Assembly (NCBI RefSeq): GCF_036250695.1
Contig: NZ_CP109427.1
Span: forward strand, 6,262,001-6,326,000
Source: Streptomyces sp. NBC_01497
GTDB lineage: Bacteria > Actinomycetota > Actinomycetes > Streptomycetales > Streptomycetaceae
DNA length: 64,000 nt
Direction of reading: 5' to 3'
Part shown: positions 1-64,000 of the stretch, one piece after another
Layout of the letters: every line of letters starts with the position of its first letter
Numbering within the stretch: position 1 is the first letter of the stretch
Position numbers and translations under genes: made by a program
Notes under the pieces: model-generated
Told to the model about the DNA's origin: nothing
Databases searched by the model: none
Seen by the model: the letters and a program-made list of their open reading frames with translations, nothing else

Positions 1-38
1 TGGCCCACCTCGACAGCGAGAAGAAGCAGATGAAGTAA
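1..38 (+). CDS. C-terminal tail of an unidentified protein (cut by window start)
   Basis: The last eleven codons of a gene that begins upstream of the window can be read from position 3, ending in the residues AHLDSEKKQMK and a TAA stop. The tail is too short to identify. It lies 8 bp before the TetR-type gene, so the two are probably cotranscribed, and it could be a target of that regulator. Confidence 0.6.
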   Translation, partial: AHLDSEKKQMK

Positions 39-46
39 GGGACCCC

Positions 47-634
47 ATGGCGCCGCCCGAGACCCCCCTGACCCCCGAGCGCATCCTCGCGGCCACCGAG
101 GACGTGCTGCGCCGCTACGGTCCGGCCAAGGCCACGGTCGTGGACGTCGCCCGCGCGCTGGGGGTCAGCCACGGCAGTGTCTACCGCCACTTCCGTACGA
201 AGGCGGCGCTGCGCGAGGCGGTCACGAGACGCTGGCTCGACCCCGAGGACGGCGAACTGTCACGGATCGCCGCCGGCGAGGGCCCCGCGGAGGACCGGCT
301 GCGGCGCTGGCTGACAGGCCTGTTCACGGCGAAGCGGAGCTGGGCGTGCGACGACCCGGAGATCTTCGCCACGTTCCTGGAGCTGGCACGGGAGGACAGC
401 GCCACGGTCGCCCGGCACGTCGCGAGCCTCGTGGAGCAACTGGAGACGATCGTGACGAGCGGGGTCGCCGCCGGTGAGTTCGCCGTGCGCGACCCGGCGG
501 CGGCGGCGCGGGCCCTGTGGGACGCGACGGAGCGCTTCCACAACCCGGTCCACGCCTCGGAGTGGGCGAAGCCGGAGATCGACCGGGACTTCCAAGCGGT
601 GTGCGAGCTGCTGCTGCGAGGGCTGCGCGCCTAG
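47..634 (+). CDS. TetR/AcrR-family transcriptional regulator
   Basis: A 195-residue protein with the layout of a one-domain TetR repressor. Residues about 10-55 form the DNA-binding domain, with the typical helix-turn-helix TVVDVARALGVSHGSVYRHF followed by TKAALREAV. The remaining alpha-helical part would bind a small ligand and form the dimer; its ligand cannot be predicted. The ATG at 47 follows a GGGA stretch and lies 8 bp after the previous stop, which supports this start and a shared transcript. TetR proteins usually repress their own operon or a divergent neighbour; here the upstream gene is the obvious candidate target, but this is inference. Confidence 0.9.
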   Translation: MAPPETPLTPERILAATEDVLRRYGPAKATVVDVARALGVSHGSVYRHFRTKAALREAVTRRWLDPEDGELSRIAAGEGPAEDRLRRWLTGLFTAKRSWACDDPEIFATFLELAREDSATVARHVASLVEQLETIVTSGVAAGEFAVRDPAAAARALWDATERFHNPVHASEWAKPEIDRDFQAVCELLLRGLRA

Positions 635-636
635 GC

Positions 637-679
637 TCTTCCGGTCTCCCTCTTCCGGTCTCCTGGTCTTCCGGTCTCC
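637..679. repeat. Short tandem repeat after the TetR gene
   Basis: The 13-mer TCTTCCGGTCTCC occurs three times, at 637-649, 651-663 and 667-679. The rest of the 299-bp stretch 635-933 is GC-rich and partly low-complexity (repeated GTGCCGGT units near 728-755). No gene, clear promoter or terminator was recognised there. Confidence 0.7.
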
Positions 680-933
680 CGCCGGCAGTGGCGTGCGGGC
701 GGCACCGGGCGGACGAGCGGACGACGCCGGTGCCGGTTCGGTGCCGGTGCCGGCGCCCCCGTGTTTGGGTGCGGGCGTGGGCCTGCCTGCGTGCTGGTCC
801 CGGCGCGGGAGGCGGTGGCGCATCGCGCGGGGCCGCCACCGCATGTTCGCCCGGTACGCACCGGCAGTCGTGGCGTCCACCTGGGAACACCGGTACCAGG
901 CAAGCCCATGGCCGGACAGGCACACTTGTACCC

Positions 934-1773
934 ATGGCGACGGCGGAGTTCGGGCAGGCGGTGCGGCGCTGGCGGGACCGCGTCCCCCCGGAGGCCGCCG
1001 GGCTGCCCGCGGGCGGACACCGGCGGGCGGCCGGGCTGCGCCGGGAGGAGCTGGCCCTGCTCGCCGGGATCTCCGTCGACTACGTCACCCGCCTGGAACA
1101 GGGCCGGGCCTCCAGCCCCTCGGCGCAGGTCGTCGAGGCCCTGGCCAGGGCGCTGCGACTGCCGGCGGCCGAGCGCGCGCACCTGTTCCGGCTGGCGGGC
1201 CTGGCCGCGCCGGGGCCGAAGACCGTCCCGGCCTTCATCTCCCCGAGCGTGCAGCGGCTGCTGGACCGGCTGACCGGGACACCCGTCGCCGTCTACGACG
1301 CCTCCTGGACGCTGCTGCTGGCCAACCCGCCGTACGCGGCGCTGATGGGCGACGGGTCGGGTCGGCGGGGCAACGAACGCAACGCCGTGTGGTGGCATTT
1401 CGTCGGACCGGGCTCACGGGCCCGGCACACGCCCGCGTCACTGCGCCGGTTCGAGGCCGCGCTCGTCGCCGATCTGCGCGCGGTCGCCGGGCACTACCCG
1501 GCCGACCCGCGGCTGCGGCGGCTGGTCGCGGAACTGCGGGAGCACAGCGAGCGGTTCGCCGAGCTGTGGGACTCCGGCACGGTCGGTCAGCACGAGGTCG
1601 CGCGCAAGACCATCGACCACCCCGAGGCGGGTCCGGTGACACTGGACTGCGACGTGCTCACCGTCGCGGGCAGCGACCTGCGGATCATGGTCTACACCGC
1701 GGAACCCGGCACCGAGGACGCCGAACGCCTCGCACTGCTCACGGTGCTCGGCACCCAGGCGCTCGGCGGCTGA
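934..1773 (+). CDS. XRE-type helix-turn-helix regulator with MmyB-like ligand-binding domain
   Basis: A 279-residue protein. Residues about 10-75 are an XRE helix-turn-helix (LRREELALLAGISVDYVTRLEQGR). The following region, from about residue 100 to the end, begins VQRLLDRLTGTPVAVYDASW and matches the MmyB-like domain of many Streptomyces regulators, thought to bind a fatty-acid-like or other small ligand. The frame is open further upstream, but the ATG at 934 gives the usual family start (MATAEFGQAVRRWRD). Such genes often control an adjacent oxidoreductase; here there is none immediately next to it, so the target is unknown. Confidence 0.88.
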   Translation: MATAEFGQAVRRWRDRVPPEAAGLPAGGHRRAAGLRREELALLAGISVDYVTRLEQGRASSPSAQVVEALARALRLPAAERAHLFRLAGLAAPGPKTVPAFISPSVQRLLDRLTGTPVAVYDASWTLLLANPPYAALMGDGSGRRGNERNAVWWHFVGPGSRARHTPASLRRFEAALVADLRAVAGHYPADPRLRRLVAELREHSERFAELWDSGTVGQHEVARKTIDHPEAGPVTLDCDVLTVAGSDLRIMVYTAEPGTEDAERLALLTVLGTQALGG

Positions 1774-1906
1774 GACCCCCACCTACGGCAGGCTCCGCCC
1801 CGCCCTGCCCCGCCTCGCCTCCGCGGAGCCGGCCCCGGGTTCCCACCCCGCAGCCCAGCAGCCCCGCCCCGCAGCCCACCAACCCCAGCCGCAGCACCCG
1901 TCCCCA

Positions 1907-3397
1907 TCATCCGCGGCGGGGCGGCGTGCGCTCCAACTCCCGGCGCGCGGGACCGTCCGGCACCAGCGCCACCGCCTCCCGGGCCCGCGCCCACGCCGTA
2001 CCCCCCGGGTCGGCCCGCGCGAGCAGCCGCGCCAACGCGGCCACCGCCCGCTCGTCGCCCCGCCGCGCCAGGCCCGTCGCGGCCTCCGCCGCCGTCGCGT
2101 CGTCCGGGTCGCGCAGCCGCCGCGCCAGCACCTCCCGTACGCGCCCCTCCGCCCCGTCCGTCGCAGCGAGGGCCGTGACCGCCGTCCGCCGTACCGCCGG
2201 ATCCAGGTCCGTGGCCAGCGCGATCAGCGTGCCGAGGCCCTGCTCGCCCGCGAGCGGGGGAGCGGCCGCGACCCGGCGCCGCACCTCGGGATCCGGGTGG
2301 CCCGCATGCCGGGACACGTCGCCCGGCCGGCAGCCGTGCCGCCCCAGGGCCCGCACCACCGCACCCACCAGTGCGGCCGGCGCCGGTGTCCGCGGTGCCG
2401 GGACCGCCGCGAGCACCTCCCGCAGCGCCTCCACCGCCCGCCCCGACAGGCCGGCCCGGGCGGGCAGCTCCGCCAGCACGTCGGCCGCGAGCGTGCCGCG
2501 CCACTCCTCGGCCGTCCGGCACCAGACAGCCGCCACCTGAAACGTTTCCTCAACGGGCAGCGCGGCCAGCGCCGTCACCGCCTCCCGCCAGTCGTCCCGC
2601 GCCGGATCACGGCAGCGCAGCGCCCGCCGCGCCAGCTCCTCGTACCCGGCCCGCACCCCGAGCCCCGCCTCCAGCACCGTCGCCACCGCCGCGTGCCCGG
2701 TACCCGCCGCCCGGCCCGCCACCGGGGCGCCGTCCCGCAGCAGCTCCACCGTCACGCTCTCCGCGCCGTCCGCGACCGTCCGCCGTACGACCGTCTCGAA
2801 ACCCTCCCCGTACGCGGCTGCCAGCCCCTGCCGCAACTCCCGCTCCACATCACGCCCCAGCCAGTGCCTCGCCTCCGCGAGAGCCGCCTCCCGCCCGCCA
2901 GGATCACCCGAGCCCGCCCCGTGCCGCAGCAGCGCACGCACCGCCGCGGCCGACCCGCGCCGCGCGGCCAGCACCAGCGGCCGCTCCCCGCCGGGACCCG
3001 GCAGGTCCGGGTCGGCGCCGGCCTCCAGCAGCGCCTCCAGCGTGTCCGCGAACCCCTGCACCGCGGCCCACGCCAGCGCCGTGAAGCCGTACGCCTCCCG
3101 CAGGTCCACCTCCGCCCCCGCCGCCAGCAGCGCCCGCACCACCTCCGTGTGCCCGCCGCTCGCCGCGCCGCACAGCGGCAGGTCCCCGGCGTCCTCGCCG
3201 CACGCCCGCTGCGGATCCGCGCCCGCCGCGAGCAGCAGCCGCACCGCCGAAGGACGGTCACCGACCGCCGCCGCGTACAGGGCCGTACGCCCCTCGGCGT
3301 CCACCGCGCACACCGCGCCGGCCGGATCGGCCCGCAGCAGACGTACCAGAGTGTCGTCGGCGCCCCCGAACACCGCCGTGAACAGTTCGTCGTGCAT
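1907..3397 (-). CDS. Ankyrin-repeat and HEAT-repeat protein
   Basis: A 496-residue cytoplasmic protein without signal peptide or membrane segment. Residues about 5-170 contain four to five ankyrin repeats (for example GRTALYAAAVGDRPSAVRLLLAAGADP and GFTALAWAAVQGFADTLEALLEAGADP split over turns). Residues about 310-480 look like HEAT-type helical repeats (DPEVRRRVAAAPPLA, DPAVRRTAVTALAATD, AATGLARRGDERAVAALARLL). Both repeat types are protein-binding scaffolds; no catalytic motif is seen. It lies 18 bp behind the HExxH gene on the same strand, so the two are probably one operon and may act together. The partner is not known. Confidence 0.85.
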   Translation of the reverse strand: MHDELFTAVFGGADDTLVRLLRADPAGAVCAVDAEGRTALYAAAVGDRPSAVRLLLAAGADPQRACGEDAGDLPLCGAASGGHTEVVRALLAAGAEVDLREAYGFTALAWAAVQGFADTLEALLEAGADPDLPGPGGERPLVLAARRGSAAAVRALLRHGAGSGDPGGREAALAEARHWLGRDVERELRQGLAAAYGEGFETVVRRTVADGAESVTVELLRDGAPVAGRAAGTGHAAVATVLEAGLGVRAGYEELARRALRCRDPARDDWREAVTALAALPVEETFQVAAVWCRTAEEWRGTLAADVLAELPARAGLSGRAVEALREVLAAVPAPRTPAPAALVGAVVRALGRHGCRPGDVSRHAGHPDPEVRRRVAAAPPLAGEQGLGTLIALATDLDPAVRRTAVTALAATDGAEGRVREVLARRLRDPDDATAAEAATGLARRGDERAVAALARLLARADPGGTAWARAREAVALVPDGPARRELERTPPRRG

Positions 3398-3415
3398 GTC
3401 GTCGTCTCAGGATCT

Positions 3416-4309
3416 TCAGGTGTCGCACTCCAGCACCGTGCGGCACAGCCCGCACCGCGCCCTGACCCGCCCCCGCACCGGTACCCGGATGCGCTGATGG
3501 CATGTGGGACATTCGAACGCCACCCGGGGGCCGTCCCGCAGCGCCTCGAACGCGTACGGCGCCGCCGGATCACCCGGCGCGCCGGGATGCTCCAGCGCGT
3601 ACCTGCGCTCCCGCGCGTAACGGTGCCGGCCCACCCGGCCCGCCGTCGTCAGCGGCGGCTGCCGCTCGTCGCGCAGCGCACGCGCCGCGCCGCGCGTGTA
3701 CGCCTCGTACCCCTGCGGGCTGGTGAACCAGATCCGCGGGTCCTCCCCGAACACCGCCGCCCGCTTCGCCAGTACGTAACCGAACTCCTCCGGGGTCAGG
3801 TAGCCGAGCTTCTGGCTGGAGTCGCGGTCCTCCCGGTACGCGTCCAGCAGCAGCCAGCCCGCCCCCAGGTACGTCGTCGCGGTGTCCGTCAGGATCTCGT
3901 TCGCACGGGTGCCGGGGAAGGAGAGCCCCAGCCGGTGCAGCAGCACATGCGTGATCTCGTGCGCCAGCGCGGCCCCGATGTCCCGGCGGTACCTGCGGAA
4001 CCGGTCGTTCAGCTCGATGAAGTACTCCGGCCCCGCCGTCAGTTCGACACTCGCCGCGTCCTCCATCTCCTGGAAGCTCACCATGATCCGCGCGTCCGGC
4101 AGCCCCAGCTGCCGCACCAGCGCGCGGGCCACCCGCTGCGTGCCCAGGTGCAGATCGTCCAGATCGGAGAAGGCCACATCGGCCGGCGCCACACTCGCCG
4201 CGTACGCCAGGACGCCGTCGGACGTCAGCCGCCGGTACAGCGCCGTGATGGCCGCCCGGGCGGTGTCGAGATGCGGAAAACCGTGCACGACCCCGGTGCC
4301 GTTCGCCAC
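3416..4309 (-). CDS. HExxH metallopeptidase-like protein with C-terminal zinc ribbon
   Basis: Reading from a GTG at 4309, which follows a GGGGGCAGGG ribosome-binding site, the protein has 297 residues. Near residue 115 it has AHEITHVLLH, a zinc-binding HExxH motif, followed about 20 residues later by ANEILTDTATTYLGAG, whose glutamate could be the third ligand as in gluzincin-like peptidases. The C-terminus has four cysteines (CPTCHQ and CGLC) in a zinc-ribbon arrangement. No signal peptide is seen, so it is probably cytoplasmic. The frame stays open to 4723, but that extension is Arg/Pro/Gly-rich shadow sequence. Substrate unknown; the downstream ankyrin/HEAT gene may be its partner. Confidence 0.78.
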   Translation of the reverse strand: MANGTGVVHGFPHLDTARAAITALYRRLTSDGVLAYAASVAPADVAFSDLDDLHLGTQRVARALVRQLGLPDARIMVSFQEMEDAASVELTAGPEYFIELNDRFRRYRRDIGAALAHEITHVLLHRLGLSFPGTRANEILTDTATTYLGAGWLLLDAYREDRDSSQKLGYLTPEEFGYVLAKRAAVFGEDPRIWFTSPQGYEAYTRGAARALRDERQPPLTTAGRVGRHRYARERRYALEHPGAPGDPAAPYAFEALRDGPRVAFECPTCHQRIRVPVRGRVRARCGLCRTVLECDT

Positions 4310-4479
4310 GCCCTGCCCCCTCCACCCGTCCTGCGGGCCCGCCCGTTCCCGTGTCCCCCGAGGCGGCCGGCCGTCCTCCACTGTACGGCGGGGACCCGCG
4401 CGCTGCCGGGGCCCTCCTGCGCGGCGCGCTACGGACCCGGCACGGGCCCGGGGACCCGCCGCCCCGTGCGGTGCCGGCC

Positions 4480-4629
4480 CCTCCTCGAAGGGGGCGGCCG
4501 GGGTGGTGCGATCCTCCCTCCTCGAAGGCGCGTCGTACGGGGTGGTGCGGTCCCGGCACTCCGCGGGCCTCCCGCCCCGGGCCTCCCCCCGGGCGGTACC
4601 GTCCCGGGGCACCCGGGGCACCCGGGGAG
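4480..4629. repeat. Direct repeats in the divergent intergenic region
   Basis: The 430-bp stretch 4310-4740 separates the protease-like gene from the divergent pepN and holds no convincing gene. It contains a roughly 38-bp imperfect direct repeat: CCTCCTCGAAGG at 4480-4491 and 4517-4528, each followed by GGGGTGGTGCG(A/G)TC, ending near 4512 and 4552. Three tandem 9-mers CCCGGGG(C/A)(A/G) lie at 4603-4629. Promoters for both genes must lie here, but no clear -10/-35 pair was found. Confidence 0.6.
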
Positions 4630-4740
4630 CCCACCGGCCCCGCACGCCCCGAACACCACCCGTCACCGCCCGCAGCCCTCGGCAAGCAGTGCGACGAACC
4701 GTGCTGCGCGGGCTGCCCCGCATCGGGCAGCATGGCCCCC

Positions 4741-7248
4741 ATGTCCGTACTGACGCGCGACGAAGCGCGAACCCGAGCCCAGCTGATCGACGTACACCGG
4801 TACGCCATCGCCCTCGATGTCACCACCGGCAGCGAGACCTTCGACTCCCGTACCGTCATCCACTTCACCGCACACGCGGCCGGGGACACCTTCGTCGAGC
4901 TCAAGCCCGCCACCCTGCGAGCCCTCGCCCTCGACGGGCACGACCTCGACCCGGCGGCACTCGAAGGCAACCGGTACCCGCTCACCGGCCTCACCCCCGG
5001 CGAGCACGAACTGCGCGTCGACGCGGACATGCGCTACTCGCACACCGGCGAGGGCATGCACCGCTTCACCGACCCCACCGACGGCGAGACGTACCTCTAC
5101 ACCCAGCTGTTCATGGAGGACGTCCAACGGGTCTTCGCCGCCTTCGACCAGCCCGACCTCAAGGCCGTCTTCGAGATGACGGTCACCGCCCCCGAGACGT
5201 GGACCGTCCTCGGAAACGGAGTCGCCACCCACACCGGCGGCGGCCGGTGGACCCTCGCCGCGACCCCCCTCATCTCCACCTACCTCGTCGCCGTCGCCAT
5301 CGGCCCCTGGCACTCCGTACGCACCGAACACGCGGGCATCCCCTTCGGCATCCACTGCCGCCGGTCGCTGGCCACCCACCTCACCGAGGACGCCGACGAG
5401 ATCCTCGGTATCACCCGCGCCTGCTTCGACCGCTACCACGAGAAGTTCGAGGAGCCCTACCCGTTCGACTCCTACGACCAGGCGTTCGTCCCCGAGTTCA
5501 ACGCCGGCGCCATGGAGAACCCCGGACTCGTCACCTTCCGCGACGACTTCGTCTACCGCTCCGCCGTCACCGACACCGAACGCCAGACCCGCGGCATGGT
5601 CATCGCCCACGAGATGGCACACATGTGGTTCGGCGACCTGGTCACCCTCGCCTGGTGGGACGACATCTGGCTCAACGAGTCCTTCGCCGAGTACATGGGC
5701 TACCAGACCCTCGCCGAAGCCACCCGCTTCCACGACACCTGGGTCGACTTCGCCATCGGCCGCAAGCCCTGGGGCTACGACGCCGACCAGCGCCCCAGCA
5801 CCCACCCCGTCGCCCCCGAGCACGACGCCGTGCCCGACACCGCGTCCGCCATGCTCAACTTCGACGGCATCTCCTACGCCAAGGGCGCGTCCGCACTGCG
5901 GCAACTCGTCGCCTGGCTCGGTGAGAAGGACTTCCTCGCCGGTGTGAACAACCACATCTCGCGGCACAAGTACGGCAACGCCACCCTCGCCGACTTCGTC
6001 GACTCCCTCGCCCGCGCCACCGACCGCGACGTCCACGCCTGGGCCGCCGCCTGGCTGCGCACCACCGGCGTCGACACCCTCACCCCGCGCATCACCGGCA
6101 CCGACACCGACTGGACCCTCACCGTCGGCCACGACGGCAGCCGCCCCCACCGCGTCGCCGTGGCCACCTACGACCTCGACATCGTCGACGCCGGGCGCCT
6201 CGTGGCCCGCGACCGCATCGAACGCGACGTGCCCGCCGACGGCGACGGCGCGCCCACCACCCTGCCCGGCCGCCGCCCCGCCCTCGTGGTCCTCAACGAC
6301 AGCGACCTCACCTACGCCAAGATCCGGCTCGACCCCGGCTCCTGGGACACCGCGCTCAGCGCGCTGTCCTCCGTCCCCGACCCGCTCACCCGCGCCGTCG
6401 TGTGGAACGCGGCCCGCGACATGGTCCGCGACGGCGAACTCGCCCCCGCCACCTACCTCGAAGCCGCCCGTGCCCACCTCCCGCACGAGAGCGACCTCGC
6501 CCTCGTCCAAGGGGTCCTCACCTTCGCGAGCGGGCAGATCACCGCCCGCTACACCGCCCCCGAGAAGCGGCCCGCCGCCCTCGCCACCCTCACCTCCCTG
6601 TGCCGTGACCTCATCCGCCGCACCGAGGACGGCAACGACCCGGGCCTGCGCCTCACCGCCGTACGGCACTTCATCGATACCGCCACCCAACCCGACGGCA
6701 TCCACGACTGGTTCACCAGTGGCCACGTCCCCGGCGGCCCCGAACTCGACCCCGAACTGCGCTGGCGCGTCCTGACCCGCCTCGCCGTCCTCGGCGCCGC
6801 GTCCGAGAAGGACATCGACGCGGAACTCGCCCGCGACCCCAGCGCCAGCGGCCAGGAAGGAGCGGCCCGCTGCCGCGCCGCCCTGCCCGACCCGGCCGCC
6901 AAGGACGCCGCCTGGGCCCGCCTCTTCGACGGCGACGACCTCTCCAACTACCTCTTCACCGCCGTCGCCCAGGGGTTCTGGCAGCCCGAACAGGCCGACC
7001 TCGTCGCCGGGTTCGTACCCCGCTACTTCCCCGCGGCCGTCGCGCTCGGCGCGCGCAGGGGACCCGCCATCGCGGACGCCGCCGGACGGTACGCCTTCCC
7101 CGCGCCCGCCGTCGACGAGACCACACTGCGCCTCGGCACCGAATGCCTCGACACCGCGGACATGATCCCCGCGCTGCGCCGCAAGCTCACCGACCAACTC
7201 GACGACCTGCGCCGCGCGCTGCACGTCAGAAAGGCGAGCATCGGCTGA
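4741..7248 (+). CDS. pepN: Aminopeptidase N (M1 family)
   Basis: A zinc aminopeptidase that removes N-terminal residues from peptides in the cytoplasm. The 835-residue length fits actinobacterial PepN. It has the exopeptidase motif GAMEN (within FNAGAMENPGLVTF, near residue 255) and the zinc site HEMAHMWFGDL followed by NESFAEYMG, giving HExxH plus the third glutamate ligand. The C-terminal half is the ERAP1-like helical domain. The start MSVLTRDEARTRAQLIDV is the usual family N-terminus; an ATG nine bases upstream at 4732 is the alternative. No obvious Shine-Dalgarno sequence precedes either. It is transcribed alone and ends before a hairpin at 7271-7290. Confidence 0.97.
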   Translation: MSVLTRDEARTRAQLIDVHRYAIALDVTTGSETFDSRTVIHFTAHAAGDTFVELKPATLRALALDGHDLDPAALEGNRYPLTGLTPGEHELRVDADMRYSHTGEGMHRFTDPTDGETYLYTQLFMEDVQRVFAAFDQPDLKAVFEMTVTAPETWTVLGNGVATHTGGGRWTLAATPLISTYLVAVAIGPWHSVRTEHAGIPFGIHCRRSLATHLTEDADEILGITRACFDRYHEKFEEPYPFDSYDQAFVPEFNAGAMENPGLVTFRDDFVYRSAVTDTERQTRGMVIAHEMAHMWFGDLVTLAWWDDIWLNESFAEYMGYQTLAEATRFHDTWVDFAIGRKPWGYDADQRPSTHPVAPEHDAVPDTASAMLNFDGISYAKGASALRQLVAWLGEKDFLAGVNNHISRHKYGNATLADFVDSLARATDRDVHAWAAAWLRTTGVDTLTPRITGTDTDWTLTVGHDGSRPHRVAVATYDLDIVDAGRLVARDRIERDVPADGDGAPTTLPGRRPALVVLNDSDLTYAKIRLDPGSWDTALSALSSVPDPLTRAVVWNAARDMVRDGELAPATYLEAARAHLPHESDLALVQGVLTFASGQITARYTAPEKRPAALATLTSLCRDLIRRTEDGNDPGLRLTAVRHFIDTATQPDGIHDWFTSGHVPGGPELDPELRWRVLTRLAVLGAASEKDIDAELARDPSASGQEGAARCRAALPDPAAKDAAWARLFDGDDLSNYLFTAVAQGFWQPEQADLVAGFVPRYFPAAVALGARRGPAIADAAGRYAFPAPAVDETTLRLGTECLDTADMIPALRRKLTDQLDDLRRALHVRKASIG

Positions 7249-7270
7249 CACCGGGCCGCACGCTCCCGCA

Positions 7271-7290
7271 GCGGGCCCTCAGAGGCCCGC
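7271..7290. terminator. Hairpin after pepN
   Basis: GCGGGCC at 7271-7277 pairs with GGCCCGC at 7284-7290 around a six-base loop, 22 bp after the pepN stop. There is no T-tract, which is usual for GC-rich actinomycete terminators. Confidence 0.5.
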
Positions 7291-7312
7291 CGCGGGGGGC
7301 GCCCACCGGGCC

Positions 7313-7541
7313 GGTGCCGTACCGCGCATCCCGCGCATCCCCGCGCACCGCACCTCCCGCGCAGCGGCGCCGACCGCTACGCGGTACGCCGGTGCCGTAC
7401 CGCGCATCCCGCGCACCGGGCGCCGTCCGTCCCGCGCACCGGGCGCCGACCGCGCCCGAGCCGTACCGCGCGCCACCCGTCCCCGGCAGGGCCACCGGCG
7501 TCCACCGTGCCGGAGCCGTACCGCGCACCACCGCGCATCCC
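7313..7541. repeat. Low-complexity intergenic repeats (GCCGTACCGCGCA family)
   Basis: The 480-bp stretch 7249-7728 has no gene. The 25-mer beginning GGTGCCGTACCGCGCAT is identical at 7313-7337 and 7391-7415; shorter copies of the core GCCGTACCGCG occur near 7460 and 7514. The 18-mer CCCGCGCACCGGGCGCCG is repeated at 7408-7425 and 7431-7448. No iron-box-like operator (TTAGGTTAGGCTAACCTAA type) was found before the decarboxylase gene at 7729. Confidence 0.65.
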
Positions 7542-7728
7542 ACGCACCGTACGTCCCCCCGGCCCCGGGCCGGTGGTGGCGTCCGTCCCCACCGGGGCGG
7601 ACGCCCTCACCCGCGCCGGGCACCGCTGTCCGCCCGACACCCGGAACCGCACAAAACCCGCCAGGGCAATACCCCGTCCGGGTGCCGGTCGTTGGACACG
7701 GTGACGCCGTCCACGCAGAAGGGCCAGG

Positions 7729-9189
7729 ATGACCACGCCGCCGCACCCCCCGACACCCGGCACCGCGCTGCCACCGCTCGCGGGCGGCACCCACGGCCCC
7801 GACGCGCTGCGGCCCCTCGTCGCCACCGTCCTCGACGCCCTCGCGGCGGGCGCCGCGGAACGCCAGGGCAGGCCCCTGCCCGCCGGGGGCCCCGACGTCA
7901 CCGCCGCACAGGTCCTCGCCGCCGCCACTCCCGTCCTGCCCGAACTCGGCGCGGGCGCCGGCGAAGCCCTCACCACCCTCGTCCACAGCCTCGCCGCCGG
8001 CGCCGCCGACCCCGGACACCCGCTCTGCGCCGCCCACCTGCACACCCCGCCCCTCGCCGTCGCCGTGGCCGCCGACCTCGCCGCCTCCGCGCTCAACCAG
8101 TCACTGGACTCCTGGGACCAGGCCCCGGCCGCGGCCGCCCTCGAAGCACTCGTCACCCGCGCCCTCGCCGACGAGGTCTACCGGGATGCCGCCCCCCACC
8201 ACGCGCCCGCGCCGGACGCCCTCGTCACCACCGGCGGCACCGAGTCCAACCAACTCGCCCTCCTGCTCGCCCGGGAACGCCACGCCCGCACCTGTGGCGG
8301 CGTCCAGGTCATCACCGGCGAACACACCCACCACTCCCTCACGCGCGCCGCCTGGCTGCTGGGCCTGCCCGAACCCGTCGCCGTGCCCGCCCCCGGCGGC
8401 ACCCTCGACCTGGCCGCCCTCGACGACGCCCTCACCACGCTGCGCGGCCCCCTCCTCGTCGCCGCCACCGCGGGCACCACCGACACCGGAGCCATCGACC
8501 CGCTCTCCGCCGTCGCCGACCTCTGCGAACGCCACGGCGCGCAGCTCCACGTCGACGCCGCCTACGGCGGCCCCCTGATCTTCAGCAACCGCCGCAAGCA
8601 CCTCCTCGACGGCCTCGCCCGCGCCCACTCCGTCACTCTCGACCTGCACAAACTCGGCTGGCAACCGGTCGCCGCGGGACTCCTCGCCGTGCCCGACACC
8701 GCGCTCCTCGCGCCCCTCGGCCACACCGCCGACTACCTCAACGCCGACGACGACACCGAGGCAGGACTGCCCGACCTCCTCGGCCGCTCCCTGCGCACCA
8801 CCCGCCGCCCCGACATCCTCAAGATCGCCGTCACCCTGCGCGCCCTTGGCCGCAGTGGACTCGGCTCCCTCGTCGACCACCTCTGCGACACCGCCGAGGA
8901 ACTCGCGGAAGCCATCGACAAACACCCCCGGCTCGAACTCTACGAACGCCCCACCCTCACCACCGTCCTCTTCCGGCCGGCCGGGGCGCCCGACGCCACC
9001 GTCGCCGCCATCCGCCGGACCCTGCTCACCGAGGGCACCGCCGTACTGGGCCGGGCCCGCGCCGGCGGCCGGCTCTGGCTCAAGACCACCCTCCTCAACC
9101 CCCACACCACCCCCGACGACCTCACCGGACTGCTGACCCGTGTGGAGGCACTCGGGGACACCCTCCTGGAAGGCAGTTCACCCCGATGA
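7729..9189 (+). CDS. PLP-dependent amino acid decarboxylase, DesA-like
   Basis: A 486-residue group II pyridoxal-phosphate decarboxylase. Key features are TTGGTESNQLAL (phosphate-binding region), HTHHS with the histidine that stacks on PLP, the DAAYGGP aspartate that contacts the PLP nitrogen, and LDLHKLGWQP with the Schiff-base lysine. This architecture is shared with DesA, which decarboxylates lysine to cadaverine for desferrioxamine; related enzymes use ornithine or 2,4-diaminobutyrate. The next gene, an N-hydroxylase, overlaps its stop by 4 bp, so the pair probably makes an N-hydroxylated diamine. The substrate cannot be fixed from sequence. An AGGGCCAGG stretch precedes the ATG. Confidence 0.9.
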   Translation: MTTPPHPPTPGTALPPLAGGTHGPDALRPLVATVLDALAAGAAERQGRPLPAGGPDVTAAQVLAAATPVLPELGAGAGEALTTLVHSLAAGAADPGHPLCAAHLHTPPLAVAVAADLAASALNQSLDSWDQAPAAAALEALVTRALADEVYRDAAPHHAPAPDALVTTGGTESNQLALLLARERHARTCGGVQVITGEHTHHSLTRAAWLLGLPEPVAVPAPGGTLDLAALDDALTTLRGPLLVAATAGTTDTGAIDPLSAVADLCERHGAQLHVDAAYGGPLIFSNRRKHLLDGLARAHSVTLDLHKLGWQPVAAGLLAVPDTALLAPLGHTADYLNADDDTEAGLPDLLGRSLRTTRRPDILKIAVTLRALGRSGLGSLVDHLCDTAEELAEAIDKHPRLELYERPTLTTVLFRPAGAPDATVAAIRRTLLTEGTAVLGRARAGGRLWLKTTLLNPHTTPDDLTGLLTRVEALGDTLLEGSSPR

Positions 9190-10886
9190 CCGGCACCACC
9201 CCCGCGCCCCGCCAACCCGGCATCCCCACCCCGGCCACCGCGGCGACAGCATCCGACCGCCACACGGCCCGCACCACCGGCGCCACGCACACCCCCGGCG
9301 GTGCACACACCCCCGGCGGTGCACACACCACCGCAGGGACGAACGCCTCCGCAGGGACGAACCTCGACGGAGGGACGAACACCTCAGGCGGGACGAACCC
9401 GTTCGGCGCCGGCCACACCACCGGGGACGTACGCACGACCGGGAGCAGGTACGCGACCGGCACCAGGCGGGCCGCCGCAAACGCGGCCACACCGGCCGCC
9501 GAGCCGCCCAAAGACCTCGTCGGTATCGGTGTCGGTCCCTTCAACCTCTCCCTCGCCGCCCTCGCCGACGGCATCCCCGGCGGCATCGAAGCGGCCTTCT
9601 ACGAACAGAACCCCGGCTTCACCTGGCACCCCGGCCTCCTCATCGACGGAGCCACCCTCCAAGTCCCCTTCCTGGCCGACCTCGTGACCCTGGCACAGCC
9701 CGCCAGCCCCTGGTCCTTCCTCAGCTACCTCCGCTCCGTCGACCGCCTCTACCCCTTCTACTTCTCCGAGCGCTTCCACATCCAGCGCACCGAATACGAC
9801 GCCTACTGCCGCTGGGTCAGCGCCAACCTGCCCACACTGCACTTCGGCCACCAGGTCGACGCCGTCCGCTGGAACCACGAACGCGCTCTGTTCGAGGTCG
9901 ACTTCACCCAACTCGACGCCGACGGCGAAGCCGAGGCACTCGGCCGCACCTACGCCCGCAACATCGCTCTCGGCATCGGCACCAGCCCCCACATCCCCGA
10001 ACCGCTCAAAACACTCGCCGAAATCCCCTCCGTCCCCGTCATCCACTCCTCCGACTACCTCCACCACCGCGAACAGCTCCTGCGCGCGGGACACGTCACC
10101 GTCATCGGCTCCGGACAATCCGGCGCCGAGGTCTTCCTCGATCTGCTGCGCGCCCGCCCCGCCGGCGCCGAACGCCTCCACTGGCTCACCCGCACCGAAG
10201 CCTTCGCACCCATGGAGTACTCCAAGCTCGGCCTCGAACACTTCACCCCCGACTACACCCACTACTTCCACGGACTCCCTGAACACACGAGGAACGAACT
10301 CGTCCCCCGGCAGTGGCAACTCCACAAGGGCATCGACCACGACACCCTCGCCGCCATCCACGACGAGCTCTACCGCCGCACCCTGGACGGCGGCTGGCCC
10401 GACGCCACCCTCACCCCCGGCGTCCACGTCCGCACCGCCGGACGTATCGCCACGAAACAAGTCGAACTCCACCTCGAACACACCGACCAGCGCGCCCGCT
10501 CCCGCCTCACCACCGACGCCGTCGTCCTCGCCACCGGCTACCGCGAGCGCCCCGCCGACCGGCTCCTGGCCGGGCTCGACGCCTACATCAGGCGCGACTC
10601 CCGCGAACGCCCCCGCGTCGACGCCCACCACCGGATCGTCCTCGACCGCGCCATCACCGGCTCCGTGTACGTCCAGAACGCCGGGACCCACACCCACGGC
10701 GTCGGCGCCCCCGACCTCGGACTCGCCGCCTGGCGCAGCGCCGGCATCCTCAACCACCTCACCGGCCTGCCCGCCTACCCCCAGCCCCAGCGCACCGCCT
10801 TCACCACCTTCGGGCTCGCCGAAGGCGCTGCGCGCGGCCCCGCCCCCGTGCCCTTGGACCTCGTCCCCCTCGTGGAACCCGCCTGA
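9186..10886 (+). CDS. Flavin-dependent lysine/ornithine N-monooxygenase with long repeat-rich N-terminus
   Basis: A 566-residue flavin N-hydroxylase of the IucD/DesB/SidA type. The FAD-binding motif DLVGIGVGPFNLSLAAL begins only near residue 110, and the NADPH-binding motif VTVIGSGQSGAEVFLDLL lies near residue 305. The late motif DAVVLATGYRERP is also present. The family normally starts near the FAD motif at about 440-450 residues. Here the ATG overlaps the decarboxylase stop as ATGA and has GGAAGG 12 bp upstream, so the extra 105 residues are probably translated. They are Thr/Gly/Ala-rich and contain hexapeptide repeats. The enzyme would hydroxylate the primary amine made by the upstream decarboxylase. 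No acetyl/succinyltransferase or NIS synthetase follows. Confidence 0.9.
   Translation: MTGTTPAPRQPGIPTPATAATASDRHTARTTGATHTPGGAHTPGGAHTTAGTNASAGTNLDGGTNTSGGTNPFGAGHTTGDVRTTGSRYATGTRRAAANAATPAAEPPKDLVGIGVGPFNLSLAALADGIPGGIEAAFYEQNPGFTWHPGLLIDGATLQVPFLADLVTLAQPASPWSFLSYLRSVDRLYPFYFSERFHIQRTEYDAYCRWVSANLPTLHFGHQVDAVRWNHERALFEVDFTQLDADGEAEALGRTYARNIALGIGTSPHIPEPLKTLAEIPSVPVIHSSDYLHHREQLLRAGHVTVIGSGQSGAEVFLDLLRARPAGAERLHWLTRTEAFAPMEYSKLGLEHFTPDYTHYFHGLPEHTRNELVPRQWQLHKGIDHDTLAAIHDELYRRTLDGGWPDATLTPGVHVRTAGRIATKQVELHLEHTDQRARSRLTTDAVVLATGYRERPADRLLAGLDAYIRRDSRERPRVDAHHRIVLDRAITGSVYVQNAGTHTHGVGAPDLGLAAWRSAGILNHLTGLPAYPQPQRTAFTTFGLAEGAARGPAPVPLDLVPLVEPA
9285..9428 (+). repeat. 18-bp coding tandem repeat (hexapeptide units) in the monooxygenase
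   Basis: About eight 18-bp units run in frame. At 9285-9338 they read THTPGG, AHTPGG, AHTTAG; at 9339-9410 TNASAG, TNLDGG, TNTSGG, TNPFGA; then GHTTGD. The consensus is x-(H/N)-T-x-x-G. At DNA level GCACACACCCCCGGCGGT and GGGACGAAC cores are recognisable. Units beyond 9428 decay (VRTTGS, RYATGT). A replication-slippage origin is likely. Confidence 0.85.
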
Positions 10887-10931
10887 TATTGCCGGACCTC
10901 GCCGGCCCCGCCTGATCCGTTCGATCAGCCC

Positions 10932-10955
10932 GGCCCGCCTGATCCGGAGCGGGCC
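10932..10955. terminator. Weak hairpin after the monooxygenase gene
   Basis: GGCCCGC at 10932-10938 pairs with GCGGGCC at 10949-10955 across a ten-base loop. It lies 45 bp after the stop and could end the decarboxylase-monooxygenase transcript; there is no T-tract. Confidence 0.35.
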
Positions 10956-11093
10956 CCGGCCGCTGCTCCGCCGGACCGTCGTCACCGCGCCGGCCGGCGC
11001 AGGCCGCCCGGGAAGAACAGGAATTGACGAGTATTCAGCGGATGTTGGGCGACACGTGACGGGGCGTTTCCCGAAGATCGCTTCGATCAGTGC

Positions 11094-11993
11094 ATGACCC
11101 GTGCGCACCGGAACACCCCCGCCCGCTCCCGCACCGACCGCCGCCGTCTGCGACTCGGCGTCGTCACCGCGACCGCCGCCCTCGCCGCCGCCTGGACGCT
11201 CCCGGCCCACGCAGCCGACAACGCCGACCCCGGCTTCCAGGTCAAACTGCTGGTCGACCCCACCAAGATCCTCGGGTCATCGGGCACGCCGCTGGCCGCC
11301 GCCAACAGCGCCTTCGGCCTCGGCAAGGCATCCGGCGTCGAAGCCGCCGAATACCTCGACTCCAGCAGCCGCCAGCTGGAGAACGAGGGATGGAGCGTCC
11401 GCGTCCGCCACGACGATGCCGACGACCAGGTCAAGGAGACCTACAAGAAGCGCTACGCCATCGCGGGCGACGGCACCGACGCCGACGCGCTCGACGACGC
11501 CCTCGACCAGGCCGCCGACGACTCCTTCGACGCCGACGAGGAGGACTACGACGCCCAGGTCGACCTCAGTTACAACCAGGCCACCCTCGACTTCTCCGAC
11601 GACAAGAAGGCCGACGCCGACGGCCTCGGCAGCGGGAAACTCCCGAGCGCCGCGGACGCGCGCGACGACGTCGTGAACGACCTGCCCGGCAAGCTCGACG
11701 ACCTCGGGTCCAAGAACTTCGCGGCGGACATCCTCGCCGGCGCCCACATCTACGGCCCCGTCGTCCAGACCGACTACCCGGGCACCCTCGCGGGACAGGC
11801 AGTCGAACTGCAGATCACACCGATGCACGGCGCCCCCGGCGGCAGCGGCTACTGGGCCGAGATCAGCGCCGACGCCACCAGCCTCCCCAAGGCCGTCGCC
11901 CTGCGCACCAGCATCGTCAACGCCCTCAACGCCCACGGCTGGCTCATCCCGCAGAACGCGTTCAAGACCGAGCAGATCCTCGCCACCTACTGA
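11094..11993 (+). CDS. Secreted protein, possibly CYTH-like
   Basis: A 299-residue protein with a signal peptide: a basic start (MTRAHRNTPARSRTDRRRLRL), a hydrophobic stretch VVTATAALAAAWTL and a cleavage site after AHA near residue 39. The mature part is very acidic between about residues 100 and 200 (many Asp). The region GFQVKLLVDPTKIL, a charged WSVRVRH strand and TYKKRYAI resemble the alternating charged beta strands of CYTH/triphosphate-tunnel proteins, but this is a weak inference. No enzyme function is claimed. It is a single gene: the pyk gene 330 bp downstream has a strong hairpin in between. Confidence 0.75.
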   Translation: MTRAHRNTPARSRTDRRRLRLGVVTATAALAAAWTLPAHAADNADPGFQVKLLVDPTKILGSSGTPLAAANSAFGLGKASGVEAAEYLDSSSRQLENEGWSVRVRHDDADDQVKETYKKRYAIAGDGTDADALDDALDQAADDSFDADEEDYDAQVDLSYNQATLDFSDDKKADADGLGSGKLPSAADARDDVVNDLPGKLDDLGSKNFAADILAGAHIYGPVVQTDYPGTLAGQAVELQITPMHGAPGGSGYWAEISADATSLPKAVALRTSIVNALNAHGWLIPQNAFKTEQILATY

Positions 11994-12090
11994 CCGTCGA
12001 GCAGCCCCGCGCGGCGACAACGGCGCACCGGACACACCGTCCGCCGCACTCGCACCACCCACCGTCCCGTACCGGCCCGGCCCCGGTACC

Positions 12091-12125
12091 GGCCGTCGTA
12101 CCGGCCCCGAGCCGGTACGACGGCC
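12091..12125. terminator. Perfect 15-bp hairpin between the secreted-protein gene and pyk
   Basis: GGCCGTCGTACCGGC (12091-12105) and its exact complement (12111-12125) flank the loop CCCGA. It lies about 100 bp after the stop at 11993. The 330-bp stretch 11994-12323 otherwise contains low-complexity GC-rich sequence and, at its end, inverted repeats before pyk; no gene was seen. Confidence 0.7.
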
Positions 12126-12242
12126 CGGGCACACCGACGGCACGACGCCGGTGGCTCCCCCACACCACATGGTCGACGGAGAGTCACGAACACGCCCTGA
12201 AACCGCTCATCAGAGCGGCCCTCCGCACACTTCGACACCCCT

Positions 12243-12310
12243 CAACAACCCTTCACGCAAAGGTTGTTGCGTAGTCATACGACCCCAAACCTCTACCCGG
12301 CGGTAAGGTT
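12243..12310. promoter_or_regulatory. Two inverted repeats upstream of pyk
   Basis: CAACAACC (12243-12250) pairs with GGTTGTTG (12262-12269). Then AACCTCTACC (12288-12297) and GGTAAGGTT (12302-12310) form a second dyad with one bulged base. The second arm lies 14-22 bp before the pyk start and covers the likely ribosome-binding region (AAGGT). They could be an operator or an RNA hairpin. A poor -35-like TTCACG is at 12252-12257; no convincing -10 was found. Confidence 0.4.
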
Positions 12311-12323
12311 TACGCTCGGTGGC

Positions 12324-13757
12324 ATGCGCCGAGCGAAAATCGTTTGTACCCTGGGCCCCGCGACCGACTCCTACGACCAGATCAAAGCACTGGTCGAAGC
12401 CGGGATGAACGTCGCACGCCTCAACCTCAGCCACGGCACCTACGCCGAACACGAGGACCGCTTCCAGCGCGTACGCAAGGCCGCCGAAGAAGCCGGCCGA
12501 AGCATCGGAATCCTCGCCGACCTCCAAGGCCCGAAGATCCGGCTCGGCCGATTCCTCGAAGGCCCCGTACTCCTTGAACGCGGCGACACCTTCACCATCA
12601 CCGTCGAACCCTGCGCCGGCGACCGCCACACCTGCTCCACCACCTACCCAGGGCTCGCCACCGACGTCACCACGGGTGAGCGCATCCTCGTGGACGACGG
12701 GAAAGTCACCCTCGAAGTGACCGCCGTCGACGGCCCCCGCGTCCGCACCACCGTCATCGAAGGCGGCATGGTCTCCGACCACAAGGGCCTCAACCTCCCC
12801 GGCGTCGCCGTCTCCGTCCCCGCCCTCTCCGAGAAGGACGTCGAAGACCTCCGCTGGGCCCTGCGCGCCGGCGCCGACGCCATCGCCCTCTCCTTCGTCC
12901 GCAGCGGACGCGACATCGAACCCGTCCACCGCATCATGGACGAAGAGGGAACCCGGCGACCCGTCATCGCCAAGGTCGAGAAGCCCCAAGCCGTCGAGAA
13001 CCTCGACGACATCGTTGCCGCCTTCGACGGAGTCATGGTCGCGCGCGGTGACCTGGGCGTCGAAATGCCCCTGGAACACGTCCCCTTCGTGCAAAAGCGT
13101 GCCGTCACACTGTGCAGGCGCAACGCCAAGCCGGTCATCGTCGCCACCCAGATGCTCGAATCGATGATCCAGAACTCGCGCCCCACCCGCGCCGAAGCCT
13201 CCGACGTGGCCAACGCCGTCATCGACGGCACCGACGCCGTCATGCTCTCCGGCGAGACCAGCGTCGGGAAATACCCCGTGGAAACCGTCAGCACCATGGC
13301 GCGCATCGTCGAAGCGGCCGAAGAGGAGATCCTCTCCAAGGGGCTCCCGCCGCTCACGAAGAACAGCAAGCCCCGCACCCAGGGCGGTGCCGTCGCCCGT
13401 GCCGCCGCCGAGATGGGCGACTTCCTCGGTGCCAGGTTCCTCGTCGCCTTCACGGAATCCGGCGACACCGTCAAGCGCCTCGCCCGCTACCGCTCGCCGA
13501 TCCCCCTGCTGGCCTTCACACCCGACCCCGCGACGCAGGCAGAGCTGAACCTGGTCTGGGGCGTGGAGACGTTCCTCGGCCCGCACGTCGGCTCCACCGA
13601 CGCGATGGTCGGCCAGGTCGACGAGATGCTCCTGAACCTGGGCCGCTGCGAGCGGGGCGACATGGTGGTGATCACCGCGGGCAGCCCGCCCGGTGTCGCC
13701 GGCACGACGAACATGGTGCGCGTCCACCACATCGGCGAGGACGACAGCCCCAAGTAG
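12324..13757 (+). CDS. pyk: Pyruvate kinase
   Basis: Catalyses phosphoenolpyruvate plus ADP to pyruvate plus ATP, the last step of glycolysis. The 477-residue protein starts with the family sequence MRRAKIVCTLGPA, has the substrate-site arginine in GMNVARLNLSHG (near residue 32), the catalytic lysine in VIAKVEKPQAVENL (near 215), MVARGDLGVEMP and ATQMLESM. The C-terminal half carries the allosteric domain (GDFLGARFLVAFTESGDTVKRLARYR). Start at the ATG 12324; the frame opens earlier but without family match. It faces the LAGLIDADG gene, whose stop lies 10 bp beyond pyk. Confidence 0.98.
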   Translation: MRRAKIVCTLGPATDSYDQIKALVEAGMNVARLNLSHGTYAEHEDRFQRVRKAAEEAGRSIGILADLQGPKIRLGRFLEGPVLLERGDTFTITVEPCAGDRHTCSTTYPGLATDVTTGERILVDDGKVTLEVTAVDGPRVRTTVIEGGMVSDHKGLNLPGVAVSVPALSEKDVEDLRWALRAGADAIALSFVRSGRDIEPVHRIMDEEGTRRPVIAKVEKPQAVENLDDIVAAFDGVMVARGDLGVEMPLEHVPFVQKRAVTLCRRNAKPVIVATQMLESMIQNSRPTRAEASDVANAVIDGTDAVMLSGETSVGKYPVETVSTMARIVEAAEEEILSKGLPPLTKNSKPRTQGGAVARAAAEMGDFLGARFLVAFTESGDTVKRLARYRSPIPLLAFTPDPATQAELNLVWGVETFLGPHVGSTDAMVGQVDEMLLNLGRCERGDMVVITAGSPPGVAGTTNMVRVHHIGEDDSPK

Positions 13758-13767
13758 TCAGGCCCGC

Positions 13768-14556
13768 CTAGTGTTTCGGCCCGATGTGGGCGTCCATCAC
13801 CTCGACGGACGCCCGCCGGGCCACGGATATGTTCTGGACGCTGCGGCTGTTGTTGCAGGACTTCCACGCGACACCGACGTGGTCGAGGGCGTCGGTGTAC
13901 AGGCGCAGCACGTCGGCGGATCTGTTGGTGAAGAAGTACCGCGGATACTCGTACCGCTTCCGGACGCCGCCGGTCACCCTCTCGGTCCAGTTGGTGATCC
14001 GGCACCCGTCCGAATGCACCAGCCCCCGGATGAAATCCCAGGGATACGCGTCCACGATGTCCTGCTGCCACTGCTCCAGAACGATCCGCCGCTCGTGTTT
14101 CTTGCCGGGCCCGTGCTGGGGGAAGAGGCAGGGCCAGTGGCGGTCGTAGCTGCCCACCTCCACACAGCCCTGCCGCTGGGTGATCCAGACGCCGTTCGTG
14201 GGGCGCACGGCCCGGACGGCGCTCCGGCAGAGTGCGATCAGGCCCGGCCAGGTGTCGGCACAGATGATGCGTAACGTATGGCCCTTGCGGCCCTGAGGGC
14301 TGACGCAGCCGTCACCGAGGTAGAGCCCGAGAAGGTACGCGTAGGCGACCGGGTCCGAGGGCGGCCGGGGGTCCGGCGCACAGCGGAAGCAGGGCTGCGC
14401 CTGTGCGCTCATGCGCGGCCGTGGCTCGGGCCGCCGCTGCCAGGAACGGATCGCCGCACGCGAGACGCCGGTCTGCCGGCTGATCGAGTTGAGGCTCAGT
14501 CCCTGCTCGACCAGGGTGAGGACACGGGTGCGTGTCTGCATGTCGTACATAGGCAC
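13768..14556 (-). CDS. Free-standing LAGLIDADG homing endonuclease-like protein with N-terminal HTH
   Basis: A 262-residue protein. Residues about 8-36 are a resolvase-type helix-turn-helix (VLTLVEQGLSLNSISRQTGVSRAAIRSW). Two LAGLIDADG-like motifs follow: YLLGLYLGDGCV near residue 75 and FIRGLVHSDGCRI near residue 177, each with an acidic residue in the position that binds the catalytic metal. This is the layout of a single-chain LAGLIDADG nuclease, here not within an intron or intein. A GTG at 14556 or ATG at 14550 may be the start; neither has a good ribosome-binding site. It lies 105 bp downstream of, and on the same strand as, the tRNA gene. Whether it still cuts DNA, and where, is unknown. 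Confidence 0.8.
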   Translation of the reverse strand: MPMYDMQTRTRVLTLVEQGLSLNSISRQTGVSRAAIRSWQRRPEPRPRMSAQAQPCFRCAPDPRPPSDPVAYAYLLGLYLGDGCVSPQGRKGHTLRIICADTWPGLIALCRSAVRAVRPTNGVWITQRQGCVEVGSYDRHWPCLFPQHGPGKKHERRIVLEQWQQDIVDAYPWDFIRGLVHSDGCRITNWTERVTGGVRKRYEYPRYFFTNRSADVLRLYTDALDHVGVAWKSCNNSRSVQNISVARRASVEVMDAHIGPKH

Positions 14557-14661
14557 GACTGTCCACTGCTCGGATACCCGGTCGTGCCGAATTCGCGAAG
14601 GGGATCACCGGCGCGAGTGAAGATCAACAAATCGCGACAGACCTGCAAATCGAAGGTAAAG

Positions 14662-14734
14662 TGCCCTGGGTGGGATTCGAACCCACGCTGTCGGTGGTTT
14701 GAGCACCGTGTCTCTACCGCTGGACTACCAGGGC
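14662..14734 (-). tRNA. tRNA with anticodon CAA (leucine) but a short variable loop
   Basis: The complement of 14662-14734 folds as a 73-nt cloverleaf. The acceptor stem GCCCTGG/CCAGGGC has seven perfect pairs, discriminator A, U8 and A9. The D-arm is short (GTC/GAC). The anticodon stem CGGTG/CACCG has loop CTCAAAC, giving anticodon CAA. The T-arm GTGGG/CCCAC has loop TTCGAAT. The 3' CCA is not encoded. The variable loop is only five bases (ACAGC), whereas bacterial leucine tRNAs normally have a long variable arm, so its charging identity is uncertain. Confidence 0.9.
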
Positions 14735-14834
14735 ATGCCTAAGAATCGAAGGTTCGCGGGAACCCCCTGTGTCTCAAACATACCGTAGCTCGGTAGGCTC
14801 ATGGGAGCAGTACCCCGCCGAATCGAGGAGCCCC

Positions 14835-15479
14835 GTGACCACCCCCGACTCGCCCGAGCCCGTCGAAGACGACGACCCGTCGCACGTTCCTCCGCTGACG
14901 ACGCGCGTCGTCATCGCCGAGGACGAGGCGCTGATCCGGCTGGACCTCAAGGAGATGCTCGAAGAAGAGGGCTATTCCGTCGTCGGCGAGGCCGGGGACG
15001 GGGAGCGGGCCGTGGAGCTGGCGCGCGAGCACCGGCCCGATCTGGTGATCCTCGATGTGAAGATGCCGGTGCTCGACGGTATCTCCGCCGCGGAGCGGAT
15101 CGCCGCGGAGTCGATCGCGCCGGTGCTGATGCTGACAGCGTTCTCGCAGCGTGATCTGGTGGAGCGGGCGCGGGACGCCGGGGCGATGGCGTACCTGGTG
15201 AAGCCGTTCAGCAAGTCGGACGTGGTGCCGGCGATCGAGATGGCGGTGTCGCGGTTCACGGAGCTGCGGGCGCTGGAGCAGGAGGTCGCGGACCTCACGC
15301 AGCGGCTGGAGACGCGGAAGCTGGTGGACCGGGCGAAGTCGATCCTGCAGACGCAGTACGGGCTGTCGGAGCCGGCGGCGTTCCGGTGGATCCAGAAGAC
15401 GTCGATGGACCGGCGGCTGTCGATGCAGCAGGTCGCGGAGGCGGTCATTCAGGACGCCGAGGAGAAGAAGAACAAGTAG
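14835..15479 (+). CDS. pdtaR: ANTAR-domain response regulator, PdtaR-like
   Basis: A 214-residue two-domain regulator. Residues about 23-140 form a receiver domain: acidic pair EDE in VVIAEDEALIRLDL, phosphoacceptor aspartate in LVILDVKMPVLDG, the TAFSQ threonine/serine and the lysine of YLVKPFS. Residues about 155-212 are an ANTAR RNA-binding domain (LETRKLVDRAKSILQTQYGLSEPAAFRWIQKTSMDRRLS within it). Phosphorylated ANTAR proteins bind twin hairpins and prevent transcription termination; the mycobacterial orthologue pairs with the PdtaS kinase, not seen here. The GTG at 14835 follows GAGGAG at 14825-14830 and is preferred to the upstream in-frame ATG at 14769. Confidence 0.93.
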   Translation: MTTPDSPEPVEDDDPSHVPPLTTRVVIAEDEALIRLDLKEMLEEEGYSVVGEAGDGERAVELAREHRPDLVILDVKMPVLDGISAAERIAAESIAPVLMLTAFSQRDLVERARDAGAMAYLVKPFSKSDVVPAIEMAVSRFTELRALEQEVADLTQRLETRKLVDRAKSILQTQYGLSEPAAFRWIQKTSMDRRLSMQQVAEAVIQDAEEKKNK

Positions 15480-15520
15480 GCCGGGCGGGCCCGTGGGCCC
15501 GGTGTCGGCAGATGTGCGGC

Positions 15521-15557
15521 GAGGCCCGTCCCGGGAGTTCTTCTCGGGGCGGGCCTC
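15521..15557. terminator. Bidirectional terminator between pdtaR and livF
   Basis: GAGGCCCG (15521-15528) pairs with CGGGCCTC (15550-15557), with further partial pairing inside and TTCTT in the loop. It lies between the convergent ends of pdtaR and the liv operon and is followed by TTC. Confidence 0.75.
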
Positions 15558-15585
15558 TTCGCGTGCCGTGCGGCGGGGTGGGTGT

Positions 15586-16298
<713 letters not shown>

Positions 16299-16302
<4 letters not shown>

Positions 16303-17144
16303 TGGTCGTCTCCGTCGGTGGCTTCGGTCTCGGCGGTGGCGTCTTCGTAGGGCGTGCCGAGGTAGGCGGCGACGACGCGTTCGTCGGCCTGGACTACCGC
16401 GGGGGTGCCTTCGACGAGTTTTTCGCCCTGGACGAGGCAGGCGACGCGGTCGCAGAGGTTGAAGATGAACCGCATGTCGTGCTCGATGACGAGGACGGCG
16501 ATGCCCTGGTCGCGGATGGCGAAGACGAGTTCTTCGGTGGTGCGGGTCTCTTGCGGGTTCATGCCGGCGGTGGGCTCGTCGAGGAGCAGGAGGCCGGGGT
16601 CGCTGGCGAGGGCGCGGGCGATTTCGAGCTTGCGCTGTTCGCCGTAGGGGAGGTTGCGGGCGAGGTGGTCGGCCTTGTGGGCGAGGCCGGTGAATTCGAG
16701 GAGTTCCATGGAGCGGGCGCGTGAGGCGGCTTCCGCTCTGCGGAATCCGGGGCCGCGCAGGATCGCCGACCAGAGGCCCTCTTTGGTCCGGGTGTGGCGT
16801 CCGATGAGGACGTTCTCCAGGACGGTCATGTTGGCGAAGAGCCGGATGTTCTGGAAGGTGCGGGCGATGCCGGCTTTGGTGACGAGGTGGGGTTTGGGCG
16901 GGAGGACGGTGCCTTTGTAGGTGACTTGGCCCTGCGTGGGGACGTAGAGGCCGGTGAGGCAGTTGAAGAAGGTGGTTTTTCCCGCGCCGTTGGGGCCGAT
17001 GAGGCCGACGATCTCGCCGCTGCTCACGGTGAGGTCGACGGAGCGTACGGCGGTGAGGCCGCCGAAGCGCATGGTGACGTCGGTGGCCTTGAGGACGGTG
17101 GTGGCGGCGGGTGCGTCGGGGGTGGCGGTGGCGGTGGTGCTCAT
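16299..17144 (-). CDS. livG: Branched-chain amino acid ABC transporter ATPase LivG
   Basis: The second ATPase of the importer. The 281 residues include Walker A GPNGAGKTTFFNCLTG near residue 50, the LivG-specific region GIARTFQNIRLFANMTVLENVLIG split across the Q-loop, signature-like LPYGEQRKLEIARAL and Walker B LLLLDEPTAGMNP. The ATG at 17144 lies 5 bp after the livM stop; the frame remains open upstream within livM as a shadow. An Ala/Thr-rich N-terminal tail of about 16 residues precedes the ATPase domain. Confidence 0.95.
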
Positions 17145-17149
17145 GGTGG

Positions 17150-18958
17150 TTATGCCTCCGCCTTCGTGACGCCGACGGTGCCCGCGGGGAGTCCGTCCTC
17201 GGGGACGTCGAGTTGGCCGGTCTCGTGGAACTCCAGCTGGCTGCGCCGGTTGGGGATGATGCCTTCGGGGCGGAAGCGCATCAGGATGACCAGGGCGACG
17301 CCGAAGGCGAGGAGTTCGTAGTTCTGGAGGAAGCCGAGCTTCTCGGGGATGAGGTAGAGGAGTACGGCTCCGAGGATGGGCCCGCCGACGGTGCCCATGC
17401 CGCCGAGGACGACGGCGGCGAGGAGGAACGCCGAGTTGGGCGGGGCGGCGCCGGCGAACTGGTACGGCGTCGGCACGACGCTGTAGGTCACGTGGGCGCT
17501 GACGGTGCCGGCGAGTCCGGCGAGGGTGGCGCCGAGGGCGAACGCGATGAGCTTCACGCGGAAGCCGTTGATGCCCATGGCGGTCGCGGCTGTCTCGTCC
17601 TCGCGGATGGCGACCCAGGAGCGGCCGATGCGGGAGTCCGCTGCGCGCTTGAAGACGAACACCACGATCGCGGTGAACAGCAGCATGAGGAAGAAGTAGT
17701 TGGCGAAGCGGCCGATGGTGAAGCCGACGATGTCGTGTGCTTGCCCGAAGTTGAATCCGAAGAAGTTCAGGTCGGGGATGTTGGAGATGCCGTTGGGCCC
17801 GTTGGTGACGTCGGGTCCTGAGCTGCCGTCGAGGTTGTTGACGGCGATGCGGAAGATCTCTCCGAATCCGAGGGTGACGATGGCGAGGTAGTCGCCGCGG
17901 AGCCGGAGGGTGGGTGCGCCGATGAGGACGCCGAAGACGAGCGAGGCGGCCATGCCGGTCAGGGCGGCGCCCCAGAACGGGAACTGGATGTGGATGCTGG
18001 AGTACTGGCTGCCGGAGACGAGCGCCGCGGCGTAGGCGCCGACGCCGAGGAAGGCGACGTAGCCGAGGTCGAGGAGGCCGGTGAGGCCGACGACGATGTT
18101 GAGGCCGAGGGCGACGGTGCCGAAGATGAGGATGTTCACGCCGAGGTTGGCGTTGTGGTCGTCGCTCTGGGTGAAGGGGAAGGCCACGGCGGCGAGGAAG
18201 GCCATGCCGGTGGCGAATCCCTTGTGGCGCGCGTTGAGTTCGGAGAACCGCTCGAAGAGTCCCGCGGCGTGCAGGGCCCAGGCGGCGAAGATGACGAGGA
18301 GCGCGAAGCCGACGAAGGTCTCGCTGTCGTCGTCGTCGATGCCGATGCCGTAGCTGAAGGCGACGAGCGCGAGCGCGGCGCACAGGGTGATGATGACGCG
18401 CTGGAGCCAGGCCGCCGGGAGCTTGGGCCGCGGGAGGTCGCCCGGCTTGGCGAAGTACGACCTGAAGCCGGTGCCGGCGTGGGGGAGCGCGAGGGCTCCG
18501 AGGACGGCGAGGAGGCCGCCGACGACGGCGACGATGGCGCCGGGGTCGAGGTTGACGAAGCCGCCGAGGTCCACGGAGATCGCGATGGCGGAGAACCAGG
18601 TGACGACGAACGCTGAGAGCGCGGCGAGGAACACCGGGCTCGCGGCACGGGCCGGGTTGAGCCAGCGCAGGCCGCGGACGCTCTTGCGGGCGAGGCCGAG
18701 GAGGAGGGTGAGGACACCCCCGACGATGGCGATGATCTGGAGGCCCGCGGGGTAGCCGTAGACGGTGAGGTCGCCGGGGAAGTCGCTGGTCCAGGTCCAG
18801 GACATGAACCCGGAGACGACGGTGGCGAGGCCGCCGAGGAGGACGAGCGCGTCGGCCGCGGTCTCGGGCAGCGGGAGGACGCCGTGGCGGGGGCCCTGGC
18901 CGTCCGTTGCCGGTGCGGGTGTGTTTCCGGTGGTGGCTGTGGTGGTCATGGTTCTCAC
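17150..18958 (-). CDS. livM: Branched-chain amino acid ABC transporter permease LivM (extended)
   Basis: A membrane permease of 602 residues, well above the roughly 300-450 residues of many LivM proteins. The C-terminal half has the conserved permease sequence (NILIFGTVALGLNIVVGLTGLLDLGYVAFLGVG in two turns, LRLRGDYLAIVTLGFGEIFRI). The N-terminal half, about residues 25-270, adds several hydrophobic segments (for example ADALVLLGGLATVVSGFMSW, AVVGGLLAVLGALAL, LALVAFSYGIGI). The GTG at 18958 overlaps the livH stop as GTGA, supporting it over the ATG at 18949. Long LivM versions are common in Streptomyces. Confidence 0.93.
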   Translation of the reverse strand: MRTMTTTATTGNTPAPATDGQGPRHGVLPLPETAADALVLLGGLATVVSGFMSWTWTSDFPGDLTVYGYPAGLQIIAIVGGVLTLLLGLARKSVRGLRWLNPARAASPVFLAALSAFVVTWFSAIAISVDLGGFVNLDPGAIVAVVGGLLAVLGALALPHAGTGFRSYFAKPGDLPRPKLPAAWLQRVIITLCAALALVAFSYGIGIDDDDSETFVGFALLVIFAAWALHAAGLFERFSELNARHKGFATGMAFLAAVAFPFTQSDDHNANLGVNILIFGTVALGLNIVVGLTGLLDLGYVAFLGVGAYAAALVSGSQYSSIHIQFPFWGAALTGMAASLVFGVLIGAPTLRLRGDYLAIVTLGFGEIFRIAVNNLDGSSGPDVTNGPNGISNIPDLNFFGFNFGQAHDIVGFTIGRFANYFFLMLLFTAIVVFVFKRAADSRIGRSWVAIREDETAATAMGINGFRVKLIAFALGATLAGLAGTVSAHVTYSVVPTPYQFAGAAPPNSAFLLAAVVLGGMGTVGGPILGAVLLYLIPEKLGFLQNYELLAFGVALVILMRFRPEGIIPNRRSQLEFHETGQLDVPEDGLPAGTVGVTKAEA

Positions 18959-19884
18959 GCCCTGTCCGCGACGCGTTCGCCGAGGAGTCCTTGTGGTCTC
19001 AGCAGGAGTACGAGGATGAGCAGGATGAACGCCCAGACGGAGGCCCAGGCCTGGCCGCCGAACTGTTCCATGCCGGGGATGTTGGAGATGTACGCGGTGG
19101 CCATGGCTTCGGTGAGGCCGAGGACGACGCCGCCGAGCATGGCGCCGTAGATGTTGCCGATGCCGCCGAGGACGGCGGCGGTGAACGCCTTGAGGCCGGC
19201 CTGGAAACCCATGGAGTAGTCGACGTTGCCGTACTTGAAGCCGTAGGACACGCCCGCGACGGCGGCGAAGAGGCCGCCGATGGCGAAGGCGACGACGATG
19301 ATGCGGTCGGTGTTGATGCCCATCAGGCGCGCGGTGTCGGGGTCCTGGGCGGTGGCCTGCATGGCGCGGCCGGTGCGGGAGGTCCTGACGAAGAACGCGA
19401 GTCCGGTCATGCAGACGATGCCGGCGGCGATGAGGAAGATGTCACCGCTCTGGATGGAGATGGAGCCCAGGTGGTAGGGCCCGAAGGGGAGTTGCGGGAA
19501 GGAGCGGTTGGACTTCGCGTCGGGGTACAGGTTGAAGACGACCTGCTGGAGGGCGAGGGACAGGCCGATGGCGGTGATGAGTGGGGCGAGGCGTGGTGCG
19601 CCGCGCAGGGGCCGGTAGGCGAAGCGTTCGGCACCGACGGCGATGAGGACGGCGACGAGTGCCCCGCCGACGAGCATGAGGGGAACGGCTATCCACATGG
19701 ATATGCCGTGGGGGAGCCAGAGGTAGACAGTGAGCGCTCCGAATCCTCCCGTCATGAATATCTCGCCGTGGGCGAAGTTGATGAGCTGGACGATGCCGTA
19801 CACCATCGTGTAGCCGATGGCGATCAGCCCGTACATCGAGCCGAGGAACAGCCCGTTGGCCAGCTGCTGCGGCAGGGTGTTCAC
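18955..19884 (-). CDS. livH: Branched-chain amino acid ABC transporter permease LivH
   Basis: The partner permease, 309 residues with about eight membrane segments. Typical LivH sequence is present: ANGLFLGSMYGLIAIGYTMVYGI, INFAHGEIFMTGGF, and near the C-terminus AVLGGIGNIYGAMLGGVVLGL. The GTG at 19884 has GGAGG seven bases upstream and gives the normal family start (MNTLPQQLANGL). It is separated from livK by a strong hairpin at 19975-20009 and is translationally coupled to livM. Confidence 0.95.
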   Translation of the reverse strand: MNTLPQQLANGLFLGSMYGLIAIGYTMVYGIVQLINFAHGEIFMTGGFGALTVYLWLPHGISMWIAVPLMLVGGALVAVLIAVGAERFAYRPLRGAPRLAPLITAIGLSLALQQVVFNLYPDAKSNRSFPQLPFGPYHLGSISIQSGDIFLIAAGIVCMTGLAFFVRTSRTGRAMQATAQDPDTARLMGINTDRIIVVAFAIGGLFAAVAGVSYGFKYGNVDYSMGFQAGLKAFTAAVLGGIGNIYGAMLGGVVLGLTEAMATAYISNIPGMEQFGGQAWASVWAFILLILVLLLRPQGLLGERVADRA

Positions 19885-19974
19885 CGCATGGCCTCCATGG
19901 GTCAAGGGGTGTGGGTGCGGGTGGTGGTGTGCACGCGCCGCGGGTGACGCGGCGAGCGTGCGGCTGGTCCGGCT

Positions 19975-20009
19975 ACGCCCGGTACCGCGAGGTGTGCGGT
20001 ACCGGGCGT
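19975..20009. terminator. Perfect 14-bp hairpin between livK and livH
   Basis: ACGCCCGGTACCGC (19975-19988) is exactly complementary to 19996-20009 around the loop GAGGTGT. It lies 39 bp after the livK stop and about 90 bp before the livH start, within the same operon direction. It probably acts as a partial terminator or as a 3' stabiliser of livK mRNA, giving more binding protein than permease. Confidence 0.75.
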
Positions 20010-20047
20010 TCGATGTGTTCTCGGTGGTGCCGGTGGTGCGGGGTGGG

Positions 20048-21277
20048 TCAGCTGGCGTCGAAGGTGCCGCTCTTGGCGGCGACCCACTTGCCGCCACTGA
20101 CCTTGTAGACGGTGAGCTGCTTGTTGGTCGTGTCTCCGTACTGGTCGAACTTCACGGGGCCGGCGATGCCCTGGAAGTCGGCGTTCTGGATGGCGCCCAC
20201 GAGCTGCTGGCGGGCGTCGGAGGGCAGCTTGCCGTCCTTGACGACCTTGGCGACACCGTTGATGACGGCGGTGGCGGCGTCGAACGAGTAGCCGCCGTAG
20301 GTGCTGTAGTCGCCGGGGTAGCCCTTGGACTTGTAGGTGCTGATGAAGTCCTTGGCCGCGGCGACGGTGTCGAGGGGCACACCGACGGAGGTGGCGAGGT
20401 CGCCCTCGGACTCCTTGCCGGCGGTCTTGATGTACGTGTCGGAGAACATGCCGTCGCCGCCCATGAGCGGGATCTTGGCGCCGACGTCCTTGAGCTGCTT
20501 GGTGATCAGCTGGGCCTCGTCGTACTGGCCGCCGTAGTAGAGCATGTCGGCGCCGGAGTTCTTGATCTTTGTGACGAGCGTGGAGAAGTCCTTGTCACCG
20601 GTGTTGACGTGGTCCTCACCGATGACCTTTCCGCCGTCCTTGATGAAGTTCTGCTTGAACAGCTTGGCGAGGCCGGCGCCGTAGGTCTGCTTGTCGTCTA
20701 CGACGTAGGCCTTCTTCTTCTTCAGGTCGCCGGAGGCGTACTGGGCCGCGAACCCGCCCTGGAGGGCGTCGGTGGTGGCGGTACGGAAGTACGTCTTGAA
20801 GGGGCGGACCTTGGCGGTCTGCCAGTCCTTGCCCTGGGTCAGCTCGGGCGCCGTGTTGGCGGGCGAGATCTCGGCCATGTTGGCGCTGGCGAAGACCTGC
20901 TGCATCGAGGTGGCGACACCCGAGTTGAGCGGGCCGACCGTGGCGATGACGGTCTTGTCGGCGACGAGCTGGGTCGCGTTCTGCTGACCGGTGGCGGGCT
21001 GGGCCTTGTCGTCCAGGGCCTTGAGCTTGAAGGTGACGCCGGGCACGGTCTTCTTGGCGTTGGCCTGGTCGATGGCGATCTGGACGCCGTACTGGATGCC
21101 GAGGCCGGTGGCGGAGTTCTGCCCCGTGAGGGGCGCGTCGACGCCGATGGTGACAGTGGTGTTGCCGCTCCCCGAGGCGCCGTCGGAGCCCTTGTCGTCG
21201 CGGGACCCGCAGGCGGTGAGGGTCAGTGCTCCGGTGGTGAGCACTGTGGTGAGTATGAGCAACGAACGCTGTCGCAC
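20048..21277 (-). CDS. livK: Branched-chain amino acid substrate-binding lipoprotein LivK
   Basis: The extracellular ligand-binding component of the importer. From the GTG at 21277, preceded by GGGAGAGGA, the protein has 409 residues. It begins with a lipoprotein signal (MRQRSLLILTTVLTTGALTL then lipobox LTAC, cysteine near residue 23), followed by a short Gly/Ser linker and the periplasmic-binding fold (VTIGVDAPLTGQNSATG, ATVGPLNSGVATSMQQVF, MLYYGGQYDEAQL, YSFDAATAVINGV). First gene of livKHMGF. In the 174-bp region upstream no convincing promoter was identified. Confidence 0.95.
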   Translation of the reverse strand: MRQRSLLILTTVLTTGALTLTACGSRDDKGSDGASGSGNTTVTIGVDAPLTGQNSATGLGIQYGVQIAIDQANAKKTVPGVTFKLKALDDKAQPATGQQNATQLVADKTVIATVGPLNSGVATSMQQVFASANMAEISPANTAPELTQGKDWQTAKVRPFKTYFRTATTDALQGGFAAQYASGDLKKKKAYVVDDKQTYGAGLAKLFKQNFIKDGGKVIGEDHVNTGDKDFSTLVTKIKNSGADMLYYGGQYDEAQLITKQLKDVGAKIPLMGGDGMFSDTYIKTAGKESEGDLATSVGVPLDTVAAAKDFISTYKSKGYPGDYSTYGGYSFDAATAVINGVAKVVKDGKLPSDARQQLVGAIQNADFQGIAGPVKFDQYGDTTNKQLTVYKVSGGKWVAAKSGTFDAS

Positions 21278-21451
21278 GGTGAATCCTCTCCCTGGCGCAG
21301 GCTTCCTCGGCTGAGGGGCCATGTTTCTCGCCGGGCCGTTCGGGGTGGTGCCGGTGAAGCGGGACGCGCCCGGCGGCGCGGTAACTGGCCGTGACTCTAG
21401 GCGAGGTGGGTCATGTCAGGGGGGCGGCGCGCACATGCTGTGACTTTCTTG

Positions 21452-22189
21452 TTATGCCGGGACGGGGGCAGCGAGGTGCGTAGTGTGGGCAGATCGGTTG
21501 TTTCCGTACAGGGGACCGGTGTTCACATGATGAGAACCCGCAGTTCCACTAAGGGGCTTGGGTGGATCACGGTGCTGTCGCGCGCAGATGGTCCTGATGG
21601 CGGCTGTGACGTCGGTGGCGTAGGCGCGGTCGAGTACTTCGGTGTGCTTGCGTATGACGTTTTTCTTACGCAGTGTTACATCCAGGAAAGGCAGACGGAC
21701 ATCGCGCGGGGTGGCGTCGCAGTTCTCCACGGTGATCGCCAACGTGACGTCGCGCGGGCGGTGTTCGGTCACGGTGAAGGGTGAGGCGGGCCGGCTCCGG
21801 GTGGCGAGCGCGGTGAAGGGATGGCGCAGCGACTGGACCGTCACGGGCGGGCCCGGAGCGGCCGTGATGCGCAGGCGCACCGTGAAGGTGGGGTCCGCCG
21901 GGTCGGTGGGGAGGGTGAGTCCGCGGTACGCGACGGCGTGGATGCCGCCCGGTGTGGGCGTCTTGTCCCTGTCCGAACGGCCCTGGTGCGCCAGGGTGTT
22001 GGTGACGGCGTAGCCGACGAGGGCGAGGGCGGCCGCGGCGAGCAGGGCCTGCCGCGCGCGTCGGTGCGGTGTCCGGTGCGTTGTCCGGCGCCCGCCGACG
22101 ACGTCGGGTGGCGCGGTGTCCGTCGGGTCGGTGCCGTCTTCGTCGGGCTCGGCGCCGTCGCCCTGCTCGACGGGTCCGATCGCGCTCAC
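21452..22189 (-). CDS. Single-pass membrane protein of unknown function
   Basis: Not recognised. From the GTG at 22189 it has 245 residues: an acidic cytoplasmic N-terminus (EPDEDGTDPTDTAPP), an Arg/His-rich stretch, one membrane segment (ALLAAAALALVGYAVTNTLA, near residues 48-67) and an external domain with beta-rich sequence (FTVRLRITAAPGPPVTVQ, DVTLAITVENCDATP) and a conserved-looking pair of cysteines. The frame is open to a GTG at 22321, which is an alternative start, but that extension is His/Arg-rich and has no ribosome-binding site. A 34-codon frame (22290-22186) overlaps the proposed start by four bases. Confidence 0.6.
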   Translation of the reverse strand: MSAIGPVEQGDGAEPDEDGTDPTDTAPPDVVGGRRTTHRTPHRRARQALLAAAALALVGYAVTNTLAHQGRSDRDKTPTPGGIHAVAYRGLTLPTDPADPTFTVRLRITAAPGPPVTVQSLRHPFTALATRSRPASPFTVTEHRPRDVTLAITVENCDATPRDVRLPFLDVTLRKKNVIRKHTEVLDRAYATDVTAAIRTICARQHRDPPKPLSGTAGSHHVNTGPLYGNNRSAHTTHLAAPVPA

Positions 22190-22442
22190 GGCGCGGACCG
22201 CCGCGCGGTGGCGGCCGGGCGGCCGGCGGCCGGCCGCATGGGGGCCGCGCGCGTCGGCGAGGTGATGGGGGGATGCGGCGTGGTCGCCATGGAGGAACGG
22301 TAAGCGGTCACCATCGGTCACACAACAGTCGGCGCCGGGACGGGGATTGATCCGTTCCGGCGCCGATCGGGCGTCGCCCCCGCCCGGGTGGTGTCCGCCA
22401 TGTCGCTCCCGCGCGCGGACGGCGGCGACGTCGCGGGTGCTT

Positions 22443-22931
22443 CTAGCCGGCGTTCGGCGCGTCGCGCAGCAGGCAGGTCAGGCGCGCGGTGCACACGCGC
22501 CGGCCCTGTTCGTCGCTGATGACGATCTCGTGCGTGGTGGTGGACCGGCCGCGGTGCACCGGGGTCGCGACACCGGTGACGGTGCCGGACGACAGGCCCC
22601 TGTGATGCGTGCAGTTGAGGTCGACCCCGACGGCGATCTTGGTGCTGCGGCCGTGCAGCATGGCGCCGATGGAGCCGAGGGTCTCGGCGAGCACGGCGGA
22701 CGCGCCGCCGTGCAGGAGTCCGTACGGCTGGGTGTTGCCCTCGACGGGCATGGTGCCGACGACGCGGTCCGCGGACGCCTCGGTGATCCTGATGCCCATG
22801 CGGGTGCCGAGGTGCCCGGCGGAGAACAGCGCCGGCAGGTCGGTGCCGAGCGCGGCGTACTCGTCGACGATGTCCTTCGGCAGCTCGGGGCCGGACGCGT
22901 CCGGCCCGTCCGTCTCGTACGTGTCGGCCAT
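22443..22931 (-). CDS. PaaI-family hotdog thioesterase
   Basis: A 162-residue acyl-CoA thioesterase of the hotdog fold. The active-site region is GNTQPYGLLHGGASAVLAETLGS with HGG and the catalytic acid in AET, followed by GVDLNCTHHRGLSSGTVTGVATPVHRGRSTTTHEI over the second half of the fold, as in PaaI/phenylacetate and menaquinone-type enzymes. Substrate unknown. It starts 38 bp after the oxidoreductase gene stop on the same strand, so cotranscription is likely. Confidence 0.88.
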   Translation of the reverse strand: MADTYETDGPDASGPELPKDIVDEYAALGTDLPALFSAGHLGTRMGIRITEASADRVVGTMPVEGNTQPYGLLHGGASAVLAETLGSIGAMLHGRSTKIAVGVDLNCTHHRGLSSGTVTGVATPVHRGRSTTTHEIVISDEQGRRVCTARLTCLLRDAPNAG

Positions 22932-22969
22932 GGGCCCGGCTCCGATCCTCTGCGTGATGTTGGCCCGTC

Positions 22970-25291
22970 TTACTTATCAGACGCGCCGGTCGTGGGCTCG
23001 CTCGCGGGTTCGAACCGTACGACGACGGACTTGCTTGCGGGCGTGTTGCTGGTGTCGGCGGTGGCGCCCAGCGGGATGAGCACGTTGGTCTCCGGGTAGT
23101 ACGCGGCGGCGCAGCCCCGCGCGGTCGGGTAGTGCACGACCCGGAAGTGCGGGGCGCGGCGGTCCACGCCGTCCTTCCACTCGCTGACGATGTCGGTGTA
23201 CGCGCCGTCGGCGAGGGCGAGTTCCCGGGCGTCCTCCGGGTTGACCAGCACCACGCGGCGGCCGTCCTTGATGCCGCGGTAGCGGTCGTCGAGGCCGTAG
23301 ATGGTGGTGTTGTACTGGTCGTGCGAGCGCAGGGTCTGCAGCAGCAGGCGGCCGGGCGGCAGTTCGGGGTGCTCGACGGGTGCCGCGGTGAAGTTGGCCT
23401 TGCCGGTGGCGGTGGGGAACCTGCGTTCGTCGCGCGGTCCGTGGGGCAGGGCGAAGCCGTTCGGGTCGGCGACGCGCGCGTTGAAGTCCTCGAAGCCCGG
23501 CACGACGCGTGCGATGCGGTCCCGGATCGTGGCGTAGTCCTTCTCGAACTCCTCCCACGGCGTGCGGGACGCGGCGCCGAGGACGGCACGCGCCAGACGG
23601 GCCACGATGGCCGGTTCGGACAGCAGATGCGGTGAGGCCGGCGCCAGGTTGCCGCGCGAGGCGTGCACCATGCCCATGGAGTCCTCGACGGTGACGACCT
23701 GCTTGCCGCCGGCCTGGACGTCCTTGTCGGTGCGGCCGAGGGTCGGCAGGATCAGGGCGCGGGCGCCCGTGACGGCGTGGGAGCGGTTGAGCTTCGTGGA
23801 GACGTGCACGGTCAGGCGGGTGGAGCGCATGGCCGCCTCGGTGACGTCGGTGTCGGGCGTGGCCGCGACGAAGTTGCCGCCCATGGCGAAGAAGACCTTC
23901 GCCTCGCCGTCGCGCATCGCCTCGATGGAGCGGACGACGTCGTAGCCGTGGTGGCGCGGTGAGGTGATGCCGAACTCGCGGTCGAGGGCGTCGAGGAAGG
24001 ACGCCGCGGGACGTTCGAAGATGCCCATCGTGCGGTCGCCCTGCACGTTGGAGTGGCCGCGCACCGGGCAGACCCCGGCGCCGGTCCGGCCGATGTTGCC
24101 GCGCAGCAGCAGGAAGTTGACGACCTCCCTGATGGTGGGCACGGAGTGCTTGTGCTGGGTGAGGCCCATCGCCCAGCACACGATGGTCCGCTCGGAGGCG
24201 AGGACCAGCTCCAGCGCCTTCTCGATGGAAGCGCGGCTGAGGCCGGTGGCGGCGAGTGTCTCGTCCCAGTCCGCCTCGCGGGCGGCCTTGACGAAGTCGT
24301 CGTAGCCGTGGGTGTGCTCGTCGACGAACTCCTGGTCGACGGCGCCGGGGGTCGCCAGGATCAGCTTGTTCAGCAGCCGGAACAGGGCCTGGTCGCCGCC
24401 GATCCTGATCTGGAGGAACAGGTCGGTCAGGGCCGCGCCCTTCAGGGCGCCCTTCGCGGTCTGCGGGTTCTTGAACCGTTCGAGTCCCGCTTCCGGCAGC
24501 GGGTTGACGGAGATGATCCGCGCCCCCGCGTCCTTGGCCTTCTCCAGCGCGGAGAGCATCCGGGGGTGGTTCGTGCCCGGGTTCTGGCCGGCGACGATGA
24601 TCAGGTCGGCCTGGTGGATGTCCTCCAGGGAGACGCTGCCCTTGCCGATGCCGATGGTCTCCGTGAGCGCGGAGCCGGACGACTCGTGGCACATGTTGGA
24701 GCAGTCGGGCAGGTTGTTGGTGCCGAACTCGCGGGCGAACAGCTGGAGCAGGAACGCCGTCTCGTTGCTCGTGCGGCCCGAGGTGTAGAAGAGGGCCTCG
24801 TCGGGGGAGGCGAGCGCGCGCAGCTCCTCGGCGATGATCTCGAAGGCCGCCTCCCAGGAGACGGGCCGGTAGTGGCCGTCGTCGTCGGAGCCGGGTGAGG
24901 CGTCGCGCTCGAACAGCATGGGCTCCGTGATGCGGCCCTGCTGGCCGAGCCAGTAGCCGCTGCGGGTGGCGAGGTCGGACAGCGGGTGCGCGGCGAAGAA
25001 CGAGGGCGTCACACGGCGCAGCGTCGCCTCCTCGGCGACGGCCTTGGCGCCGTTCTCGCAGAACTCGGCGATGTGCCGGTGGTCCCCTTCGGGCCAGGCG
25101 CAGCCGGGGCAGTCGAAGCCGTTCTTCTGGTTGACCTTGAGCAGGGTGCGGGCGGTGCGGGCCGTGCCCATCTGCCGCTGGGCGATCTGCAGGCTGTGGC
25201 GTACGGCGGGGATCCCGGCGGCGGCGTGCTGGGGCGGGGAGACCCGCGGCGCGTCCTGGGCGGGGTCCTGTGCGGGGGGCTTACTGGCCAT
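22970..25291 (-). CDS. FdhF/YdeP-type molybdopterin oxidoreductase (formate dehydrogenase-like)
   Basis: A 773-residue molybdenum (bis-MGD) enzyme of the YdeP branch. Near residue 50 it has cysteines in FDCPGCAWPEGDHRHIAEFC that could hold a [4Fe-4S] cluster. Typical steps follow: YTSGRTSNETAFLLQ, LPDCSNMCHESSG, IIVAGQNPGTNHPRML, LLRGNIGRTGAGVCPVRGHSNVQG, and near the C-terminus LLLQTLRSHDQYNTT in the MGD-binding part. No Tat signal, so it acts in the cytoplasm. True activity of this branch is not well established. The ATG at 25291 has GGGAGA upstream; the longer frame to 25378 is not needed. Confidence 0.9.
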   Translation of the reverse strand: MASKPPAQDPAQDAPRVSPPQHAAAGIPAVRHSLQIAQRQMGTARTARTLLKVNQKNGFDCPGCAWPEGDHRHIAEFCENGAKAVAEEATLRRVTPSFFAAHPLSDLATRSGYWLGQQGRITEPMLFERDASPGSDDDGHYRPVSWEAAFEIIAEELRALASPDEALFYTSGRTSNETAFLLQLFAREFGTNNLPDCSNMCHESSGSALTETIGIGKGSVSLEDIHQADLIIVAGQNPGTNHPRMLSALEKAKDAGARIISVNPLPEAGLERFKNPQTAKGALKGAALTDLFLQIRIGGDQALFRLLNKLILATPGAVDQEFVDEHTHGYDDFVKAAREADWDETLAATGLSRASIEKALELVLASERTIVCWAMGLTQHKHSVPTIREVVNFLLLRGNIGRTGAGVCPVRGHSNVQGDRTMGIFERPAASFLDALDREFGITSPRHHGYDVVRSIEAMRDGEAKVFFAMGGNFVAATPDTDVTEAAMRSTRLTVHVSTKLNRSHAVTGARALILPTLGRTDKDVQAGGKQVVTVEDSMGMVHASRGNLAPASPHLLSEPAIVARLARAVLGAASRTPWEEFEKDYATIRDRIARVVPGFEDFNARVADPNGFALPHGPRDERRFPTATGKANFTAAPVEHPELPPGRLLLQTLRSHDQYNTTIYGLDDRYRGIKDGRRVVLVNPEDARELALADGAYTDIVSEWKDGVDRRAPHFRVVHYPTARGCAAAYYPETNVLIPLGATADTSNTPASKSVVVRFEPASEPTTGASDK

Positions 25292-25353
25292 GGTGCTCTC
25301 CCTGTCTGCCGGGCTCCGGGTCGAGAACCCGCACCGCACCGGACGGCGCGAAC

Positions 25354-25361
25354 TGTCTACA
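25354..25361. promoter_or_regulatory. Palindrome in the AT-rich part of the oxidoreductase-polA divergent region
   Basis: TGTCTACA is a half-symmetric TGT-N2-ACA motif of the kind bound by many GntR regulators, and it sits in the only AT-rich stretch (25353-25372) of the 245-bp region 25292-25536. It is 63 bp upstream of the oxidoreductase start. Assignment is speculative. Confidence 0.25.
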
Positions 25362-25536
25362 ATATTCAATGCTCCCACGGGGGCGGTCCGTTGTGATCAC
25401 GGCCCGCCTGTGACGTGGCCCACCGGCGAAGCGGGGTCCGCCGCTCGCGCGCCCTGGCGGCGACGGCGGCGGCCGGCCGTCCGCCGGGGGCGGCGGGCGG
25501 TCGGGAATGTCAGTGGGGCGTGGCAGGATCGGACCC

Positions 25537-28248
25537 GTGGCTGAGACAGCATCGAAGAAGACCGTGACAGATCGTCCGCGCCTGCTCCTCATGGACGGGC
25601 ACTCCCTGGCGTACCGGGCGTTCTTCGCGCTGCCCGCGGAGAACTTCACGACCGCGTCGGGCCAGCCGACCAATGCCATCTACGGCTTCGCGTCGATGCT
25701 GGCGAACACGTTGCGTGACGAGGCGCCCACGCACTTCGCCGTCGCGTTCGACGTGTCGCGCAAGACCTGGCGCTCCGGTGAGTTCCCGGAGTACAAGGCG
25801 AACCGCTCCACGACCCCCGACGAGTTTAAGGGACAGGTCGAACTCATCGGGGAGCTCCTGGACGCGATGCACGCGGACCGCTTCGCCGTCGAGGGCTTCG
25901 AGGCGGACGACATCATCGCCACCCTCGTCACCCAGGCCGAGGCCGAGGGCTTCGACGTGCTCATCGTCACGGGCGACCGGGACTCCTTCCAGCTGGTCAG
26001 CGACCACACCACGGTGCTGTACCCGACCAAGGGCGTGTCCGAGCTCACGCGCTTCACCCCCGCGAAGGTCCACGAGAAGTATGGACTGACCCCCGCGCAG
26101 TACCCGGACTTCGCGGCGCTGCGGGGCGATCCGTCCGACAACCTCCCCGGCATCCCCGGCGTCGGCGAGAAGACCGCCGCGAAGTGGATCAACCAGTTCG
26201 GCTCGTTCGCGGAGCTCGTGGAGCGCGCCGACGAGGTCAAGGGCAAAGCCGGCCAGAACTTCCGGGACCACCTCCCGTCGGTCCAGCTCAACCGCCGCCT
26301 GACCGAGATGGTCAAGGACGTGCCGCTGCCGAAGCCCGTGTCGCTGCTGGCCCGCGAGCCCTACGACCGCGGTGCGCTGACCGGCCTGCTGGAGCTCCTG
26401 GAGATCCGCAACCCGAGCCTGCGCGAGCGGCTGCTCGCCGTCGACCCGGGCGCCGCGGAGGCGGAGCCGCCCGCGCCCGCCGAGGGCATCGCGCTCGACG
26501 GCTCCGTCCTCACCACCGGCGAACTCGCCCCCTGGCTCGCCGAGCACGGCACGGTGCCGCTCGGCGTCGCCACGGTCGACACCTGGGCGCTCGGCACGGG
26601 CAGCATCACCGAGATCGCCCTCGCCACCGCCGAGGGACCCGCCGCCTGGTTCGACACCACTCAGCTCGACGAGGCCGACGAGCGGGCCCTCACCGCGTGG
26701 CTCGGCGACGCCGACCGCCCCAAGGTCCTGCACAAAGCGAAGAACCTTCATAGGGTCCTGCCCGAGCACGGCTGGCACATCAAGGGCGTCGGCATGGACA
26801 CCGCGCTCGCCGCCTACCTCGTCAAGCCGGGCCGCCGCTCCTTCGAACTGGACTCGCTCGCCGTCGAGTACCTCGGCCGTGAGCTCACCCCGCCCGCGGC
26901 GGCCGACGGGCAGCTCGCGTTCGGCACCGACGAGCAGGCCGAGGCCGAGGCGCTGATGTCGCAGGCGCGCGCCGTCCTCGACCTCGGTGTCGCGTTCACG
27001 GAGCGGCTCACCGAGGTCGGCGCGACTCGCCTCCTCGACGAGATCGAGCTGCCCACCTCCACCATGCTGGCCCGGCTCGAGCGGCACGGCATCGCCGCGG
27101 ACCGCGCCCATCTGGAGGCGATGGAGCAGCAGTTCGCCGGCGCCGTGCAGCAGGCCGTCAAGGAGGCCCACGCCGCCGTCGGCCGCGAGTTCAACCTCGG
27201 CTCGCCCAAGCAGCTCCAGGAGGTGCTCTTCGGTGAACTGGGCCTGCCGAAGACGAAGAAGACCAAGACGGGCTACACCACCGACGCCGACGCCCTCGCC
27301 TGGCTCGCCGCGCAGACCGAGCACGAACTTCCCGTGATCATGTTGCGCCACCGCGAGCAGGCCAAGCTGCGGGTCACGGTCGAGGGCCTGATCAAGAGCA
27401 TCGCGGGCGACGAGCGCATCCACACGACGTTCAACCAGACCGTCGCGGCGACCGGCCGGCTCTCCTCCACCGACCCCAACCTGCAGAACATCCCGGTCCG
27501 CACGGACGAGGGCCGGGCCATCCGCCGCGGCTTCGTCGTCGGCGAGGGCTTCGAGTCGCTGATGACCGCGGACTACAGCCAGATCGAACTGCGCGTCATG
27601 GCCCACCTGTCGGAGGACGACGACCTCGTCGAGGCATTCGCCTCCGGCGAGGACCTGCACACGACGGTCGCCTCCCAGGTCTTCGACGTCGACAAGGGGT
27701 CCGTCGACCCCGAGATGCGGCGCAAGATCAAGGCCATGTCGTACGGGCTGGCCTACGGCCTCTCCGCGTTCGGCCTGTCCGGGCAGTTGGGCATCGAGGC
27801 CGCCGAGGCGCGCGTCCTGATGGAGAACTACTTCGAGCGCTTCGGCGGCGTACGGGACTACCTGCGCCGCGTCGTGGACGAGGCACGGGCCACCGGCTAC
27901 ACCGAGACCATGCTCGGCCGCCGCCGCTACCTCCCGGACCTCAACAGCGACAACCGCCAGCGCCGCGAGACCGCCGAGCGCATGGCGCTCAACGCCCCGA
28001 TCCAGGGCACCGCCGCGGACATCGTCAAGATCGCGATGCTCAACGTGGACCGCGCCCTGACCGAGGCTGCGCTCTCCTCCCGCATGCTGCTCCAGGTCCA
28101 CGACGAAATCGTCCTGGAGGTCGCCCCCGGCGAGCGGGACGCCGTGGAGGAACTGCTGCGCCGGGAGATGCCGGCCGCGGCCCAGCTCCGCGCCCCGCTC
28201 GACGTATCCGTCGGCTACGGGACCGACTGGGAGTCCGCGGCGCACTGA
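25537..28248 (+). CDS. polA: DNA polymerase I
   Basis: Repair and Okazaki-fragment polymerase, 903 residues. Residues about 10-300 form the 5'-3' nuclease (LLLMDGHSLAYRAFFALP, VEGFEADDIIATL, VTGDRDSFQL, GIPGVGEKTAAKW). The middle domain resembles the 3'-5' exonuclease fold but lacks its catalytic acids: where E. coli has DTE, this has VDTW. Residues about 500-903 are the polymerase: DYSQIELRVMAHLSEDDDL (motif A), RRKIKAMSYGLAYGLSAFGL (motif B), QVHDEIVLEV (motif C). So it probably has no proofreading, as in other actinobacteria. The GTG at 25537 follows AGGATCGGA. A strong terminator follows. Confidence 0.97.
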   Translation: MAETASKKTVTDRPRLLLMDGHSLAYRAFFALPAENFTTASGQPTNAIYGFASMLANTLRDEAPTHFAVAFDVSRKTWRSGEFPEYKANRSTTPDEFKGQVELIGELLDAMHADRFAVEGFEADDIIATLVTQAEAEGFDVLIVTGDRDSFQLVSDHTTVLYPTKGVSELTRFTPAKVHEKYGLTPAQYPDFAALRGDPSDNLPGIPGVGEKTAAKWINQFGSFAELVERADEVKGKAGQNFRDHLPSVQLNRRLTEMVKDVPLPKPVSLLAREPYDRGALTGLLELLEIRNPSLRERLLAVDPGAAEAEPPAPAEGIALDGSVLTTGELAPWLAEHGTVPLGVATVDTWALGTGSITEIALATAEGPAAWFDTTQLDEADERALTAWLGDADRPKVLHKAKNLHRVLPEHGWHIKGVGMDTALAAYLVKPGRRSFELDSLAVEYLGRELTPPAAADGQLAFGTDEQAEAEALMSQARAVLDLGVAFTERLTEVGATRLLDEIELPTSTMLARLERHGIAADRAHLEAMEQQFAGAVQQAVKEAHAAVGREFNLGSPKQLQEVLFGELGLPKTKKTKTGYTTDADALAWLAAQTEHELPVIMLRHREQAKLRVTVEGLIKSIAGDERIHTTFNQTVAATGRLSSTDPNLQNIPVRTDEGRAIRRGFVVGEGFESLMTADYSQIELRVMAHLSEDDDLVEAFASGEDLHTTVASQVFDVDKGSVDPEMRRKIKAMSYGLAYGLSAFGLSGQLGIEAAEARVLMENYFERFGGVRDYLRRVVDEARATGYTETMLGRRRYLPDLNSDNRQRRETAERMALNAPIQGTAADIVKIAMLNVDRALTEAALSSRMLLQVHDEIVLEVAPGERDAVEELLRREMPAAAQLRAPLDVSVGYGTDWESAAH

Positions 28249-28290
28249 CCGCGGCGATCCCGCGGACAGCCGCGGACGACGACCCCTGGT

Positions 28291-28342
28291 GAACGGTGGG
28301 CGGCGACGGCCCGGAAGGGCCGTCGCCGCCCACCGTTCTTTC
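28291..28342 (+). terminator. polA terminator with perfect 22-bp stem
   Basis: The arm 28291-28312 (beginning GAACGGTGGG) is exactly complementary to 28317-28338 around a GGAA tetraloop, followed by TTTCC. It lies 43 bp after the polA stop and is the strongest intrinsic terminator in the window. Confidence 0.93.
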
Positions 28343-28512
28343 CGCGTCCGGCCGGCCGTTCCTGTGAGTTCGGGAAGCGGAGGACGACGCACAGGTAGCG
28401 AAGTGGTGAAAAGCGGTCAGGGGGCGCTGTGCCCGCACCGGGTGGTGTCGTAGGGTCGCCTGAGTCGGGGCGCGGGAGCGCGAAGTGTCGTTCTGGGGGA
28501 GGGTCATTCGTC

Positions 28513-30276
28513 ATGGCAGCGCTATTCGGTCGCAGGCTGCGCAGAGGGGCGACCACGACGGCGGTCGCCGCCGTGGCCATCGCCGCACTCTCCGCCTCGG
28601 GAGCCCCCGGTCTCACCGCGCCCCTCACCGGCGCGGGCGGCGGGCAGCAGAGCGCGGGCGACGCGCAGGACTCCACCCCCGACACCGCCAGTGGCAACTC
28701 GCGCTACTACACGGACCTTCCGCCGCTCGACTCGCCGACGCCGGCCGCCGGCACCCTGCCGGACCCGGGCACGACGGTCGGCGGTTCCACTGAGTCGGGC
28801 ATCCCGGCGACCGTGCTCGCCGCGTATAAGCAGGCCGAGCAGGAGCTGCGGGGGACCAACCCGCAGTGCCACCTGCCCTGGCAGCTCCTCGCCGCGATCG
28901 GCAAGGTCGAGTCGGGTCAGGCGCGCGGCGGTGACGTCGACGCCAACGGCACGACGCTGCACCCCATACTCGGGCCCGTCCTCAACGGCGACGGGTTCGC
29001 GAACATCCCTGACACCGACCACGGCGTCTACGACCAGGACACGGTCCACGACCGCGCCGTCGGGCCCATGCAGTTCATTCCCTCCACCTGGCAGACCTGG
29101 GGCCGCGACGCGAACCACGACGGCGTCAAGGACCCCAACAACATCTTCGACGCCGCGCTCGCCACGGGCGCGAAGCTCTGCGCGAGCGATCACGACATGA
29201 CGGTCCAGGGCGACATGAACGCCGCGATCCTCAGCTACAACCAGTCGCAGGAGTACCTCGACACCGTCCTGTCCTGGTACGAGTACTACCGCAAGGGCAC
29301 CCACGAGATCCCGGACGGCACGGGCACCCTGCCCACCAGCACCAGCCCGGTCGACCCCTCGCCCTCCGCGGACCCCTTCTCCACCGCGCCGAGCACGCCC
29401 GCCCTGCCGACGCAGACGCCGAAGCCCCCGCAGAGCAGCCCGCCGTCCACCCCGACGAAGCCGGGTAAGCCCGGCAAGCCCGGCGGTGGCAGCAGCACCC
29501 CGCCGCCCACCAGCCCGCCCGCCACGCCCACGCCCGTCCTGAAGAGTCTGGCGAAGACCGCGGGCGACGCGCTGACCGCCATGGCGGGCGCGCTGTTCGA
29601 CGGGCACGCCGAGGTCCGCGCGCTCGACAGCACGGGCAAGCCGATGGCCGGGATCGCCGTCACCTTCGAGATCACCGGTGCCACGGACGCGCACTTCGAC
29701 GGCGGCGCCACCACCAAGACCACCGTCACCACCGGCAAGGACGGCACCGCGAGTGCCCCCGCCGTCCGGGCCGGCGAGGACGTGGGCGCGTTCAGCGTGC
29801 GGGCCACCGCGGGCAAGGCGCCCGCCGCCGACTTCAAGGCCTCCGTCACCCCGCACAGCGCCGACGCGCTCGTCTACCTCGGCAAGGACGGCGACCAGAG
29901 CACCGAGGCCGGGGCGGAGTTCAAGACCCCCATCGCCGTCAAGGCCACGCTGAAGGGCGAGGTCGCGGCCAAGGTGGCCGTGTCCGCGGCGATCGTGGAC
30001 GACAAGGGCAATCCGGTGGCGGCCGGCGGGCCGTCCTTCAAGAACGCCGACGGCACGCTCGTCACGACCCTGTCCGGGCTGACGACGGCCGCGGACGGCA
30101 CCCTGACCCTGCCGACGCTCGTCGCGGGCAAGGACGCCGGCACGTACCTGATCACGCTCACGGCTGCGAACGGCGGCGGCAGCGTGAGCGTCAAGGTGAC
30201 GGTCACTGAGGCGACCACCCCGTCCGACCCGCCGTCCGACGACCCGTCGCCCTCGCCGTCCGCCTCGGCCAAGTAG
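28513..30276 (+). CDS. Secreted lytic transglycosylase with Ig-like tail
   Basis: A 587-residue exported protein. Residues 1-35 are a signal peptide (LRRGATTTAVAAVAIAALSASGAPG). Residues about 95-265 form a transglycosylase SLT domain: LPWQLLAAIGKVESGQ with the catalytic glutamate, DRAVGPMQFIPSTWQTWGRD and SYNQSQEYLDTVLSWYEYY. It should cleave peptidoglycan glycan strands outside the cell. A Pro/Ser/Thr linker (about 270-340) leads to two Ig-like (Big) repeats, residues about 345-465 and 475-565, perhaps for wall attachment. A GGGGGAGGG ribosome-binding site precedes the ATG at 28513. Single gene, terminated at 30301-30331. Confidence 0.92.
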   Translation: MAALFGRRLRRGATTTAVAAVAIAALSASGAPGLTAPLTGAGGGQQSAGDAQDSTPDTASGNSRYYTDLPPLDSPTPAAGTLPDPGTTVGGSTESGIPATVLAAYKQAEQELRGTNPQCHLPWQLLAAIGKVESGQARGGDVDANGTTLHPILGPVLNGDGFANIPDTDHGVYDQDTVHDRAVGPMQFIPSTWQTWGRDANHDGVKDPNNIFDAALATGAKLCASDHDMTVQGDMNAAILSYNQSQEYLDTVLSWYEYYRKGTHEIPDGTGTLPTSTSPVDPSPSADPFSTAPSTPALPTQTPKPPQSSPPSTPTKPGKPGKPGGGSSTPPPTSPPATPTPVLKSLAKTAGDALTAMAGALFDGHAEVRALDSTGKPMAGIAVTFEITGATDAHFDGGATTKTTVTTGKDGTASAPAVRAGEDVGAFSVRATAGKAPAADFKASVTPHSADALVYLGKDGDQSTEAGAEFKTPIAVKATLKGEVAAKVAVSAAIVDDKGNPVAAGGPSFKNADGTLVTTLSGLTTAADGTLTLPTLVAGKDAGTYLITLTAANGGGSVSVKVTVTEATTPSDPPSDDPSPSPSASAK

Positions 30277-30300
30277 CCACCCGGGCGCCACGCACGTGCC

Positions 30301-30331
30301 CGCCCCCGTCCGGCCCGTCCGAACGGGGGCG
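30301..30331. terminator. Terminator between the transglycosylase and hrpB
   Basis: CGCCCCCGT (30301-30309) pairs with ACGGGGGCG (30323-30331). It lies between convergent genes and can serve both. A run of CCCGGAC repeats follows at about 30357-30383. Confidence 0.7.
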
Positions 30332-30499
30332 GCGCCGTGCCGGGACCCGCATCGCCCGGGACCCGGACCCGGACCCGGACCCGCCCGAAGCCGTCCGCAC
30401 GAGGCCCGCGCGTACGCCTGATCCCACGCGCCCGCACGCGGTGTGCAGGCCGCCGCGCGCCGGCCCCACCCGGGGCCGGCGCCGTCACGTGATCCCGGC

Positions 30500-33025
30500 T
30501 CAGTGCTTGCGTGGCTGCAGGCGCCGCGTCGGCCGGGCCGTGGACGGGTCCTCCGGCCAGGGGTGGCGCGGATACCGGCCGCGCAACTCCGCGCGCACCG
30601 CCCGGTACCCCTCCTGCCAGAACGACGCCAGGTCCGCCGTGACCGCCGCGGGGCGGCCCGCGGGCGACAGCAGGTGCACCACCACGGGCACGCCCGCCAC
30701 CGTGGGGGTCTCCCGCAGCCCGAACAGCTCCTGCAGTTTGACCGCGAGCACCGGCTGCTCGCCCTCGTAGTCGACCCGCACGCGCGACCCGCTCGGCACC
30801 TCGATGCGCTCCGGCGCCAGCTCGTCAAGCCGCCCGGCCTCGCCCCTCGCCCAGGGCAGCAGCCGCCGCAGCGCCTGCCCCGCGTCGATCCTGGCCAGGT
30901 CCGCCCGGCGCCGGGCCCGCGACAGCTCGGGCTCCAGCCAGTCGTCCGCGTGCTCCAGCAGCGCCGAATCCGACACGTCCGGCCAGCCGCCGCCCACGGC
31001 GCGCCGCAGGAATGCCAGCCGGTCCCGCAACTGCCGCGCCTCGCGCGTCCAGTGCAGCAGCCCCGGGCCTTCGCGCCGCAGCCCGTCGAGCAGCGCGTCC
31101 CGTACGAGCCCGGCCGCCGGGTTGCGCAGCGGCCGTACGGACAACTCGACCGCGCCCAGCCGCTCCACGCGCCTGGCCACCACGTCGCCGTCCTGCCAGT
31201 GGACCTCCTCGGCCGCCGAACGCAGCGCCCCCGCCGCCTCAAGCGCCGTGCCCTCGTCGATGACGGCCGCCAGCCGCACCCGGGCCGCCGGTGCCGTCGC
31301 GGGCCGGTCCGCCACCGCGACGGCCAGCCACTCCTGGCCGCGCAGCCGGGATCCCTCGGTGAGTTCCGCGCCCGTCCCCGACACCATCAGGTACGTCCCG
31401 CCGCCACGCGCCCCTGCCACCCGCTCCGGGAAGGCGAGCGCGGCGACCAGACCCGCCACCGCGTCGTCGCCGCCGCGGCCGCCCCGCCGCCCGCGCACCG
31501 CGTCGGGGAGCGCGCCCTCCAGCCGCCGCACCTCCTGGCGCCACCGCGCGCCGTACGCGTCGCCGCCCGCGCGCGCCGCCCGTAGAGCCGCCGCCAGGTC
31601 GTCGCCGTAGGAGCGCGGAGGCTCCTCGCTCAGCAGGGCGACGACCTCCGCCGCGGCCCGCGCGCCGACCCGCTCGGCACCGTCCAGCAGGGCCCGTGCC
31701 AGCCGGGGGTGCACACCCAGCCGGGCCAGCCGGGCGCCGCGCGGCGTGGCCCTGCCAGTGCCGGGCTCCGTCGCGCCGATCGCTGCCAGCACCTCGCGCG
31801 CCGCCGCCAGCGCGCCGGCCGGCGGCGCGTCGAGCAGTGCGAGGCCCGAGGCGTCCGGGTCGCCCCAGCACGCGGCTGCCAGCGCGAACGCCGTCAGGTC
31901 CGCGACCTTGATCTCCGGCGCGGGGAACCGGGCGAGGCGGCCGTGGTCGGCCTCGGGCCAGCACCGGTACACCGCGCCGGGCGCCTCGCGCCCGGCGCGG
32001 CCCGCGCGCTGCGTGGCGCCCGCCTGCGACACCCGGACCGTCGCCAGAGCGCTCAGGCCGCGCGCGTGGTCCGTGCGCGGTTCGCGGGCGAGCCCCGCGT
32101 CCACCACCACCCGTACGCCCGGCACCGTCAGGCTCGACTCGGCGACCGCCGTCGCCAGCACCACCCGCCGCCCGCCCGTGGGCCCGGCGAGGACCGCGTC
32201 CTGCACGGCGGCGGGCGCCCGCCCGTGCACCTGGAGCACCTCGGCGCCGAGTTCGCCGGTGTCGCCCAACTGCCCGGCCACGCGGCCGATCTCACCGACG
32301 CCCGGCAGGAAGACCAGGACGTCCCCGGTGCGTTCGGCGAGCGCCCTGCGCACCACCGACGCCACGTGCGTCAGCAGCGCGGGATCGACCCGCATGCTGT
32401 GCGGCGGCCGCACGGGCCGGGCCGGCGGCGCCCACACCACGTCCACCGGGTGGGCGACACCGCCGGCCTCCACCACGGGCGCGTCCCCGAGGAGCGCGGA
32501 CCAGCCGGCCGCGTCCGTCGTCGCGGACGCCGCCACCAGCCGCAGTTCCGGCCGCAGGGCCGCTCGTACGTCCAGCAGGAACGCGGCAGCCGTGTCGGCG
32601 TCCAGGTGCCGCTCGTGGCACTCGTCCAGGATCACCACGTCCACGCCCGCCAGCTCCTGGTCGCGCTGGAGCCGCTGGAGCAGGACGCCGGTGGTCACCA
32701 CCTCCACGACCGTGTCGGGCCCCACCGCGCGCTCCCCGCGCACCGTGAACCCCACCCGCTGCCCGGCGCGCTCGCCCAGCAGCCACGCCATCCGGCGGGC
32801 CGCCGCGCGCGCCGCGATCCGCCGCGGCTCGGCGACGAGGACCCGTCGCACCGGACCGCCGCCGGGCAGCAGCCCCGCGAGCGCCAGCGGTACGAGGGTC
32901 GTCTTGCCGGTGCCCGGCGGCGCGCAGAGCACCGCGCACCCGGCCGCGTCGAGCGCCGCGGTCAGTTCCGGCAGCACCGCCTTGACGGGCAGGGCGGCGA
33001 GCGCGTCGGCGCGCGGGGACGTCAC
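30500..33025 (-). CDS. hrpB: ATP-dependent helicase HrpB
   Basis: DEAH-box-type helicase of 841 residues, the usual HrpB length. Walker A is APPGTGKTTLVPLAL near residue 40, motif II is DECHERHLD (DECH variant), motif III is VAASATTDA, and motif VI is QRAGRAGREAPG. The C-terminal HrpB-specific domain follows (GVPVVVHLLSPAGRPAAVTADLASFW and YRAVRAELRGRYPRHPWPEDP within it). Its RNA or DNA role in bacteria is poorly defined. It starts with a GTG 3 bp after the methyltransferase stop, so the two are one transcript. Confidence 0.95.
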   Translation of the reverse strand: MTSPRADALAALPVKAVLPELTAALDAAGCAVLCAPPGTGKTTLVPLALAGLLPGGGPVRRVLVAEPRRIAARAAARRMAWLLGERAGQRVGFTVRGERAVGPDTVVEVVTTGVLLQRLQRDQELAGVDVVILDECHERHLDADTAAAFLLDVRAALRPELRLVAASATTDAAGWSALLGDAPVVEAGGVAHPVDVVWAPPARPVRPPHSMRVDPALLTHVASVVRRALAERTGDVLVFLPGVGEIGRVAGQLGDTGELGAEVLQVHGRAPAAVQDAVLAGPTGGRRVVLATAVAESSLTVPGVRVVVDAGLAREPRTDHARGLSALATVRVSQAGATQRAGRAGREAPGAVYRCWPEADHGRLARFPAPEIKVADLTAFALAAACWGDPDASGLALLDAPPAGALAAAREVLAAIGATEPGTGRATPRGARLARLGVHPRLARALLDGAERVGARAAAEVVALLSEEPPRSYGDDLAAALRAARAGGDAYGARWRQEVRRLEGALPDAVRGRRGGRGGDDAVAGLVAALAFPERVAGARGGGTYLMVSGTGAELTEGSRLRGQEWLAVAVADRPATAPAARVRLAAVIDEGTALEAAGALRSAAEEVHWQDGDVVARRVERLGAVELSVRPLRNPAAGLVRDALLDGLRREGPGLLHWTREARQLRDRLAFLRRAVGGGWPDVSDSALLEHADDWLEPELSRARRRADLARIDAGQALRRLLPWARGEAGRLDELAPERIEVPSGSRVRVDYEGEQPVLAVKLQELFGLRETPTVAGVPVVVHLLSPAGRPAAVTADLASFWQEGYRAVRAELRGRYPRHPWPEDPSTARPTRRLQPRKH

Positions 33026-33028
33026 GCG

Positions 33029-33976
33029 TCAGTCCCGTACGCAGACGAAGATCGCGGTGCCCGGCAGCAGCCGCCCGCGCAGCGGCGACCAGCCACCCCA
33101 CTCCTGCGTGTTCCACGCCGGCCACTCCGGCTCGACCAGGTCCACCAGCCGGAACCCGGACGCCGTCAGGTCCCGTACCCGGTCGCCGAGGGTCCTGTGG
33201 TGCTCCACGTACACCGCGTTGCCCTCCTCGTCCTGCTCGACGTAGGGCGTGCGGTCGAAGTACGGCATCGTCGCGGTCAGGCCCTCGGGGCCCGGTTCGT
33301 CGGGGAACGCCCAGCGCACCGGGTGCGTCACCGAGAACACCCACCGGCCGCCGGGCCGCAGCACCCGGTGCACCTCGTGGAAGACCTTCGCGGAGTCGGC
33401 GACGAACGGCACCGCGCCGTACGCGGAACACGCCAGGTCGAACGCGCCGTCGCGGAACGGCAGCACCCCCGCGTCGGCCTGGACCAGCGCGAGCGGGCGG
33501 GCCCGCTCGTCGTCGATGCGGCGGCCGTGCTGGAGCTGGCGGTGCGAGAGGTCAAGGGCGACGGGCCGGGCCCCCTGCGCCGCGAGCCAGCGCGAGCACT
33601 GGGCGGCACCCGCGCCGATCTCCAGGACGTCGAGCCCGCTCAGCGACTCCAGCGGGCCGAGGAGTTCCGCCTCCATCTCGTCCAGGCCCTCGGGGCACCA
33701 GACGAAGCGGTCGTCGCCGAGGAACGTGCCGTGCTCACTCTGGTACTCGTCGGCGTTCCTGTCCCACCACCCGCGGTTCGCGCGGGAACTCTCGGCTTCA
33801 CCGGCGCCGCGGCGGGCGGCCTCCGGTTCGCTGCCTTCGTCCTCCCCGTCGCCGTCCGCGGGTGCTTCGTGCCCCGCCTCGTACAGAAGGGGGTCGTAGG
33901 GCGCCGCGCGGTCCTCGTGCGCGGGCGGCTGCGGGGTACTGGTGCGGGGCTCGTGTGCTCCGGGCTCTTGGATCAT
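33029..33976 (-). CDS. Class I SAM-dependent methyltransferase
   Basis: A 315-residue enzyme with the Rossmann methyltransferase core in residues about 100-240: motif I VLEIGAGAAQCSRWLAAQG, motif II-like PVALDLSHRQL, GVLPFRDGAFDLACSAYGAVPFV and the motif VLRPGGRWVFSVTHPVRW. The acidic, disordered N-terminus of about 75 residues (HEPRTSTPQPPAHEDRAAPY) is typical of Streptomyces versions. The methyl acceptor is unknown. First gene of an apparent two-gene operon with hrpB; it diverges from rpsA across a 444-bp region. Confidence 0.9.
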   Translation of the reverse strand: MIQEPGAHEPRTSTPQPPAHEDRAAPYDPLLYEAGHEAPADGDGEDEGSEPEAARRGAGEAESSRANRGWWDRNADEYQSEHGTFLGDDRFVWCPEGLDEMEAELLGPLESLSGLDVLEIGAGAAQCSRWLAAQGARPVALDLSHRQLQHGRRIDDERARPLALVQADAGVLPFRDGAFDLACSAYGAVPFVADSAKVFHEVHRVLRPGGRWVFSVTHPVRWAFPDEPGPEGLTATMPYFDRTPYVEQDEEGNAVYVEHHRTLGDRVRDLTASGFRLVDLVEPEWPAWNTQEWGGWSPLRGRLLPGTAIFVCVRD

Positions 33977-34180
33977 CGTGTCCGTCGTCGTAGGGTGCGT
34001 GCAGTCTCCGAAGGGACCGGCCGCAACGGCCGGCCGCTGGGCCGAGTGTGGCAGCGGGCCGCCCGCGACCGCCCGGCCGGGTCCTGGGTGCGGGGCCGGG
34101 CGGGCGGACGGAAGCGGGGCCCGCGCGACGTGCCACTTTCCGGTATGCGAGGTTCCGCCCCGGGTGTGCGCCTTCGCGCA

Positions 34181-34209
34181 TTGACCATGCCTGGCTGCCC
34201 CCGTATGCT
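34181..34209 (+). promoter_or_regulatory. Sigma-70-type promoter of rpsA and its long leader
   Basis: TTGACC (34181-34186) and TATGCT (34204-34209) are spaced by 17 bp, a good match to the principal HrdB consensus. Transcription would begin near 34216, giving a leader of about 205 nt before rpsA. The leader contains a hairpin at 34296-34317 (CCGGCCGGTA/TACCGACCGG, one mismatch). In E. coli rpsA is autoregulated through leader structure; a similar role is possible. The rest of the 444-bp stretch 33977-34420 holds no gene. Confidence 0.75.
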
Positions 34210-34420
34210 AAAGGTTGCGCTGCGGGCTTGCGCGCCTCAGACGTAGCAGCCGCGCTCGCATCTGTTCGGAGTTCCTCGCTCGTCGAGGCGCCCATCCGGC
34301 CGGTAGGTACCGACCGGGGCGGGCGCTCAATGGCGTGTCCGGTTCTTCCACAGACGCGATATCGGGCTCTCGGCGTAGCAGTACCTACGACTCACTGTCC
34401 GTACCGGAGCCCTTTCCCAC

Positions 34421-35929
34421 ATGACGAGCAGCACCGAGACCACCGCCACCACCCCGCAGGTTGCGGTCAACGACATCGGTAACGAGGAAGCCTTCCTCGC
34501 CGCGATCGACGAGACGATCAAGTACTTCAACGACGGCGACATCGTCGACGGCGTCATCGTGAAGGTCGACCGGGACGAGGTCCTGCTCGACATCGGTTAC
34601 AAGACCGAGGGTGTCATCCCCTCCCGCGAGCTTTCGATCAAGCACGACGTCGACCCCAATGAGGTCGTCGCCGTGGGCGATGAGATCGAGGCCCTGGTCC
34701 TCCAGAAGGAGGACAAGGAAGGCCGTCTCATCCTGTCCAAGAAGCGCGCTCAGTACGAGCGCGCCTGGGGCACGATCGAGAAGATCAAGGAAGAAGACGG
34801 GATCGTCACCGGTACGGTCATCGAGGTCGTCAAGGGTGGTCTCATCCTCGACATCGGCCTCCGTGGCTTCCTGCCGGCCTCCCTGGTCGAGATGCGCCGC
34901 GTGCGCGACCTCCAGCCCTACGTGGGCAAGGAGCTCGAAGCCAAGATCATCGAGCTGGACAAGAACCGCAACAACGTGGTCCTGTCCCGCCGTGCCTGGC
35001 TGGAGCAGACGCAGAGCGAGGTCCGCCAGACCTTCCTCACCACCCTGCAGAAGGGTCAGGTGCGCTCCGGCGTCGTCTCCTCCATCGTCAACTTCGGTGC
35101 GTTCGTGGACCTCGGCGGTGTCGACGGTCTCGTGCACGTCTCGGAGCTGTCCTGGAAGCACATCGACCACCCGTCCGAGGTCGTCGAGGTCGGCCAGGAG
35201 GTCACGGTCGAGGTCCTGGACGTCGACATGGACCGCGAGCGTGTCTCCCTGTCGCTGAAGGCGACGCAGGAAGACCCGTGGCAGCAGTTCGCCCGTACGC
35301 ACCAGATCGGCCAGGTCGTCCCCGGCAAGGTCACGAAGCTGGTGCCGTTCGGCGCGTTCGTCCGTGTGGACGAGGGCATCGAGGGTCTGGTCCACATCTC
35401 CGAGCTGGCCGAGCGCCACGTGGAGATCCCGGAGCAGGTCGTCCAGGTCAACGACGAGATCTTCGTCAAGGTCATCGACATCGACCTGGAGCGCCGCCGC
35501 ATCAGCCTCTCGCTGAAGCAGGCCAACGAGTCCTTCGGTACCGACCCGGCCTCGGTCGAGTTCGACCCGACGCTCTACGGCATGGCCGCGTCGTACGACG
35601 ACCAGGGCAACTACATCTACCCCGAGGGCTTCGACCCCGAGACCAACGACTGGCTCGAGGGCTACGAGACTCAGCGCGAGGTGTGGGAGACCCAGTACGC
35701 CGAGGCGCAGCAGCGCTTCGAGCAGCACCAGGCGCAGGTCATCAAGTCCCGCGAGGCCGACGAGGCCGCTGCGGCCGAGGGTGCGGCGGCTCCGGCCGCC
35801 GGCCAGGGCAGCGCTCCGGCGGCGTCCGGCGGCTCGTACTCCTCGGAGTCCACGGACAACTCCGGCGCTCTCGCGTCGGACGAGGCCCTGGCCGCGCTGC
35901 GCGAGAAGCTGGCCGGCGGCCAGAGCTGA
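34421..35929 (+). CDS. rpsA: 30S ribosomal protein S1
   Basis: Binds mRNA on the small ribosomal subunit. The 502-residue protein has four S1 (OB-fold) repeats, the actinobacterial number: about residues 36-105 (GDIVDGVIVKVDRDEVLLDIGYKTEG), 120-190 (GGLILDIGLRGFLPASLVE), 205-275 (VNFGAFVDLGGVDGLVHVSELSW) and 290-362 (VPFGAFVRVDEGIEGLVHISEL). The C-terminal about 60 residues are Ala/Ser/Gly-rich. Codon choice is strongly biased, as expected for high expression. The ATG lies within CCCACATGACGAGC; a clear promoter and terminator frame the gene. Confidence 0.98.
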   Translation: MTSSTETTATTPQVAVNDIGNEEAFLAAIDETIKYFNDGDIVDGVIVKVDRDEVLLDIGYKTEGVIPSRELSIKHDVDPNEVVAVGDEIEALVLQKEDKEGRLILSKKRAQYERAWGTIEKIKEEDGIVTGTVIEVVKGGLILDIGLRGFLPASLVEMRRVRDLQPYVGKELEAKIIELDKNRNNVVLSRRAWLEQTQSEVRQTFLTTLQKGQVRSGVVSSIVNFGAFVDLGGVDGLVHVSELSWKHIDHPSEVVEVGQEVTVEVLDVDMDRERVSLSLKATQEDPWQQFARTHQIGQVVPGKVTKLVPFGAFVRVDEGIEGLVHISELAERHVEIPEQVVQVNDEIFVKVIDIDLERRRISLSLKQANESFGTDPASVEFDPTLYGMAASYDDQGNYIYPEGFDPETNDWLEGYETQREVWETQYAEAQQRFEQHQAQVIKSREADEAAAAEGAAAPAAGQGSAPAASGGSYSSESTDNSGALASDEALAALREKLAGGQS

Positions 35930-35972
35930 CGCTCACGCGGTACGGACCGGCGCTCCGGCGCTGATGTCGTGA

Positions 35973-36006
35973 GGAAGGCCCGTTCCCCTCGGGGAGCGGG
36001 CCTTCC
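35973..36006 (+). terminator. rpsA terminator
   Basis: GGAAGGCCCGTTCCC (35973-35987) folds back on the following bases to 36006, ending CGGGCCTTCC, with one wobble pair and a short loop. It lies 43 bp after the rpsA stop. Confidence 0.88.
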
Positions 36007-36225
36007 GCATGTCCGGAGCCGGGGCGGGGACGGGGAGGCGGACGGGCGGGCGCCGGGCGCACGCCCGTGGCCCGGCACGGCGCCGGGTCCCCGTCACCGT
36101 GGCGGGGATCCCGCCCGTAACAGTGGTGAGCGGAAGGCAACGCGGGGGACCACGCGCGGCAGACGGCACGAAACATGCCATTGACATGATCCCGACGACC
36201 TGATGATCAGGAAGGGGTCCGGGAC

Positions 36226-37839
36226 ATGCGTCAGACACCCATTACCGATTCCACGGGCACGAGCCGGCGCGGGTTCCTGCGCACGGTGGGGATCACCGGC
36301 GGCGCGGGCGCCATGCTCGCCACCATGGGCGCCATGGGGCTGGCCCCCACCGCCGCGCAGGCAGCCGAGCGTGAAGCGGGTTACCGTGCGCCGCGGACCG
36401 GCGACTTCACCCTCAAGGGCAGAGCGGCGGCCAAGGTCGTCGTCGTCGGCGGCGGCATCGCGGGCCTCGCCTGCGCTTACGAGCTGGGCAAGGCCGGCTA
36501 CGACTGCACGATCCTGGAGGCCCGCGACCGCAGCGGCGGCCGGAACTTCACCGTGCGCGGCGGGGACACCACCACCGACACCTACGGCAACCGCCAGACC
36601 GCGCACTTCAGCGACGGCCAGTACATGAACGCGGGCCCCGCGCGGCTCGCGCAGTGGATGCTCACCCTCGACTACTGCCGCGAACTCGGCGTGCCCATCG
36701 AGGCGTTCACCAACCAGAACGCCAACGCCTACCTCTTCAACGAGAAGAGCGGCATGACGGCGCCGACCCGCTACCGCACCGCCAAGGCCGACCTGTACGG
36801 ATACGTCTCCGAACTGCTCGCGAAGGCCACCGACAAGGGCGCGCTCGACGGGGCGGTCACCGCCGACGACCAGGACCGGCTCCTGGAGTGGCTCAAGGAC
36901 TTCGGCGACATCGGGGACTCGCTCACCTACACGGGCAGCGCCCGCCGCGGCTACAGCACGGACCCCGGCGCGGCCGGGACTCCGGGTGTCGTACGGGGTT
37001 CCGTACCGTCCCTGTCCGACGTGCTGTCCACTGGTGTGGGCCGGTACTTCTCCTTCGAGTTCGACTACGACATGGCCATGATGATGTTCCAGCCGGTGGG
37101 CGGCATGGACCAGATACCCAAGGCCCTCACCAGGGCCATCGGGAGCAGGCGCGTCAGGACCGGAGCCGTGGTCGGCGGCATCACCGACACGGCGCACGGC
37201 GTCACCGTCACCTACACGCAGGACGGGCGCGAGCACGCGATCGACGCCGACTACTGCATCGCCGCGCTGCCCCCGCACATCCTCGCCGCCACGCCGCACA
37301 ACCTCGGCAGCGCGGTGCAGGGGGCGCTCCAGGCCGTCACCCCGGTCTCCGCCGGCAAGATCGGGCTGGAATACCGCAGCCGCTGGTGGGAGGAGAAGCT
37401 GCGCATCTACGGCGGCATCACCGAGACCGACATGGACCTCAGCCACATCTGGTACCCGTCGTACGGCTACCACGGCAGCCGCGGCGTGGTCATCGGTTAC
37501 TACAACACCGGTACGAACGCGGACGCCTACGGGGCGCTGAGCCCCGCCGGCCGGGAGAGTCGCGCGGTGGCCCAGGGCGTGAAGATCCACGGCGACATCT
37601 ACCGCACCGAACTGGCTACTTCGTTCTCGCACCACTGGCGTCAGACCCCGCACCTCCTCGGTGCCTGGCACAGCATGAAGGGCGGCCCGGACGCCGCCGC
37701 GTACGCACCGCTCAACGAGGCCGCCGGGCATGTCTACTTCGCGGGCGACTACCTCTCGTACGCCGACGCCTGGCAGCACGGAGCGTTTTCCTCGGCACGC
37801 AGGGTGGTGACTACACTGCACCAGCGCGTCCTCGCCTGA
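36226..37839 (+). CDS. Tat-exported flavin amine oxidase
   Basis: A 537-residue FAD-dependent amine or L-amino acid oxidase. The N-terminus has a twin-arginine signal (SRRGFLRTVG, hydrophobic AGAMLATMGAMGLAPTAAQA, cleavage after AQA near residue 45), so the folded flavoprotein is exported. FAD binding: VVVVGGGIAGLACAYELGKAG near residue 68 and ARDRSGGR; a C-terminal HVYFAGDYLSYADAWQHGAFSSARR closes the FAD site. The oxidised product would come with hydrogen peroxide. Substrate (an aromatic or other L-amino acid, or an amine) is not predictable. AGGAAGGGG precedes the ATG. No partner gene is evident. Confidence 0.92.
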   Translation: MRQTPITDSTGTSRRGFLRTVGITGGAGAMLATMGAMGLAPTAAQAAEREAGYRAPRTGDFTLKGRAAAKVVVVGGGIAGLACAYELGKAGYDCTILEARDRSGGRNFTVRGGDTTTDTYGNRQTAHFSDGQYMNAGPARLAQWMLTLDYCRELGVPIEAFTNQNANAYLFNEKSGMTAPTRYRTAKADLYGYVSELLAKATDKGALDGAVTADDQDRLLEWLKDFGDIGDSLTYTGSARRGYSTDPGAAGTPGVVRGSVPSLSDVLSTGVGRYFSFEFDYDMAMMMFQPVGGMDQIPKALTRAIGSRRVRTGAVVGGITDTAHGVTVTYTQDGREHAIDADYCIAALPPHILAATPHNLGSAVQGALQAVTPVSAGKIGLEYRSRWWEEKLRIYGGITETDMDLSHIWYPSYGYHGSRGVVIGYYNTGTNADAYGALSPAGRESRAVAQGVKIHGDIYRTELATSFSHHWRQTPHLLGAWHSMKGGPDAAAYAPLNEAAGHVYFAGDYLSYADAWQHGAFSSARRVVTTLHQRVLA

Positions 37840-37947
37840 ACCAGGGGCCGAGTACCCGGCTGAACACGGGCGGGAGGCGCGGGCGGGGAATGCCCGCGCC
37901 TCCCGGTGTGTTCTTGCGGGGGAACAGCAGGAGGAGGAGCGGTAATC

Positions 37948-38892
37948 GTGCTTGATCCGCAGGATTTGTACGAGTGGGACCCCAAGGGCCTCAGCGCGGT
38001 CGACATGGCCCTGGCGCAGGAGACGGCCGGATTGGTCATGCTCTACCACTTCGACGGATACATCGACGCGGGCGAGACCGGCGACCAGATCGTGGAGAAC
38101 CTGCTGGAAGCCCTCCCGCACCAGGTGGTTGCCCGCTTCGACCACGACCGGCTGGTGGACTACCGGGCGCGACGGCCGCTGCTGACTTTCAAGCGCGACC
38201 GGTTCACGCAGTACGAGACGCCGTCGCTGGACGTACGCATGGTGCAGGACGCCACGGGCGCGCCGTTCCTGCTGCTGGCGGGCCCCGAGCCGGACGTCGA
38301 GTGGGAGCGGTTCGCCGCAGCCGTCGAGCAGATCGTGGAGCGCCTCGGAGTGCGCCTCGTGGTCAACTTCCACGGCATCCCGATGGGCGTCCCGCACACC
38401 CGTCCCGTCGGCATCACACCGCACGGCAACCGTACGGACCTCACGCCCGGCCACCGCAGCCCCTTCGACGAGGCCCAGATCCCGGGCAGCGCGGAGTCGC
38501 TGGTGGAGCTGCGGCTGATGGAGGCCGGACACGACGTGCTGGGAGTGGCGGCGCACGTGCCGCACTACGTCGCGCGTTCCTCGTACCCGGACGCGGCACT
38601 GACGGCGCTGGAGACGATCACCGCGGCGACGGGCCTGGTCCTGCCGGCCGTGGCGCACGCCCTGCGCACGGAGGCCCAGCGCACCCAGACCGAGATCGAG
38701 CGGCAGTTGGGCGAGGGCGACGAGGACCTGGTCACCATGGTCCAGGGCCTTGAGCACCAGTACGACGCGATCATCGGGGCCGAGACCAGGGGCAGCCTGG
38801 TGGCCGAGCCCGCGGAGATCCCCTCGGCGGACGAGATCGGTCTCGAATTCGAGAAGTTCCTCGCCGAACGCGAAGGCGAGGGCGGGAACTGA
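37948..38892 (+). CDS. PAC2-family protein (proteasome-assembly-chaperone fold)
   Basis: A 314-residue protein of the PAC2 family, widespread in actinobacteria with no established biochemical role; the name derives from the eukaryotic proteasome assembly chaperone. Diagnostic sequence: [63 protein letters not shown] over residues about 140-160 and [17 protein letters not shown]. The GTG at 37948 has GGAGGAGGAG just upstream and is preferred to the upstream in-frame start. Actinobacteria have 20S proteasomes, so a link is possible but unproven. Confidence 0.92.
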
Positions 38893-39036
38893 CGAACCGC
38901 CGGACCGGCCGGTGCGGGCCCTGAGGGGACGCGTGAGCGGCCGGGCGGCACGGGAGCCCGCCCCCCGAACGTGCACCGGGAGCCCGCAAGGCGACCGGCG
39001 GACGGCACGCACAGCGGTGGAAGACGGTGGGACCAA

Positions 39037-39072
39037 CGGCCCGCGCGAAGCCTGACGGCTTGGCGCGGGCCG
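39037..39072 (+). terminator. Long hairpin after the PAC2 gene
   Basis: CGGCCCGCGC (39037-39046) pairs with GCGCGGGCCG (39063-39072); inside, AAGCC and GGCTT pair around TGAC, leaving one G/G mismatch. It separates the PAC2 gene from coaE. Confidence 0.85.
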
Positions 39073-39141
39073 CGCCGCTGTCCGCAGCGTGCCGTGCCCG
39101 CGCCGGACTTCGGGGCGCGGCCACTGAGTAGGCTGAGGCTC

Positions 39142-39759
39142 ATGCTGAGAGTGGGGCTCACGGGCGGTATCGGCTCGGGCAAGAGCGAGGTCGCGAAGCT
39201 GCTGGTGTCGTACGGCGCGGTACTGGTCGACGCCGACCGGATCGCACGGGAGGTCGTGGAGCCCGGTACGCCGGGTCTGGCGGCGGTGGTCGCCGAGTTC
39301 GGCGACGGGATCCTGACCGAGGAGGGCACCCTGGACCGGCCCCGGCTCGGGGCGGTCGTCTTCGCGGACGAGGAACGCCGCCGGGCCCTGAACGCGATCG
39401 TCCACCCGCTCGTGCGGGAGAGGTCCGCCGAACTGGAGCGGTCGGCCGGCGACGACGCGATCGTCGTGCAGGACGTCCCGCTGCTGGTCGAGGGCGGGAT
39501 GATGAGCCATTTCGACGTCGTCCTCGTCGTGGACGCCTCGCCCGGCACCCAGCTCGACCGGCTCGTACGGCTGCGCGGCATGACAGCGGACGACGCGCGG
39601 CGGCGGATGACCGCGCAGGCCACCCGTGAGCAGCGGCGCGCCGCCGCGGACGTGGTGATCGACAACGACGGTCCGCGTGAGGCCCTGGAGCCACGGGTGC
39701 GGTCGGTGTGGGGCGAACTGGAGCGGCGCGCCGCGTCGCCGGGTGAGCACGCCGGGTGA
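39142..39759 (+). CDS. coaE: Dephospho-CoA kinase
   Basis: Phosphorylates the 3'-hydroxyl of dephospho-CoA with ATP, the final step of CoA synthesis. The 205-residue protein starts [21 protein letters not shown] with the P-loop GGIGSGKS, has the [13 protein letters not shown] substrate motif, and [12 protein letters not shown] and the lid region [14 protein letters not shown]. Length fits bacterial CoaE without the C-terminal extension seen in some actinobacteria. The terminator upstream suggests its own promoter, not located. Confidence 0.97.
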
Positions 39760-39857
39760 ATGCGGGGCCGCCGCGGCCCGCCGGTCTCGGCCCGCGGGGG
39801 GCGGAGCCGACACGTCGTGTCGCGGGCACCCGGTGCGGGTGCCCTTCGCCCTGGGGC

Positions 39858-40226
39858 TCAGAGCGCTGTCGCGACCAGCACCACCGCGAGCAGCAGGGCC
39901 ACTGCCCCCACCGCGACGAACCCGGCGTCGAGCAGTGTCCTTCGATGTCTCGGCAGCGCCACGTCCCGCGGATCCCGCGGGTCGTAGGCAAGGACGACCA
40001 CCGACCCGACCTCCAGATCGACGGGTGAGACGAGCTCCATCACCCGGCCGTCCGCCGTCTCGAACTGGAGCATCGGCCGCTCGGCACCCGGCGGCGGACG
40101 CATCACGAGTGCGACCGCCGAGGTGCCGCTCGCCAGGATCTGCCGGGTCCTGTACAGACCGTAGGCGCCCGCGAGCAGCGCGAGGAGCCCGCCGAAAGCG
40201 ACGGACCCCGCGAAGACGATCTGCAC
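39858..40226 (-). CDS. DUF3592-like small membrane protein
   Basis: A 122-residue protein with a membrane segment at each end (VFAGSVAFGGLLALLAGAYGLY, residues 4-25, and GFVAVGAVALLLAVVLVATAL, residues 101-121). The intervening outside loop has the DUF3592 pattern: LQFETADGRVMELVSP and VVLAYDPRDPRDVALP. Function unknown. It starts with a GTG and lacks a strong ribosome-binding site. Confidence 0.75.
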   Translation of the reverse strand: MQIVFAGSVAFGGLLALLAGAYGLYRTRQILASGTSAVALVMRPPPGAERPMLQFETADGRVMELVSPVDLEVGSVVVLAYDPRDPRDVALPRHRRTLLDAGFVAVGAVALLLAVVLVATAL

Positions 40227-40336
40227 TCCGTGATGCTAATCGGACCGGCGGGAGCGTGGGATGCGAGCGTCGGCGCGTTGACGCACATCTGACGCGGACC
40301 CCATCCCGACGGCGTAACCTCCCCCGGCCCCCTCCC

Positions 40337-40636
40337 TCACGGATGGTGGTGCAAGTGCCTGGGCGGGCGCTGCCGCCGCGCGCCGTAGACCGGTTCGTAC
40401 GGCGGGACGTCACGGCCCGGCTGGAAGTGCGCCCCCTGCCGCATCCGATGGACGATCACCGCGAGGTCGACGACCGCGATCAGTGCCAGGGCGGCGCACA
40501 CGCCCGCCAGCACCGGCACGGACACCAGCGCGAAGACCGCGGCGGCGCCCCCGCACCAGATCAGACCCCAGACACTCAGCCAGAACCGCAAGCGCAGCGC
40601 GCTGCGCGCCGTGACCGGTTCGTTTCCCGTGCGCAT
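40337..40636 (-). CDS. Small membrane protein, DUF6343-like
   Basis: A 99-residue protein beginning MRTGNEPVTARSALRLRFWLS, a start typical of a family of small Streptomyces membrane proteins I recall as DUF6343. Two hydrophobic segments (VWGLIWCGGAAAVFALVSV and AGVCAALALIAVVDLAVIV) are followed by a basic, His-rich tail. GGAGGAGG precedes the ATG. Function unknown. Confidence 0.75.
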   Translation of the reverse strand: MRTGNEPVTARSALRLRFWLSVWGLIWCGGAAAVFALVSVPVLAGVCAALALIAVVDLAVIVHRMRQGAHFQPGRDVPPYEPVYGARRQRPPRHLHHHP

Positions 40637-40842
40637 GACGCATCCACCTCCTCCGTCCCCTCCTCACGGGAGTACCCGATGGGGAGCGTTCGAAGCGGGG
40701 CGGGAGCGGCGATCGGGGTGGGCTCGCGACCGGGCGCACGGGCCCGGCGGCCCATCGTCCGGGACCGTCCCACGCACCGGGTCAGCCGTCCCGCGCCGCG
40801 GAAGACGCCGTGCGTCAGTGGCCGTGCGTCAATCGCCGTGCG

Positions 40843-41187
40843 TCAGTGCACGAAACGGTAACTGCGCCAGGGCGGATTCCCGGCGGAGATGGTGTCTGTC
40901 AGGGTCGTCGCGATGTAGTCCGCGTTCGCGCCCGAGCAGTTGAGCGTGGGATAGGCGATCAGGTCCACGAGCGTGCCGTTCTCCACGGCGCGCGCCCCCG
41001 TCGGGGCGAAGCGGTGGCAGCCGGTGACGACCGGGTTGTTGACCTGGATCACGCGGTCACCGCTCGTGAGGTGGTCGACCGGCCCCACGGCGGTCCTGCC
41101 GAGATCCGAGCACCCGCCGGCCAGCCCTGCGGTCAGGAGCGCCGCACAGGTGGCGCCGGCGAGGCGCCAGTGCTGGTTCACGAACAT
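40843..41187 (-). CDS. Small lipoprotein of unknown function
   Basis: A 114-residue protein with a lipoprotein signal: hydrophobic CAALLTAGLA and lipobox AGGC with the cysteine near residue 26. The mature part has two further cysteines (TGCHRFAP and TLNCSG) that may form a disulfide outside the cell. GAGGAC precedes the ATG. The 300-bp stretch between this gene and the divergent slipin gene (41188-41488) contains no recognised promoter. Confidence 0.72.
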   Translation of the reverse strand: MFVNQHWRLAGATCAALLTAGLAGGCSDLGRTAVGPVDHLTSGDRVIQVNNPVVTGCHRFAPTGARAVENGTLVDLIAYPTLNCSGANADYIATTLTDTISAGNPPWRSYRFVH

Positions 41188-41488
41188 GAGCCGTCCTCGT
41201 CTTCGCGGGGGGCGGTGCGCGGTCGCCGCACGGATGCCGGTGATGGCACCACCCTGCCGGACCGGGCACGGCGCGGCACGCGCTGTACGGCCGGCCGGGG
41301 GACGGGCCCGGCGCGCCCGCGCGAGGAGCGTGCCGGGCGTCGCGCCGAGGCCCCGTGGCGTGCTGCCGGGACAGCCCGCGACCCGCCGCCGGGGCCTTGG
41401 CTGACGGCGGGCACCGGAGGACCTCGCCCCCTCGCGGCGGCGGACTTACGGTGGAAGAGGGACTCGCTTTCGGCTTCAGGGGGCCGTC

Positions 41489-42484
41489 ATGGTCGAGGTT
41501 TGGGTCATAGCAGCAGTCGTCGTGGTGTGCGCCGTGCTGGTGTACGTGATGGCCGCGGCGAGGGTCGTCAAGCAGTACGAGCGGGGCGTGGTCTTCCGCT
41601 TCGGCCGGCTGGTGCGCGGGGTGCGGGGTCCCGGCTTCCAGTTCGTTGTGCCGTTCGTGGACCGGCTGCACAAGGTGAACATGCAGATCGTGACGATGCC
41701 GGTGCCCGGCCAGGACGGCATCACGCGGGACAACGTCACCGTCCGGGTCGACGCCGTCATCTACTTCAAGGTCGTGGACGCGTCGGACGCCCTGGTGAAG
41801 GTGGAGGACTACCGGTTCGCGGTCTCCCAGATGGCGCAGACGTCCCTGCGCTCCATCATCGGCAAGAGCGATCTCGACGACCTCCTGTCCAACCGGGAGA
41901 AGCTCAACCAGGGCCTGGAGCTCATGATCGACAGCCCCTCGGTCGGCTGGGGCGTGCAGATCGACCGCGTCGAGATCAAGGACGTGTCGCTGCCGGAGAC
42001 GATGAAACGGTCGATGGCCCGGCAGGCGGAGGCGGACCGGGAGCGCCGCGCGCGCATCATCAACGCGGACGCGGAGCTGCAGGCGTCGAAGAAGCTGTCG
42101 CAGGCCGCACACGAGATGGCGCGGCAGCCGGCCGCGCTCCAGCTGCGGCTGCTGCAGACGATCGTCGCGGTGGCGGCGGAGAAGAACTCGACACTCGTCC
42201 TGCCGTTCCCCGTCGAACTGCTGCGCTTTTTGGAGCGGGCCACCCCGGCGGAGGCCGCGCAGGCGGTGCGGGCGGTGTCGGACGTGGCCGAGGCGGGCGC
42301 CCCGCAGGCCGGGCAGAAGGGGCCCGCCCCGGGAAGCACTGAGCCCGGCGCCGACGCGGCCGGGGAAGAACCCCCGCCGGGCGCCGACGGCGCGACGGAC
42401 ACGGAACGGGTGGACGCACGGGCACCGGCGGGCCGCGGCACGGGCTCGCCCCCGTCGGCAGATGGCGGTTCGGGGCCCGGCTGA
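41489..42484 (+). CDS. Slipin / SPFH (band 7) membrane protein
   Basis: A 331-residue stomatin-like protein. One N-terminal membrane anchor (VWVIAAVVVVCAVLVYVMAAA) is followed by the SPFH domain at residues about 22-190 (VKQYERGVVFRFGRLVRGVRGPGF in two strands, RVDAVIYFKVVDASDALVKVEDY, SNREKLNQGLE). A coiled-coil segment follows (RQAEADRERRARIINADAELQASKKLSQAA split over heptads), then a disordered Pro/Gly/Ala tail of about 75 residues. Slipins oligomerise at membrane microdomains. No NfeD partner protease is adjacent. AGGGGG lies upstream of the ATG. Confidence 0.92.
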   Translation: MVEVWVIAAVVVVCAVLVYVMAAARVVKQYERGVVFRFGRLVRGVRGPGFQFVVPFVDRLHKVNMQIVTMPVPGQDGITRDNVTVRVDAVIYFKVVDASDALVKVEDYRFAVSQMAQTSLRSIIGKSDLDDLLSNREKLNQGLELMIDSPSVGWGVQIDRVEIKDVSLPETMKRSMARQAEADRERRARIINADAELQASKKLSQAAHEMARQPAALQLRLLQTIVAVAAEKNSTLVLPFPVELLRFLERATPAEAAQAVRAVSDVAEAGAPQAGQKGPAPGSTEPGADAAGEEPPPGADGATDTERVDARAPAGRGTGSPPSADGGSGPG

Positions 42485-42789
42485 ACGGCGGGTCGGGATC
42501 AGGGCGAACGCGACGGGCCCGGGCTCCGGCCGCACGCGCCGCGGCCGGCGTGCGGCGGCACGCCCCGGAGCAGGGGACCGGCCGACGCCGGGGCGGTCCC
42601 GCACAGCGGGGGAGTGGGGCCCCGCCCCCGTCGCGCACACCGCGATCCGTGCCGCGGCCGCAGGGCCCCGGACCGCTGCCGCATGACCCCGGACCTGGCA
42701 GAACGTCGCGCCGGGACGGGATGTCAGACCCCTTGCCTAGACTCGCAGAGGTCGGATGGATCAGTGGATCGTGCGGGAGGGGGTCGGTG

Positions 42790-45747
42790 ATGGCCGTGGC
42801 GTACGGGGCGGGGCTCGCGCGGTGCGCCGCCGTCTTCCTGCCCGCCGAGCTGCCTCGTGAGGGGCGGATCGCGTTCTGGGCACCCGAAGGGTCACTCCCG
42901 CAGGACGCGTACCCGCAGGAGAGGGCCGGGCGGCTGACGGTCCTGCGGTGGGGCGGCGCCGGCCCGGCGGCCGAGGACGTGCCGGCCGTGATCATGCCCG
43001 TGGGCGAGGCGGTGCCGCTGCTCGTGCGCGCCAGAGCGGACAGGTCGGCCCACCCCGCCACCGCCTGCTGGGGCGCGGCGGCGCTGCACGCGCTGCAGCT
43101 CGTCGCCCGCGGCAGACTGCTGCCCGGGCTCACCGCGAGAGACCACGACGCGTGGCGGGCGGGCCCACTCGACGCGGAGGACATCGCCCAGCTCCGGGCG
43201 GTCGCCGCGGCGATGCCGCCTGAGGGATACGCGGTTCCCGCGCCCGAGCCGCCCAGGGAGGCGGCGGCCGGGCCGTGGGTGTCCGACCCCGAGGCCCTGG
43301 TGCGCGCCTTCCTCGACGCGGTCGCCGACACCCTGCCGCGCACCCCGGCCGCCGCGTTCGCCGCGGGCGCGCCGTTCGCCGCGCGGGCCCCGCAGCGGCT
43401 GCCCGGTGCCCGCACCTGGGCCGCCGAGGCGGCAGCCGGGATGGATGCCGGCGTACGGATCTCGCTGCGGCTCGACCTGTCGGCGTTCGAGGCCTTCGAC
43501 CGGGAGCCCGACCCCGGGCCCGGCGCGGCCGGCGCCCCGGGTACCCGGCGTGCGGCGGTCGCGCTCGTCCAGGTGCACAGCCTCGCCGACCCGACCCTCG
43601 TGGTGGACGCGGCGCGGCTGTGGGCCGGGGAGGGGGAGGAGGCACTCGGGCCGCGTGCCCGCGTCGACGCGCTGCTCGCGCTGCGCCGGGCGGCCCGTGT
43701 GTGGCCACCGCTCGGCCGCCTCACCGAGCAGGACGTCCCCGACGCGGTCGCGCTCGCCGAGGACGAGCTGTACGACCTGCTGGGACCCGCCGCGGGCGCA
43801 CTGGCCGCCGCGGGCGTCGCGGTGCACTGGCCCAAGGAGCTGGCCCGTACGCTCACGGCGGCCGCGGTCGTCCGCTCGGCGCGCATGGCGCCCGGCTCGG
43901 CCACGGACGGGACGGTGTTCTTCGACAGCGCGGAACTCCTCGCGTTCGACTGGCAGATCGCGCTCGACGGGGACCCGCTCACGCAGGCCGAGATGGACAT
44001 GCTGGCGGAGTCCCACCGGCCCGTGGTGCGGCTTCGGGACCGCTGGGTCGTCGTCGACGCCGCACTCGTACGCAAGGCGCGCAAGCGGGAGTTGGGGCTG
44101 CTCCAGCCGTCCGAGGCGCTGGCCGTCGCGCTCACCGGCAGCGCCGAGGTCGACGGCGAGAGCGTCGAGGCGGTGCCGACGGGCGCGCTCGCCGCCCTGC
44201 GCGACCGCATCACCGCGGGGCCCGGGAGCCTGCCCCAGCCGCCAGGACTCGACGCGACCCTGCGCGACTACCAGCTGCGTGGCCTCGCCTGGCTCGACCT
44301 GATGACGTCGCTCGGCCTCGGCGGCTGCCTCGCCGACGACATGGGACTGGGCAAGACGATCACGCTGATCGCCCTGCATCTGCACCGCGAGCGACGCGCC
44401 GAGGCGGGCGGCGGCGCGGGTGAGCCACCCACCCTGGTGGTGTGTCCCGCCTCGCTCCTCGGCAACTGGCAGCGCGAGATCACCCGGTTCGCGCCCGGCA
44501 CGCCGGTGCACCGCTTCCACGGCGCGGGCCGCTCGCTGGACGGCGTCGGGCGCGGCTTCGTCCTGACGACATACGGCACGATGCGCTCCAGCGCGGAGCA
44601 ACTGGCGGCACACCGCTGGGGGATGGTCGTCGCCGACGAGGCCCAGCACGTCAAGAACCCGTTCTCGGCGACGGCGAAGGCGCTACGCACGGTCCCGGCC
44701 GCCGCGCGGATCGCCCTCACTGGCACACCCGTCGAGAACAACCTGTCCGAGCTGTGGGCGCTCCTCGACTGGACCACCCCGGGGCTGCTGGGCCCGCTCA
44801 AGACGTTCCGGGCCCGCCACGCCCGCATCGTGGAGCACGTGGAGAACGCGCGGGCCGCGGGCATCAAGGACACCGACAACGAGCAGGCCGTCGACCGGCT
44901 CGCCCGCCTCGTCCGGCCGTTCCTGCTGCGCCGCAAGAAGTCCGACCCCGGCATCGTGCCCGAACTGCCGCCCAAGACGGAGACCGACCACCCCGTGGCT
45001 CTGACCAGGGAACAGGCGTCCCTGTACGAGGCGGTGGTCCGCGAGACCCTGGGGGCGATCGAGGAGGCGAAGGGCATCGAGCGGCGCGGCCTCGTCATGA
45101 AGCTGCTGACGTCGCTCAAACAGATCTGCAACCACCCCGCCCAGTTCCTCAAGGAGGAGGCGCCGCCCGCGCGCGGCGACCGGCGGGGCGGTGGCGGCGG
45201 CGCGGTCCGCCTGGCCGGCCGGTCCGGCAAGCTCGCCCTGCTCGACGAACTCCTCGACACGATCCTCACGGAGGACGGGTCGGTGCTGATCTTCACGCAG
45301 TACGTGTCGATGGCGCGGCTGCTGACCGCGCACCTGGCGAGCCGCGCGGTGCCCGCCCAGCTCCTGCACGGCGGCACGCCCCTCACCGAGCGCGAGCGGA
45401 TGGTGGACCGCTTCCAGGCGGGCGAGGTCCCCGTGTTCGTACTGTCCCTCAAGGCCGCAGGAACCGGGCTGAACCTCACCCGCGCCGGTCATGTCGTCCA
45501 CTTCGACCGGTGGTGGAACCCCGCCGTGGAGGAGCAGGCGACGGACCGCGCGTACCGGATCGGCCAGACCCAGCCCGTCCAGGTGCACCGGCTCATCACC
45601 GAGGGGACCGTCGAGGACCGCATCGCCGAGATGCTCGCGTCCAAACGGGCGCTCGCGGACGCCGTCCTCGGCTCCGGCGAGGCGGCGCTGACCGAGCTCA
45701 CCGACCGGGAGCTCGCCGATCTGGTGTCCCTGCGGAGGCCGTCATGA
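42790..45747 (+). CDS. SNF2-family DEAD/DEAH helicase
   Basis: A 985-residue SWI2/SNF2 ATPase. The first about 480 residues carry the SNF2-associated bacterial domain with no catalytic motif. The helicase core follows: DYQLRGLAWLDLMTSLGLGG, Walker A DDMGLGKTITL, motif II VVADEAQHVKNP, motif III IALTGTPVENNLSELW, and the C-terminal RecA lobe with FTQYVSMARLL, LSLKAAGTGLNLTRA and DRAYRIGQTQPVQVHRL. These are double-stranded DNA translocases. GGGAGGGGG precedes the ATG at 42790 (GTG at 42787 is also possible). The next gene overlaps it by 4 bp. The 305 bp before this start (42485-42789) hold no recognised gene. Confidence 0.93.
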   Translation: MAVAYGAGLARCAAVFLPAELPREGRIAFWAPEGSLPQDAYPQERAGRLTVLRWGGAGPAAEDVPAVIMPVGEAVPLLVRARADRSAHPATACWGAAALHALQLVARGRLLPGLTARDHDAWRAGPLDAEDIAQLRAVAAAMPPEGYAVPAPEPPREAAAGPWVSDPEALVRAFLDAVADTLPRTPAAAFAAGAPFAARAPQRLPGARTWAAEAAAGMDAGVRISLRLDLSAFEAFDREPDPGPGAAGAPGTRRAAVALVQVHSLADPTLVVDAARLWAGEGEEALGPRARVDALLALRRAARVWPPLGRLTEQDVPDAVALAEDELYDLLGPAAGALAAAGVAVHWPKELARTLTAAAVVRSARMAPGSATDGTVFFDSAELLAFDWQIALDGDPLTQAEMDMLAESHRPVVRLRDRWVVVDAALVRKARKRELGLLQPSEALAVALTGSAEVDGESVEAVPTGALAALRDRITAGPGSLPQPPGLDATLRDYQLRGLAWLDLMTSLGLGGCLADDMGLGKTITLIALHLHRERRAEAGGGAGEPPTLVVCPASLLGNWQREITRFAPGTPVHRFHGAGRSLDGVGRGFVLTTYGTMRSSAEQLAAHRWGMVVADEAQHVKNPFSATAKALRTVPAAARIALTGTPVENNLSELWALLDWTTPGLLGPLKTFRARHARIVEHVENARAAGIKDTDNEQAVDRLARLVRPFLLRRKKSDPGIVPELPPKTETDHPVALTREQASLYEAVVRETLGAIEEAKGIERRGLVMKLLTSLKQICNHPAQFLKEEAPPARGDRRGGGGGAVRLAGRSGKLALLDELLDTILTEDGSVLIFTQYVSMARLLTAHLASRAVPAQLLHGGTPLTERERMVDRFQAGEVPVFVLSLKAAGTGLNLTRAGHVVHFDRWWNPAVEEQATDRAYRIGQTQPVQVHRLITEGTVEDRIAEMLASKRALADAVLGSGEAALTELTDRELADLVSLRRPS

Positions 45748-46997
45748 CCGCGCCGGCGCCGCGCCGGACGCGCCCCGACGACCGGCGTGCCACGTTCCGC
45801 GCGATGCCCCCGCGCCCCACGCCCGAGGGCCCGTTCGCGGCGACCTGGTGGGGCAACGCATGGCTCGCGTCGATGGAGGACACGGCCCTCGACCCGGCCA
45901 GGCTCGGCCGCGGCCGGGCCTACGCGGACCGGGGCCACGTCGACGCCATCACCGTGACCCCCGGCAAGGTCATGGCGTACGTCCACGGCAGCCGGCCCCG
46001 GCCGTACCGCACGGAGATCCGGCTGCGCACCCTGGCCGACGACGACTGGGAGGACCTGCTCGACAGCGCCGCCGACCGGCCCGACCACATCGCCGCCCTC
46101 CTCGACAAGGACATGCCGCACAGCCTCGCCGACCTGTCCGAGCTGCTGCCCGCGGCCGGCGACCTGGTGCCGGACTGCTCCTGCCCCGACGACGGTTACC
46201 CCTGCAAGCACGCAGCCGCGCTGTGCTACCAGACGGCGCGGCTGCTCGACGCGGACCCGTTCGTCCTGCTGTTGGTGCGGGGCCGCGCGGAGCACGAGAT
46301 CCTCGCGGAGCTGACCCGCCGCAGCGCGACCCGGTCGGCCGCTGAGCGCACGGCCGCCACCCCGGCGATGCCCACCGTGCCGGCCGCGGCCGCTCTCGCC
46401 CCCCGCCCACTGCCGGCGCTGCCACCCCCGCTGCCCGTGCCCGACCGTCCGGGCCGGCCGCCGGACTACCCCCAGGCGGCGGGCGCGCCGGACCCGTTCG
46501 CGCTGGACCTCCTCGCCACCGAGGCAGCCGCCCGCGCCCACACCCTCCTCGTCCTTGGCACGGACCCGGTCGCCGACCTCACGCCCTGGCAGGACGCGGT
46601 CCGGCTGGCCGCCGCCCACCCGGGCTCCGGGCTGACCGCGTCGACCCGAGCCCTGTACCGGGACCTCGCGGCAGCCACGGCCCACACCGCCACCGACCTC
46701 GCGCGCGCCGTGGCCGCATGGCGGCAGGGCGGCCTCGCCGGGCTCGACGTCCTGGAACACGCCTGGGACCCGCCCGCGGGGCCCTTCGACCGGGCACGCC
46801 CCGCCCTGGCCGCCGCGGACCTCCCCGCCCTGCGCCCCTGGCGCAACCGGCTCACGGGTCCCACCCTGCAACTGCGCCTCGGCCGTGACGGCCTCTGGTA
46901 CGGCTACGAGTCGGACCGCGGCCGGGAGGACTGGTGGCCCCGGGGCATTCCGGACACCGATCCCGCGGGTGCCCTCATCGCCCTGCTCGGCCGGTGA
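45744..46997 (+). CDS. SWIM zinc-finger protein, partner of the SNF2 helicase
   Basis: A 417-residue protein. The SWIM zinc-binding motif CxCx(n)CxH lies near residue 150: DCSCPDDGYPCKHAAALCY. The N-terminal part has TWWGNAWLASMEDTALDP and RGRAYADRGHVDAITVTPGKVMAYV, the conserved region found in front of SWIM domains. The C-terminal half is Ala/Pro-rich and helical with no known motif. Its ATG overlaps the helicase TGA, so both are made together in fixed ratio. SWIM domains bind DNA or proteins; a DNA-repair or remodelling role for the pair is inference. Confidence 0.9.
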   Translation: MTAPAPRRTRPDDRRATFRAMPPRPTPEGPFAATWWGNAWLASMEDTALDPARLGRGRAYADRGHVDAITVTPGKVMAYVHGSRPRPYRTEIRLRTLADDDWEDLLDSAADRPDHIAALLDKDMPHSLADLSELLPAAGDLVPDCSCPDDGYPCKHAAALCYQTARLLDADPFVLLLVRGRAEHEILAELTRRSATRSAAERTAATPAMPTVPAAAALAPRPLPALPPPLPVPDRPGRPPDYPQAAGAPDPFALDLLATEAAARAHTLLVLGTDPVADLTPWQDAVRLAAAHPGSGLTASTRALYRDLAAATAHTATDLARAVAAWRQGGLAGLDVLEHAWDPPAGPFDRARPALAAADLPALRPWRNRLTGPTLQLRLGRDGLWYGYESDRGREDWWPRGIPDTDPAGALIALLGR

Positions 46998-47088
46998 CCG
47001 GCGGCCCACCGCGCGCGACGGATCAGGGACCGCGCCGGTCTCCAGTTGCTTCAACGGCCCTGGCACGGCCCGCGGGGGGCGCCGGCGG

Positions 47089-47610
47089 TCAGGTGTCCAG
47101 TGACGCGGCCCAGTGGGTCAGTGCCGCGAAGTCGGCCTCCCGCAGGCCCCGCGCGGGACGTACCCGCAGCAGGAGCGCTGGCGCGTCGTGGTGCCGGGCC
47201 ACATGGGCGGTGTCCCGGTCCGTGATCATGTCGTCGACCCAGGCGAACGGCCGTCCGGCGGCCCACGCGAGCAGCGGCCTGGTCTTCCAGTACAGGCCGT
47301 CCGGGTCCCGGGCGAACAGGTGGGGCCACTCGATCACCGGCAGGCCGCCGGGGAGCCCCACGCGCGGCGCGATCAGGGTGTTCGCCTCGTGCATCCAGGT
47401 GGTGGCCCAGGCGAGTTCGAAGGGCAGCGCCAGCAACCGGGCGCCATGGTCCGCGTTGAGCCGGACGCGCAGGCCCCGGCGGTGCGGGCGGGAGCCGGGG
47501 GTCTGGCGGGCAAGCCAGTTCGCGGGGTGCAGGCGGTGGCTCGTGTAACCGCGCGGGCGGATCAGCCGCGCGGCGTACGGGTTGAGCGGGCTTATGCGGG
47601 CATGAGACAT
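47089..47610 (-). pseudogene. HAD-family protein, C-terminal part, separated from its N-terminus by the mobile element
   Basis: Codons from 47584 down to 47089 encode LNPYAARLIRPRGYTSHRL and the rest of a HAD-domain protein of the type grouped with Swiss-Army-Knife RNA-repair HAD domains (LPFELAWATTWMHEANTLIAP, LPVIEWPHLF, FAWVDDMITDRD). The catalytic DVDGP motif is missing here; it lies at 54527-54475. The first seven to eight codons of the present open frame, from an ATG at 47610, come from the mobile element end. AAAGGTG lies about 7 bp before that ATG, so a truncated, catalytically dead protein of 173 residues may still be made. Confidence 0.88.
47585..47591. repeat. Left attachment core of the element
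   Basis: AGCGGGC forms the junction between the HAD gene 3' part (to the left) and the element (to the right). The same seven bases lie at 54475-54481. It corresponds to the CCGCT bases of the GGC-CCG-CTC codons in the conserved DVDGPL motif. Confidence 0.85.
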
Positions 47611-47616
47611 GTCCGC
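47596..47616. promoter_or_regulatory. Dyad at the left end of the element (possible recombinase site)
   Basis: GCGGGCATG (47596-47604) and CATGTCCGC (47608-47616) form a near-perfect inverted repeat around AGA, with one mismatch. It is immediately inside the left core and is a plausible binding site for a recombinase arm. From 47617 to 47796 nothing else was recognised. Confidence 0.5.
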
Positions 47617-47796
47617 ACCTTTCGGTGGCTGGGCAGAGACGAAGACGGATGGCGCGGATCGGCCGCACCGTCAGTCATGGATGAGGCAACCGCCCGCGAG
47701 GTCGGCTGTCCTCGCTGAAGATCATGGGGGCGTGTAGTCGAGGCGCACCATCGAGGTCAGCAGGACTGTCAGACCCGGGTGCCATGCTGTGCGGTC

Positions 47797-48159
47797 ATGG
47801 ATCTCGAACAGTTCTGGAATCTGATCAATGGCGGATGTTCCGACGATGGCTTCGACTACTTCCGCGGTTGGCTGATCGCCCAAGGCCGTAAGGCTTTCGA
47901 GCAGGTCATTGCAGATGCCGACCAGCTCGCCGATCTACCGGTTGTCCGGGCTGCGGCAGCCGAGGGCATCGATCTGGAAAACGAGCAGACTCTGAACATC
48001 GCCTTCAACGCCTACAAAGCAGCAACCGGTGAAGAGCTTCCCGGAGACGCCTTCACGATCAACTATCCCGCTCTCGATCCTGCCTGGAGCTTCGACTTCG
48101 AGGACGACAGCAAGATCGCGGCCAGACTCCCGCGTATCGCGGCGCTCTACCTGGGCTGA
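47797..48159 (+). CDS. DUF4240-domain protein (element cargo)
   Basis: A 120-residue acidic protein matching the DUF4240 pattern: MDLEQFWNLINGG, FDYFRGWLIAQGRKAFEQVI, a conserved central AAAEGIDLENEQTLNIAFNAY within the second half. Function unknown; no catalytic or membrane features. The ATG at 47797 gives the normal domain start; an upstream in-frame start at 47779 is less likely. It is followed 14 bp later by the DUF4259 gene, so they form a pair. Small acidic proteins of this kind are sometimes immunity proteins, but no toxin is seen next to them. Confidence 0.78.
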   Translation: MDLEQFWNLINGGCSDDGFDYFRGWLIAQGRKAFEQVIADADQLADLPVVRAAAAEGIDLENEQTLNIAFNAYKAATGEELPGDAFTINYPALDPAWSFDFEDDSKIAARLPRIAALYLG

Positions 48160-48173
48160 GGAAGGAGATCATC

Positions 48174-48605
48174 ATGGGCACCTGGGACACCGGCCCCTTC
48201 GACAACGACGCGGCCGCAGACTTCGCCAATGCGCTCGACGACGCCGAGCCCGCGGAACGCGAGGCTTTGATCCGCGGTGTCCTCGCTCGCACCGTGGACG
48301 CCGCCGGCTACCTCAGGGAAGCGGAAGAGGCGGTGGCCGCCGCCGCTTTGATCGGGGCGCAGTGCCCAGGCGGCGAGCCCATCGACACTTCGTACGGCCC
48401 TGAATCCACCATGCCCGTATTTCCTGCCGACCTTCGGACGCTCGCTGACGACGCACTTGCCCGAATCATCACCGACGAGGCTGGGCCGGCCTCGAACTGG
48501 GTCGATCCGAGGGACTGGAAGCAATGGCAGACAATGCTCAACCGCCTTCGTGCTGTACTTGCCCCGGCCCCACCGTCCCTCTCGCTTTTCGATATCGAGC
48601 CATAG
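48174..48605 (+). CDS. DUF4259-domain protein (element cargo)
   Basis: A 143-residue acidic protein beginning MGTWDTGPFDNDAAADFANALDDAE, the hallmark start of DUF4259. A middle helical region (YLREAEEAVAAAALIGAQ) and the conserved SNWVDPRDWKQWQTMLNRLR follow. GAAGGAGA precedes the ATG. Function unknown. It is cotranscribed with the DUF4240 gene and converges on the recombination operon; the 74-bp gap to the DUF6262 gene shows no clear hairpin. Confidence 0.82.
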   Translation: MGTWDTGPFDNDAAADFANALDDAEPAEREALIRGVLARTVDAAGYLREAEEAVAAAALIGAQCPGGEPIDTSYGPESTMPVFPADLRTLADDALARIITDEAGPASNWVDPRDWKQWQTMLNRLRAVLAPAPPSLSLFDIEP

Positions 48606-48679
48606 AGCCTTACTGATCAAGAAGGTTGAGCGGAACCGTTACTCGCGTACACAGCCATCGCGGCTCTGGGTGATTCGGC

Positions 48680-49108
48680 TCATCGCGGAGGCACCATGCG
48701 CAGACCTCCTGTGGTGGTGTCGCTGAGCTCGCGTCTCAGCGACACGATCTCCTCGTGCTGGGCGGCCAGCCGGGACAGAGCCGTGGTTCGGAAATTCTCT
48801 GCCCCGGAGAGTTCTTGGCTCATGCGTGCGATCCGCCCCCGTAGCCGGGCGACTTCCTCCTTGAGTCGGTCAATTTGGACAATCCGGGGGTCCGGCTCGC
48901 CTCCGGTTTCCCGTACCCGGCCCAGTCGCTGCTCGAATTCCTGCTTGAGGTGTGGATAGGTGCGATACAGCGTCGCTCTGGGAACACGTGACAGAGTGCT
49001 CAGAGACTTGATGTCGCACCTCAGCCCTTCGGGGATGTCCCCGCCCAGGAGCTGTTCCATCGCGGCCCGGATTCGGGCCTCCACCTGGGCATGACGTTCA
49101 CTGGCCAC
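48680..49108 (-). CDS. DUF6262 / TnpC-like coiled-coil protein
   Basis: A 142-residue protein from the GTG at 49108, which follows GAGGGGACC at good distance (a GTG at 49123 is the alternative). The N-terminal half is a helix-turn-helix-like domain (DIKSLSTLSRVPRATLYRTYPHL), the C-terminal half a coiled coil with leucine/isoleucine heptads (IVQIDRLKEEVARLRGRIARM, LAAQHEEIVSLRRELSD). The arrangement fits the small accessory protein (TnpC/DUF6262) encoded after the recombinases in Tn554-like elements, which aids or directs transposition. Overlaps recombinase C by 11 bp. Confidence 0.8.
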   Translation of the reverse strand: MASERHAQVEARIRAAMEQLLGGDIPEGLRCDIKSLSTLSRVPRATLYRTYPHLKQEFEQRLGRVRETGGEPDPRIVQIDRLKEEVARLRGRIARMSQELSGAENFRTTALSRLAAQHEEIVSLRRELSDTTTGGLRMVPPR

Positions 49109-51275
49109 TGTCGGTCCCCTCACTGTTTAAGCCCGTCGATGCGGCATCGATGGCGTCTACGATCCGCATCGCTCGGTCGAAGGCGTCCTGAGCCCGCCGC
49201 CGCTCCAGCGGGGCCAGCCTCGGGTTGCCGAGGAACACTTCCCGAGTGTTCTTTGCCTGGTCCGCCCATGTCTGGCGATGCTGCGGATGGTGGGTAGCCT
49301 GCGGGCAGCGCGCAGAGTCGCACATGCCGATGAGCGGTTCCGTCGCGTCCGGAGTCCCAGCCAGTGTCAGACACAGAGCCTTTTTTGGGTCGGTGAACCA
49401 GCAGTAGTTTGCAGCCCCCACGTGCAGGGTCTTCGCCCTGGTCTTGAGTAGCCGTTCGAGCCGCCGGTCATCTGTGAGGACGGGAGGTTGAGTTTCGTGC
49501 GCGGCCAGTTCCTCATCCACCGCACGAAAGGCCGCGATGAGATCGCGTGCTCCCCGGCCGGACGGCAGCTCCCCCTGCCGGTAGCTTTCGTAAGCTGCGA
49601 CGGTCAGTCGGGTGTGCTCGGCTTCCTCTTCGGCTTGTACCTCGGCGAGGAACGCTGCTTGGTGCCCGCCTGGCCGAGCGGCGTACCCCTCTGTCGTAGC
49701 CACGGATACGTGCTTGAGATGCCACTTCGCAGCCAGGAGGCCATGCGGGCGCTGGGCGATGGACAGCGCGAGAGTACGGCGGAGAGCGCGCGGGTGCACC
49801 GGCCCATCAGGGATGGGAGCAAGGCCCAGACGCTGTCCGCAAGGTCCGTTGACCCAGTTCCGGAGAGCGGCATAGCGGTTGCGGGAGTTACTACCCGAAG
49901 AGAAGAGGAGTTCGCCGAGTTTGGTTCCAGTGACGGCCTCGGCTGCGGCCAGGGCCCGGTGAACCTCTTCGATCACCACCCAGGAGTCGGGTACCCCGCC
50001 GAAGTCCTCTCCCTTGATACGGCGGGAGTCCACCCAGAATCGGGGACTTTGGGAGCGGTTTTCGCGTCGACAGGCCCCGCCGGTGAGCTCGGCCAGCTCG
50101 GAGGCCCTCATACCGGAGAGCGCGGCGGTGAGGTAGAACGCGGCGCTGGCGATGACATAGACCATGGTCTCCAGTCCGAAGTGGTCCACAGGGATGGCGA
50201 ACGGAACGGCGGAGCGGTCATCGGCCCGGGGAACAGCGGTGGCATCCCGACACCATGGTGGCTCGGTTCCGCACTGCCTGATCCAGGCTTCCAGGGGAGG
50301 TCGGAGACGTTCCAGATCGCGCCTCTTGGAGAGCGAGAGTGCGGTGTCCCTCACGAACGAGTCGAAGGCGAACGGCAGCAGGGGGTCGTCTTGCTCCCAG
50401 CCCCCAGCGAGTCGCCGGGCGATGTATCCGGGTGTGGTGCGCGGGGCGGGAACTCCTGCCCTCATCTGCCGCTGTACTTCATCAATGACCTGCGAGTACT
50501 GATCGAGGCGCAGCGAGGATCTGATTCCTGCCCGTGAGGTGATGGCTTGTCGGGCTTGGGTGGCTTCGGCTGCGACGTGAGGCCCGACCACGTCGATGAG
50601 GTAGATCGAGTTGCAGAGCAGGGGCCGCAGGATGTCGTCGGGCACAGGGGCGGTCTGATTGACGTCGGCGCGTTCGTAGCCAGCGACTTCGGCGGCGCTG
50701 CGGTCACCCCAGGGACGGAAGCCGGGTGCGTAGCAGTCTGGAAGCAACGGCGAGTAGGCCATGAGAGCTTGGGCTGTCAGGACGTATCCCGCGACGGTGC
50801 CGGGAGTGACGGACCGTTCCGGGTCCGTGCGGCTGCGGGAGATGACGCTCAGGTAGGTGTCGCAATAGGGCTGCCTGACGAGCGAGAGGCTGCTGATCCC
50901 AGCCCCGGAGAGGTGGTTGAACCAGGCTGTCAGCCGATTGACCTCGTGACGAAGGGTGGGGAGTGCGAGGGGGGTTCGGTAGGCCTGTGGAAGAACAGCG
51001 ACGTCCGGGTGGGTGGGCAGGATGCGAGCCATCAGGTAGGCACGGGCGACGGTCCGCCAGCGAGGGTTGGCGATGGTGGTGAAGTCCAGGATCTTCTCGC
51101 TGCGGGGCCAAGACACAGGAGCGTCGGCCACCGCCGTCAGGTCCCAGATTTCTTGATCGAAGCAGGGGCCGCGCATACCGGGCTTGGTGCGGTATCCGGC
51201 GGTTTGGAGGATGTCCATCCCATGGAAGGGGTGCCGGTTCGAGTCGATTTGAGGCAGCGGAATGGCGCTGCTCAT
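49098..51275 (-). CDS. Tyrosine recombinase C (large, 725 residues)
   Basis: A large tyrosine recombinase-like protein. The catalytic part is in the second half: ALSGMRASELAELTGG with the first arginine near residue 395, HPRALRRTLALSIAQ with a His-x-x-Arg-like box, KWHLKHVSVATTEGYA with the final histidine/tyrosine. The long N-terminal half (about 380 residues) probably holds core-binding domains. After the catalytic domain a region with cysteines (ANYCWFTDPKKALCL, MCDSARCPQATHHPQH) may bind zinc. The ATG at 51275 overlaps the recombinase B stop (ATGA) and has GGAGGAGG upstream, making this start certain; the longer open frame is a shadow. Confidence 0.87.
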   Translation of the reverse strand: MSSAIPLPQIDSNRHPFHGMDILQTAGYRTKPGMRGPCFDQEIWDLTAVADAPVSWPRSEKILDFTTIANPRWRTVARAYLMARILPTHPDVAVLPQAYRTPLALPTLRHEVNRLTAWFNHLSGAGISSLSLVRQPYCDTYLSVISRSRTDPERSVTPGTVAGYVLTAQALMAYSPLLPDCYAPGFRPWGDRSAAEVAGYERADVNQTAPVPDDILRPLLCNSIYLIDVVGPHVAAEATQARQAITSRAGIRSSLRLDQYSQVIDEVQRQMRAGVPAPRTTPGYIARRLAGGWEQDDPLLPFAFDSFVRDTALSLSKRRDLERLRPPLEAWIRQCGTEPPWCRDATAVPRADDRSAVPFAIPVDHFGLETMVYVIASAAFYLTAALSGMRASELAELTGGACRRENRSQSPRFWVDSRRIKGEDFGGVPDSWVVIEEVHRALAAAEAVTGTKLGELLFSSGSNSRNRYAALRNWVNGPCGQRLGLAPIPDGPVHPRALRRTLALSIAQRPHGLLAAKWHLKHVSVATTEGYAARPGGHQAAFLAEVQAEEEAEHTRLTVAAYESYRQGELPSGRGARDLIAAFRAVDEELAAHETQPPVLTDDRRLERLLKTRAKTLHVGAANYCWFTDPKKALCLTLAGTPDATEPLIGMCDSARCPQATHHPQHRQTWADQAKNTREVFLGNPRLAPLERRRAQDAFDRAMRIVDAIDAASTGLNSEGTDSGQ

Positions 51276-52951
51276 GGAGCCTCCTCCGGGTGTAGGGGTG
51301 CGAAGGCGGTGTCGGTGGCGGCTTGGATGGCCGCAGGACTGAAGCGCGGCAATACGTCGGCATCGAGTCGATCGGCGTAAGGGCCGAAGACCGCCAGGAA
51401 CTGCGGCGCCGTCATATTCCTTGCCTGGTCCGAGAAGTACTTCTTGAGGCGGAGCAGGTTCGGTAGGTGACGTGGAGCGAAGACCGCGAGCGGGCACAGC
51501 AGACAGACCCAGGGACGGGCAGGACACAGCGTTCCGGCTGGGGCGTGAGGGCTGCTGTAAGGGTCGACACAGGAGGCCAGAAACACATCCTGTTCTCCGG
51601 CCAGCAGTCGCTTGACGGCGTCGGCGTCGAGCCCGTTCTGCCCGGCGAGGCGAGGGAAGTCGGCTACGAAGCGGGCTGCGTCCTGGTGAGTGACGACGAC
51701 CGGTGGCTCGGCTTTGCGTCGAATGTCTCGCTGGGCGTCTTCGATGACCCCCTCGATGGCGTCCACCTGCGCGGGGGTGTGGTGGGACAGGTAGTGGTCG
51801 CCTTCGACCGTCGGGGTGTGGTTCGGGTCGATGGTGGTGCGACCGGTCCAGGCGGATCGGTCACGACGGTGGTGGTAGGTGGCGCGGATCCGGCCGCTGT
51901 GCTGGACGAGTGGCTGTCCGTTGTCGTCGAGCAGGCCAATCTCCTGCGCCCACCGTGTTCGCCACCACGGGGTGCGTGGGGCCGAGGACAGGCCGTGTCT
52001 GCCCGAATAGTGAATCCACATGTCATCGGCGATGTCTGTGGCGTGCTCCCGGAGCAGCGCGGAGTGCTTGAGCCATTGGTCCAGGAGCCGGACCGCGGGC
52101 CCGTTGATGTTGAGGGATTCGCGGCCGGTGCGTCCCTTGAAGTAGGACAGCAGGGCGGTGGAAGGGCCTGTGCGGGTGAGGTTGGTGCAGGTGAGGGCAT
52201 CAATGCCGTCCGGAACGATGCCGGTCAGCATCGCCAGACGTAGGTTGTAGGCGAGTGCGACCGGGGCCGTGGGATGGAAGGCGTTACGGATTTCGGCAAT
52301 CGTCTTCTCTGCCGTTGTGGGAGCCGCCAGGATCATGGTGCGGATGGCCTTGGCTGTGAGGGGGCCGGTGCGGTGGACCATCCAGGCGAGGTTGTCGAAG
52401 GTGATGCCGTGCGTCGCTGGGTCGGCTCCTCGGCCGGCGGCTTCCAGGATCTTGCGGTGGTCCCGCCAGGCGGTGGTGATGGTGGCGTTGGTGGCCTCAT
52501 CGAGGCGCCGCCATTCGGCTTCGCTGTAGGGCCGGTTGGGAGTGGAGTCGCGCATCCGGTTGACGGACCGCCCATCGAGGTGGGCTTGGATGACGGCGTG
52601 GAGTTGGCCGCCGTTCGTGCGGTAGCCGGTCAGCATGATCCGGCTGTGCCGTTCGAAGGTGAACCCGGATGCAAGCCAGTACTGGGTGACCTGGGCGGGG
52701 GTGAGGCCGCTGAGACTGCCCCTGAAGTCGGCACCGCTCAAGTGCCGGGCGAAGTGGCGCGCGCAGCGGACGGCATGCCTGGCCTCGCGGTAAGTACGGA
52801 TCGGCCCGACGGGGTGGGTCGCGGAGATGAGCCCCTGGGCGAGATCGGCGGCGAGGACGGCATCGGGGAGCTCGTGGAGGGTGCCGAGGTACGGGCGCTG
52901 CCCAGGAAGAACGAAGTGGACGGCGAGAGGATGGCGGAGTTCAGCGGGCAT
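51272..52951 (-). CDS. Tyrosine recombinase-like protein B (559 residues)
   Basis: The middle recombinase. It is the most divergent: NLRLAMLTGIVPDGIDAL stands where the first arginine box is expected, and SGRIRATYHHRRDRS plus the following HTPTVEGDHYLSH may hold the later active-site residues. A C-terminal cysteine cluster (CVDPYSSPHAPAGTLCPARPWVCLLC within one stretch) suggests a zinc-binding module. Because not all catalytic residues are clear, it may be a structural partner rather than a fully active enzyme, as proposed for some trio members. Its ATG overlaps recombinase A by 11 bp, with AGGA at 6 bp spacing. Confidence 0.78.
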   Translation of the reverse strand: MPAELRHPLAVHFVLPGQRPYLGTLHELPDAVLAADLAQGLISATHPVGPIRTYREARHAVRCARHFARHLSGADFRGSLSGLTPAQVTQYWLASGFTFERHSRIMLTGYRTNGGQLHAVIQAHLDGRSVNRMRDSTPNRPYSEAEWRRLDEATNATITTAWRDHRKILEAAGRGADPATHGITFDNLAWMVHRTGPLTAKAIRTMILAAPTTAEKTIAEIRNAFHPTAPVALAYNLRLAMLTGIVPDGIDALTCTNLTRTGPSTALLSYFKGRTGRESLNINGPAVRLLDQWLKHSALLREHATDIADDMWIHYSGRHGLSSAPRTPWWRTRWAQEIGLLDDNGQPLVQHSGRIRATYHHRRDRSAWTGRTTIDPNHTPTVEGDHYLSHHTPAQVDAIEGVIEDAQRDIRRKAEPPVVVTHQDAARFVADFPRLAGQNGLDADAVKRLLAGEQDVFLASCVDPYSSPHAPAGTLCPARPWVCLLCPLAVFAPRHLPNLLRLKKYFSDQARNMTAPQFLAVFGPYADRLDADVLPRFSPAAIQAATDTAFAPLHPEEAP

Positions 52952-54431
52952 CGCTGTCCTGGAATTCGGTGGCGGCCTCGATCTGTTCGCACGGGGTGGG
53001 GGAGGTTTCCTCGTATGCCTCGCGGAAGATCCGTTGCGTGTCCAGCAAGTGGAGGTATGCCTGAGTGGTGGTGACGCTGGCGTGTCCCATCAGGTCCCGC
53101 AGAACCAGCAGTGGATCGGCCTTGGTGAGGTAGAGGGCCATGGCGTTGTCGCCGTCGGTGTCCACCACGAGCTGAGCGGCCCGCTGGTAGTAGCCCCGTA
53201 CCAGCCGCTCCAGGGTGGTCATGGCAAAGGTGTGCCGGGTCATGTGGGGGGAGACGTGCGGGAACGCAGGATCGAACCGGTCGCGGACGCGGGCTGAGGT
53301 GCGTCGCAACACAGTGGCCCAGTCCACGAAGGGGGAGCCGTCCGACTGCACGGCGAGCAAGGCGCTACCTCCGCCGGGGGCGACGAGACGGCGTCGTTCG
53401 GCGGGGGTGAGGACGTGCCACCGCCGGTACGTGCCGTTGATGCGGGCACCCGCAAAAGTGGGCTCTTCGACGTACAGAGGATCTCCGGGCAGCCAGCGGG
53501 AGGCATCAGTGGAGGCGGCGCGCTCCAGCGACACATAGTCGTGGACACCGGCCAAAGCCTCGTAGGTGATCCACGTCTGCCGTCCCTTGCTGCCCTTTGC
53601 CGTAGGCGGAGCGAGTAGCAGAGGGATCGGTACAGGGGTGTGTTGCCGGGGTAGCGGTGGGAGCTCCCACACGGTCAGGTGGGACAGCTCGCGCAGCCGT
53701 AGTCCCGTAGAGAGAGCCAGGGCGACTCCAGCCGCGTTCCGACCGGTTTCCCGGCCCCGGAAGCTGCGGTCTGGCTCACCATCGGGATAGTTGCCGGCCA
53801 AGGCGTTCATCAGCAGCTCGGCGTAGGGGCGCTCCAGGTACTTGCGGGTGGCGTGGCGCTTGGCGCCTCGTACAGTCGCCAGATTGCGTGCCGACTGCAC
53901 TCGCACGCCATCGGGCCGCCGGTACGAGCCTTCGGCGTAGCTGAACGGAACATCGGTGCAGTACCCGTTACCCACGGACCACTCGTAGAAGGCGGCGATC
54001 GTCTTGACCGCCAAGTTCCAGCTCGTCCCCTCCAGCCGAGCCTCCAAGGGCCCCGACAGCCGGTGTTCGGCGTAGGCGGACAGTGCACCACGGAGCCGGA
54101 ACTGGTCGGCGAACACGTCGACGCTGTGCTCGGTCAGGAACTCGGACCAAGACTTGAGCTGCTGGGCATAGGTCCGCCAAGTGTTCGGGCTGGGGGCTCC
54201 GGTGACGGGTAACTCCTGGAGCCACCGGTTCATCGCCACAGTGGGTCGAGGGCCGTTCTCGTCTTCGAAGCGGAGGTCTTCATCGATGAGGACGGGCATC
54301 CCGTCTCGGATGAGGGGGCGCGATAGAAGGCCCCAGTTCTTCCAGCCAGTGGGGGAGAAGGAGTGCAGGATCACGCCCGGCACGTTATGTGAGACGTAGT
54401 GGAGTGCAAGCGATAACGGTGGGATTGTCAC
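52941..54431 (-). CDS. Tyrosine recombinase A (496 residues)
   Basis: A canonical phage-integrase-fold recombinase. The N-terminal SAM-like core-binding domain (residues about 60-165: TWRTYAQQLKSWSEFLTEH) precedes the catalytic domain: LSTGLRLRELSHL with the first arginine near residue 245, SPHMTRHTFAMTTLERL with His-x-x-Arg near 397, and LMGHASVTTTQAYLHLL with histidine at about 450 and nucleophilic tyrosine near 459. First gene of the overlapping recombination operon. A GTG at 54431 is the likely start; internal GTGs are possible. The sixth codon is TTA, rare in Streptomyces and read by the bldA tRNA. Confidence 0.92.
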   Translation of the reverse strand: MTIPPLSLALHYVSHNVPGVILHSFSPTGWKNWGLLSRPLIRDGMPVLIDEDLRFEDENGPRPTVAMNRWLQELPVTGAPSPNTWRTYAQQLKSWSEFLTEHSVDVFADQFRLRGALSAYAEHRLSGPLEARLEGTSWNLAVKTIAAFYEWSVGNGYCTDVPFSYAEGSYRRPDGVRVQSARNLATVRGAKRHATRKYLERPYAELLMNALAGNYPDGEPDRSFRGRETGRNAAGVALALSTGLRLRELSHLTVWELPPLPRQHTPVPIPLLLAPPTAKGSKGRQTWITYEALAGVHDYVSLERAASTDASRWLPGDPLYVEEPTFAGARINGTYRRWHVLTPAERRRLVAPGGGSALLAVQSDGSPFVDWATVLRRTSARVRDRFDPAFPHVSPHMTRHTFAMTTLERLVRGYYQRAAQLVVDTDGDNAMALYLTKADPLLVLRDLMGHASVTTTQAYLHLLDTQRIFREAYEETSPTPCEQIEAATEFQDSDAR

Positions 54432-54458
54432 CCTTGCGAGTGAGACAGCGAGACACGC

Positions 54459-54527
54459 TCAAACCGCAAAGCTAAGCGGGCCGTCGACATCGAGGAGCAG
54501 CAACGGGCGGTGCGGGAGGTCCGTCAT
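54459..54527 (-). pseudogene. HAD-family protein, N-terminal part, cut by the mobile element
   Basis: From the ATG at 54527 this frame encodes MTDLPHRPLLLLDVDGPL, the start of a HAD phosphatase-fold protein with the nucleophile motif DVDGP. At 54474 it crosses into the element and reads five more residues (SFAV and stop). The continuation NPYAARL is at 47584. The junction lies inside the codon after CCG, so the break is exactly in the conserved active-site loop. Confidence 0.88.
54475..54481. repeat. Right attachment core of the element
   Basis: AGCGGGC at the right junction, identical to the left core at 47585-47591. Bases 54482 onward belong to the host HAD gene. The element sequence just inside (GAGACAGCGAGACACGCTC near 54441-54460) has an AGCG-AGACA-CGCT dyad. 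Confidence 0.85.
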
Positions 54528-54689
54528 GCCCAGGACATGTCCCGAACCGGCCGTCGTCACTCCCCGCGCGCGGCGCACTCGCAGAGCGGCCCCGTACGGC
54601 GGCCGCCGGTACCGCCGCTTACCGCAGGGCCGCTCGTACCGCCGCACCCCCTGCCGGGGCGCACCGGCGTGCCGGGTGCGGCGGCGCGG

Positions 54690-55241
54690 TCAGAAGTCGG
54701 CGCGGGCCGGCTCGTCCAGGCGGGCCACGGAGTCCTGGGCGTACGTGCGCACGTACGCGGCCCTGGCCCGCTCGATGGCGCCGTCGCGGCGGGCCGCCTC
54801 GCTCCTCGGGTACAGCAGGATCAGTTCGTGGCTGCGCTCCCGCTCGATGGTGCCGTGCGCGTCGCGCCACTGGCCCCGGCCGTCCTGCACGGTCAGGCCT
54901 TCCGGGAAGGACGGGGTGACCTCGCGGTCGACGAACGCCGCGAACTGCGCCTCGGTGACGGCCGGGCCGCCGTCGGGGCGTTCGGTGCCGAAGAACAGCC
55001 GGGTCTCCGTGTAGGCGGCGGCGGGCGGTTCCGCCCCGCGCGGCGCGGCCGGGACGGCGGGCCGGCCGGCGCCCGGTGGTGTGTCCTGGCTCGTGCGGTG
55101 CGCGCTGTGCCGCGCGGCGGATCCGGAGTCGAGGCCGGTGTACGAGCTGGGCGCGCCCACGCCGAACAGGGCGGTCACCGCGCAGCCGAGCGCGAGCAGG
55201 CTGGAGCGGTGGGGCAGGAAGAAGGTCGTCACGGACGACAC
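54690..55241 (-). CDS. DUF3574-domain exported protein
   Basis: From the GTG at 55241 the protein has 183 residues. It begins with a hydrophobic signal or anchor (LLALGCAVTALFGVGA) followed by an Ala/Pro linker. The DUF3574 domain follows: YTETRLFFGTERPDG, AQFAAFVDREVTPSFPEGLTV, GTIERERSHELILLYPRSEAA and IERARAAYVRTYAQDSVARLDE. Function unknown; the family is common in secreted proteins of actinobacteria and proteobacteria. Start uncertain (55232 and 55310 are alternatives). It follows the aminotransferase gene on the same strand. Confidence 0.8.
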   Translation of the reverse strand: MSSVTTFFLPHRSSLLALGCAVTALFGVGAPSSYTGLDSGSAARHSAHRTSQDTPPGAGRPAVPAAPRGAEPPAAAYTETRLFFGTERPDGGPAVTEAQFAAFVDREVTPSFPEGLTVQDGRGQWRDAHGTIERERSHELILLYPRSEAARRDGAIERARAAYVRTYAQDSVARLDEPARADF

Positions 55242-55319
55242 TCTGCTGATCCCGGCCCGCCCGCGTGGCCCGCCCGGGCCGGGCTCACCCTCCGCGCGGC
55301 CCCTTTTCACCCGATGCGC

Positions 55320-56528
55320 CTACTGGCGGTACCCGCTCAGGAACCGGCCGATACGGCTGATCGCCGCGTCCAGGTCGTCCGCGTACGGCAGGGTGAGGAT
55401 GCGGAAGTGGTCGGGGCGGGGCCAGTTGAAGCCGGTGCCCTGGACGACCTGGATCTTCTCCCGCAACAGCAGGTCGAGGACGAACTTCTCGTCGTCCACG
55501 ATCGGATGGACCTTCGGGTCGAGCTTCGGGAACGCGTACAGCGCGCCCTTCGGTTTGACGCAGGATACGCCGGGGATCTCGTTCAGCTTCTCCCAGGCGC
55601 GGTCGCGCTGCTCGTGCAACCTGCCGCCGGGCGCGGTCAGTTCGCGGATGGACTGGCGGCCGCCCAGCGCGGCCTGGATGGCGTACTGCGCGGGCGCGTT
55701 GGGACACAGCCGCATCGACGCGAGGACGGTGAGGCCTTCGAGGTAGTTGCGGGCGTGCTGCTTGGGCCCGGTCACGACGAGCCAGCCGGAGCGGAACCCG
55801 GCCACCCGGTACGTCTTCGACAGGCCGCTGAAGGTCAGGACGACCAGGTCGGGCGCGAGCGCGGCGGCACAGTGGTGCACCGCGTCGTCGTAGACGATCT
55901 GGTCGTAGATCTCGTCGGCGAACACCATCAGCTGGTGGCGCCGGGCGAGGTCGAGGATGCCCTCCACGATCTCGCGCGGATAGACGGCGCCCGTGGGGTT
56001 GTTGGGGTTGATGATCACGACGGCCTTCGTGCGGTCGGTGATCTTCGACTCCATGTCCGCGAGGTCCGGGTTCCATGCGGAGGACTCGTCGCAGACGTAG
56101 TGCACGGGACGGCCGCCCGCGAGCGAGGTGACCGCCGTCCACAGCGGGAAGTCGGGCGCGGGGATGAGGACTTCGTCGCCGTCGTCGAGCAGTGCCTGTA
56201 CGGCCATCGAGACGAGTTCCGACACACCGTTGCCGAGGAACACGTCGTCCACGCCGACATCCAGGCCGAGCGCCTGGTAGCGCTGGGCGACCGCGCGGCG
56301 CGCGGAGAGGATGCCCCGCGAGTCGGTGTAGCCGTGGGCCTGCGGCAGCATCCGGATCATGTCCTGGACGATCTCCTCCGGCGCCTCGAAGCCGAAGAGG
56401 GCGGGATTGCCGGTGTTCAGCCGCAGGACGCTGTGGCCCGCCTCCTCCAGCGCGTCGGCCTGCGCGATCACCGGCCCGCGGATCTCGTACAGGACGTTGC
56501 TGAGCTTGCTCGACTGCCGGAACTCCAT
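55320..56528 (-). CDS. PLP-dependent aminotransferase, alanine-transaminase type (AlaA-like)
   Basis: A 402-residue fold-type I class I/II aminotransferase. It has LRLNTGNPALFGFEAPEEI near the N-terminus, GVSELVSMAVQALLDDGDEVLIPAPDFPLW for the PLP phosphate region, NPNNPTGAVYP, FADEIYDQIVYD, and the Schiff-base lysine in FSGLSKTYRVAGFRSGW near residue 240. This is the pattern of AlaA, which makes alanine from pyruvate and glutamate. GGGGAGG lies 7 bp before the ATG at 56528. It diverges from the HxlR regulator, and the repeated TTGG/CCAA operator lies in its promoter region, so it is probably under HxlR control. Confidence 0.93.
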   Translation of the reverse strand: MEFRQSSKLSNVLYEIRGPVIAQADALEEAGHSVLRLNTGNPALFGFEAPEEIVQDMIRMLPQAHGYTDSRGILSARRAVAQRYQALGLDVGVDDVFLGNGVSELVSMAVQALLDDGDEVLIPAPDFPLWTAVTSLAGGRPVHYVCDESSAWNPDLADMESKITDRTKAVVIINPNNPTGAVYPREIVEGILDLARRHQLMVFADEIYDQIVYDDAVHHCAAALAPDLVVLTFSGLSKTYRVAGFRSGWLVVTGPKQHARNYLEGLTVLASMRLCPNAPAQYAIQAALGGRQSIRELTAPGGRLHEQRDRAWEKLNEIPGVSCVKPKGALYAFPKLDPKVHPIVDDEKFVLDLLLREKIQVVQGTGFNWPRPDHFRILTLPYADDLDAAISRIGRFLSGYRQ

Positions 56529-56556
56529 GGCGTGGCCTCCCCGACCGATTGCGATA

Positions 56557-56591
56557 CTTGGTTTTACCAAGCTTGAGCTTGGAAAGTCCAA
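56557..56591. promoter_or_regulatory. Multi-dyad operator between the aminotransferase and HxlR genes
   Basis: Alternating half-sites CTTGG (56557-56561), CCAAG (56567-56571), CTTGG (56578-56582) and TCCAA (56587-56591) lie about one helical turn apart. They make three exact inverted repeats: CTTGGT-TTT-ACCAAG, CCAAGC-TTGA-GCTTGG, and TTGGA-AAG-TCCAA. Their position between divergent genes and directly before the regulator start fits an HxlR autoregulatory site. Confidence 0.75.
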
Positions 56592-56595
56592 CAAC

Positions 56596-57387
56596 ATGTC
56601 TAGACTGCGAGCCATGCCACGTCGCCGAAGCTACGACCAGTACTGCGCAGCGGCCCGCGCCCTCGACACCGTCGGGGACCGCTGGGCCCTGCTGATCGTC
56701 CGGGAGCTGCTGGCGGGACCCCGCCGCTACACGGACCTCCACGCCGACCTGCCGGGCGTCAGCACGGACGTCCTGGCCTCCCGCCTGCGGGACATGGAGC
56801 GCGACGAACTGGTCACCCGCCGGAAGCTGCCGCCGCCCGCCGCGGCCGTGGTGTACGAACTGACCCCGCGCGGGGCGGGGTTGCTGCCGGTTCTCGGCGC
56901 ACTGGCCGCCTGGGGCGCGCCCGACCTCGGCGAGCCGGGACCCACGGACGCGGTACGGGCGCACTGGTTCGCCCTGCCGATGCTGCGCATCCTCGGGGAA
57001 CGGGCGGGGGCCGCGGCGGGCACGGTGGACGTACGGCTGGACGAGGGCACGTTCCACGTACACCTGGGTGCGGCGCCCGCGCCCCGTCCCGCGGGTGCGG
57101 CCGGAGCTTCGGAAGCGATGCCCGCGTCGGGCGCCGCCCACGCCAGGGACGCGGCACGTGGGGCAGGCGGTGCGGCGGGGACGGCCGTGGCCGCCGTCGC
57201 GCGGGTGCCGGGAACGGCGTACGGCGAGGGCCCGGCCCCCGCCGGCCCCGACGCGGCCCTCGCCCTCGACACGGCCACCTGCCGCGCGCTGTGCGGCGGC
57301 ACACTGGCGTTCGCCGAGGCCGTGGGAGCGGGCTCGGTCGTCGTCGAGGGGGACGGCCCGCTGGCGAAGGCACTGCGCGGACCGTGA
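56596..57387 (+). CDS. HxlR-family transcriptional regulator
   Basis: A winged-helix regulator of 263 residues (ATG at 56596; a second ATG at 56614 gives 257). The HxlR domain is residues about 12-100: SYDQYCAAARALDTVGDRWALLIVRELLAGPRRYTDLHADLPG over the helices, and LASRLRDMERDELVTRR. A long C-terminal extension (about 130 residues, Ala/Gly-rich in the middle, then LALDTATCRALCGGTLAFAEAVGAGSVVVEG) is more than a typical one-domain HxlR and resembles the sterol-carrier-like tail of some actinobacterial versions. GGAAAG lies in the operator upstream. It probably represses the divergent aminotransferase and itself. Confidence 0.9.
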   Translation: MSRLRAMPRRRSYDQYCAAARALDTVGDRWALLIVRELLAGPRRYTDLHADLPGVSTDVLASRLRDMERDELVTRRKLPPPAAAVVYELTPRGAGLLPVLGALAAWGAPDLGEPGPTDAVRAHWFALPMLRILGERAGAAAGTVDVRLDEGTFHVHLGAAPAPRPAGAAGASEAMPASGAAHARDAARGAGGAAGTAVAAVARVPGTAYGEGPAPAGPDAALALDTATCRALCGGTLAFAEAVGAGSVVVEGDGPLAKALRGP

Positions 57388-57495
57388 CCCCGCGGTGGCT
57401 CCGGCGGCTCCGGCTGCGGCGTGCGCGGTCCGCCACCATCCGCAATCCGCAGGCCGCGTCCGCCGGGCCGGCCGGCGGCAAGGGAGGATGGGGCG

Positions 57496-58137
57496 GTGCG
57501 ACTCGAAGCGATCACCTGGGAACGGCTGACCGACGCCCTCGCCGACCGGCTGCTGACGAGCGAACCGCGCGACGGCGCCTCCCGGCTGCGCGTCGGCCTC
57601 GACGGCGCGCCCGCGGCCGGTACCGGGCGTCCCGCGGCGGCGCTCGCCGAGGCGCTGCGGCTGCGGGGCCGCCCGTCGGTCGTCGTCGACACGGAGGGCT
57701 TCCTGCGACCCGCCTCGCTGCGCTACGAGTACGGGCGCGAGGACCCCGACGCGTACTACGGCGGCTGGTACGACACCGGCGCGCTGTGGCGCGAGGTCTT
57801 CGGCCCGCTGGAGGCGGGCGGAACGGGGCGCGTCCTGCCGGACCTGTGGGACCCGGAGACCGACCGCGCCACCCGCAGCGAACCGGAACAACTGCCGCCC
57901 GGGGGCGTGCTTTTGCTGCACGGGCCGCTGCTGCTCGGCCAGTGGTTCCCCTTCGACCTGACGGTGCACCTGGACCTGTCACCGGCCGCGCTGCACCGCC
58001 TCACCCCCACGGAGCGGCGCTGGACCCTCCCCGCCTTCGAACGCTACGCGGCCGAGACCGACCCGCGCGGCTCGGCGGACGTGATCGTGCGCGCAGACCG
58101 CCCCGAACACCCGGCCTGGACGGGCCTGCCCGACTGA
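57496..58137 (+). CDS. Uridine kinase-like protein with degenerate P-loop
   Basis: A 213-residue protein of the uridine kinase/phosphoribulokinase-like family. Recognisable parts: VVVDTEGFLRPASLRYEYGREDPDAYY, LPDLWDPETDRATRSEPEQLPPGGVLLLHGPLLLGQ in the middle, and TVHLDLSPAALHRL. The Walker A loop, normally GxxGSGKT, is GLDGAPAAGTGRP at residues 34-46 and lacks the lysine, a change I recall in other actinobacterial members. Activity is therefore doubtful. AGGGAGG precedes the GTG at 57496. Ends before a strong hairpin. Confidence 0.8.
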   Translation: MRLEAITWERLTDALADRLLTSEPRDGASRLRVGLDGAPAAGTGRPAAALAEALRLRGRPSVVVDTEGFLRPASLRYEYGREDPDAYYGGWYDTGALWREVFGPLEAGGTGRVLPDLWDPETDRATRSEPEQLPPGGVLLLHGPLLLGQWFPFDLTVHLDLSPAALHRLTPTERRWTLPAFERYAAETDPRGSADVIVRADRPEHPAWTGLPD

Positions 58138-58146
58138 CGGGCCGCC

Positions 58147-58189
58147 GCCGTCGCCGCGCCCCCGTGCGCCGCGCGGGCGCGGCGACGGC
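58147..58189 (+). terminator. Perfect 15-bp hairpin after the uridine kinase-like gene
   Basis: GCCGTCGCCGCGCCC (58147-58161) is exactly complementary to 58175-58189 around a 13-base loop, 10 bp after the stop. Confidence 0.85.
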
Positions 58190-58628
58190 CAGCACCTCCG
58201 CGATTCCTGCACCTCCGCGATTCCCGCACGTCCGTGCACCCCGCACGTCCGCGTATCCCGGAGGTCCGAAGACCCGCGGCCCGGACACACCCGTAGCTCC
58301 GGCAACCCGCACGCCGGACGCACCCGCAGTCCCGCGCACCCCCGCCCACCCCCGCAGGCCGGACGCACCCGCCATCCTGCGCACTCCCGCACCCCCGCCC
58401 ACCCCCGCAGGCCGGACGCACCCGCCGTCCCGCGCACCTCCGCAGGCCGGAGGCACCCGGTCCCGCCCACCTCCGCAGGCCCCTCGCCCCGCCGTCCCGC
58501 CCACCCACAACTCCAGCCACCCCGAAAACTCCAGCCACCCGCGGCGCCGAACCCGCGCGCGGGCCCGCGCACCCCCGGTGCGCGGACCCGCGGCCGTGGC
58601 CCTCGGCCTTCGGCCACCCCGGCGGCGT
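58190..58628. repeat. GC-rich intergenic repeats
   Basis: The 491-bp stretch 58138-58628 has no gene. After the terminator it contains short repeats of CACCTCCGCGATTCC (about 58194 and 58209) and an exact 33-bp direct repeat at 58341-58373 and 58394-58426 (starting CCCGCCCACCCCCGC), 53 bp apart, with a further partial copy near 58436. Strand composition is C-rich on the plus strand. Function unknown. Confidence 0.65.
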
Positions 58629-59858
58629 CTACGCCGCCATCGCATGGTCCAGGGCGCCGTTGGGGTTCAGCACGTACTTGCGGCTGGCGCCCTTGTCGAA
58701 CTCCTCGTACCCGCGCGGCGCGTCGTCCAGCGAGATCACCGTCGCGTTCACCGCCTTCGCGATCTGCACCTTGTCGTGCAGGATCGCCATCGCGAGCTGG
58801 CGGTGGTACTTCATCACGGGGGTCTGCCCCGTGTAGAAGCGGTGGGCCTTCGCCCAGCCGAGCCCGAGCCGTACCTTCAGCGTGCCGGTCTGGGCGTCCG
58901 CGTCCACGCCCCGCGGGTCGTCCGTCACGTAGAGGCCGGGGATGCCCAGCGCGCCGCCCGCCCTGACCGTGCTCATCAGGGAGTTGAGGACCGTCGCCGG
59001 TGCCTCGCCCGCGTCCTTGCCGTGGCCCTTGGCCTCGAAGCCGACCGCGTCGACCGCCGCGTCCACCTCGGGCTCGCCGAGGATCTGAGCGATCTGGTCC
59101 TCCAGCGGCCCTTTCGTCAGGTCGACCGTCTCGCAGCCGAAGCTGCGGGCCTGGGCGAGCCGTTCCGGGTTGAGGTCGCCGACGATGACCACGGCGGCCC
59201 CGATCAGCTGCGCCGCCGCCGCGGCCGCGAGGCCCACCGGGCCCGCGCCCGCCACGTACACCGTCGAGCCGACCTCCGTACCGGCGGTGATCGCGCCGTG
59301 GTAGCCGGTCGGGAAGATGTCCGACAGCATCGTGAGGTCGAGGAGCTTGTCCATCGCCGCGTCCCGGTCGGCGAACTTCAGCAGGTTGAAGTCCGCGTAC
59401 GGCACCATCACGAACTTCGCCTGGCCACCGACCCAGCCGCCCATGTCGACGTAGCCGTAGGCGGCGCCGGGACGTCCGGGGTTGACGTTCTCGCAGATGC
59501 TGGTCTGCCGCTCCTTGCAGTTGCGGCACCGTCCACAGGCGATGTTGAACGGGACGGAGACGACGTCGCCGACGTCGATGAACTCGACGTCGGGCCCGCG
59601 CTCCACCACCTCGCCGGTGATCTCGTGTCCGAGGATGAGTCCCTCGGGGGCCGTCGTCCTGCCACGCACCATGTGCTGGTCGCTGCCGCAGATGTTGGTG
59701 GCGAGGATCTTGATGATGACGCCGTGCCGGCAGATCCTGCCGACGTTCTGGGGGGCCACGCCCGGCCCGTCCTTCAGTTCCAGCGTCGGGTAGTCCGTGG
59801 TCTGTACCTGCACCACGCCCGGTTCGATGTAGGCGACCGCCCTGTTTCCTCCAGCCAT
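58629..59858 (-). CDS. fdhA: Glutathione-independent formaldehyde dehydrogenase (zinc alcohol dehydrogenase family)
   Basis: A 409-residue NAD-dependent zinc enzyme that oxidises formaldehyde, or dismutates aldehydes, without a thiol cofactor. The catalytic zinc site is ATNICGSDQHM with GHEITGEVVE; the structural zinc site is CGRCRNCKERQTSIC; the NAD-binding loop is VAGAGPVGLAAAAAAQLIGA. The long insertion around YHGAITAGTEVGSTVYV is typical of Pseudomonas putida-type FdhA. The ATG at 59858 is preferred. It is a single minus-strand gene; its promoter was not recognised in the 491 bp upstream. Confidence 0.93.
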   Translation of the reverse strand: MAGGNRAVAYIEPGVVQVQTTDYPTLELKDGPGVAPQNVGRICRHGVIIKILATNICGSDQHMVRGRTTAPEGLILGHEITGEVVERGPDVEFIDVGDVVSVPFNIACGRCRNCKERQTSICENVNPGRPGAAYGYVDMGGWVGGQAKFVMVPYADFNLLKFADRDAAMDKLLDLTMLSDIFPTGYHGAITAGTEVGSTVYVAGAGPVGLAAAAAAQLIGAAVVIVGDLNPERLAQARSFGCETVDLTKGPLEDQIAQILGEPEVDAAVDAVGFEAKGHGKDAGEAPATVLNSLMSTVRAGGALGIPGLYVTDDPRGVDADAQTGTLKVRLGLGWAKAHRFYTGQTPVMKYHRQLAMAILHDKVQIAKAVNATVISLDDAPRGYEEFDKGASRKYVLNPNGALDHAMAA

Positions 59859-60256
59859 GCCCACTCGCCGTCCCTTCGGAAGTTCGCGTTGTCCGGCTGA
59901 TGAAGTCCGTTCTGCCCGTAACGGTTGTGTGGTCGATCTCACAGTAGGGCGAGTCCGTGAACGGGACAACGCCGACGGGTCGCCGCCGGATCCCCCGCCC
60001 GCCTCTTCCCGCGTGCCCGGGCGCCGGGGTGGGAGTGTCCGCCGCGCCGCCCGCCACCTCGGCGGGGCCGGGGCAGGGCGGTCCGGCCCGGCCGCCCGGG
60101 ACACGGCGTTCGCGGCACCGGTCGGGGCCGGGCGGGGTCCCTGGGGGCTGCCCCGTATCCGGCGCTGCTCCCGACGGTGGTCGCGACCGTCTTCCATTCC
60201 ACCGATTCTTCACGGTTCGTTCAGATCACCGTCCAAGCCACCACCGGCAACCGACT

Positions 60257-60284
60257 TTGCTAACCGGGCCGACCGTCCTACTGT
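60257..60284 (+). promoter_or_regulatory. Possible promoter of the MHYT gene
   Basis: TTGCTA (60257-60262) and TACTGT (60279-60284) are 16 bp apart, about 60 bp before the MHYT-protein start. The match to consensus is moderate. The rest of the 491-bp region 59859-60349 has no gene. Confidence 0.4.
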
Positions 60285-60349
60285 CGCCCCGGACCAGCAC
60301 GTCAGTACGGTCGTACACATGACGCCGAGGGGCTGAGGGGCACCACACG

Positions 60350-61297
60350 ATGCAGGGGACTGTCAACGGATTCAGCTACGGCCTCGTCACGCCGGTCGTC
60401 GCCTTCCTGATGGCGTGCCTGGGCGGGGCACTCGGTCTGCGCTGCGCCGCCCCCTCCCTGCGCGGACGGGTGCCGTGGCGCCCCGGTGTGCTGGTCCTCG
60501 CCACGATCGCCATCGGCTGCGGTGTGTGGACCATGCACTTCGTCGCGATGACCGGGTTCTCCGTCGACCAGGTCGGCGTCGGCTACGACCGCCCGACCAT
60601 GCTCGCGAGCCTCGGTGTGGGTCTGCTGATGATCGGTGCGGGACTGTTCGTCGTCGGGTACCGCGGCGCCACCAGGATGTCTCTCGCCACCGGCGGCACG
60701 CTGACCGGGCTGGGCATCGCGAGCATGCACTACCTCGGCATGGCCGGCCTGCGGATCCACGGGCAGATCGAGTACAGCACCGTCACGGTGGTCGCCTCGG
60801 TCGCCGTCGGTGTCGCGGCCTCGGTCGCCGCGCTGTACGCGACGGCCCGGCAGCGGGGCGCCGTGGCGGGCCTGACCGCCGTGGCCTGCCTCGGGGGCGC
60901 CGCCACCGGGATGCACTATCTCGCGATGGCCGGCTCTCAGGTGCACCTGGCGGCCCCCGCGCCCGCGACGCACCCGGCGGGCGGCTCCGACCTGGGGCTG
61001 CTGCTGCCGATGCTCGCCGGTCCTGTCGTCTTCCTGGTGCTCGCCGGACTCGTCATGATCTTCGAGCCGCAACTGCTCTCCGGCTCGGCCGCGCCGCGCC
61101 GTACGACGGCGCCGGACGCCTCCAGGGCCCGCACGGGCGGCCCCGTGCAGGACGGGGGCTCCTGGGCCCCGGGCGCGGGCGGCATGCTCCCCGCCCCGCG
61201 CCTGCGGCCCCGCCGCCACCACCCGCAGGGGCGGGCGCCGCAGGAGCGGGCGCCCCAGCCCGTACGGCGTGGCTCGTCCGACCTCCACGACTGGTGA
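60350..61297 (+). CDS. MHYT-domain integral membrane protein
   Basis: A 315-residue protein with seven or so membrane segments and three MHYT-type motifs: MHFVAMTGF near residue 62, MHYLGMAGL near 126 and MHYLAMAGS near 189, in repeated helix pairs. The MHYT domain is thought to bind metal and sense gases such as oxygen, CO or NO, and is often fused to GGDEF/EAL domains; here there is no signalling output domain, only a basic, disordered tail of about 80 residues. A GAGGGG ribosome-binding site lies upstream of the ATG. Probably a stand-alone sensor or chaperone-like membrane protein. Confidence 0.92.
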   Translation: MQGTVNGFSYGLVTPVVAFLMACLGGALGLRCAAPSLRGRVPWRPGVLVLATIAIGCGVWTMHFVAMTGFSVDQVGVGYDRPTMLASLGVGLLMIGAGLFVVGYRGATRMSLATGGTLTGLGIASMHYLGMAGLRIHGQIEYSTVTVVASVAVGVAASVAALYATARQRGAVAGLTAVACLGGAATGMHYLAMAGSQVHLAAPAPATHPAGGSDLGLLLPMLAGPVVFLVLAGLVMIFEPQLLSGSAAPRRTTAPDASRARTGGPVQDGGSWAPGAGGMLPAPRLRPRRHHPQGRAPQERAPQPVRRGSSDLHDW

Positions 61298-61534
61298 CCG
61301 CCGCCGGCGCCCGCGGGCCCGCGGCGGCGTCGCGGGCGTGAGCCCCGCCGCTCCGGCCCACGACGCCGCGCGGCTCCGCGCCTACCGTCCGTGACGCCGT
61401 GCCGCCCCGACAGGCGGCTCTCCCGGGCCGCCGCTGCCGCCGCAGGGGCCCGTCGTGGCGCCCGATGGGGGTTCCGCCGCAGGTGGAAGGCGGCTCGGGG
61501 GGCGTTGTCAGTGGGGAGTCGTACGGTTGACTCC

Positions 61535-63670
61535 ATGCGGCCCGTAACTCAGATCGAACGCACTCTGGCGCCTTTCGAGGTCGTCAGCCCCTATCAGCCG
61601 AGCGGCGATCAGCCGGCAGCCATCGCCGACCTTGAGCGGCGCGTCCGCGCCGGGGAGAACGATGTCGTCCTGCTCGGCGCGACGGGCACGGGCAAGTCAG
61701 CCACCACGGCCTGGATGATCGAGAAACTCCAGCGGCCGACCCTGGTCATGGCGCCGAACAAGACGCTGGCCGCCCAGCTGGCGAACGAGTTCCGTGAGCT
61801 GCTGCCGAACAACGCGGTCGAGTACTTCGTCTCGTACTACGACTACTACCAGCCCGAGGCGTACGTGCCGCAGTCGGACACGTACATCGAGAAGGACTCC
61901 TCCATCAACGAGGAGGTCGAGAGGCTGCGCCACTCCGCGACGAACTCGCTGCTCACCCGGCGGGACGTGGTGGTCGTGGCCTCCGTGTCGTGCATCTACG
62001 GCCTGGGCACACCGCAGGAGTACGTGGACCGCATGGTGCCGCTGAGGGTCGGCGGCGAGTACGACAGGGACGACCTGCTCCGGCGTTTCGTCGAGATCCA
62101 GTACACGCGCAACGACGTCGCCTTCCAGCGCGGCACCTTCCGGGTCCGGGGCGACACGATCGAGATCTTCCCGGTCTACGAGGAACTCGCGGTCCGCATC
62201 GAGATGTTCGGGGACGAGATCGAGGCGCTGTCCACGCTGCACCCGCTGACCGGCGAGGTGATCAGCCAGGACGAGTACCTGTACATCTTCCCCGCGAGCC
62301 ACTACGTGGCCGGCCCCGAGCGCATGGAGCGCGCGGTGGGCGACATCGAGGAGGAGCTGGAGCGGCGCCTCGCCGAACTGGACAAGCAGGGCAAGCTCCT
62401 GGAGTCCCAGCGGCTGCGCATGCGCACGACGTACGACATCGAGATGATGCGCCAGATCGGGTCCTGCTCCGGCATCGAGAACTACTCGATGCACTTCGAC
62501 GGCCGCGACTACGGATCCCCGCCCAACACCCTCCTGGACTACTTCCCCGAGGACTTCCTCCTCGTCATCGACGAGTCGCACGTCACCGTCCCGCAGATCG
62601 GCGCGATGTACGAGGGTGACGCGTCCCGCAAGCGCACGCTGGTGGACCACGGTTTCCGGCTGCCGTCAGCGCTCGACAACCGGCCGCTGAAGTGGGAGGA
62701 GTTCCAAAAGCGCGTCGGCCAGACCGTCTACCTGTCGGCCACGCCCGGCGCCTACGAGCTCTCCCGGGGCGACGGTGTGGTCGAGCAGATCATCCGGCCG
62801 ACCGGGCTGATCGACCCGGAGGTCGTCGTCAAGCCGACGCAGGGCCAGATCGACGACCTGGTGCACGAGATCAGGGAGCGCACGGAGAAGGACGAGCGCG
62901 TCCTTGTCACCACACTCACCAAGAAGATGTCCGAGGACCTCACGGAGTACTTCCTCGAACTGGGCATCCGGGTCCGCTACCTGCACAGCGACGTCGACAC
63001 CCTGCGCCGGGTGGAGCTGCTGCGCGAGCTGCGCGCCGGCGAGTACGACGTGCTGGTCGGTATCAACCTCCTGCGGGAGGGGCTGGACCTGCCCGAGGTC
63101 TCGCTCGTGGCGATCCTCGACGCCGACAAGGAGGGCTTCCTGCGCTCGGGCACGTCACTGATCCAGACGATCGGCCGCGCCGCGCGGAACGTGTCGGGCC
63201 AGGTGCACATGTACGCGGACAAGATCACGCCCGCGATGGCGCGCGCCATCGACGAGACCAACAGGCGGCGTGAGAAGCAGATCGCGTACAACACGGAGCG
63301 CGGTCTGGACCCGCAGCCGCTGCGCAAGAAGATCAACGACATCGTGGCGACGATCGCGCGCGAGGAGATCGACACGGACTCCCTGCTGGGCACGGGCTAC
63401 CGGCAGACCAAGAGCGGCAAGAACGGCAAGCCGGCCAAGGCGCCCGTGCCCTCCCTCGGCGCCGCGGCCAGGGGCGGCAAGGGGTCCGAGGGCGGCGAGG
63501 TCCTCACGGACCGGCCCGCGACTGAACTGGCCGGGATGATCGAGGAGATGACGGACCGGATGCGGGCCGCCGCGGGAGACCTCCAGTTCGAGGTGGCCGC
63601 GCGCCTGCGCGACGAGGTCGGTGAGCTGAAGAAGGAGCTGCGGCAGATGCGGGAGGCGGGCCTGGCCTGA
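61535..63670 (+). CDS. uvrB: Excinuclease ABC subunit B
   Basis: Damage-verifying helicase of nucleotide excision repair, works with UvrA and UvrC. The 711-residue protein has Walker [14 protein letters not shown] near residue 52, the beta-hairpin region [26 protein letters not shown] near 98-123, motif [17 protein letters not shown], and motif [20 protein letters not shown]. The C-terminal UVR domain (about residues 665-700: [25 protein letters not shown]) binds UvrC. The insert [21 protein letters not shown] before it is a flexible linker. The ATG at 61535 gives the normal [20 protein letters not shown] start. SOS (LexA) site was not found in the 237 bp upstream. Confidence 0.98.
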
Positions 63671-63707
63671 CGGGCGGCGCGGCCGCCTCCGCCGCGTACA
63701 CCGGTGC

Positions 63708-63728
63708 CGGTCCTGTGTTGCAGGACCG
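63708..63728 (+). terminator. Hairpin after uvrB
   Basis: CGGTCCTG (63708-63715) pairs perfectly with CAGGACCG (63721-63728) around TGTTG, 38 bp after the uvrB stop. Confidence 0.65.
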
Positions 63729-63834
63729 ACACAGTCGGCGTGAGGGCCTCCGGGCTGGGCAGCGTCCCCGCGTAGGGTGCCCGAAACCGCACACGGCCGT
63801 GGGGCGGGGGGACCGGTGAGAAGGAGGCCAGGGC

Positions 63835-64000
63835 GTGGTGGACACATCCAAGGGCGGTTCGTCCGGCGGGGGCGTCAGCCTGAGCAAGGGCCAGGCGATC
63901 AGCCTGGAGAAGAGGGGCGGGGGAACCCTCACCGCGGTGCGCATGGGGCTCGGCTGGCAGGCGGCCAAGCGCCGCGGCCTGTTCGGGATGCGCAATCGCG
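63835..64000 (+). CDS. TerD-family tellurium-resistance-like protein (cut by window end)
   Basis: The first 55 codons are visible. After VVDTSKGGSSGG comes GVSLSKGQAISLEKRGGGTLTAVRMGLGWQ in two strands, then KRRGLFGMRNR, which matches the beginning of TerD proteins (SLSKGQ and GLGW). TerD proteins are calcium-binding proteins linked to stress and tellurite resistance. AAGGAGG lies 7 bp before the GTG at 63835; a GTG at 63838 is also possible. The calcium-binding region is beyond the window. Confidence 0.8.
   Translation, partial: MVDTSKGGSSGGGVSLSKGQAISLEKRGGGTLTAVRMGLGWQAAKRRGLFGMRNR

Follow-up and report, generated by a model that had tools for sequence, protein, structure and literature searches.

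Mobile elements of the recombinase-in-trio (RIT) type consist of three recombinase genes only. These genes have been named ritA, ritB and ritC (PMC3414803). The elements known as GInts carry the four genes ginABCD at one end, with cargo that begins from the ginD stop codon and with imperfect direct repeats of 10–17 nt, and the loss of the first catalytic Arg has been placed in their GinC protein (PMC5385486). GInts have been described as a Tn6571-family transposon (PMC10121019), and elements with ginABCD have been assigned to the Tn554 family (PMC8865565). A short AT-rich 3' end, RHRHY catalytic residues and excision as a circle that restores attB are further GInt characteristics. The main text of PMC5385486 mentions neither Streptomyces nor Actinobacteria. 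Here we describe an island in a stretch of 64,000 nt from Streptomyces sp. NBC_01497 (the window); it is very probably of the GInt type (Tn554 family, ginABCD), the assignment that best explains it as a whole.

The island splits a HAD-like gene inside the codons of its conserved motif (Table 1), and this split is real. When the two halves are joined through one copy of the heptamer AGCGGGC, 6,890 bp are removed and 549 nt remain, which make 182 codons plus a stop, with the motif DVDGPLNP re-formed in frame. The sequence-only reading of this DNA had given the same halves and the same join, which we reproduced exactly; it had also held that both attachment sites are defined from the window alone, which stands for the location of the joints but not for the exact cut point, as the sequence places the boundary only to within the 7 bp of the core. 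Since AGCGGGC occurs 37 times in the window, the two strands taken together, a repeat of 7 bp is not significant by itself, and it is the comparison with intact homologues and with orthologues lacking the insert that raises the split gene above chance. The GC content is 65.5% in the insert and 62.8% in its whole cargo part, against 74–76% in the 5-kb flanks. The termini form imperfect inverted repeats about the core, reading inward GCTTAG and GCTTAT. The four gin genes overlap on the minus strand, and the two plus-strand cargo genes lie beyond them. Both in the window and in a related element of S. griseoruber, ginA begins some 45 bp into the element and runs in the same direction as the HAD gene, so that in these two elements host transcription may drive ginA expression; in another related element (genome G012) ginA lies about 380 bp or more from the junction.

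Table 1. Features of the island and of the interrupted gene, in window coordinates
Feature	Position	Strand	Remarks
Inserted element, 6,890 bp	47585..54474		Ends to within the 7-bp core; ends match those of relatives in other sites
HAD-like gene, first 53 nt	54475..54527	-	Encodes MTDLPHRPLLLLDVDGP; ends in DVDGP(L) codons; continuous in 47 homologues
HAD-like gene, last 496 nt	47089..47584	-	From L of LNPYAARL to the stop
Core repeat AGCGGGC, ginA end	54475..54481	+	
Core repeat AGCGGGC, cargo end	47585..47591	+	
ginA-end terminus TAGCTTTGCGGTTTGAGCGTGTCTC	54450..54474	-	Near-identical in loci L064 and L066–L068, the flanks of which differ
Cargo-end terminus GGACATGTCTCATGCCCGCATAA	47592..47614	-	Near-identical in loci L064, L065, L112 and L121
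ginA-like tyrosine recombinase, 496 aa	52941..54431	-	PF00589, PF02899
ginB-like protein, 559 aa	51272..52951	-	Tyrosine-recombinase-like, without the first catalytic Arg
ginC-like protein, 725 aa	49098..51275	-	Third-gene proteins of proteobacterial operons matched by profile
ginD-like small protein, 147 aa	48680..49123	-	Operon position; profile match to the fourth gene of pSinA (93.5% probability)
Cargo, DUF4240 protein	47779..48159	+	PF14024, E 5.8e-21
Cargo, DUF4259 protein	48174..48605	+	PF14078, E 3.2e-25

Matches to the joined protein came from 45 of 61 genomes, including that of the window itself, and the nearest intact homologue (78%) is in genome G023. Three orthologues, each sharing a neighbour with the window gene on one side, carry DVDGPLNP uninterrupted and have no insert: two lie next to the aminotransferase gene that is also upstream in the window (G007, 85.2% over 1,152 bp; G001, 88.5% over 174 bp, to a contig end) and the third, in G012, next to the region that is downstream there (72.1% over 1,515 bp). 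The conservation of the motif was assessed in 47 of the 58 HAD match loci, namely those starting by residue 10, ending past residue 169 and having an identity above 45%. In these intact homologues the motif is continuous, and residues 13–20 (DVDGPLNP) have the highest mean conservation, ranking first among 167 stretches of eight residues, with D13, G16 and P20 present in all 47 and D15 in 46. We take DVDGP of the window gene to be HAD motif I, holding the catalytic Asp; the match to the HAD family in Pfam is weak (23.1 bits against PF18143 for the intact homologue L004, cut-off 27.5). Of the earlier description of the target as a conserved catalytic motif, the first adjective is borne out, and the second is probably correct, judging from the motif. 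HAD function would have been lost through the insertion; the same genome retains an intact HAD paralogue (53%) in which the core bases are different.

Related elements occupy the same codons of other HAD genes. In S. griseoruber DSM 40281 (GinB 91%) the element lies at DVDGP/LNP (the slash marks the junction) of a HAD gene whose C-terminal half is 55% identical to that of the window gene, and in G012 (GinB 69%) and Streptomyces sp. ISL-87 it lies at these codons of a third HAD type (52% to the window's for G012). The flanks in G012 and ISL-87 are collinear, and the two may therefore represent one insertion event. Genome G355 has a decayed copy in the same HAD type, of which the C-terminal half alone was found. 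Two HAD lineages besides that of the window, 52–55% identical to it, are thus split at the same codons. At both ends the core varies with the third base in the host gene, reading GGCCGCT in S. griseoruber and GCCCGCT in the other three (window, G012 and ISL-87). HAD matches starting at query residue 16 or 17 occur in G000, G012, G149 and G355, and each of these four genomes has gin genes on that contig, no more than about 11 kb away. The sequence-only reading had predicted an empty site in related Streptomyces and the same insertion in HAD genes of other strains, and both are present in the genomes described above; among the genomes searched there was neither a HAD gene split in this way without recombinase genes nor an intact homologue at odds with the joined halves.

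Among 392 genomes of the genus, 92 gave GinB matches (E <= 0.001; many of them weak), and a scan of species genomes gave 147 relatives, of which 80 loci were kept, with titles that all name Actinomycetota. The junctions of a number of loci were set by eye, and several loci have no readable junction. In S. violaceusniger Tu 4113 (G079) three copies (99.4–99.8%) are present at different sites, in the YA/RVS codons of three serine-recombinase genes or gene remnants, and an element on a Microbacterium plasmid likewise lies at serine-recombinase YA/RVS codons. In one of these loci, L068, the two cores differ (CGAGCG and CGCGCG), which is what a short staggered exchange would produce. Rhodococcus koreensis also has three copies (98.6–99.3%), two of which share their flanks too. 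By pattern search, the left junction ends in R-[HRK] of tyrosine-recombinase box II at 24 of 82 loci; at 60% identity, those with 120 residues or more (20 loci) form 14 clusters. Of the 14 tyrosine-recombinase halves scanned, 11 matched PF00589 (five below the Pfam cut-off), with the match end at profile position 134 in ten and at 133 in one, and the remaining three (L141, L146 and L192) gave no PF00589 match; for these targets the right flanks were read in L146, L153, L156 and L179. Further targets, each read at the left junction only, are a GT2 gene at ADDD (the PF00535 match of L140 ends at position 88; L139 was assigned by motif), a radical SAM gene at GGEPT (the PF04055 match of L073 starts at 53, below the cut-off), an APH-like kinase gene at IDFER (the PF01636 match of L187 ends at 196) and a DUF4244 gene (L131). 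We take YA/RVS, HxxR-H/, ADDD, GGEPT and IDFER to be enzyme motifs.

Target class largely follows the GinB tree, loci L182 and L170 being exceptions. The maximum-likelihood tree has 51 labelled rows of 52, the broken GinB of L112 being left out; loci at contig ends, loci without a readable junction and near-identical copies were not labelled, and the labels were assigned by hand, several from a motif alone. The 18 target classes require 17 changes, the minimum possible, against an average of 31.9 in label shuffles, none of 200 of which was as low as 17; as ten of the 18 classes hold a single row, the test rests on eight classes. The HAD rows form one group (support 100/100), which is joined with the serine-recombinase rows at 100/100, the serine-recombinase group alone having 76/50, and 18 tyrosine-recombinase rows group together with L182 (99/97). 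DUF4244 targets are dispersed over the tree, with three changes.

In the mechanism that we propose, the three tyrosine-recombinase-like proteins and their GinD-like partner would recombine a circular attI, ...GCATAA-GCCCGCT-TAGC..., with a chromosomal attB, the core of which, GSCCGCT, would be the DNA of codons 16–18 (G-P-L) in DVDGPLNP. Exchange within the shared core (about 6–7 bp) would split the gene and place one copy of the core at each end. That a recombinase element has inserted into the DVDGP/LNP codons is supported by the comparisons above, and the mode of recombination is suggested by analogy with the GInt experiments described in PMC5385486; a circular intermediate, excision and a target-reading subunit would be further parts of this scheme, and the anatomy itself is observed.

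Codons that an enzyme family cannot change would offer an almost unchanged DNA site across paralogues, species and genera, and since related elements are found in quite different enzymes, active-site codons appear to be in wide use as landing sites. Inteins and homing introns reside in the codons that important proteins conserve most. The advantage of the present choice of site is likely, by analogy, to be the one that they exploit; they splice out and the protein is kept, whereas here the gene is broken. We hypothesize that this large, mainly actinomycete GInt branch uses active-site codons as attachment sites, with one catalytic motif in most clades, and that clades have switched between unrelated enzyme families, a reading for and against which we consider the chances evenly balanced. 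The clade motifs under it are DVDGP/LNP for HAD, YA/RVS for serine recombinase, HxxR-H/ for tyrosine recombinase, DDD for GT2, GGEPT for radical SAM and IDFE for kinase. If it is true, a homing strategy has been made from tyrosine recombinases, and the branch also disarms rivals, since two favoured targets are the recombinases of other mobile elements. The data suggest that mobile elements attack one another's recombinase genes at the catalytic codons. Use of active-site codons would further provide a testable rule by which protein motifs predict attachment sites, a natural series of recombinases with targets switched between unrelated genes, and candidate new integration tools for high-GC actinomycetes. 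Among the open-access titles and opening parts of abstracts listed, from searches with few terms aimed at the question, there was no report of HAD or active-site targeting by such elements.

Alternatively, the motif may be coincidental: the proteins would read a DNA string, and conserved codons would be hit since conserved DNA persists as a site. Locus L182 (the same place as L079) fits such an explanation, as its GinB falls within the tyrosine-recombinase clade and its core GGCAC is kept, yet it lies in no integrase motif; so do L170, which is without the W-x-Q-x-D motif of its own clade, and L129, L159 and L161, in whose targets no active site was recognised. Against this, for each of three target types (HAD, serine recombinase and tyrosine recombinase) the same codons are used again in otherwise diverged genes, an argument that concerns selection and does not separate 'catalytic' from 'conserved'. 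We regard coincidence as possible but unlikely. A second alternative is a programmed gene split, as with developmental excision elements: departure of the island from the DNA of some cells would restore the HAD gene. The exact restoration of the frame on joining and the open ginABCD frames would be in keeping with this; however, relatives with the orthologue are empty and related elements lie in other HAD genes, so element and HAD gene are not permanent partners and a programmed split is very improbable.

The GInt-type assignment draws on the Gin proteins and their order. GinA has the full R-H-R-H-Y set, with R245, H396, R399, H450 and Y459 each in 67 of 67 aligned sequences. GinB, in which the first Arg is missing, has H378 and Y387 in 73 of 73, and its AlphaFold model (pLDDT 79, pTM 0.57) matches XerH and Cre with a probability of 1.00 and a best E of 2.5e-4, at a low TM-score by query length (about 0.3). 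In GinC, Arg, Arg, His and Tyr are retained and Arg stands in place of the box-II His; R390 (SGMR) and Y531 (EGY) are invariant among 29 aligned sequences. For the GinC model, no PDB entry matched at E <= 0.001; the top-ranked entry is an unrelated transporter, and the best-ranked integrase, 3nkh, is second in the list with a weak match (probability 0.97, E 0.12). It is the catalytic residues and the profile match that point to GinC as a probable tyrosine recombinase. No Pfam or NCBIfam match was found for GinB, GinC or GinD at E <= 0.001, nor any match for GinB in the phage collection at E <= 1e-5.

The order A-B-C-D, that is, three tyrosine-recombinase-like genes (the fold search for GinC being weak) and a small one, is accompanied by all four gin genes at each of 22 loci, the window included; three of these loci are copies in one genome, and some copies are broken. 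Profiles of actinomycete GinA, GinB, GinC and GinD, built on 67, 73, 59 and 66 sequences, were compared with GInt-like plasmid operons, the type GInts being those of P. stutzeri and P. syringae. Proteins at the same position were matched with probabilities of 99.8, 99.6, 99.9 and 22.8% (weak for GinD) in a Klebsiella plasmid operon, 100, 99.6, 100 and 93.5% in the Sinorhizobium plasmid pSinA, and, for GinA to GinC, 98.9, 97.4 and 96.3% in a P. aeruginosa plasmid; mismatched pairings reached at most 19%. The window and S. griseoruber elements have 90–95% DNA identity up to the last base of the ginD stop codon, past which their cargo and flanks differ. The locus had previously been called a recombinase trio, and its three recombinase-like genes, adjacent, overlapping and on the same strand, do resemble an RIT, with three recombinases and nothing else. 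That name has to give way to GInt, since a fourth, GinD-like gene follows ginC at the 22 loci and GinA, GinB and GinC each pair with their own counterpart (protein 1, 2 or 3) in GInt-like operons; on these grounds we find an RIT hardly tenable. Tn554 proper, with the recombinases tnpA and tnpB and with tnpC, was also considered and set aside, there being three large recombinase-like genes here. An assembly chimaera is scarcely credible, as the window lies within an 8.55-Mb contig of a two-contig genome and both termini recur in independent genomes.

Among described systems, the window element resembles the GInts (Tn6571 and Tn6488 subfamilies) in its four-gene operon at one end, the start of the cargo at the ginD stop codon, its site-specific insertion with short direct repeats and the one-to-one correspondence of GinA to GinC with GInt-like operons. 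It differs in belonging to an actinomycete branch and, relative to the GInts as described in PMC5385486, in having an exact 7-bp repeat instead of imperfect ones of 10–17 nt, in the loss of the first Arg from GinB instead of GinC, and in its target inside an active-site motif, GInt sites lying at gene ends whereas this branch inserts within those enzyme codons that tolerate change least, disrupting the genes. With RIT elements, known here by description, it shares three adjacent tyrosine-recombinase-like genes and differs in having a fourth gene and cargo. Tn554 and the actinobacterial Tn554-like elements (PMC3414803) likewise combine several recombinases with a small TnpC-like protein and a precise target but, by their description, have two recombinases against three here. 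The strand-biased circularizing elements (SE; PMC10214605), also compared by description, are similar in having a left-end operon for several recombinase-fold proteins and a small one, and differ in belonging to Gammaproteobacteria and in their gene set, intA-tfp-intB-srap.

The cargo end of the window element supplies the remainder of the split HAD-like gene with an in-frame start (MSHARIS-PLNPY, window 47584-47610), closely preceded by AAAGGTG, and the reading frame from this start into the HAD remainder is preserved both in Streptomyces griseoruber DSM 40281 (L064) and in L065, a relative element at the HAD site.

The S. griseoruber element has itself been interrupted. The insert in its ginC, which encodes a 367-aa integrase-like protein and an 813-aa protein, breaks the gene one to two codons at most past the invariant Tyr of GinC (TTEGYA|), and is a further case of an element inside a catalytic motif. 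At the left junction of L141, another gin-type locus, the split gene ends TRQFRR, resembling box II of GinC, and therefore the host gene may be the ginC of another GInt. In the tyrosine-recombinase clade, one member (L182 and L079, the same place) retains the GGCAC core at a left junction lying outside any integrase motif, possibly a secondary insertion site.

The loci of six Mycobacterium genomes (L146-L151) are all alike in junction and gin gene lengths, and the 100% identity of L146 and L149 across 15,083 bp suggests very recent transfer. At L201, a gene for an ArdC-like zincin seems to have been cut near EELVA|EL by a distant ginABC element that carries arsenic-resistance cargo. The Sinorhizobium plasmid pSinA (L200) carries an operon similar to the ginABC of L201, together with mercury genes.

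Coordinates of cargo, inserted and split features
Feature	Location	Coordinates	Remark
Cargo gene pair, DUF4240 + DUF4259	window	47779-48605	
Insert in ginC	L064, S. griseoruber	9273-14174	~4.9 kb
ArdC-like zincin gene	L201, Rhizorhabdus dicambivorans plasmid p1	4253-4999 and 14299-14568	apparently split
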